32,061 bases of DNA. It comes from Paraclostridium ghonii (GTDB lineage: Bacteria; Bacillota; Clostridia; Peptostreptococcales; Peptostreptococcaceae). The notes beneath the pieces are model-generated. The model searched no databases, was not told the DNA's origin, and saw only the letters and a list, made by a program, of their open reading frames with translations. Shown here one piece after another: positions 1 through 32,061 of this stretch. The stretch lies in the NCBI RefSeq assembly GCF_023653455.1, contig NZ_JAKEDR010000014.1, positions 1 to 32,061 on the forward strand, given 5' to 3'. The translations under genes were made by a program, and so were the position numbers. Numbering within the stretch: position 1 is the first letter of the stretch; each line of letters starts with the position of its first letter.

Positions 1-750
1 CAACTTTTTCAAGTTAAATTTTTCATTTAATGTTTTTGTAAAATCATAATTTTGAACTCCATAGTAATAAACTTTTTTATAGTCTTCTTTTAAATTATCG
101 TTTAAAAAATCATATATATTTTCATTTTTTAATGTGTATGAGTTAGTAATAAACTTATCTTCTATTAAATTCACATTAGTGTGTGTTTTACCTATATCTA
201 AAATTAAATTTTGTCCTGCTTCTAATTCAATTTCTCCATTGGATATAAACTTGTTTAATATATCAAAATTAACATTTAAATTTTCATTCTTTAATTTCAA
301 TAAATTTGATAATTCTTTATAATTCTTTACAAGAGCCCTTGGCATTAGTATAGCTTGAACATCTATAAAGTCTTCTTTTTCTCCTAATATCTTGTACTTT
401 AAAATATAATCCTTCAAATTTATAGGCATATATTGATTTAACTCATACTCTATAAGACCCTTTATATCACCCTTATAACCAGTATTTATTATTTTAATAT
501 TTCGATTTATTATACTTTCATTTTGAACTGCAAAAGATACTCTTCTGCAAGGTATTTTAAAATTACTCAATTCATTTTTTATTATCTCGTTTAACTTTTC
601 AGTGTCTAAAATTATTCCACTTGAATCAATTTTATTGAATTCAAAACTTTTCATAGTATTGAATTTAACTTGTCCAAAATATTTTTCTATAACAAGTATA
701 TTAACAATATTTTCTTTTATCTCTATTGTTAGTGTTTTAATTTTTATCAC
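1..750 (-). CDS. pilM: PilM-like type IV pilus assembly protein, 3' end cut by the window
   Basis: The frame is open for 250 codons from a GTG at 750 to the window edge, so the C-terminus is missing. PilM proteins have an actin/FtsA-like ATPase fold, sit on the cytoplasmic face of the pilus machine and bind PilN. Here residues about 91-120 (IEYELNQYMPINLKDYILKY) resemble the PilM segment that precedes the 'dY.vl' strand, and LILDIGKTHTNVNL near residues 182-195 looks like the second phosphate-binding motif of this fold. It is the last visible gene of the pilus operon, 11 bp after the pilin gene, and pilN/pilO would be expected beyond the edge. The start is uncertain: the sequence before the GTG is only a weak ribosome binding site (ATAGAG), and no ATG or TTG fits better. 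The family call is by pattern and position. Confidence 0.7.
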   Translation of the reverse strand, partial: MIKIKTLTIEIKENIVNILVIEKYFGQVKFNTMKSFEFNKIDSSGIILDTEKLNEIIKNELSNFKIPCRRVSFAVQNESIINRNIKIINTGYKGDIKGLIEYELNQYMPINLKDYILKYKILGEKEDFIDVQAILMPRALVKNYKELSNLLKLKNENLNVNFDILNKFISNGEIELEAGQNLILDIGKTHTNVNLIEDKFITNSYTLKNENIYDFLNDNLKEDYKKVYYYGVQNYDFTKTLNEKFNLKKL

Positions 751-761
751 CTCTATGTATT

Positions 762-1130
762 TTATTCATTTTTAGGATAAAGAGTTTCTTCATTAATTTT
801 AACAACTACAATCCCATTATTTACATTCAACTCAAAATCTGTATCTTTTTGACTTTGAGGTTTTGGATTACCCTCTAAATAATTATTTTCAACTAAATAA
901 TCTATTTTTATATCTTCTTCATCTACATTACTATTTAGCGCTAGTTTTGCTGCTGTAGCTATGTTATTAGCCGTTACATAGTCCGCATTTTTCTTACTAT
1001 CTGTTTGAACATTACTAAACCTTACTAATGCAATACTTGATAATATCCCAAGTATCGCAACTACAATTACAAGTTCAATTAGTGTAAAGCCTCTTCTTTT
1101 TTTCATAATTTTTTTCTTATCTATTTTCAT
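762..1130 (-). CDS. pilA: Type IV prepilin (pilin-like protein)
   Basis: This 122-residue protein has a class III prepilin signal: a short basic leader (K and R through residue 13), then the cleavage site Gly14|Phe15 and FTLIELVIVVAILGILSSIA. The Glu at mature position 5 and a single hydrophobic helix (about 15-36) are both present. The mature protein would be about 108 residues with a small acidic, lysine-rich globular domain, which is short for a major pilin. A prepilin peptidase would be needed; none is in the window. The start has a strong site (AGGAGG, 6 nt before the ATG). It lies between pilC (23 bp) and pilM (11 bp) in one operon. It could be the major subunit of this system or a minor pilin; the sequence does not decide. 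Confidence 0.9.
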   Translation of the reverse strand: MKIDKKKIMKKRRGFTLIELVIVVAILGILSSIALVRFSNVQTDSKKNADYVTANNIATAAKLALNSNVDEEDIKIDYLVENNYLEGNPKPQSQKDTDFELNVNNGIVVVKINEETLYPKNE

Positions 1131-1153
1131 GATATTCCTCCTTTTAATTATTT

Positions 1154-2338
1154 CTATTTAAATGAAGTTACAGCATCAAATACAGGCGTCATTATGGATA
1201 CCAATAAAATTCCTATCATAAGCCCTAAAACTAATACAATAATAGGTTCAATTAACTTGATTATTTTATTTGTTAAATTATCTAAATCATTATCATAATT
1301 TATATTTATACTATGTAGACACTTTTCCATTTTTCCAGTTTCTTCCCCTACCTCTATCATAGATATTACTATTTTGGGAAAAACTTTAGATGCATCTAGA
1401 GATGCTGATATGCTATTACCTTTTTGAATTAAACTTTTTGAAATATATAATTTGTTTAACATATATTTATTTTTAATTACATTACAAGAAATTTCTAATG
1501 CACTAACAATTTGAATTCCACTGCTTATTAATATGTACATACATCTTATGAATTTATTTACTTCTATAGTCTGAATAATACTTTTGGTGAATTTAAATTT
1601 AAATAGCTTTTCATCAATATACATTTTAATCCATTCTTCTTTTTTACAAATATAAATTGTAAATCCTATAATAGAGACTATTAATACGAAAATTATTCTA
1701 TAATGATTTTTCAAAGTCATAGACAATCCTATTAGGAATTTTGTGCTTAATGGTAAGTTGTTTTCATTTCCAATAAATGATTGTTGAAAGTTTGGAACTG
1801 TGTACATCAGCGTAAATAAAATTACACATATGCATGTAAAAACTAATGCTATTGGGTAAACCATAGCTAAAAGTAGTTTTCTTTTAAATTCATATTCTTT
1901 TTTATAGTAATCTGATAAGTCCATCAAAATCTCATCTAGCTTACCGCTTATTTCTCCGGCTTTAATCATATTTATAAAAAACTTAGAAAACTTAGCTGAA
2001 TTTTGAAATGATAATGAAATAGAGTTTCCTTTTTGAAGATTATAGTTTATATTTTTTAGAATAGGTTTTAATTTTTTATTGCAGTTTGATTGAATTGTGT
2101 TTAATGAATGTGTAATTTCACATCCAGATGATAGCAACATCCCTAGCTGATTACACATAATAGATAATTCTTTATCTTTTAATTTTTCATTTGACTTATC
2201 TTTAATTAATCTAACATTTGCTATTTTAAAATTATTTTCTATAGCATATATTTTTAATTCTTTTTCTGAATCAAAGCTTAATTTTTTTCTTTTTCTTTTA
2301 CCCTCTTCATCATATAATACACATTCATATAAAGACAT
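1154..2338 (-). CDS. pilC: PilC/GspF inner-membrane platform protein
   Basis: PilC is the polytopic membrane platform of the type IV pilus, contacted by the PilB motor ATPase. The protein has the family's two repeated cytoplasmic T2SSF domains (roughly residues 55-180 and 260-385), each followed by hydrophobic segments; membrane helices are visible near 160-185, 205-230 and 365-390. Both repeats contain the typical glycine-rich phrase (MIKAGEISGKLDEIL and MIEVGEETGKMEKCL). Length is about 394 residues, normal for the family. I chose the ATG at 2338 because GAGGTGA lies 5-6 nt before it; a GTG at 2347 would start inside that site. The gene overlaps the end of pilB by 14 bp, which suggests translational coupling. 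Confidence 0.92.
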   Translation of the reverse strand: MSLYECVLYDEEGKRKRKKLSFDSEKELKIYAIENNFKIANVRLIKDKSNEKLKDKELSIMCNQLGMLLSSGCEITHSLNTIQSNCNKKLKPILKNINYNLQKGNSISLSFQNSAKFSKFFINMIKAGEISGKLDEILMDLSDYYKKEYEFKRKLLLAMVYPIALVFTCICVILFTLMYTVPNFQQSFIGNENNLPLSTKFLIGLSMTLKNHYRIIFVLIVSIIGFTIYICKKEEWIKMYIDEKLFKFKFTKSIIQTIEVNKFIRCMYILISSGIQIVSALEISCNVIKNKYMLNKLYISKSLIQKGNSISASLDASKVFPKIVISMIEVGEETGKMEKCLHSININYDNDLDNLTNKIIKLIEPIIVLVLGLMIGILLVSIMTPVFDAVTSFK

Positions 2339-3713
2339 TTGACTCACCTCTATTTAATCCTAACCCAGAACTTATAATTTCATTTGCTGTTGTTATTTTT
2401 TCATTAATTAAATATGAGCAACTATCTAAAAACGTAATCATATCATTTAATTTAGCAGCCTTGTAAATATCTTCTATATTCTCTTGATTTATTATAGCCT
2501 GTCTAATATCTTTATCAATTTCTACTATTTCATATAGAGCTACTCTTCCTTTATATCCAGTATTATTACATTCACTACATCCTTTAGCTATTTTTACTTT
2601 TGTATTTTCATTTAAATTTAAATATTTATACATGCTTTTATCTATAGTCTCTTCCAATCCACATTTTTCACATACTCTTCTTATTAATCTTTGAGAAATT
2701 ATACCATTTAGTGATGATGCAATTAAATATCTTGGTATTCCCATATCAAGAAGTCTATTAATTGATTCAATTGCATTGTTAGTATGCATAGTACTTATAA
2801 CTAAATGGCCTGTAGAAGCTGCTCTCATAGCTATTTGGGCAGTTTCTGGGTCTCTTATCTCCCCTACCATTATTACATCTGGATCTTGTCTTAATATAGC
2901 TCTTAATCCTTTTGAAAAAGTTAACCCAATTTTTGTATTTAATTGAATTTGATTTATACCTTCGATTTTATACTCAACTGGGTCTTCTATCGTTACTATA
3001 TTTTTATCCATTAATCTGAAATCATTTAATATCGAATATAAAGTTGTTGTTTTTCCACTTCCAGTCGGTCCTGTTATAAGTAAAATCCCACTCATCGTAT
3101 TTACTATGTTTCCAATTTTGTCTATTGCTGTATCTGAAAATCCGATTTCATTTTTATCTTTTAAGAACTTATTCCTATTTAAAATTCTAATTACTACTTT
3201 TTCCCCATGAACAGTTGGTATTGTAGATACTCTAAGGTCTAATGTATTTTTATTTATTATCTTGCCTATACGACCATCTTGAGGTAATCTTTTTTCAGCT
3301 ATATCTAATCCTGATAATAACTTTATAACTGTTACTAACTGCATGTGCATTCCTTTAGGATAATTAAAAATTTCTTTTAAATATCCATCAATCCTCATCC
3401 TAATTTTTAATGCGTTCTCAAAAGGCTCTATATGTATATCACTTGAGTTGAAGTTTAGTGCTTTAATTAGCATTTCATTTAATATATCTTTGAAATAATC
3501 ATCATTATTTACATCACAGTCTGAGTAATATACTTTTATAGCTTTTTTTATTTCAAATTCATCTTCTATTTTAAATATTATATTTTTTCTAGTTGCTAAT
3601 TTAAAATCTTGTAATGCATAAATATTTTCTTTGTTTATTGCTACAACTATATTTTCATTTTTTATATCTATAGGTATTGCATTATACTTTATAGCTAAAT
3701 TTTTTCTTATCAT
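2325..3713 (-). CDS. pilB: PilB/GspE-family pilus assembly ATPase with unclear start
   Basis: This is the hexameric motor ATPase that powers pilus extension. From the ATG at 3713 it shows Walker A GPTGSGKT (215-222), the Asp box TIEDPVEY (241-248), Walker B with LRQDPDVIMVGEIRDPETA (about 274-292), the His box STMHTNNA (307-314) and a four-cysteine zinc site (C348, C351, C379, C382). At 462 residues it is short for PilB: the N-terminal MshEN domain is mostly absent and only its tail (LAIKYNAIPI) remains. The ATG at 3713 has no ribosome binding site. A strong AAGGAGAAGAG lies at about 3748-3758, ideally placed for an in-frame ATT at 3743. That would add 10 residues (I/M-LVLDKKAPA) which continue the family's N-terminal pattern. 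An in-frame TAA directly precedes the ATT. The function is secure; the true start may be 3743. Confidence 0.9.
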   Translation of the reverse strand: MIRKNLAIKYNAIPIDIKNENIVVAINKENIYALQDFKLATRKNIIFKIEDEFEIKKAIKVYYSDCDVNNDDYFKDILNEMLIKALNFNSSDIHIEPFENALKIRMRIDGYLKEIFNYPKGMHMQLVTVIKLLSGLDIAEKRLPQDGRIGKIINKNTLDLRVSTIPTVHGEKVVIRILNRNKFLKDKNEIGFSDTAIDKIGNIVNTMSGILLITGPTGSGKTTTLYSILNDFRLMDKNIVTIEDPVEYKIEGINQIQLNTKIGLTFSKGLRAILRQDPDVIMVGEIRDPETAQIAMRAASTGHLVISTMHTNNAIESINRLLDMGIPRYLIASSLNGIISQRLIRRVCEKCGLEETIDKSMYKYLNLNENTKVKIAKGCSECNNTGYKGRVALYEIVEIDKDIRQAIINQENIEDIYKAAKLNDMITFLDSCSYLINEKITTANEIISSGLGLNRGESNVFI

Positions 3714-3715
3714 CG

Positions 3716-3903
3716 CTGGAGCTTTTTTATCTAATACTAAAATTTATCTCTTCTCCTTTCTTAATAATTATTTTTTTACATTGCTAACTAAAATTATTAA
3801 CATATATGATTTATTCATACATAAAGTCCTGCTTGTTTTTATAGTTTCTTTTCATACAAAAAAAGAGTCAATACGACTCTTTTTTATATGATTTTATTTT
3901 AAT
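3716..3903. other. Intergenic region before pilB
   Basis: This 188-bp gap holds the pilB ribosome binding site, the possible ATT start (3743) and the terminator of the upstream ATPase gene at 3858-3885. The pilB promoter must lie in about 3770-3855, but it is AT-rich throughout and I see no clear -35/-10 pair. I see no c-di-GMP riboswitch; the space is too short. Confidence 0.5.
3858..3885 (-). terminator. Intrinsic terminator of the tandem P-loop ATPase gene
   Basis: An 11-bp stem (GAGTC/GACTC core extended by A-T pairs) with a 5-nt loop (AATAC) ends in a T run when read on the minus strand, about 20 nt after the stop codon of the ATPase gene. The arms are A- and T-rich at both ends, so it could also act on the plus strand, but no plus-strand gene reaches it. 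Confidence 0.85.
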
Positions 3904-4980
3904 TTACTTGTATTCTAATATTCTATCTACTATTAAATCTTTTAATTTATTTATTTCATCAAAATTCATATTAGGAACATAGTAATTTTCTAATATATCA
4001 TGTTGTTGTTTTGCTTTTTTGATATTTAATAATCCATATTCAACTAAATCATTTAAAACTTTGTTACTGTAGATTAATTCTTCTTTGTATTTTTCATGTT
4101 TTTTAAAATCCATATATTTGTTTAAATCTATAGTTTCTAGGTTGTTATCCTTAAATAATTTACTAGTTGTTATAGCTAAGTCTAAATCTTTTATAAATAT
4201 AGTTTCTATTTTTTCTGGTAGTAAAGGTGCATGGAATACTTCTACTTCTAATCCTCTTTCTGTAGCATTATTTGCAACTCTATTTAATAAAGTTGATTTT
4301 CCTGTACCTAAATCACCTTTTAAATAGTAAATTTTACTTACATCTTTTAAAATTGTGTCCGTATATTCTACATGACCTAAAGGAGATAATGCGCTTCCAA
4401 ATAAGTGGATTTGTTTTTTATATTCGCCATTAGGAATTACATTTTCAAATATAGATTGAATTAAATTAGAAGTTAATAAATTTACTTTACCAAAATCCAT
4501 ACAATCTATATTCTTAGATTGTATTTCATAAGCTATTGGAGCTGCTGATTCAAAATATTTAAATCCAATTTGAAAGAACCTACTTACTTCTTTAGTACAA
4601 TCGACTACATCTTTTTTGTCTAATTCAATAGCTTTTCTATCCCAAAATCTTCCTAAATCTAAAATTTCATCTATAGCTCCTGGATTTTTAGGATCTACAA
4701 TGTGAGGAGCTGTTGCATCTAACATAACAACACCTAATTTTTTTATAACTATAACGTCTAAAGAATCTGGATCAGAAGAACATGGATATAAGTCTACATC
4801 ATATCCTCTAGAAATCATATCTTGTGCTATTTTTTTCATTAAAGATGATTTCCCTACTCCAGGGCCTCCCTTCATACAAAAGATTCTATTTACATCCTTA
4901 GGAATTGCATAATCAAAAAATGATTTAAATCCTTTTGATGTATTTCCACCTGGAAATATTTTTCTTATTTTACCATCCAT
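3904..4980 (-). CDS. Tandem P-loop ATPase (PRK06851-like)
   Basis: A 358-residue protein with two separate Walker A motifs: GGPGVGKSS (38-46) and GDLGTGKST (222-230). It is an internal duplication: each P-loop is followed by a similar pattern ('aRGydVdlypCssDP' and 'ERGLEVEVFHAPLLPE'), so each half is one NTP-binding domain of about 180 residues. No membrane segment or signal peptide is seen. It resembles a conserved protein of spore-forming clostridia. I recall that the C. difficile homologue beside lon and pil has been linked to calcium release during spore germination, but that is from memory and not shown here. GGAGGG lies 9 nt before the ATG, and the gene has its own terminator, so it seems to be a single-gene unit. 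The ATPase call is strong; the role is tentative. Confidence 0.8.
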   Translation of the reverse strand: MDGKIRKIFPGGNTSKGFKSFFDYAIPKDVNRIFCMKGGPGVGKSSLMKKIAQDMISRGYDVDLYPCSSDPDSLDVIVIKKLGVVMLDATAPHIVDPKNPGAIDEILDLGRFWDRKAIELDKKDVVDCTKEVSRFFQIGFKYFESAAPIAYEIQSKNIDCMDFGKVNLLTSNLIQSIFENVIPNGEYKKQIHLFGSALSPLGHVEYTDTILKDVSKIYYLKGDLGTGKSTLLNRVANNATERGLEVEVFHAPLLPEKIETIFIKDLDLAITTSKLFKDNNLETIDLNKYMDFKKHEKYKEELIYSNKVLNDLVEYGLLNIKKAKQQHDILENYYVPNMNFDEINKLKDLIVDRILEYK

Positions 4981-5116
4981 TGTAAATGTCCCTCCAAATT
5001 AAATTTTATCACCTGTATTAAATTATTAAACTATTATAGTATTTGTGTTTGTCCAAAAACTTATTAACATTTAAAATTAGCTTTACTAATATCGTCAATA
5101 ACTTCGTCCATTACTC

Positions 5117-5149
5117 AAAAAAAACAACTAAACTCATTGAGCTTAGTTG
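5117..5149 (-). terminator. Intrinsic terminator of the lon-engB operon
   Basis: The stem CAACTAA / TTAGTTG continues past one A-C mismatch into CTC/GAG around an ATT loop, and is followed on the minus strand by eight T residues. It starts 10 bp after the engB stop codon. Confidence 0.92.
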
Positions 5150-5158
5150 CTTTTTTTA

Positions 5159-5770
5159 TTAATCAACTCTTATTTCATATCCTTTATCTGTATACTGCTT
5201 AATTACTTCTTCCCATAAATCTTCAACTCCAGTTTTCTTTAGTGAAGATATTGGGAATATTTTATCTTCTTTTGATAATTCTAATTTTTTTCTAATTATA
5301 TTAAAATGTTTTTGATATTGTCCTCTAGATATCTTGTCTGCTTTTGTTGCAACTATTACACAGTCATATCCAAAGTGTTTTATCCAATCATACATCATCT
5401 TATCATCATTTGAAGGTTCATGTCTTATATCTACAAGTAGACAAATAGCACATAGCTCGTCTCTTTCTTGTAAATATCTTTCCATTATAGCTCCCCATTT
5501 TTCTTTTTCAGATTTAGATAATTTTGCATATCCATATCCAGGTAAGTCAACAAAGTAAAATTCCTCATTTATTAAATAGAAATTTATAGTTCTAGTCTTT
5601 CCTGGTGTTTGACTTGTTCTTGCAAAATTTCTTCTATTTAATAAAGTATTTACTGTTGAAGATTTACCAACATTAGATCTTCCAACTAATGCAATTTCTG
5701 GTATGCCTTCTTCTGGATATTGGCTTTTGTTGACTGCACTCATAGTAATTTCAGCACTTCTAATTTTCAT
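5159..5770 (-). CDS. engB: Ribosome biogenesis GTPase EngB (YsxC/YihA)
   Basis: A small TRAFAC-class GTPase needed for assembly of the large ribosomal subunit. The G motifs are visible in order: G1 [10 protein letters not shown]2 around [12 protein letters not shown]3 DLPGYGYA, G4 TKADK and G5 ISSLKKTG. Length from the ATG at 5770 is 203 residues, normal for the family, and the N-terminus ([20 protein letters not shown]) aligns in style with Bacillus YsxC. A GTG at 5779 is also in frame, but AAGGAA lies 2 nt before it and 10-11 nt before the ATG, so the ATG fits better. It overlaps the 3' end of lon by 11 bp, the same lon-ysxC order as in Bacillus, and shares its transcript. Confidence 0.95.
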
Positions 5771-8117
5771 TTTTTTCACCGTTCCTTAATAATGCGTGTT
5801 CTAATACTTCGTCCATATGGCTCACTAAAACAAATTCCATTTCATCTTTTACCTTTTGAGGTATTTCATCCAAGTCTGCTTCACATTCTTGCGGTAATAA
5901 AACTTTATTTATACCTGCTCTATGTGCTGCAAGAAGTTTTTCTTTAACTCCTCCAACCGCTAGAACTCTACCTCTTAAAGTTATCTCACCTGTCATAGCA
6001 ACATTATTTCTAACTGGTATATTAGTTAATGCTGATATAACACCTAAAGCCATAGTTATACCTGCAGATGGACCATCTTTAGGCACAGCTCCTTCTGGTA
6101 AATGTATGTGTATATCATTTTCTTTATAGAAGTTTGGATTTATCTCAAATTTATCTGCTATAGATCTTATATAAGATATACCTGTTTGAGCAGACTCTTT
6201 CATTACATCTCCTAGTTTACCTGTTAAAACTATTTGACCTTTTCCTTTTAGTACATTTACTTCTGTTGTTAGAGTTTCTCCACCAACAGCAGTCCATGCA
6301 AGACCTGTAACAACCCCAACTTCAGGGTTTTCGCCTGCAACTTGATGCCTTACTTTTTGTTTTCCTAAATAGTCTTCTAAATTTTCTTTAGATACTACTA
6401 TTCCTTCTATAGTTTCATCTTCTACATACTTTCTAGCAGCTTTTCTACATATAGTTCCAATAGTTCTTTCTAGCCCTCTAACACCTGCTTCTCTTGTATA
6501 ACTACTTATTATCTCAAGCATAGTTTCATCATCTATTTTTATAAAGTCTTCTTTTAAAGCATGTTCTTTTATTTGTTTTGGTAATAAATATTTTTTAGCT
6601 ATATTTAATTTTTCCTCTTCAATATATCCTGTAATCTCTATTATTTCCATTCTATCAAGTAATGGTCTTGGTATAGTGCTTAATGTATTTGCTGTTGTAA
6701 CAAATAATATTTTAGATAAATCAAAAGGAACTTCTAGGTAGTGATCCACAAAGTCTTTGTTTTGTTCTGGATCTAAAACTTCTAACATTGCAGCGCCTGG
6801 ATCTCCTTTAAAATCTGATGACATTTTATCTATTTCATCTAATAAGAATACAGGATTCTTCGTCTTAGCTTCTTTTAAACCATTAACTATTCTACCTGGA
6901 AGAGCACCTACATAAGTTCTTCTATGTCCTCTTATTTCAGCTTCATCCCTAACTCCACCTAAAGAAATTCTAACAAATTTTCTATCTAATGAGTTTGCTA
7001 TAGATTTAGCTATAGATGTTTTTCCAACACCTGGAGGTCCAACTAAGCATAGTATAGGCCCCTTTAAGCTCTTAGATAACTGTCTAATCGCTAAGTACTC
7101 TATTATTCTCTCTTTTACTTTATCCAGTCCGTAATGTTCTTCATTTAAAATCTCTTCTGCTCTTTTTATATCTAACTTGTCCTTAGTTTCTTTGTTCCAA
7201 GGTAATGAAAATATAGTGTCTAAGTAATTTCTGCTTACAGCTAAATCAGGAGCCATAGGAGATATCTTTGAAAATTTATCTATTTCCTTTGATATTTTTT
7301 CTTTTGTTTCCTTAGAAGCTTTTAATTTATGCAGCTTTTTCCTATAGTCATCAGTTTCTGAATCTATATCTTCATCTTCCCCTAATTCTTTTTGTATAGC
7401 TTTAAGTTGTTCTCTAAGATAATATTCTTTTTGAACTTTATTCATACTTTTCTTTACCTTTAAAGCTATCTTTTTCTCTATCTTTAACAACTCAATTTCT
7501 TCTAGTAATGTCTTTAAAATTAATTCTAGTCTAGCTTGAATATCAAACTCATCTAAGATTGCTTGCTTTTGCTCTGGCTTTAAAAACATATTAGCAGCTA
7601 TTGTATCTACAAATCTATTTTCATTATCCATTTCAGCTAAATTTATAAGAATTTCTGGTGATACTCTATTGCTTATGTTTATATATTCTTCAAAAGCATC
7701 AAATACATTTCTAACTGTTGCTTGTACCTCTTTATCTGCATTTATGCTTTCAACATCGTAAACATACTCTTCTGCAGCAACTTTTATATATGGTTCATCT
7801 TGCATAAACTCTGTTATAGTTGCTCTAGATATACCTTCAACTAATACTCTAACCCCTTCTCCTGGTAATTTTACTAGTTGTTTTACTTTACATATAGTAC
7901 CTGTATGATAGTAATCATCTTCCGTTGGATCATCTATTGATGAGTCTTTTTGAGCTGTTAAGAGTACCATTTCATCATCAGCCATAGCCTCATCTAATGC
8001 CTTTAAAGAAATATCTCTCCCTACATCAAAACTTAGTATCATATATGGAAATATTGCTAATCCTCTTAGCGGTATTAACGGTAATTCACGTTCTATTTTA
8101 GTATAATTTTTATCCAT
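5760..8117 (-). CDS. lon: ATP-dependent protease Lon (LonA type)
   Basis: Lon is a cytoplasmic hexameric AAA+ protease that degrades damaged and short-lived regulatory proteins. The 785-residue protein has the full LonA plan: an N-terminal substrate-binding domain (about 10-200), a coiled-coil-rich linker (200-300), an AAA+ module with Walker A GPPGVGKT (360-367) and Walker B FLLDEID (424-430), and the protease domain with catalytic Ser684 in PKDGPSAG and Lys727 in [10 protein letters not shown]. No membrane segment is present, so this is not LonB. GGAG lies about 10 nt before the ATG. A good sigma-A promoter is seen at 8162-8190. It is cotranscribed with engB. In Bacillus a lonB gene usually lies next to this locus; here two chrA genes stand between lon and clpX. 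I see no CtsR or CIRCE heat-shock operator. Confidence 0.97.
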
Positions 8118-8161
8118 GCTAACATCACTCCTTCCAAATGCTAGATTGCGTCACTTTATTT

Positions 8162-8190
8162 ATTATATATTTACATAATTGAATTTTCAA
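8162..8190 (-). promoter_or_regulatory. Sigma-A promoter of lon-engB
   Basis: On the minus strand TTGAAA (8190-8185) and TATAAT (8167-8162) are separated by exactly 17 bp. Transcription would begin near 8155, giving a leader of about 40 nt before the lon ATG at 8117. Confidence 0.75.
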
Positions 8191-8236
8191 CAACATTAGC
8201 TATTTCTTAATCATTTCCATCAATTTATTACTATTA

Positions 8237-8245
8237 TGTTATAAT
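8237..8245 (+). promoter_or_regulatory. Extended -10 promoter of the chrA pair
   Basis: TGTTATAAT is a perfect -10 with the TGn extension. No good -35 is seen at 16-18 bp, which an extended -10 can tolerate. It sits 40 bp before the first chrA start. Confidence 0.6.
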
Positions 8246-8284
8246 AGTATTACTTATATACCAAATTTTAATATGGAGGATTTT

Positions 8285-8800
8285 ATGTTTAAACTTTTTT
8301 TGACATTTTTTAAAATAGGTGCATTCACCTTTGGTGGTGGCTATGCTATGGTTCCTTTAATAGAAGATGAACTTGTAGCAAAGCAGCAGCTCTTAACTCA
8401 ACAAGAATTTATTGATTATCTATCTATTGCCCAAAGCTATCCTGGCGTACTAGGTGCAAATATATCTATTTTATTAGGTTATAGGCTTTATAAAATTCCA
8501 GGTGTTTTAGTTTGTACCTTAGGTTCCATACTTCCATCATTTTGTATAGTCTTAGTTTTATCATATTTTTATTTCAACAACCAAAGTTCAGATATTTTAA
8601 ATGGGTTCTTTAATGGTGTAAACCCAGTTGTTATAGCACTAATACTTTACTCATTTGTAAATATGTTTAATAAATTACCCAAATCTAAGAAAAATATATC
8701 ATTTTTAATTATATCATTCTTTTGCGTAGGTGTATTTAATATAAGTCCAATATATTTAATAATATTAGGAGGTGTTTACGCTCTATGTCAAAAACCTTAA
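8285..8800 (+). CDS. chrA: Chromate transporter family protein, first half of a pair
   Basis: A short (about 171-residue) CHR-superfamily membrane protein with the signature FFKIGAFTFGGGYAMVPLIEDEL at its N-terminus and about five hydrophobic segments. Full-length ChrA proteins have two such domains; in many Firmicutes the halves are separate genes that probably work as a heterodimer, as with the next gene. ChrA exports chromate, but the natural substrate in anaerobes is not established. The start is set at the ATG at 8285 because GGAGG lies 5 nt before it; an upstream ATG at 8273 overlaps that site. It overlaps the next gene by 16 bp. It is the only plus-strand unit in a long minus-strand stretch. 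Confidence 0.88.
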   Translation: MFKLFLTFFKIGAFTFGGGYAMVPLIEDELVAKQQLLTQQEFIDYLSIAQSYPGVLGANISILLGYRLYKIPGVLVCTLGSILPSFCIVLVLSYFYFNNQSSDILNGFFNGVNPVVIALILYSFVNMFNKLPKSKKNISFLIISFFCVGVFNISPIYLIILGGVYALCQKP

Positions 8801-9312
8801 TGTTATTCCTAATATTCTTTAAAATAGGTAGCTTTAGTTTTGGTGGCGGTTATGCTATGCTTCCTTTTATTCAACAAGAATTTATAGATAAATACCACTT
8901 TATTACGAGCAAAGAATTTTTAGATTTATTAGCATTATCTCAATCAACTCCAGGCCCTATAGCTATAAACAGCGCTACATTTGTAGGTTTTAAAGTGGGA
9001 GGTTTTTGGGGCGCTTTAGCCTCAAGTATAGGAGTTATATTATTTTCAGTAATAGGTCTTACAATAATATCTAGTTTATTTGATAAATTTAAAGATAATG
9101 AAAAAGTTGAAAAAATCCTTTCTGCTCTACGTCCAATAACATTAGGCTTTATATTATCAGCAGTTTTTTCATCTGCTACAGATATAAACTGGGGATTATA
9201 TGATATTTTAGCTTTTTTATCTGCTTTTTATTTATTATACACTAAAAAAATCGGATCTATCTCTGTAGTATTTATATACGGATGCATAGGTATTTTACTA
9301 TCTTTTATTTAA
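8785..9312 (+). CDS. chrA: Chromate transporter family protein, second half of a pair
   Basis: A second 175-residue CHR-domain membrane protein, similar to the preceding one (FFKIGSFSFGGGYAMLPFIQQEF) and with about five hydrophobic segments. It keeps the family's PGP motif region (LSQSTPGPIAINSATFVG), which in the partner reads LAIAQSYPGVLGANIS-like, so the two halves have diverged. The start ATG at 8785 is preceded by AGGAGGTG about 12 nt upstream, inside the first gene, so translation is likely coupled. A terminator follows at 9318-9345. The inferred role is anion efflux by a two-subunit transporter; the substrate is unknown. Confidence 0.88.
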   Translation: MSKTLMLFLIFFKIGSFSFGGGYAMLPFIQQEFIDKYHFITSKEFLDLLALSQSTPGPIAINSATFVGFKVGGFWGALASSIGVILFSVIGLTIISSLFDKFKDNEKVEKILSALRPITLGFILSAVFSSATDINWGLYDILAFLSAFYLLYTKKIGSISVVFIYGCIGILLSFI

Positions 9313-9317
9313 AATAA

Positions 9318-9345
9318 AAAGGAGCTATTAAGCTCCTTTGTTTTT
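9318..9345. terminator. Bidirectional terminator between chrA and clpX
   Basis: A 9-bp perfect stem AAAGGAGCT/AGCTCCTTT with an ATTA loop is followed by GTTTTT on the plus strand and by T-rich sequence on the minus strand. It serves both converging genes; the plus-strand T run reaches into the clpX stop codon (9344-9346). Confidence 0.9.
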
Positions 9346-10594
9346 ATGCACTTTCTTCTTCGTCTTTTAAAACAATAACTGGCTCCGATTCTTCTTTTAC
9401 AGATTGTTCTGTCAGTATTATTTTCTTTATATCATCTCTAGATGGTATTTCATACATTATATCCATCATTATATTCTCGACAATACTTCTTAAACCTCTT
9501 GCACCTGTATTTCTTTCAATAGCTTTTTTAGCTATTCCTCTAAGTGCAGCATCTTCAAACTCAAGTTCAACTCCGTCTAATTCAAATAACTTTTTGAATT
9601 GTTTAACTAAAGAGTTCTTAGGTTCTTTTAATATACTTACTAGAGCCTCTTCATCTAATAGTTCTAAAGTTGCAACTACAGGTATTCTACCTATAAACTC
9701 TGGTATTATACCAAATTTAAGTAAGTCTTCTGTTTGAACTTTTGCATAAATTTTACCAAGATCAATGTCTTTTTTACTTTCTATTTTAGCTCCAAATCCT
9801 AAAGTTTTTTCTCCACCTCTTTTTTGAATTATTCTTTCAATTCCATCAAAGGCTCCTCCTAATATAAATAGTATATTAGTAGTATCTAATTTTAAAAACT
9901 CTTGGTGCGGATGCTTTCTTCCACCTTGTGGCGGAACATTAGCTACAGTTCCTTCTAATATTTTTAGTAGAGCCTGTTGAACCCCTTCTCCACTAACATC
10001 TCTAGTTATAGATGGGTTTTCTGACTTTCTAGCTATTTTATCTATCTCATCTATATATATTATCCCTCTTTCAGCTTTCTCTATATCAAAGTCAGCTGCT
10101 TGTATAAGCTTTAATAATATATTTTCAACATCTTCTCCAACATACCCAGCTTCAGTTAACGATGTTGCATCTGCCATTGCAAATGGTACATTTAAAGTTT
10201 TAGCTAATGTTTGAGCAAGAAGCGTTTTTCCTGATCCAGTAGGTCCTAATAAAAGAATGTTACTTTTTTGTATTTCAACATCTTTATTAGATCCTTTATT
10301 TTTTCCATAAATTCTTTTGTAATGATTGTAAACAGCTACTGATAAAGCTTTTTTAGCTTTTTCTTGCCCTATGACATAATCATTAAGAGTATTCATCATC
10401 TCTTTTGGCTTAGGTAAGTTTACAGCTTCTTCTTCTGTTATCTCTTCAACTTCTTCTTGAATTATTTCGTCACATAACTCAACACATTCATCACATATAT
10501 ATACATTTGGACCTGCAATAAGTCTTCTAACTTGTTCTTGGTTTTTACCGCAGAATGAACATTTTAACTGTCTCTTATCTTCATACTTTGACAT
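9344..10594 (-). CDS. clpX: ClpXP unfoldase ATPase subunit ClpX
   Basis: ClpX is the AAA+ unfoldase that feeds substrates to ClpP. The 416-residue protein has the N-terminal zinc-binding domain (C12, C15, C34, C37), Walker A GPTGSGKT (117-124), the pore loop GYVGED (150-155), Walker B IIYIDEID (178-185), and the IGF-type loop region for ClpP docking near LGFGAKI (the visible triad here is LGF). Length is normal. AGAGGTG lies 6 nt before the ATG. It follows clpP by 17 bp, so the two are cotranscribed. The acidic C-terminal tail (DEEESA) is unremarkable. Confidence 0.97.
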
Positions 10595-10611
10595 ATTAAC
10601 ACCTCTCTTAT

Positions 10612-11196
10612 CTACGGTCTTTTAGTAATTACTTCATCTATTAAACCATATTGCTTAGCTTCTTCAGCACTCATGAAGTTATCACGTTCAGTATCCATTT
10701 TTAATTTTTCTATAGGCTGACCTGTTCTTTCAGCTAATATAGAATTTAACGTTTGTTTCATTTTTACTATTCTATTTGCATGTATTTCTATATCTGTAGC
10801 TTGCCCTCTTGTTCCACCTAGTGGTTGATGTATCATTATCTCACTATTTGGAAGCGCAAATCTTTTTCCTTTTTCTCCTGCTGCCAATAAGAACGCTCCC
10901 ATAGATGCAGCCATTCCTATACATATAGTTGATACGTCTGGTTTTATATATTGCATAGTATCATATATTGCCATACCAGCAGTTATACTTCCTCCTGGAG
11001 AGTTTATGTATAAATGTATATCCTTATCTGGGTCTTCTGCTTCTAGGAATAATAACTGAGCTACTACAAGTCCTGCTGTAGCATCATTCACTTCATCACC
11101 CAAAAATATTATTCTATCTTTTAGAAGTTTTGAATAAATATCGTAAGATCTTTCTCCTCTTCCTGTTTGTTCTACTACTACAGGTACTAATGCCAT
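10612..11196 (-). CDS. clpP: ATP-dependent Clp protease proteolytic subunit ClpP
   Basis: The serine peptidase chamber that partners ClpX and other Clp ATPases. All catalytic residues are present at canonical positions: Ser98 (AASMG), His123 (MIHQPLGG) and Asp172 (ERDNF). Length is 194 residues with a short propeptide (MALVPVV). A run of GGGGG is placed 8 nt before the ATG. It lies 83 bp after tig, and that gap carries a perfect hairpin (11236-11260); it lies 17 bp before clpX. The order tig-clpP-clpX suggests one transcript from the tig promoter, possibly modulated at the hairpin. I see no CtsR operator. Confidence 0.97.
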
Positions 11197-11235
11197 GGAT
11201 TATACCCCCTATCATAATTATCTATATATACAATA

Positions 11236-11260
11236 TACAGTAGCTGTAACAGCTACTGTA
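11236..11260. repeat. Perfect 11-bp hairpin between tig and clpP
   Basis: The arms TACAGTAGCTG and CAGCTACTGTA are exact reverse complements around a TAA loop (TTA in the tig-clpP transcript), and A-T and G-T pairs extend the stem by two more. No T run follows on either strand, so it is not a standard terminator. It sits 20 bp after the tig stop and 40 bp before clpP. Confidence 0.85.
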
Positions 11261-11279
11261 TGAAATATACCTATAATGA

Positions 11280-12566
11280 TTAAACTAACTTAGCACTATC
11301 AACTAATAAATCTATTGTTTTTCTTATTTTTAATTGACCTTTTATATCTTCTAAGTCAGTTGGTCTCATCGCTGATTTTATTTTTTCAACTTCCATGTTG
11401 TACATTTTAGACATCTTTTCAACTTCAGCTTCAACATCATCTTCAGAAATTTCTACGTTTTCAGCTTTAGCTATAGATTCTAATATTAAAGATGATTTAA
11501 CTAGCTTTGTAGCTTCTTCTCTTTTTTCATTTCTTAAATCTTCCATTGATCTTCCTGTCATTTCTAATAATTGCTCTAATTGTAATCCTTGATATTGTAA
11601 TTGGTAGTTAAGTTCCATTAACATATTGTCTATTTGAGTTTCAACCATTGCATTTGGAACTTTTAATTCAGTGCCTTCAGATATTTTCTCAACTAAAGAA
11701 TTTCTCATTTCAGCATCTGCTCTATTTTTAGCTTCTTCTTCTGATTTAGCTTTTAAATCGTTCTTTAACTCTTCTAATGTATTAAATTCTGTTGTATCAG
11801 CTGCAAACTCATCATTTAATTCTGGTAATTCTTTACTTTGTACGTTCTTTACATTAACTTTGAAAGTAGCTGGTTTTCCTGCTAAGTTTTCAGCATGATA
11901 TTCAGCTGGGAACTCAACGTTTACTTCAAATTCTTCACCCTTATTTTTACCTACTAATTGCTCTTCAAATCCTGGTATGAATGTGTTTGATCCTATAGCT
12001 AAGCTATAGTCATCTCCTTTTCCACCTTCAAAAGCAACCCCATCTACAAATCCTTCGAAGTCTATAACCGCAGTGTCTCCATTTTCTATAGCTCTACCTT
12101 CAACATCTACTAATCTAGAAGCTTTGTTTCTCATTTCGTCTAATCTTAAAGTTACTTCATCTTCATTTACAGTATAGTCAGGTTTTGATATTTCTATACC
12201 TTTGTATTCTCCAATTTCGAATTCTGGTTTAACTTCTACATTAACAACCATAACTAATCCATTATCTTTGCTTATTTCTTCTATATCTAAGTCAGGTCTA
12301 TCTATTGGATCTATGTTTAATTCATCTAAAGCTGATGGATATATTTCTGGGAATAACATATCTATAGCATCGTTGTAGAATACTCCTTTTCCATATTGAG
12401 ATTCTATTATTTGCTTAGGTGCTTTACCTTTTCTGAACCCTGATATATTGAATTTCCCTTTATTTTTATTGTAAGCTTTCGTTACTGCACCTTCAAATTT
12501 ATCATTATCAACTGTTATTTTAAAAGTAACTTTGTTACCTTCTTTCTTAAGTAATTCTGCTTTCAT
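11280..12566 (-). CDS. tig: Trigger factor, ribosome-associated chaperone
   Basis: Trigger factor binds ribosomal protein L23 at the exit tunnel and shields nascent chains. The 428-residue protein has the ribosome-binding signature GFRKGKAP (43-50), a FKBP-type prolyl isomerase domain (about 155-240; GDTAVIDFEGFVDG and FIPGFEEQLVG are typical) and a helical C-terminal chaperone domain. AGGAGG lies 9 nt before the ATG, and a sigma-A promoter lies 80-108 bp upstream. It is the first gene of the tig-clpP-clpX run. Confidence 0.97.
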   Translation of the reverse strand: MKAELLKKEGNKVTFKITVDNDKFEGAVTKAYNKNKGKFNISGFRKGKAPKQIIESQYGKGVFYNDAIDMLFPEIYPSALDELNIDPIDRPDLDIEEISKDNGLVMVVNVEVKPEFEIGEYKGIEISKPDYTVNEDEVTLRLDEMRNKASRLVDVEGRAIENGDTAVIDFEGFVDGVAFEGGKGDDYSLAIGSNTFIPGFEEQLVGKNKGEEFEVNVEFPAEYHAENLAGKPATFKVNVKNVQSKELPELNDEFAADTTEFNTLEELKNDLKAKSEEEAKNRADAEMRNSLVEKISEGTELKVPNAMVETQIDNMLMELNYQLQYQGLQLEQLLEMTGRSMEDLRNEKREEATKLVKSSLILESIAKAENVEISEDDVEAEVEKMSKMYNMEVEKIKSAMRPTDLEDIKGQLKIRKTIDLLVDSAKLV

Positions 12567-12644
12567 TATTCTTAATCCTCCTATTGGTTATGTATTCTTT
12601 TATATATAGTATAATAGATTTCGTTACTATAATTTTACTATTTT

Positions 12645-12674
12645 ATTATAACACATTCTTTTTTTTATTTACAA
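12645..12674 (-). promoter_or_regulatory. Sigma-A promoter of tig
   Basis: On the minus strand TTGTAA (12674-12669) and TATAAT (12650-12645) are separated by 18 bp, with TGTG just before the -10. The spacer has a run of eight A residues. The leader would be about 70 nt. Confidence 0.7.
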
Positions 12675-12710
12675 GTACTGCATTGATATGAACTAGCTAT
12701 GAAAAACACT

Positions 12711-13232
12711 TTATTTCATGGCATTTCGACCAAAATATCCCCCTCTGACATTCTTAATATCAGATACTGCCACAAATGCTCTAGAATCATAATTATTTAT
12801 AGTGTTTTGGAAGTTATGAAGCTTCTTTCTATCTAAAACAACTTGTAGGATATACTTTACCCCTTCTCTTCCTCTGCCTTCTATTACTGTAACTCCAAAT
12901 CCATGTTGTCTTAAATACTCTGCAAATTCATCTACATCTTCACCTGTAAAAACTTGAGCTGTTATTAAGCCTATTGCCAATTTTTCCTCAAGAGTTATCC
13001 CAACTACATTACCTGTTGCAAATCCAAGTGCATATGAAATTACTTTTAATATATCTCCCATATTACCTAATACTTTATCCATGGCAAATAGGTATATTAA
13101 AATTTCAAGAAAACCAATACAAAATGCAAACTTCTTTTTACCTTTAACTACAAATATAGTTCTAATTGTTGCTAATGTTACATCTGAACATTTAGCTAAA
13201 AATATGAGTAAATACCCCAAAACAAATTCCAT
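12711..13232 (-). CDS. UPF0316 membrane protein (DUF5698/DUF2179)
   Basis: A 173-residue protein of the YebE/UPF0316 family. It has three hydrophobic segments (about 3-22, 35-52, 60-80) followed by a soluble C-terminal DUF2179 domain containing VTVIEGRGREGVKYILQVVLDRK. That domain resembles ligand-binding modules also found at the end of YitT proteins. The molecular function is unknown. A GGGGGG run lies 8 nt before the ATG, and the gene follows the phosphodiesterase gene by 22 bp, so it is cotranscribed with the rph-rdgB fusion. Family assignment is confident; any role would be a guess. Confidence 0.85.
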   Translation of the reverse strand: MEFVLGYLLIFLAKCSDVTLATIRTIFVVKGKKKFAFCIGFLEILIYLFAMDKVLGNMGDILKVISYALGFATGNVVGITLEEKLAIGLITAQVFTGEDVDEFAEYLRQHGFGVTVIEGRGREGVKYILQVVLDRKKLHNFQNTINNYDSRAFVAVSDIKNVRGGYFGRNAMK

Positions 13233-13254
13233 TTGCTAGCCCCCCTAAATTAAT

Positions 13255-13725
13255 TTATAATCTTATCTCCTCAATACTCACATTATCACTAGATATTTCT
13301 AATATAACAAAACTTCTATGATTTACTCCTCTTGGTAATGATGTGCTACCTGGGTTTATGTATAATATGTTATCTTTTTCTTTTGCTAATGGTGTATGCG
13401 TATGTCCAAATATTACAATATCTGCACATATATCTTTAGCTTTTTTTTGTAACTGATCAATCCCATATTTAACTCCATACTTATGCCCATGACAAACAAA
13501 TATATTTTTATTTTCTAATTCAAACACTAATTCATCTTCTATATTTTCAAAGTCACAATTCCCTCTAACCGCCATAATTGAAACTCCAGTCATCTTATGA
13601 ATATACTTTGAATCTACAAAATTATCTCCCGCATGTATAATTAAGTCACATTCTTTTAAATACACAAGTGTTTGATCTATAAATTTATTCATTCTATGTG
13701 TGTCACTTATTACCCCGACTTTCAT
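13255..13725 (-). CDS. YfcE/MJ0936-type metallophosphodiesterase
   Basis: A compact calcineurin-like phosphoesterase of 156 residues with all metal-binding motifs in order: GVISDTHR (D-x-H, 4-11), AGDN (36-39), RGNCD (54-58), VCHGH (77-81) and FGHTHTP (106-112). Relatives hydrolyse phosphodiester model substrates with two metal ions; the physiological substrate is unsettled. The ATG shares one base with the TAA stop of the upstream RNase PH-RdgB gene (TAATG), so translation is coupled and a link to nucleotide or RNA turnover is reasonable but inferred. Confidence 0.9.
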   Translation of the reverse strand: MKVGVISDTHRMNKFIDQTLVYLKECDLIIHAGDNFVDSKYIHKMTGVSIMAVRGNCDFENIEDELVFELENKNIFVCHGHKYGVKYGIDQLQKKAKDICADIVIFGHTHTPLAKEKDNILYINPGSTSLPRGVNHRSFVILEISSDNVSIEEIRL

Positions 13726-15074
13726 TATTTCAATATCCTTTTATTGAATTCATTCTTCATAAGTTTTAGAGAATTTGCTCTATGGCTTATTGAATTCTTT
13801 ATTGAACTAGGTAATTCTCCAAATGTCTTGTTGTATTTATCAACTATAAATAAAGGATCGTATCCAAATCCATTTTCACCTTTTTCCTCAAATGCTATCA
13901 TTCCCTCGCAAGTTCCTCTTACAACAAACTCTTTTCCACTTGGGAATACTACTGCAATGGCTGATACGAATCTTCCTGTTCTTTTACTCATAGGTACATT
14001 TTTCATAGATTTTACAAGTTTTTCTCTATTTTGCTCATCAGTTGCATTTTCTCCAGCATATCTAGCAGAATAAACGCCTGGTTTTTTCCCTAAAGCATCA
14101 ACTTCAAGCCCTGAATCATCTGCTATAGCTACCATATTTGTAGCTTTAGCTATAGTTCTTGCTTTTATAAGTGCATTATGCTCAAATGTGTGTCCATCCT
14201 CTACTATTTCTATTCCATCTAAATCAACATCTTTTAGAGAATGTATTTCGCAGTCAAAACCCTCTAGTATAGCTGAAATCTCTTCTAATTTATGAGCATT
14301 ATTTGTAGCTATAACAACTTCACTTGGAACTTCTTCCCCAAGCACTTCACTTGCTATATTTCCTAATGCTCTTCTTTGAGCTTTAATAAGCTCTTTATTA
14401 CCTTTTTCTCCTAACTCAAGCAGTGCATTTAAGTCACTTCTACTAAATGGTGATTCTTCTCCAGTTCCTTGAACTTCTACAAACTCACCTTTATCTGTCA
14501 TTATTACATTCATATCAACATGTGCATTAGAATCTTCTTCATAGCATAAATCTAGAATATGTTCGCCATTTACTATTCCTACACTTATAGCTGACACGAA
14601 ATTTCTTATAGGTAAAGTTTTTATTTGCTTATTTTCATATAAAGAGTATATAGCCTCTGCTACAGCTACGAAAGCACCTGTTATAGATGCAGTTCTAGTT
14701 CCTCCATCAGCTTGAATTACATCACAATCTACCCATATAGTTCTTTCTCCTATTTTAGATAAATCAATAACAGATCTTATTGCTCTTCCTATTAATCTTT
14801 GTATCTCTTGAGTTCTTCCATCAACTTTACCCCTTGAAGACTCTCTTATTTTTCTTTGATGTGTAGATCTTGGTAACATAGAATACTCTGCATTTATCCA
14901 TCCAGTTCCTGTATTTCTTAAGAAAGGAGGTACTTTATCTTCTATAGAAGCTGTACAGATAACTTTAGTTTCTCCCATTTCAATTAGCACAGATCCTTCT
15001 GCATATCTAGTAAAGTTTCTAGTTATTTTAACTGGTCTTATTTCATCATTTTTTCTACCACTAATTCTTGTCAT
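13725..15074 (-). CDS. rph: Fused RNase PH and RdgB/HAM1 NTP pyrophosphatase
   Basis: A 449-residue bifunctional protein. Residues 1-about 245 are RNase PH, a phosphorolytic exonuclease that trims tRNA 3' ends ([10 protein letters not shown] start, [43 protein letters not shown]). Residues about 252-449 are the house-cleaning pyrophosphatase that destroys ITP/XTP ([47 protein letters not shown]). The junction is short ([10 protein letters not shown]), with no stop or frame change, so it is a true fusion. The two genes are adjacent in many Firmicutes and fused in some clostridia. AGAGGT lies 8 nt before the ATG. It heads a three-gene run with the phosphodiesterase and the UPF0316 gene. Confidence 0.95.
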
Positions 15075-15246
15075 TTATATTACCTCTTTCAAACATATTT
15101 TAATCCCTAGGGAATTGCATTTAGTCCTGAATTATTGATTAATTAACTTACCCGAACTATAATTCAAATATTGTATTTACTATAATATATTAGCATTATT
15201 TAACTCTAATTAGTAGTAATTTGTTAATATAATTTCCGCAATATTT

Positions 15247-17274
<2,028 letters not shown>

Positions 17275-17329
17275 TCACCTCTTTTAAAATCTCTGTAAAA
17301 TTGCCTTGATTTCAATGCAATACTCTCTT

Positions 17330-17338
17330 AGTATACCA
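17330..17338 (-). promoter_or_regulatory. Extended -10 promoter of ligA
   Basis: TGGTATACT on the minus strand is a TGn-extended -10 about 65 bp before the ligA ATG. A TTGTAA element lies 20 bp further upstream, too far for an optimal -35. The D-2-hydroxyacid dehydrogenase gene ends only 32 bp away, so read-through is also possible; I see no terminator between them. Confidence 0.5.
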
Positions 17339-17369
17339 TAATTTAATTTTTAAAATTACAACTTAACTC

Positions 17370-18305
17370 TTAATATCCTTTTTGAATATCTACAATATTT
17401 TTAAGTTGTTTTTTATTTATATAGTTATTTAAATTTTCATGTATAGTTTTAAATGTTCTATATCTATTTTGATTAGATATCCATGAATTATGTGGAGTTA
17501 TAGTCACATTTTCAAAATCCCAAAGTTTACTTTCTTTATTTAATGGCTCATGTTCAAATACATCTAAACAAACTCCTTTAAATTTACTTATATTATTTAT
17601 TAAATCATACTCATTTATTATATTTCCTCTTCCAACATTTATAATTACCGAACCATTTTTCATATTTTTTAACTTTTCATCATCAATCATTCCTACAGTC
17701 TCTTTTGTTGATGGTAATGTAAGAACTACTACATCACATTCCTTTAACTCACTATCTATATTATCTATGGAAATACATTTATCAAATCCTTCAATATCTC
17801 TACCATCTGTATTAACTCCATAAATATAAGTTCCAAATGGTTTTAATCTATCAGCTGCATTTTTTGCAATTGTTCCAGTACCTATAAACAGTATTTTTTT
17901 ATAAGTCAATTCTTCTAAATGTGTATTTAATTCCCATTTATTTCTACTTTGATTTTCATACATTTGCTTAGTATTTTTATATACATTTAAGATATACATA
18001 ACTATATATTCTGCCATAGGTATACTATAGTTTCCTTTATTGTTGCATACCAAAATATTATTTTTTATAACTATGTCTTTTGGTATTTGATCTATTCCTA
18101 CACTACTAAGCTGAATCAATTTTAAATTTGCTAATTTAGATATATCTAGAGTCTTAAATGGATTATATCCTAGCAGTACCTCTGTATCTTTTATTTCATC
18201 ATTTACTACGGCATTAGGCTCATTCATATATATTACTTCATATCCTAAGTCCTCTAGTTTTTCTATTTCATCATCTCTATACTTATTTGTAACTAATAAT
18301 TTCAT
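17370..18305 (-). CDS. D-2-hydroxyacid dehydrogenase family protein
   Basis: A 311-residue NAD(P)-dependent oxidoreductase of the D-isomer 2-hydroxyacid dehydrogenase family. The Rossmann motif GTGTIA is at 142-147, and the catalytic Arg226 (NVGRGN), Glu251 (DVFE) and His272 (PHNSW) are present. After the second strand the sequence is YGVNTDGR, without the usual acidic residue at its end, so NADP use is possible. The substrate is unknown; the family includes hydroxypyruvate, phosphoglycerate and 2-oxoacid reductases. GGGAGGAG lies 7 nt before the ATG. A strong terminator-like hairpin on the same strand sits 60 bp before the start, so expression may be controlled by attenuation. It differs clearly from ldhA at 29325. 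Confidence 0.9.
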   Translation of the reverse strand: MKLLVTNKYRDDEIEKLEDLGYEVIYMNEPNAVVNDEIKDTEVLLGYNPFKTLDISKLANLKLIQLSSVGIDQIPKDIVIKNNILVCNNKGNYSIPMAEYIVMYILNVYKNTKQMYENQSRNKWELNTHLEELTYKKILFIGTGTIAKNAADRLKPFGTYIYGVNTDGRDIEGFDKCISIDNIDSELKECDVVVLTLPSTKETVGMIDDEKLKNMKNGSVIINVGRGNIINEYDLINNISKFKGVCLDVFEHEPLNKESKLWDFENVTITPHNSWISNQNRYRTFKTIHENLNNYINKKQLKNIVDIQKGY

Positions 18306-18363
18306 AATGCATCTCCTCCCTCAAATAATGATTAATTATATTTTACCTAAAAATAAAAAATAA

Positions 18364-18395
18364 AAGTCCTTTAATTATAAATAATTAAAGGACTT
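18364..18395 (-). terminator. Terminator-like hairpin just upstream of the dehydrogenase gene
   Basis: Two exact 15-bp arms (AAGTCCTTTAATTAT / ATAATTAAAGGACTT) with a 2-nt centre are followed on the minus strand by TTATTTTTTATTTTT. The T run ends about 20 bp before the ribosome binding site of the gene at 18305. The plus-strand side lacks a comparable T run, so its direction is toward the dehydrogenase. Confidence 0.8.
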
Positions 18396-18407
18396 AATCT
18401 ATTTTAT

Positions 18408-18458
18408 ATAAATACACTATTTTTAAATGCCATCACTGAGGTGTTATTGTGTATTTAT
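18408..18458. repeat. 10-bp inverted repeat in the divergent leader
   Basis: ATAAATACAC (18408-18417) and GTGTATTTAT (18449-18458) are exact reverse complements around a 31-nt centre that holds the only mixed-composition stretch of the region (CACCTCAGTGATGGCA on the minus strand). It could be a leader stem before the terminator hairpin, or an operator between the two divergent genes. Confidence 0.6.
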
Positions 18459-18560
18459 TTAATAATATATTGTCCAAATTTTTTTTATTTATTAGTTTAT
18501 ATTTTAAAAATAAGTTAATACTTTTAATATAGTAATTTTATTTTTACAAGGGGTGATTGT

Positions 18561-19022
18561 GTGCTAAAACTTCATCATGAAAATAGTTTAAGGTATTATC
18601 TAGAAAGTTATAAAATAAATAATATGTTTGAAATAAATCTAAATTCTCATATGGAACTACATTGCTTTAATAAAAACGAACTGATTGTTTTAAAAAACAC
18701 TTTTCCTGACTATATATATTTTTTTGTAGAAGGTAGTGCTGTTAAATTAGAAAATTTATATAGTAATAACGATATTATTAAACCTTCTATAAATAATTTA
18801 AATGTAATTGGTTCTTTAGAGTTGTTTACTCAAAATAAATTTGAATATAGTTTAAGGGCTTTAGATGAATGTATATGTATAGCAATACCTTTACCTATAA
18901 TAAAAGATATTGCATTTAAAGATACTACTTTTCTAACATATTTTTGTAAAAATTTCGCAAATTCTATTTACAATAATAGTTTAGAAGTACCTTTTTTAAA
19001 TAAAGAAAAAGATGCTATATAG
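18561..19022 (+). CDS. Crp/YeiL-like cyclic-nucleotide-binding domain protein without a DNA-binding domain
   Basis: A 153-residue protein that resembles the effector half of Crp/Fnr-type regulators (YeiL-like). The beta-roll pattern is seen in IYFFVEGSAVKLE (about 51-63) and LNVIGSLELFTQNKFEYSLRALDECICIAIPLPIIKDI, followed by the start of the long dimerisation helix (LTYFCKNFANSIYNN). Regulators of this family are about 220 residues and end with a winged helix; here the protein stops right after the helix, inside a hairpin and 17 bp before a terminator, so no winged helix is hidden in another frame. Translation starts at GTG 18561 behind AAGGGGTGATT. It diverges from the dehydrogenase at 17370-18305. 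It may be a truncated regulator or a stand-alone sensor or anti-regulator. Confidence 0.65.
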   Translation: MLKLHHENSLRYYLESYKINNMFEINLNSHMELHCFNKNELIVLKNTFPDYIYFFVEGSAVKLENLYSNNDIIKPSINNLNVIGSLELFTQNKFEYSLRALDECICIAIPLPIIKDIAFKDTTFLTYFCKNFANSIYNNSLEVPFLNKEKDAI

Positions 19023-19068
19023 CATCTTTATAAAAGGGAATAGATAGTTTTAAAGTCTATCTATTTTT
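19008..19068 (+). terminator. Double hairpin terminator of the Crp-like gene
   Basis: The first hairpin is a perfect 22-nt palindrome with arms AAAGATGCTAT/ATAGCATCTTT at 19008-19029 that contains the stop codon. The second has arms AATAGATAG (19039-19047) and CTATCTATT (19057-19065) followed by a T run, which is a standard intrinsic terminator. Confidence 0.85.
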
Positions 19069-19100
19069 ATATAGAGTTTTTTATTTGTACTAAATAAAAC

Positions 19101-19134
19101 AAAAAAAACCATGAAAGTTTTAAAACCTTCATGG
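19101..19134 (-). terminator. Intrinsic terminator of the sigma-54 activator gene
   Basis: On the minus strand the arms CCATGAA/TTCATGG, with inner AAAA/TTTT pairing, are followed by eight T residues (19108-19101). The hairpin lies about 80 bp after the stop codon of the activator gene. Confidence 0.85.
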
Positions 19135-19216
19135 CTTCTTTGAATCATATGTACTTTATACCATAATAATATCAGAACTACTTAGTATTTGCAACTAAAT
19201 AATTTATTTTATTTAA

Positions 19217-20848
19217 TTATAGTTTTACATGCCCACTTTTTATCTTTCTATGTATGGTAGAAGAATCTATACCTATTTGTTTTGATGCCTTAGTAATTGA
19301 ACCATATCTATCTATTGCTCTAGGTATAATTATTTGATCTACTATTTTATATGCTTCATTTAAATTTACAATACCATTTACAACTATAGGTGATTTTAAA
19401 TCTTTTTCCTTAGATAAGTCATCTAAATTTATAAGCATATTAAACTCATCTTCTCCTATAGTATTCTTTACTGATAGTACAACAAATCTTTCAATAATAT
19501 TCTTTAATTCCCTTATGTTTCCAGGCCATGAATGACTATTTAATAAATTCATAACCTTAGGAGAAATATTAACTTGTCTATTATATTTATCATTATATAA
19601 ATCTAGAAAATGTTCAACTAAAGGGACAATATCTTCTTTTCGTTCTCTCAATGGAGGTATTTTTATTGGTATTACACTAAGTCTGTAATACAAATCTTGT
19701 CTAAATTTTAGATTATCATGTAAATCTTCATTTGAGATATTAGTAGCACTCACATACCTTACATCAATTTTAATCGGCTTACTTCCCCCAACTCTAGTAA
19801 TGGTATTTTCTTGTATAACTCTAAGTAATTTTTTCTGCATTTGAAGTGGTAGCTCACCTATCTCATCCAAAAATATAGTACCTCCATTTGCCTGCTCAAA
19901 TATCCCCTTTTTCCCAGATTTTTTAGCTCCAGTAAAAGACCCTTCTTCATACCCAAAAAATTCAGATTCTAGTAATTCATTAGGAATTGCCCCACAGTTT
20001 ATAGCGATAAATGCTTTGTCTCTCCTAGGGCTATATTCACATATTTTTCTAGCTATTATTTCTTTCCCAACTCCAGATTCTCCAGTTATAAAAATAGATG
20101 AATCAGATACAGCGGCCCTTTTTACCACGTCTTTTATATTCTCCATAACTTTACTTTTGCTTATGTATTCTGAATCAGTTGTAGCCCCATTATACTTAGT
20201 ATGAGAGTCTAAATTTATAACTCTAGAAATATCCCTACCTGTTAGCACTCCACCTTTTACATTCCCTTTATTATCGAATATTGGAACTGCTGTATACGCT
20301 ATAACTTTTCCTCCAGGATAGACTACATTTTTATAAGTTTTTTTCTTAACCTCTAGCATGTTAAGTATTATTGGTTCTTCTACTAACCCCATATAAACTA
20401 GCTTGTCAATTTTTCTACCTAAAACGTCTTTTCTCTTAAATGGTAGTATTTCATCGCATAGTCTATTCATCTTTTCTATAACTCCGTCTTTATTAAATAT
20501 AACTATAACCTCGTCTATATGCTCAATTATATCCTCAACAACCTTATCTGTTATCATAGACTTTTCAAATAAATAAATATATTGTAATTCATTTTTATAA
20601 TCTCTAATAGAATAAACATCTACAAACATACTTAAATCTCTAAGCTTTATGTTCTTTCTATTGTTTGAAAAGTAATCATTGTTGCTAAATGTACTATCTA
20701 AAACAGCTATATTTGATGGCTTGTCAACATCTACAAAATCAAAAATCTTCTTCATTTGTGCATTAAAATCTAGTATTTCTCCAGTTTCACTGCATAAAAT
20801 TGCTGGATTTTCTAAGTGATTAATAAAGCCTCTAAAATCATTATACAC
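19217..20848 (-). CDS. Sigma-54-dependent transcriptional activator with two PAS domains
   Basis: A 543-residue bacterial enhancer-binding protein. The N-terminus has two PAS-like sensor domains (about 8-95 and 105-212), then the AAA+ domain (about 225-455) with Walker A GESGVGKE (256-263), the sigma-54 contact loop GSFTGA (303-308, a GAFTGA variant) and Walker B GGTIFLDEIGE (322-332). It ends in a Fis-type helix-turn-helix (about 505-540; GSITKASKQIGIDSSTIHRKIKSG). There is no receiver domain, so it probably senses a small molecule or redox state directly. The start is a GTG with AAGGG 9-10 nt before it. It lies 310 bp after etfA on the same strand, behind a terminator, so it is a separate unit. 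The neighbouring hadA promoter is of the -24/-12 type, so this is its likely activator. Confidence 0.93.
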   Translation of the reverse strand: MYNDFRGFINHLENPAILCSETGEILDFNAQMKKIFDFVDVDKPSNIAVLDSTFSNNDYFSNNRKNIKLRDLSMFVDVYSIRDYKNELQYIYLFEKSMITDKVVEDIIEHIDEVIVIFNKDGVIEKMNRLCDEILPFKRKDVLGRKIDKLVYMGLVEEPIILNMLEVKKKTYKNVVYPGGKVIAYTAVPIFDNKGNVKGGVLTGRDISRVINLDSHTKYNGATTDSEYISKSKVMENIKDVVKRAAVSDSSIFITGESGVGKEIIARKICEYSPRRDKAFIAINCGAIPNELLESEFFGYEEGSFTGAKKSGKKGIFEQANGGTIFLDEIGELPLQMQKKLLRVIQENTITRVGGSKPIKIDVRYVSATNISNEDLHDNLKFRQDLYYRLSVIPIKIPPLRERKEDIVPLVEHFLDLYNDKYNRQVNISPKVMNLLNSHSWPGNIRELKNIIERFVVLSVKNTIGEDEFNMLINLDDLSKEKDLKSPIVVNGIVNLNEAYKIVDQIIIPRAIDRYGSITKASKQIGIDSSTIHRKIKSGHVKL

Positions 20849-21158
20849 TTTATTCAGCCCTTCCCTATTTAGTAAATTAACCCCTTGTTGAAATATAAAA
20901 GTCTGCTTTTTACACTAACAATATTATAGCATTTTAAAACACTTAAATTTGCAATTATTGTTAATTTTCTACTAACTTTGTCATTTTGTCAAATTTACTA
21001 TACTTTATTATGTTTTTATGTAATTAATACTAAATTATATACTTACGACATAAAATTAAATAATCCTTGTATATAATATCAAATTACATACAAGGATTAT
21101 TTTAATCAGGCTTACTATAAAGTGTAAAATCTATTCAAATATTTAAATTATATAGAAT
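20849..21158. other. Intergenic region between etfA and the activator gene
   Basis: It holds the etfA terminator (21060-21100) and the start region of the activator. A TATAAT on the minus strand (20928-20923) with TTGCAA 20 bp upstream is a poor but possible sigma-A promoter for the activator. I see no reading frame or -24/-12 element here. Confidence 0.5.
21060..21100 (-). terminator. Terminator of the had-acd-etf operon
   Basis: The 13-bp arms ATAATCCTTGTAT... (21060-21072) and the matching ATACAAGGATTAT (21088-21100) close a 15-nt loop about 60 bp after the etfA stop. The flanking sequence is T-rich on both strands but has no long uninterrupted T run, so strength is uncertain. Confidence 0.75.
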
Positions 21159-22211
21159 TTATGCATTTACTAATTCAATTAAATCATCTACATTTTCTAA
21201 TTTTTCAATAAGTAGTGGAACTATCTCTTTAACATCCCCAACTATTCCATAATCTGCTATATCAAGTATAGGAGCTGTTTCATTTTTATTTATAGCTATA
21301 ATAAAGTCAGAAGACTGCATACCTGCTAAATGTTGTATAGCTCCAGATATACCACAAGCTATGTAAAGATTTGGTTTAACAGTAGTTCCTGTTTGTCCAA
21401 CTTGATGAGAGTGGTCTATCCATCCAGCATCAACAGCTGCACGAGATGCACCTACTACTCCATTTAATTTATCAGCTAATTGCTTTAGCATATCAAATCC
21501 TTCTGGTCCACCTATTCCAAGTCCTCCAGCTACTATTACGTTTGCATCTGTTAAAGATACTAAATCTTTTTTAGTTTTTACAGTTTTAACTACTTCTACT
21601 CTTATATCTTCTTTACTTAAATTAAATGATACAGGAACTATTTTACCATCTCTAGAAGTATTTTTTTCTGCTTTTTCCATAACTCCTGGTCTAACTGTAG
21701 ACATTTGAGGTCTAGTGTTAGGGCATATAATTGTAGCCATTATATTACCACCAAAAGCTGGACGAGTTTGTTTTAGTTTTTTGTCTTCTGGATCTATTTC
21801 AAGTCTAGTACAATCTGCAGTAAGTCCAGTACTTACTCTTGAAGCTACTCTTGGAGCTAAGTCTCTTCCTATATGAGTAGCACCATAAAGTACTATTTCT
21901 GGTTTAAATTCATTTATTGCATCAGTTATAACTTTTGTATAAGCATCAGTTGTAAATTTTCCTAATAAAGCATCATCTGCCGTATAAACTGTATCTGCTC
22001 CATAAGCAACTAATTCTTTTGCCATTGAATCTACGTTTTCACCTAATAATATTGCGCAAAGATTAACTCCTATTTCATCAGCTAACTTTCTTCCTTCTCC
22101 AAGCAATTCTATTACAACAGGTGTTATTACACCTTCTCTTTGTTCTGCAAACACCCACACGTTTTTGTATGAGCTAAAGTCTTTTATATTTTCATTCATT
22201 TTTGTATTCAT
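21159..22211 (-). CDS. etfA: Electron transfer flavoprotein alpha subunit
   Basis: The alpha subunit of the heterodimeric Etf that exchanges electrons with AcdB. The 350-residue protein has the N-terminal nucleotide-binding-like domain (WVFAEQREG to about 190) and the C-terminal FAD-binding domain with [48 protein letters not shown] and the [18 protein letters not shown] segment. These are the alpha-FAD contacts expected in bifurcating and non-bifurcating Etfs. The ATG at 22211 is chosen because GGAGG lies 5 nt before it; the longer frame starting with TTG at 22223 includes that site. It is the last gene of the operon, 13 bp after etfB. Confidence 0.95.
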
Positions 22212-22224
22212 TTTAACCTCCAAC

Positions 22225-23010
22225 TTATATAATGTGCTTTTGTTTTAGTCCTACTAGTACCTTATTCACAATATCTTCTGGATTACCTTTAAGTATTTCC
22301 CCTTTACCTCTTGGATCTGGTGTAAATGATTTAAATACTTTAGTTGGTGATGCTTTAAGCCCAACTTCTTCTCTACTTACATCTAAGTCATCTATTGTCC
22401 AAACTTTTACTTCTGTTTTAAATGCTTTTACTATTTTATCAACAGACATATGTCTTGGTTCATTTAATTCTTTAACAGCTGTTAAAAGAACAGGTTTTTT
22501 AACTTTAATTACTTCGTATCCATCCTCTAATTGTCTTTGTACTGTTACTGTATCTCCATCTATAGAAAAATCTTGCACATACGTAACTTGAGGGATATCA
22601 AGTTTTTCAGCTATCTGTGGACCAACTTGAGCAGTATCTCCATCTATAGCCTGTCTTCCTGCAAATACTATATCATAATCTCCAACTTTTTTAATTCCCG
22701 CTGCAATTGTGTTTGAAGTTGCCCAAGTATCAGCTCCTCCAAATGCTCTATCGCTAAGAAGTATAGCTTCATCAGCACCCATAGCTAAACATTCTCTAAG
22801 CATAAAATCTGCTTGAGGAGGACCCATAGTTATTACTGTAACAGTTGATCCTTCATGATTATCTTTTAATTTTAAAGCTTCCTCTAATGCATTTGCATCA
22901 TCAGGATTTAGTATACTTGGAACACCATCTCTTATAAGAGTTCCCGTTTCTTTATTTATTCTAACTTCATTAGTGTCTGGAACTTGTTTTACGCAAACTA
23001 ATATTTTCAA
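22225..23010 (-). CDS. etfB: Electron transfer flavoprotein beta subunit, TTG start
   Basis: The beta subunit of Etf. The protein has the typical start [15 protein letters not shown] and the region [28 protein letters not shown], where D-G-D-T-x-x-V-G-P binds the second (bifurcating) FAD in clostridial EtfB; ordinary EtfB binds AMP there. With AcdB it would couple exergonic reduction of isocaprenoyl-CoA by NADH to reduction of ferredoxin. I place the start at TTG 23010: GGAGG lies 8 nt before it, and an ATG at 23025 would overlap that site and add five residues (MEVKT) foreign to the family. Length is then 261 residues. It follows acdB by 48 bp. Confidence 0.94.
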
Positions 23011-23058
23011 AGTCTTTACCTCCATTTAACTAGTATAAAATATTTTCAAAGGTTTAAT

Positions 23059-24192
23059 TTATTTTAAAATGCTTGAAGATATTACAATTTTTTGAACTTC
23101 TGATGTACCTTCGTATATAGACATTATTCTTGCATCTCTATACATTCTTTCAATTGGATAATCTTTTATAAACCCATATCCACCATGTAATTGTAGAGCT
23201 TTATAAGCAACTTCATTAGCTATTTCAGCTGCATAATACTTAGCCATAGCTGATTCTTTAGTCATGTTTACTCCAGCATTTTTCTTTTCAGCTGCATCGT
23301 AAACTAACAATCTAGCCGCATTCACTTTCGTTTCCATATCTGCTAAAGTAAATTGCGTATTTTGTAATTTTGAAATAGGCTTTCCAAATTGAACTCTTTC
23401 TTTTGTATATTTTATAGCTTCATCAAGAGCACCTTGAGCTATCCCTAATGCTTGAGCTGCAACCCCTATTCTACCAACATCAAGAGTTTGCATAGCTATT
23501 TTAAATCCTATTCCTTCTTTTCCTAATAAATTTTCCTTAGGAACTTTTACATTTTCAAAAATTAAGTCTGAAGTTTGAGTTCCTCTTATACCCATTTTAT
23601 CTTCATGAGCTCCAACAGAGAATCCTTCCCATTTACGTTCTACTATAAATGCACTTGTTCCTTTTAATCCTTTAGATCTATCTGTAACTGCAATTACTAT
23701 TGCAAAATCACATAAAGGTCCATTAGTTATAAAAGTTTTTCTTCCATTTAATATATAATGATCTCCATTAAGTTCTGCTGTTGTTTGTTGTGCAGAAGCA
23801 TCAGATCCAGCCCCTGGCTCTGTTAAACCAAATGCACCTATCATTTCACCTGATGATAAAGCTTTTAAATATTTTTGTTTTTGTTCTTCTGTTCCATTAT
23901 TAAGTATTGGAAGTGCTACTAGAGATGCTGATGCAGTTGCATAAGTTCCAGTAGATGCACATCTTTTACTAATTTCTTCCATTATTATTGCATACGATAC
24001 ATAATCGGCACCTGCTCCACCATATTCTTCAGGTACTGTAACACTTGTATATTTTGCTTTAGCCATTTTATCTAATAATTCTCTAGGCATTTCCCCAGTT
24101 TTATCAATTTCTTCTGGTATAGTTTTTAATTCTCTGTTTACAAAGTCTCTTACAGCTTTTCTTAAAAGTTCTTGCTCTTTATTAAATAACAT
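23059..24192 (-). CDS. acdB: Acyl-CoA dehydrogenase AcdB (isocaprenoyl-CoA reductase component)
   Basis: A flavin-dependent acyl-CoA dehydrogenase of 377 residues. It has GLTEPGAGSDA (FAD/substrate contact), FITNG, the RVQFGKPI motif, LQLHGGYGF, and the catalytic glutamate in IYEGTSEVQK near residue 361. In isocaproate formers this enzyme works with EtfAB as a reductase of 2-isocaprenoyl-CoA. The start is the ATG at 24192, with GGAGG just before it; the ATG at 24204 would put that site inside the gene. A 147-bp gap with an 11-bp inverted repeat separates it from hadC, so the operon may have an internal control or processing point here. Substrate is inferred from the neighbours. Confidence 0.95.
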   Translation of the reverse strand: MLFNKEQELLRKAVRDFVNRELKTIPEEIDKTGEMPRELLDKMAKAKYTSVTVPEEYGGAGADYVSYAIIMEEISKRCASTGTYATASASLVALPILNNGTEEQKQKYLKALSSGEMIGAFGLTEPGAGSDASAQQTTAELNGDHYILNGRKTFITNGPLCDFAIVIAVTDRSKGLKGTSAFIVERKWEGFSVGAHEDKMGIRGTQTSDLIFENVKVPKENLLGKEGIGFKIAMQTLDVGRIGVAAQALGIAQGALDEAIKYTKERVQFGKPISKLQNTQFTLADMETKVNAARLLVYDAAEKKNAGVNMTKESAMAKYYAAEIANEVAYKALQLHGGYGFIKDYPIERMYRDARIMSIYEGTSEVQKIVISSSILK

Positions 24193-24245
24193 ATTCTCCT
24201 CCATTTTTATATTCTAATATTTTTGATATGATATATTATTAAAAA

Positions 24246-24321
24246 CGAAATCTTTAGTAAGTAATTTTTTTAGATTTGAATATAATTTATGTCTTTTAAT
24301 TTATTAAATATAAAGATTTCG
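24246..24321. repeat. 11-bp inverted repeat in the hadC-acdB gap
   Basis: CGAAATCTTTA (24246-24256) and TAAAGATTTCG (24311-24321) are exact reverse complements around 54 AT-rich bases. In the operon transcript they would close a large stem-loop directly between the dehydratase genes and the reductase/Etf genes. Confidence 0.65.
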
Positions 24322-24339
24322 ATTGTTGCAAATATAAAT

Positions 24340-25467
24340 TTAGGCGAAGCTAAGCATCTCAGAGAAGGCTTGAACACGAGTTCTTACTTGCTCATCATTT
24401 GATGTTTGTTGATCCACTTCTATATATAGTGTCGGAATATTTTTTGACTCTATATCCTTTTTAACTACAGGATAATCGTATTCTTCTGGATCACAGAATT
24501 TCATCATACAGAATATTACTCCATCTGCACCTTTAGCTTTTGCTTCTTCTACTATCATAGATCCACGTTTTTTCTCTGGATCATAAGCTAGTGAACATCC
24601 TTCTACATTTGACCACTGTCTTGCAAGTCTTTCTAAAGCATCTTTTCCATCTGGAACTAAAGTTCTAAATTGTCTAGATTCTTGAGCTAAATCATCTGCA
24701 ACAACAGTTATATTGTTTTCTTCTAAAATATCTAGAATGCCTTTTGAATCTAAAGATATACCAGTAAGAACAACTTTACTTCCTGTACATTCCTCAGGTT
24801 GCATTTTATTTAATTTAGATATAAGATTTTTAACTAAATCAGTGTGCTCTTCTTTTCTCATAAAGAATCCACTTTTTATAACTAAATTCCTAATTGAAGG
24901 GTTTATTGTTTTTGCATATTTAGGAGCTAATGCTACAAATTCTTGCATTACTCTTCTATGCTCATTGTAAACTTCTATACTTTCATGTAATTTTTCTTCT
25001 GTTATCTCGTGCCCACATATTTTTTCTAACTCTACTTTTACATGTTTAAATTCATTTATTAAATACTTAACGCCTGAATCTAACTTTCTATTTTGTGGGT
25101 ACACTAAAGATATATAAGGTACTTGTGGAACAGCTACTTTCCAGTTTTGTCCTAAGCAAATTAAAGTGTCACACATTCCAGGTATTATAACAGCTGAAAG
25201 TTCATTATAAGTTCCTCTAAGTCCATATTCTAGAGATGACTGCATTATTGAACATGCAAATGCCGGGAAATATTGTTTAGCTAAATCTAATTCAGTTTGT
25301 CCACCCCATATTCCTACAGGAAACATTCCTGCTGCATGAATTATTTCTTCTGGACAGTATACCGGAAAACATCCTATAGCTTTACTTCCAGTATCTTTTT
25401 TAAATTTTTTGATTACTTCATTTGGGTTATTAACTACTTCTTGCATTCTTGCTAAAATAGATTCCAT
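24340..25467 (-). CDS. hadC: 2-hydroxyisocaproyl-CoA dehydratase beta subunit HadC
   Basis: One of the two iron-sulfur subunits of (R)-2-hydroxyacyl-CoA dehydratase, which removes water through a ketyl radical. The 375-residue protein has the HgdB/HadC pattern [20 protein letters not shown] near its start and conserved cysteines (for example C33, C38, C72, C99), some of which bind the [4Fe-4S] cluster. The ATG shares one base with the hadB stop (TAATG), and the ribosome binding site AGAGGTG lies in the last codons of hadB, so the two subunits are translationally coupled. Family and context agree fully; the leucine-derived substrate is inferred from the whole operon. Confidence 0.95.
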
Positions 25468-26693
25468 TATATTTCACCTCTGTTAAGATTTTTTCTCTCA
25501 TTCATAACTTCAACTAGACCTTGTATTCTAGTTTCAAATTGAGCTTTAGTAAATCCTCTAGGGTCTGCTTGGTCTCCATCAAATCCTGCTGATGGTATAC
25601 CTGTAATTTCTTCGGTTTTTCTTTGCATTTCATATTGAATTAAACTCATAAGTTTACAACTTCTATTCATATGATAAAATGCCCCATCACATTTACCATC
25701 TCTTAATGAATTAATTCTATATTCTGTCATTTTATCTAAGTTAACATTATTAAACATTCCACTATACGCTCTTGCCATTCCATCTAAATCATTAACTTCA
25801 TATTGAAGAGCCCAAGCATGAGGATAAACACTACCTGTCATGTTAACACCGTATTTTGCTAGTGTTTTCATTTTAAATCCTATAGAAGGCCAACAAGGTA
25901 TTCCTTCCATCATGATTCTGTATTTCTCTTCACCTCTGAATGTAGATACTTTATTTTTTATATTTCCTTCTAATTCTTCTATTAAAAGTTTAAATGCTTC
26001 TGTAGTTTCTTTTTTACCTCTAGCACAAACTATTACTGCCATGTAAGTAAATAAATCGAATCCATTCATAGGAGATGGATCTGATCCCTCAGGTAAACTC
26101 ATTGAATACTTCCAAAGTCTACCATTTTCAGCTGATGTTCTCATTACTTCTTCAAACTTTTTAGGATCGAATTTTTTGCCTGATATCTTTTCAAGTTGTG
26201 CTATAGCTTCTTGGAATTGCCCTTTTATATATTCAACCCTTTCATCAGTAACATAATCTTCATCATTGAAAGGTAAATCTATCATTATCATAGGAATATT
26301 TAATTCTTTTGATATATTTTCATACCATTTTATAACTTGGTTGCATATATTATTACAGCATAGTAAGAAGTCTGGTTTTGGCATATCTAAAGTATCACTT
26401 TTCCCTTTTTCTAAAAATCCAAAATTTGTTCTAGCATAAGCACATAAATCTATAGAATATCCTTGAGCTTCTGATAGTTCACAAAACTCTAATGATTCTT
26501 TTTTTGCTGCCACTCCTGCTGCATGATTTTCTGGATAACATAAGTTTAAGTCTAATACCTCTGCTAATTCTTGAGGAAATACTGAAGTTGACCATCCAAC
26601 AGGTCTTCCTTCCTCTTTAGCTTTAAAAGCATTTGCATACTGCTGAGCTAAGAGCTCATTGATTACTGTTCTAGCATCTTTTTTTTCAGACAT
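25467..26693 (-). CDS. hadB: 2-hydroxyisocaproyl-CoA dehydratase alpha subunit HadB
   Basis: The partner of HadC and site of substrate binding in the family. The 408-residue protein begins [20 protein letters not shown] and carries family cysteines in [21 protein letters not shown] and [12 protein letters not shown]. The start is set at ATG 26693, 6 nt after GAGGG; an ATG two codons earlier touches that site. It follows hadI by 18 bp. The heterodimer needs one-electron activation by HadI with ATP, after which the radical is recycled over many turnovers. Confidence 0.95.
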
Positions 26694-26711
26694 CTTCATC
26701 CCTCTTTACTA

Positions 26712-27488
26712 TTATTTTTTTATTTCATTGTAGGCATATATAGCTGCTCCTAAGGCCCCTGTCAGTTGAGGTATCTCCGGAACTATTATATTAGTCCTCA
26801 ACTCTCTCTCCATAGCTTTAACTACGCCTGAATTTTTTGCAACTCCACCAACCATTACTACATCTTCCTTTACTCCAAGTCGCTTTACCAAACTGGCAAC
26901 CCTTTTAGCAACTGAAGTATGAATTCCTGCAACTATATCCTCTATAGCTATATCATTTGATAAGTGTGATATAACTTCTGATTCAGCGAAAACTGTACAT
27001 GTATTACTTATAGATACTTCATTTTGAGATTTCATTGATATATCCCCAAGATCAGATACCTCTACTTCAACAATTTTTGCCATAACATCTAAAAATCTAC
27101 CAGTGCCCGCTGCGCATTTATCATTCATCAAGAAATTTAACATAACTCCATTGTCATCTAATTTAAGTGCTTTAGCATCTTGACCTCCAATATCTATAAC
27201 TGTCCTAACTGTAGGTATTAAAAACTTTACTCCTTTAGTATGACAACTTAGCTCACTTATTTGTTTATGAGTGTCTGCATATTTCATACGACCATAACCA
27301 GTTACTACAGTATTTTCGATATCAGATTCGTTTATATTAAGCTTTTTATACAAATCTTCAAGAACTCTAGCAGGGCCGCTAGTTCCTGTTCCTGAAGATA
27401 TTGTAGAATAAGCCACTATTTCTTTTCCATCTTTTAAAATAAGTCCTTTAGATGCAGTTGATCCTATATCTAATCCCATTGTGTACAT
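26712..27488 (-). CDS. hadI: Dehydratase activator ATPase HadI (archerase)
   Basis: A homodimeric ATPase that uses ATP hydrolysis to push one electron from ferredoxin into HadBC. The 258-residue protein has the ASKHA fold motifs GLDIGSTASKG (5-15) and DIGGQDAKAL (99-108), and the two cysteines that hold the shared [4Fe-4S] cluster at the dimer interface: Cys125 in NDKCAAGTGRF and Cys164 in SNTCTVFAESE. AAGGGG lies 11-12 nt before the ATG, a rather long spacing. It sits between hadA (23 bp) and hadB (18 bp), the usual position. Confidence 0.96.
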   Translation of the reverse strand: MYTMGLDIGSTASKGLILKDGKEIVAYSTISSGTGTSGPARVLEDLYKKLNINESDIENTVVTGYGRMKYADTHKQISELSCHTKGVKFLIPTVRTVIDIGGQDAKALKLDDNGVMLNFLMNDKCAAGTGRFLDVMAKIVEVEVSDLGDISMKSQNEVSISNTCTVFAESEVISHLSNDIAIEDIVAGIHTSVAKRVASLVKRLGVKEDVVMVGGVAKNSGVVKAMERELRTNIIVPEIPQLTGALGAAIYAYNEIKK

Positions 27489-27511
27489 TTTTTAAGCGCC
27501 CCTTTTTATAT

Positions 27512-28744
27512 CTAAACTAACTCTTTTGAAGCATCCAGTTTAATAGCTTTAGAGTTAACCATAGCTAGTATTTCATCATCAGTGTAACCTATCTCTTTAA
27601 GAACTTCTTCTGTATGTTCTCCTATTTTAGGTGCTGGTGAATATTCTTTTATACCCATAGTTTTAAATTTAACTGGTCCGTTTACTAACACGCCTTCATT
27701 TCCATTTTCATATTTAGTTTTAAATAGAAAATCGTTTGCCCAAGCTTGTTCATCTTCAAGTATATCTTCACAGCTTTGAACCTTTTCAAATGGAAGATCT
27801 GCTTCGTCTAATAAAGCTGACCATTCATCTAATGTTTTTTCAAGCATTGCTTCTGCAACTATTTTTACCATTTCATCAACATGTAATGGCATCACTTTTA
27901 TATCATTAAATCTATCATCTTGCATTATTTCTGGTCTATTTATAACTTCACAGAATTTTGGAAGCCATTTATTATATTGAATTAATGCAAGTTGTATCCA
28001 TTTATCATCTTTACATTTGTAAGTAGTCATAAGTGGACTATTTGGGTTAGCTCTTGATATAGGCATTTTATTTCCATATTGAGCTGTTGTAACCATAAGC
28101 CCCATTCCGTAAAGAGCTGTGTGGAATAAACTTACTGTTACTCTATCTCCTTCTCCTGTAACTTGCTTTTTATAAAGAGCTGCTAAAATACCTGCAGTTA
28201 ATGATATTCCTGCATAATGATCTCCAAATCCAGCTGCTGTATTACATGGTGAAGTTCCTTTTTCCATAAGAGATTGGCTAACTCCTCCTCTTGCAAAATA
28301 TGCTGTATAGTCAAATCCTGGTTTATCTTTTAATGGACCTTCTTCTCCATATCCTAATATGTGAGCATGTATAAGTCCTGGGAATTCATCTTTTAATTGT
28401 TCATAAGTAAATCCTATTTTTGAAAGAGCTTGTTCTCTAACATTTGTAATAAATATATCTGATTTAGATAGAAGCTTATGAATTATTTCAACACCTTCTT
28501 TTGTTTTAACATTTACACTTATTCCTTTTTTATTTCCATTTTCTAGCTCAAACATTGGATTCTCGTCATCAGTGCATGGAGATTTAAATGTTCCCCCCAT
28601 AACTCTTATACCATCCCCACCAAGTGGTTCTATTTTTATTACTTCTGCACCCCAATCTGCAAGTAGTTTAGCGCAGCAAGGAGCTGCAACGAAACTTGAT
28701 AACTCAACAACCCTAACACCTTGTAATAATGATTTATTATCCAT
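27512..28744 (-). CDS. hadA: Class III CoA-transferase HadA (2-hydroxyisocaproate CoA-transferase)
   Basis: A family III CoA-transferase of 410 residues that moves CoA from isocaproyl-CoA to (R)-2-hydroxyisocaproate. The N-terminal GVRVVELSSFVAAPCCAKLLADWGAEVIKIE and the catalytic Asp175 in GFGDHYAGI are present. AGGAGG lies 7-8 nt before the ATG. It is the first gene of the operon, with a leader of about 118 nt from the predicted sigma-54 start site. In the C. difficile arrangement I recall, ldhA precedes hadA on the same strand; here ldhA is on the opposite strand, 580 bp away. Substrate follows from operon content. Confidence 0.95.
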   Translation of the reverse strand: MDNKSLLQGVRVVELSSFVAAPCCAKLLADWGAEVIKIEPLGGDGIRVMGGTFKSPCTDDENPMFELENGNKKGISVNVKTKEGVEIIHKLLSKSDIFITNVREQALSKIGFTYEQLKDEFPGLIHAHILGYGEEGPLKDKPGFDYTAYFARGGVSQSLMEKGTSPCNTAAGFGDHYAGISLTAGILAALYKKQVTGEGDRVTVSLFHTALYGMGLMVTTAQYGNKMPISRANPNSPLMTTYKCKDDKWIQLALIQYNKWLPKFCEVINRPEIMQDDRFNDIKVMPLHVDEMVKIVAEAMLEKTLDEWSALLDEADLPFEKVQSCEDILEDEQAWANDFLFKTKYENGNEGVLVNGPVKFKTMGIKEYSPAPKIGEHTEEVLKEIGYTDDEILAMVNSKAIKLDASKELV

Positions 28745-28787
28745 ACCTCAACCTCCTATAAATAAATTAAATGAGATTTAATTTAGT

Positions 28788-28813
28788 AATTAAGAACTTT
28801 AATTAAGAACTTT
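28788..28813. repeat. Tandem 13-bp repeat in the hadA leader
   Basis: AATTAAGAACTTT occurs twice in direct contact (28788-28800, 28801-28813), inside the transcribed leader of hadA. It is low in complexity and may be a replication slip. Confidence 0.7.
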
Positions 28814-28870
28814 TTAAATATAAATATTTACAAATTTTGAGTTAAAATTTTATTTTGTTAATACTATTCT

Positions 28871-28888
28871 TAAGCATTTTCCGTGCCA
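28871..28888 (-). promoter_or_regulatory. Sigma-54 (-24/-12) promoter of hadA
   Basis: Read on the minus strand: TGGCAC-GGAAA-ATGCTTA. The GG (-24) and GC (-12) are separated by exactly 10 bases and the -24 box is a perfect TGGCAC. The -12 box ATGCTT differs from TTGCWW by one base. The expected start site is near 28862. A sigma-54 activator gene lies at the other end of the operon. Confidence 0.82.
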
Positions 28889-28976
28889 AATATTGCTAAA
28901 TTTTTAAAATAGTTAATTTTTACACATTCTTACAATCGTTTTCATAAGTATTTTTTATAGTAATTTTTATTTTTTG

Positions 28977-28989
28977 TTGCATAATGCAA
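28977..28989. promoter_or_regulatory. Activator site, palindrome copy 1
   Basis: TTGCATAATGCAA is a perfect palindrome with 6-bp arms and a central A. Its centre is about 96 bp upstream of the -24 GG of the hadA promoter, a normal distance for a sigma-54 enhancer site. Confidence 0.75.
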
Positions 28990-28996
28990 TACATAC

Positions 28997-29009
28997 TTGC
29001 ATAATGCAA
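28997..29009. promoter_or_regulatory. Activator site, palindrome copy 2
   Basis: A second identical TTGCATAATGCAA. Its centre is 20 bp from copy 1, close to two turns of the helix, so two activator dimers could bind the same face of the DNA. Confidence 0.75.
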
Positions 29010-29102
29010 GCATTTTATACCTTTCATATTTTCCATAAATTTCATAATATAATAAATTCTTTTAAATTTCTGTATTTACTTTGTTGTAAAATTAACTAAT
29101 AG

Positions 29103-29153
29103 ATGCTATGATTTAATCATAATAGCATATAGGTTAATTTCCATATGCTATTA
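29103..29153 (+). repeat. Overlapping alternative hairpins upstream of ldhA
   Basis: ATGCTAT (29103-29109), ATAGCAT (29122-29128) and ATGCTAT (29145-29151) alternate. The middle copy can pair with the first (with an inner GATT/AATC) or with the third (AATAGCATAT / ATATGCTATT plus GG/CC past a one-base bulge), not both. No T run follows. They may be operators or, if transcribed, a switch. Confidence 0.6.
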
Positions 29154-29174
29154 TAACTATGTACATTTTTATGC

Positions 29175-29201
29175 AATGACTAAAGTTTAACTTTAGTCGT
29201 T
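29175..29201. promoter_or_regulatory. Long palindrome upstream of ldhA, likely operator
   Basis: The arms GACTAAAGTT / AACTTTAGTC (29178-29187 and 29189-29198) are exact around a single T, and extend to 13 bp with one T-G pair. It lies about 85 bp before the ldhA -10 box. It matches no regulator consensus I recognise. Confidence 0.65.
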
Positions 29202-29284
29202 AAATAAATAATTAATAAATAGATAAGCTACTTATGTAGATATATTGTTATAGTGTTTATTTATAAATATTACTTTTTTAATTT

Positions 29285-29290
29285 TATAAT
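29285..29290 (+). promoter_or_regulatory. Possible sigma-A -10 box of ldhA
   Basis: A perfect TATAAT 35 bp before the ldhA ATG. The best -35 (TTATAA, 18 bp upstream) matches only half of TTGACA, so the promoter may need an activator. Confidence 0.45.
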
Positions 29291-29324
29291 AGCTTGTCTA
29301 TTAAAAAAATAAGGGGGCTTTAAT

Positions 29325-30344
29325 ATGAAAATTTTGATGTTTAGTACACGCGAACATGAATTACCTGCAATATCAAAATGGATTGAGGAAAATGGAAACA
29401 ATATTCAAGTCGATACAATTAAAGAGGGCTTATCTTCTGAAACTGTTGATAAGGCTAAAGGTTATGACGGAATTTCAATCCAACAAACAAATTCTATTGA
29501 CGAGCCTATAGTTTATGAAAAATTAAAAGAGTTTGGAATAAAGCAAATAGCTTCTAGAGCAGCTGGATTTGATATGATTAATTTAAACGAAGCAGTTAAA
29601 AATGATTTAATAGTTACAAATGTACCTGCTTATTCACCAAATTCAGTAGCAGAACTTGCTGTAACTCAGACAATGAACCTCCTGAGAAATATGCCTCTTA
29701 TACAAAGAAATATTACTGTTGGAGACTTTAGATGGTCAGCAAATCTAATAGCTAGAGAAATTAGATCTGTTACAGTTGGCATAGTTGGAACAGGTAAAAT
29801 AGGATCAACTGCTGCTAGATTATTTAAAGGATTAGGTGCAAATGTAATCGCTTATGATGCTTATAGAAATGAATCTTTATGTGATATTTTAACTTATAAA
29901 GATACTTTAGAAGATGTTCTTAAAGAAGCAGATGTTGTGTCTTTACACACACCTCTTACTGAAGACACTAATCATATGATAAATAAAGATAATATAAAAT
30001 TTATGAAAAAAAGTTCTTTTTTAATTAACACTGGTAGAGGTGGAATTGTAAATACAGACGATTTAATCGAAGCTTTAGAAAACGGTTACATACTTGGAGC
30101 AGCCTTAGATACTTTCGAAACTGAAAAAAATTTCTTAAATCAAGTAATTCCTCATCATGACCTTACTGATTCACAAATTAAAAAATTATTAAATATGGAA
30201 AATGTATTATTTACTCACCATGTAGGATTCTTTACTACTACTGCAGTTGATAATTTAGTAAGTACTGGATTAAACTGTGTAAAAGAGATATTAACTACTG
30301 GTAACAGTTCTAATAATGTATTGTCACCTGTTGGTGTTAAATAA
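29325..30344 (+). CDS. ldhA: (R)-2-hydroxyisocaproate dehydrogenase LdhA
   Basis: An NAD-dependent D-2-hydroxyacid dehydrogenase of 339 residues that reduces 2-oxoisocaproate from leucine to (R)-2-hydroxyisocaproate, the first reductive step of the pathway. The Rossmann motif GTGKIG (155-160) is followed by Asp177 (AYDAYR), which favours NAD. The catalytic Arg238 (NTGRGG), Glu265 (DTFE) and His299 (FTHHVGFF) are present. The pattern DTFETEKNFL and the C-terminal half are those of D-lactate/2-hydroxyisocaproate dehydrogenases. AAGGGGG lies 8 nt before the ATG. It is transcribed away from hadA, unlike the single-operon form I recall. A hairpin follows the gene. Leucine specificity is inferred from context. 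Confidence 0.93.
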   Translation: MKILMFSTREHELPAISKWIEENGNNIQVDTIKEGLSSETVDKAKGYDGISIQQTNSIDEPIVYEKLKEFGIKQIASRAAGFDMINLNEAVKNDLIVTNVPAYSPNSVAELAVTQTMNLLRNMPLIQRNITVGDFRWSANLIAREIRSVTVGIVGTGKIGSTAARLFKGLGANVIAYDAYRNESLCDILTYKDTLEDVLKEADVVSLHTPLTEDTNHMINKDNIKFMKKSSFLINTGRGGIVNTDDLIEALENGYILGAALDTFETEKNFLNQVIPHHDLTDSQIKKLLNMENVLFTHHVGFFTTTAVDNLVSTGLNCVKEILTTGNSSNNVLSPVGVK

Positions 30345-30353
30345 TTTGTAGAT

Positions 30354-30391
30354 AAGAGTCAAATAATCTATATATAGATTCTTTGGCTCTT
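30354..30391 (+). terminator. Long hairpin after ldhA
   Basis: An inverted repeat of about 17 bp per arm (AAGAGTCAAA.AATCTA / TAGATT.TTTGGCTCTT) with one mismatch and one G-T pair begins 10 bp after the stop. No clear T run follows, so it may act as a weak terminator or an mRNA stabiliser. Confidence 0.65.
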
Positions 30392-30533
30392 AAATTCCAT
30401 CAAAAAAATTATATTTACAGTGTATATTTTCTAGCCATCAAGGATCTAAGAATGTAATTGAAGAAACTCTAATACCTATGTAAATATTAGGTTATAGATA
30501 CTTTAATAAATTAGATGTGATTATTAAATAGTT

Positions 30534-31880
30534 TTATTTTATAGATAAAGGTATCTTTATTAAAAATTTAAATTCATTTCTATCTGGATCTACTTTTATA
30601 AGAGATATCCCTTTTACTCCATCAACTATATGCTTTATGATTTCAACCCCTATACCATGATTCTTACTATTTTCTTTAGTAGTAATTAATCTCTCGTTTC
30701 TAAAGTTTATTTCCCCATTAAATGAGTTACTCTGATATATAATCAAATTATTTTCTTTAACATAACTTCTAAAGTTTATCCATTTTTCCTCAGATATTTC
30801 TTGCTTAATACAAGCCTCAAATGCATTACTTGATAAATTATTAAATATCTTTATTAGTTCTAATTCCGATATACTAAGTTCATTTGGTATATAACAGTCC
30901 GAATCAAAACAAATATTTTTAATATTACACTCTTCATATAGCTTATTGAGAATTGCATTAATTATAGAATTATTTGAAAATTTTTTATTATGGTTAATAA
31001 CACTTTGTATTTGATTATCAAACTCAGATATTATTTCCTTAGCTTTTTCTATATTACCAATTTCAATAGATGTTTTGACATTAATTAATATACTCTTGAA
31101 GTCATGATTATACATTTTTAATAAATTTAAATATTCATCATTCTTTTTATTTATAGTATCATCATGACTTAAATTCAATAATTTAGCCTTATATAAAATT
31201 TCTTCCTCTATCCATTTTATTGATTTAAGCGCCATCGCAATAGAACAAAAAAAGCATACGTATATAAACTTTCTATTTACGATTATCCTAAGTATAGGAG
31301 TATCAATATCAACATAATAATATGTATAATTAGAAGCCAATAATATAATAACTAAACTGGTGATAGTTAATGTAGTTATTACTATTTTTTTTTTATATAA
31401 AAGTAAATTTTTAAGATTATTATTAAAATATTCTTTATCAAATTTAATAATCAAAATAACTATTATAATCTTAGATAAAATAAATATTAATATATAAAAA
31501 TAATAATTTTCAACAGTTTTATACATATTATTTCTAGACATAACTGCAATTATAGCAGTTATAATATCACTATTTATGATAGAAAGAAAAATTTGGCATA
31601 TACTAAGTATATATATGCCCCCTATTGTTTCCTCAAAAACTAGTTTAAATGTAATTATATATACAAAAAAATTTATTATATATATATAATGTAAAAATAC
31701 CCTTCCTATAATCATATTAGTAGAAATTATAGTTATAATTAGTGGAAAAAATAAAATTGATTTTTTCTTGTTCACTTTAAATTTAGATACTTTACCATAC
31801 ATATTTATTAAAAAAACATTATATAAATAAATAAATAAAAAAGTTGTTATTTCAATCATGCGTATTTTGGGTATTATCAT
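30534..31880 (-). CDS. AgrC-like GHKL sensor histidine kinase
   Basis: A 448-residue membrane histidine kinase of the peptide-quorum-sensing type. Six or seven hydrophobic segments fill the first 215 residues (for example 12-28, 40-58, 62-82, 88-112, 127-147, 168-184, 203-218). They are followed by the atypical H box YNHDFKS (His259), the N box NNLSSNAFEA (347-356) and the G box NHGIGVEIIKHI (408-419) of the GHKL ATPase fold. There is no HAMP or PAS domain. The ATG at 31880 is preceded by AGGAGG at 8-9 nt; the longer frame from TTG 31910 contains that site and is wrong. No peptide precursor, AgrB protease or response regulator is in the window; they could lie past 32061. The signal is unknown. 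Confidence 0.88.
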   Translation of the reverse strand: MIIPKIRMIEITTFLFIYLYNVFLINMYGKVSKFKVNKKKSILFFPLIITIISTNMIIGRVFLHYIYIINFFVYIITFKLVFEETIGGIYILSICQIFLSIINSDIITAIIAVMSRNNMYKTVENYYFYILIFILSKIIIVILIIKFDKEYFNNNLKNLLLYKKKIVITTLTITSLVIILLASNYTYYYVDIDTPILRIIVNRKFIYVCFFCSIAMALKSIKWIEEEILYKAKLLNLSHDDTINKKNDEYLNLLKMYNHDFKSILINVKTSIEIGNIEKAKEIISEFDNQIQSVINHNKKFSNNSIINAILNKLYEECNIKNICFDSDCYIPNELSISELELIKIFNNLSSNAFEACIKQEISEEKWINFRSYVKENNLIIYQSNSFNGEINFRNERLITTKENSKNHGIGVEIIKHIVDGVKGISLIKVDPDRNEFKFLIKIPLSIK

Positions 31881-31944
31881 AATAAAACTCCTCCTAATAA
31901 TGGTAACCAATTTAGTAATAACACCCTAATACCCAACCATTATC

Positions 31945-31985
31945 AAATAATAACAAGTATATTTGTAACATAATTGTTATTATTT
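31945..31985. repeat. 12-bp inverted repeat upstream of the histidine kinase gene
   Basis: AAATAATAACAA (31945-31956) and TTGTTATTATTT (31974-31985) are exact reverse complements around 17 bases, about 65 bp before the kinase ATG. It could be an operator, or a terminator of an upstream minus-strand gene outside the window; the flanks are too AT-rich to decide. Confidence 0.5.
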
Positions 31986-32061
31986 AACTCTTTTTTAATG
32001 TATTCTTTTTTTTAATAACCTTAACATTTTTAATCAATTACTAAAGTTATCATATCTATAG

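Follow-up and report, generated by a model that had tools for sequence, protein, structure and literature searches.

The control region upstream of hadA in Paraclostridium ghonii is, with a probability of about 90%, the LeuR/SigL switch of reductive leucine fermentation. It is part of the window, the whole analyzed stretch of 32,061 nt. The switch is already known from C. difficile, and the window is a well-supported further example of it, not a new mechanism. The new part is the comparison across loci, which delimits the predicted enhancer well across several genera. The motif TTGCA-N3-TGCAA, which is usually paired, accompanies LeuR in Paraclostridium, Metaclostridioides, Clostridioides, Proteocatella, Peptostreptococcus, and Gallibacter, as well as in a Clostridium tagluense-type group and in one MAG. 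The products of hadAIBC-acdB-etfBA and ldhA reduce leucine via 2-hydroxyisocaproate to isocaproate, and this reduction is a major electron sink for clostridia that ferment amino acids.

For this genome, the evidence is sequence evidence throughout, and we infer the binding of LeuR, the looping, the signal, and both transcription start sites. According to the proposed mechanism, SigL-RNA polymerase would occupy the -24/-12 element in a closed state. LeuR, produced from its own nearby gene, would bind to both TTGCA-N3-TGCAA sites in the form of two neighbouring dimers, spaced by about two helical turns. Once the PAS input is satisfied, the AAA+ ring of LeuR would assemble, and LeuR would loop over about 110–130 bp to the promoter and open it, leading to transcription of hadAIBC-acdB-etfBA. 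Transcription of the divergent ldhA gene would start at a sigma-A-type promoter located between ldhA and hadA, and hence the first step of the pathway and the remainder would be under the control of different sigma factors. With a concrete predicted enhancer sequence, LeuR binding, the LeuR signal, and the use of different sigma factors for ldhA and hadA can be tested directly.

Features of the had locus and its control region (positions in the window)
Feature	Position	Strand	Basis
leuR, activator with PAS and sigma-54 AAA+ domains and a probable helix-turn-helix, GTG start	19217..20848	-	domain searches, motif reading, orthologue alignment
terminator-like 20-pair stem, etfA-leuR gap	21058..21102	-	1 found, shuffle mean 0.1
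etfA	21159..22223	-	ETF, ETF_alpha
etfB	22225..23025	-	place and synteny only
acdB, acyl-CoA dehydrogenase	23059..24204	-	place and synteny only
hadC, 2-hydroxyisocaproyl-CoA dehydratase beta	24340..25467	-	NF052456, 696.8 bits, just below cut-off of 700
hadB, 2-hydroxyisocaproyl-CoA dehydratase alpha	25467..26699	-	NF052455 above cut-off
hadI, dehydratase activator	26712..27488	-	TIGR00241 above cut-off
hadA, CoA-transferase family III, first gene of target operon	27512..28744	-	Pfam PF02515; synteny
-24/-12 (sigma-54) promoter element TTGGCACGGAAAATGCTTA, facing hadA	28871..28889	-	direct reading; consensus scan, shuffles, alignment
conserved 23-bp block AGAATGTGTAAAAATTAACTATT, located between the palindromes and the -24/-12 element	28908..28930	-	19 of 23 columns invariant, 6 sequences
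proximal enhancer palindrome (predicted) TTGCATAATGCAA	28977..28989		exact reading, genome search, shuffles
distal enhancer palindrome (predicted) TTGCATAATGCAA	28997..29009		exact reading, genome search, shuffles
likely sigma-A-type ldhA promoter TTGTAA-N17-TATGAT, extended -10 TGCTATGAT (29104-29112)	29084..29112	+	promoter scan; region comparison
ldhA, (R)-2-hydroxyisocaproate dehydrogenase candidate, divergent	29325..30344	+	domain/family searches; synteny

On the minus strand, the genes follow each other in the order hadA, hadI, hadB, hadC, acdB, etfB, etfA, and then leuR, and ldhA is divergent on the plus strand. As the terminator-like stem separates etfA from leuR, leuR is probably more than the last gene of the operon and has its own transcript. 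A second gene for a D-2-hydroxyacid dehydrogenase (17370–18305) is located shortly past leuR, and one is also present in genome G001 (L120).

Direct reading of the minus strand from 28889 to 28871 yielded TGGCAC-N5-ATGCTTA with GG-N10-GC facing hadA, exactly as a sequence-only reading of this DNA had claimed. The element agrees with TTGGCAY-N5-WTGCTWW, a consensus modelled on the published one of C. difficile, at 14 of 14 specified positions. The arrangement by which a sigma-54 promoter is recognized, GG-N10-GC within TGGCAY-N5-TTGCW and 5′ of a gene start, was thus found at hadA. The -12 GC is located at 28874–28875, 131 bp from the hadA ATG at 28744, which has an AGGAGG ahead of it, and transcription would be expected to start near 28862. 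A search for TTGGCAC-N5-WTGCTTA with at most one mismatch resulted in one match in the window (shuffle mean 0.01). In the whole genome, the consensus with at most one mismatch was found 37 times on both strands, eight times exactly, compared with 5 matches of the reversed pattern. The parts TTGGCACG and AATGCTTA of the element are identical in all six aligned sequences (the window and five close relatives). Sigma-54 itself is encoded by a single-copy gene (PF04552, one match, E 7.1e-63), and the full-consensus element together with this gene supports the claimed sigma-54 promoter of the had operon. Two further exact -24/-12 sites are present on contig C13 of the same genome (L003 and L004). 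By eye, they precede genes for what are presumably PrdC-like and L-cysteine desulfidase-like proteins, a context that fits a sigma-54 regulon of amino-acid fermentation.

Upstream of the promoter, two identical palindromes with centres 20 bp apart (28983 and 29003) were found, again as claimed. Distances of 96 and 116 bp from the promoter had been given for them, which is correct with the -24 GG as reference; relative to the -12 GC, however, the centres are 108 and 128 bp upstream, and they are about 120 and 140 bp away from the expected start. TTGCATAATGCAA has only two exact copies in the whole genome of 3.53 Mb, both of them here. When TTGCATNATGCAA-N7-TTGCATNATGCAA was searched with up to three mismatches, the pair was found once in the window and never in 100 shuffles of it, which, together with the co-occurrence with LeuR across loci described below, supports the notion of a paired enhancer. 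The distal palindrome, which is nearer to ldhA, can be extended to 15 bp (28996–29010), and in the alignment it is the better kept of the two sites among close relatives; it is also itself the sole terminator-like element found in the intergenic region. The proximal site is reduced to its right half (TTTTGCAA) in G001 and in three Metaclostridioides loci.

A lone exact TTGCATNATGCAA is not rare, and at least one copy is present in 22 of 59 other genomes (23 of 60 including the own genome); a single palindrome therefore proves little. When one palindrome locus from each of these 22 genomes was inspected, a -24/-12 element of at least 12/14 was present within about 1.5 kb in three of them, and only the had locus of G005 has one within 500 bp downstream of the palindrome. 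In the own genome, TTGCATWATGCAA with up to two mismatches occurs at 131 places, compared with 70 for the reversed pattern. The sequence-only reading had also proposed a genome search for palindromes near -24/-12 elements. Thirty of the 37 loci matching the consensus with at most one mismatch were fetched, and among these a site of at least 9/10 was found at hadA only. At the other 29 loci, no such site that would point to a wider LeuR regulon was detected within about 520 bp upstream.

The gene at 19217–20848 had been put forward as that of the activator, and its product proved to be the LeuR orthologue, with 72–73% identity to the protein encoded beside the had operon in genomes of the C. 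difficile group. It contains a PAS domain (residues 105–208), a sigma-54 AAA+ domain (229–395), a lid, and a probable C-terminal HTH. The Sigma54_activat domain scored 219.8 bits, and the Walker motifs and GAFTGA-type loop of a sigma-54 activator are represented by GESGVGKE, FLDEIGE, and GSFTGA. The HTH of the window protein scored under the Pfam cut-offs (HTH_8 17.5 versus 22, HTH_50 19.6 versus 27), and HTH_8 matches 20 of 21 LeuR orthologues at E<=0.01. The residues T531, R534, K535, I536, and K537 at the HTH end are invariant over the 21 orthologues, and the recognition helix is nearly invariant. Assignments of the protein as PrdR (389.7 bits, cut-off 795) or as TyrR (240.8 bits, model cut-off 576) were rejected. 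The interpretation in the sequence-only reading is supported in most parts, but the redox signal, suggested there as an alternative to a metabolite signal, is unsupported. Over the 21 orthologues the PAS region 105–208 contains no invariant Cys or His, and redox sensing via heme or Fe-S was discarded; the PAS domain may bind a flavin or a small molecule. Comparison of residues 1–212 with solved structures resulted in seven weak matches, mostly to PAS-type sensor domains, the best being a histidine kinase (E 4.5e-4) and the second the cytoplasmic PAS of CitA, and because these matches are weak no LeuR ligand can be named. Residues 1–100 gave a degenerate PAS match under the cut-off (E 0.037) and may represent a second, degenerate PAS domain.

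On the ldhA side, a sigma-54 promoter was rejected as a candidate, as no consensus GG-N10-GC faces ldhA in any of ten ldhA-hadA regions (the window, five close relatives, and four of the C. difficile group). Plain promoter-like matches in the region did not exceed the shuffles (8 found, 7.0 expected). An extended -10 (TGNTATNAT) is located about 190–290 bp before the ldhA start codon in 10 of the 10 regions, which are related and were counted without a chance control. Because the ldhA side lacks GG-N10-GC and has an extended -10, promoters for two sigma factors are probably present in the single intergenic region. In C. difficile, glucose acts on ldhA and hadA together through CcpA, as stated in an excerpt of PMC3510511, and the iron/Fur data excerpted from PMC6311696 contain a sharp drop of both genes. 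Since the two genes respond together in that species, for which an entirely separate control of ldhA would not account, some control shared by ldhA and hadA is likely. The accessible part of PMC8225356 treats ldhA to etfA1 as one operon, unlike the divergent position of ldhA in all 4 C. difficile-group loci that were laid out. An inverted repeat (GACTAAAGTTTAACTTTAGTC, 29178–29198) is present in the predicted ldhA leader and is not conserved in the alignment of relatives, and a Rex-like sequence (29081–29098) overlaps the ldhA -35.

The predicted action of LeuR on the twin palindromes is supported by the co-occurrence of sites and activator across 38 loci, i.e., the window, 33 loci from a HadB alignment, and four further stretches. 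The HadB alignment had yielded 34 loci, and L086, whose contig breaks off 162 bp short of hadA on one side and just past etfA on the other, was excluded; four of the 38 (L118, L119, L122, and L123) are had-like only, with a HadB about 50% identical. Linked leuR genes encode proteins 43–92% identical, in L095 and L088 over a part of the length or in pieces. A -24/-12 element of at least 13/14 together with a TTGCA-N3-TGCAA UAS of at least 9/10 at 60–500 bp upstream, the UAS thresholds having been fixed after a first look at the sites, was present in all 23 loci with linked LeuR and in none of the 15 without. The corresponding Fisher p of 6e-11 overstates independence, as many loci are from Clostridioides or Peptostreptococcus. 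Among triplet-shuffled loci, 1 of 190 had both elements. Paired sites with centres 17–21 bp apart were found in 16 of the 23 loci (exactly 20 bp in nine); in five loci only one site reaches 9/10, and in two the sites are spaced wider. Measured from the -12 GC, the sites are 94–130 bp away in 14 of these 23, 166–227 bp in L094 and L117, and 179–495 bp in the seven Peptostreptococcus loci. Among the 15 loci lacking a linked LeuR gene, two contain a -24/-12 element of 13/14 without a UAS, in L118 on the other strand and in L123 beside a different activator, which is 38% identical to LeuR and was counted as a paralogue.

The position of leuR is variable. It follows etfA in Paraclostridium (including the window), Metaclostridioides, and Clostridioides; it precedes the operon in Peptostreptococcus, Proteocatella, and Gallibacter (L094, L095, L097, L098, L100, L103, L107, L114, and L117); and it is divergent in Clostridium tagluense-type loci and one MAG (L102, L104, L106, and L116). 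Whatever its position, the sites stand upstream of a -24/-12 element aimed into the had operon. That the sites track leuR through these changes of gene order is the best evidence here for a pairing of activator and site, as judged from the sequences. In the Metaclostridioides mangenotii locus L088, leuR is split into two overlapping pieces (14270–15897), and promoter and enhancer are retained.

At the genome level, a LeuR match of E<=1e-100 was found in 24 of 147 genomes, once in each, with at most nine candidates scored per genome, and 23 of the 24 have a HadB over the family cut-off. Conversely, at this threshold the match is absent from 4 of the 27 genomes with such a HadB (G004, G100, G107, and G110). 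G004, of the same genus as the window, keeps the -24/-12 element (L086), and because its had contig stops just past etfA, leuR may either be absent from the assembly or have another location. Across the 147 genomes, a search for two sites spaced by exactly 20 bp, with at most two mismatches in 20 bases, yielded 11 places in 10 genomes; this pattern overlooks known loci, including those of G001, G005, G021, and G074. Eight of the 11 places are had promoters. Of the other three, two are identical to each other and belong to another part of G094, and the third belongs to G040, a genome without a LeuR match.

These distributions also bear on two other explanations of the sites. One is that an AT-rich intergenic region contains a -24/-12-like string and two palindromes by chance. 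Single palindromes are indeed frequent, as described above, but the shuffle controls, the conservation across genera, and the SigL dependence published for C. difficile (PMC7438776) leave this explanation a practically negligible probability. The other accepts the -24/-12 element and assigns the palindromes to a different regulator, a repressor or second activator, with LeuR acting elsewhere or on other sites. Many repressors typically use short perfect palindromes, the binding of LeuR is a prediction here, and the proximal site is degenerate in the three Metaclostridioides loci and G001. However, the sites follow LeuR through all three gene orders and are missing in 15 of 15 loci without linked LeuR, and the near-invariance of the recognition helix points the same way, so that a different regulator is highly improbable.

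A further possibility concerns an addition to the LeuR/SigL switch, i.e., that the conserved block at 28908–28930 and the Rex-like sequence near the ldhA promoter bind Rex or a similar NADH-sensing repressor, so that both promoters would need high NADH. The alignment in which the block is conserved comprises the window and five close relatives, three of them Metaclostridioides mangenotii-type loci. Like the likely ldhA promoter, the block is an addition to the features given in the sequence-only reading. Elsewhere in the genome, the inner 17-mer of the block was found nowhere with 0 or 1 mismatch and at 9 places with two mismatches, compared with 4 for the reversed pattern. The block could be a bend or the site of a second regulator. 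LdhA and AcdB-Etf use NADH, and the genome has one gene with a Rex DNA-binding domain. For scoring, TTGTTAA-N4-TTAACAA was used, which we take to be the Rex operator consensus. The Rex-like box reaches 12/14 in four of the five close relatives, a score attained by 11–21 of 200 shuffles. In the window, however, it scores 11/14, which 91 of 200 shuffles attain, and the block scores 10/14; G001 has 11/14, the C. difficile-group regions contain nothing above the shuffles, and in the whole genome 1369 places reach 11/14, compared with 1144 for the reversed pattern. A Rex gate is therefore doubtful. It seems rather unlikely, too, that the LeuR enhancer pair and the 23-bp element couple the sigma-54 operon to the sigma-A gene, with an extra, possibly NADH-dependent, gate on the sigma-54 promoter. 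No RNA elements were found in the window by Rfam at gathering scores. A cre-like sequence adjacent to the block (ATGAAAACGATTGTA, 28931–28945) matches 9/10 of what we take to be the Bacillus cre consensus; it is absent from 12 other loci and does not fit the C. difficile consensus.

The LeuR/SigL switch, as the preferred reading, can be compared with the system of C. difficile. In the excerpted part of PMC6615313, LeuR (CD0402, encoded beside the operon) and sigma-54 are predicted to control the had operon, LeuR is given for Clostridioides only, its motif is termed distinct, and a gel shift of C. beijerinckii SigL with a C. difficile hadA promoter fragment is included. According to the excerpts of PMC7438776, hadA expression in sigL::erm was less than 0.001 of the wild type and isocaproic acid was strongly decreased. 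Among the matches listed in the mostly open-access literature on LeuR/CD0402, no study of LeuR binding or of a LeuR mutant was found. The C. difficile group has the same operon and gene order, with leuR likewise after etfA, a -24/-12 element TTGGCACG-N4-ATGCTTA, and paired sites with a centre spacing of 20 bp. In contrast to the window, its sites are weaker (e.g., TAGCAAAATGCAA and TTGCATAATGCCA) and are 97 and 117 bp from the -12 GC, and in the alignment the 23-bp block was not found in the sequences of this group. All four C. difficile-group loci that were scanned contain the CcpA site AGGAAAACGTTATGCT published in PMC3510511 for the hadA start, whereas the best match of the window to the consensus from that source is 11/15 and located away from the hadA start.

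Proline reductase under PrdR/SigL is a further case of a sigma-54 activator for a Stickland acceptor pathway, and PrdR is the best NCBIfam match of LeuR. TyrR-like and NtrC-family enhancer-binding proteins share with LeuR the PAS domain, the AAA+ domain, and probably the short C-terminal HTH, and, as with the predicted LeuR sites, their enhancers are paired palindromes located 5′ of a -24/-12 element. PrdR-type sites differ from the TTGCA-N3-TGCAA described here in that they consist of TGT and ACA at a distance of 10–12 bp, according to the excerpts of PMC6615313.

All eight C. difficile-group hadA promoters (L089–L092 and L124–L127, the latter four used for promoter reading only) have TTGGCACGATAAATGCTTA. 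Table 4 of PMC7438776, as excerpted, has one and the same string, TTGGCACGATTTATGCTTT, under both hadA and ord, and the discrepancy is possibly a slip in the table or a strain difference. In L094 and L106, the -24/-12 element is followed by an open reading frame (376 and 501 codons, respectively) that ends right before hadA, and the operon seems to start one gene earlier in these two loci. By eye, the extra frame (L094:6758–7888, L106:6410–7915) is membrane-protein-like and might represent a transporter under the same switch.
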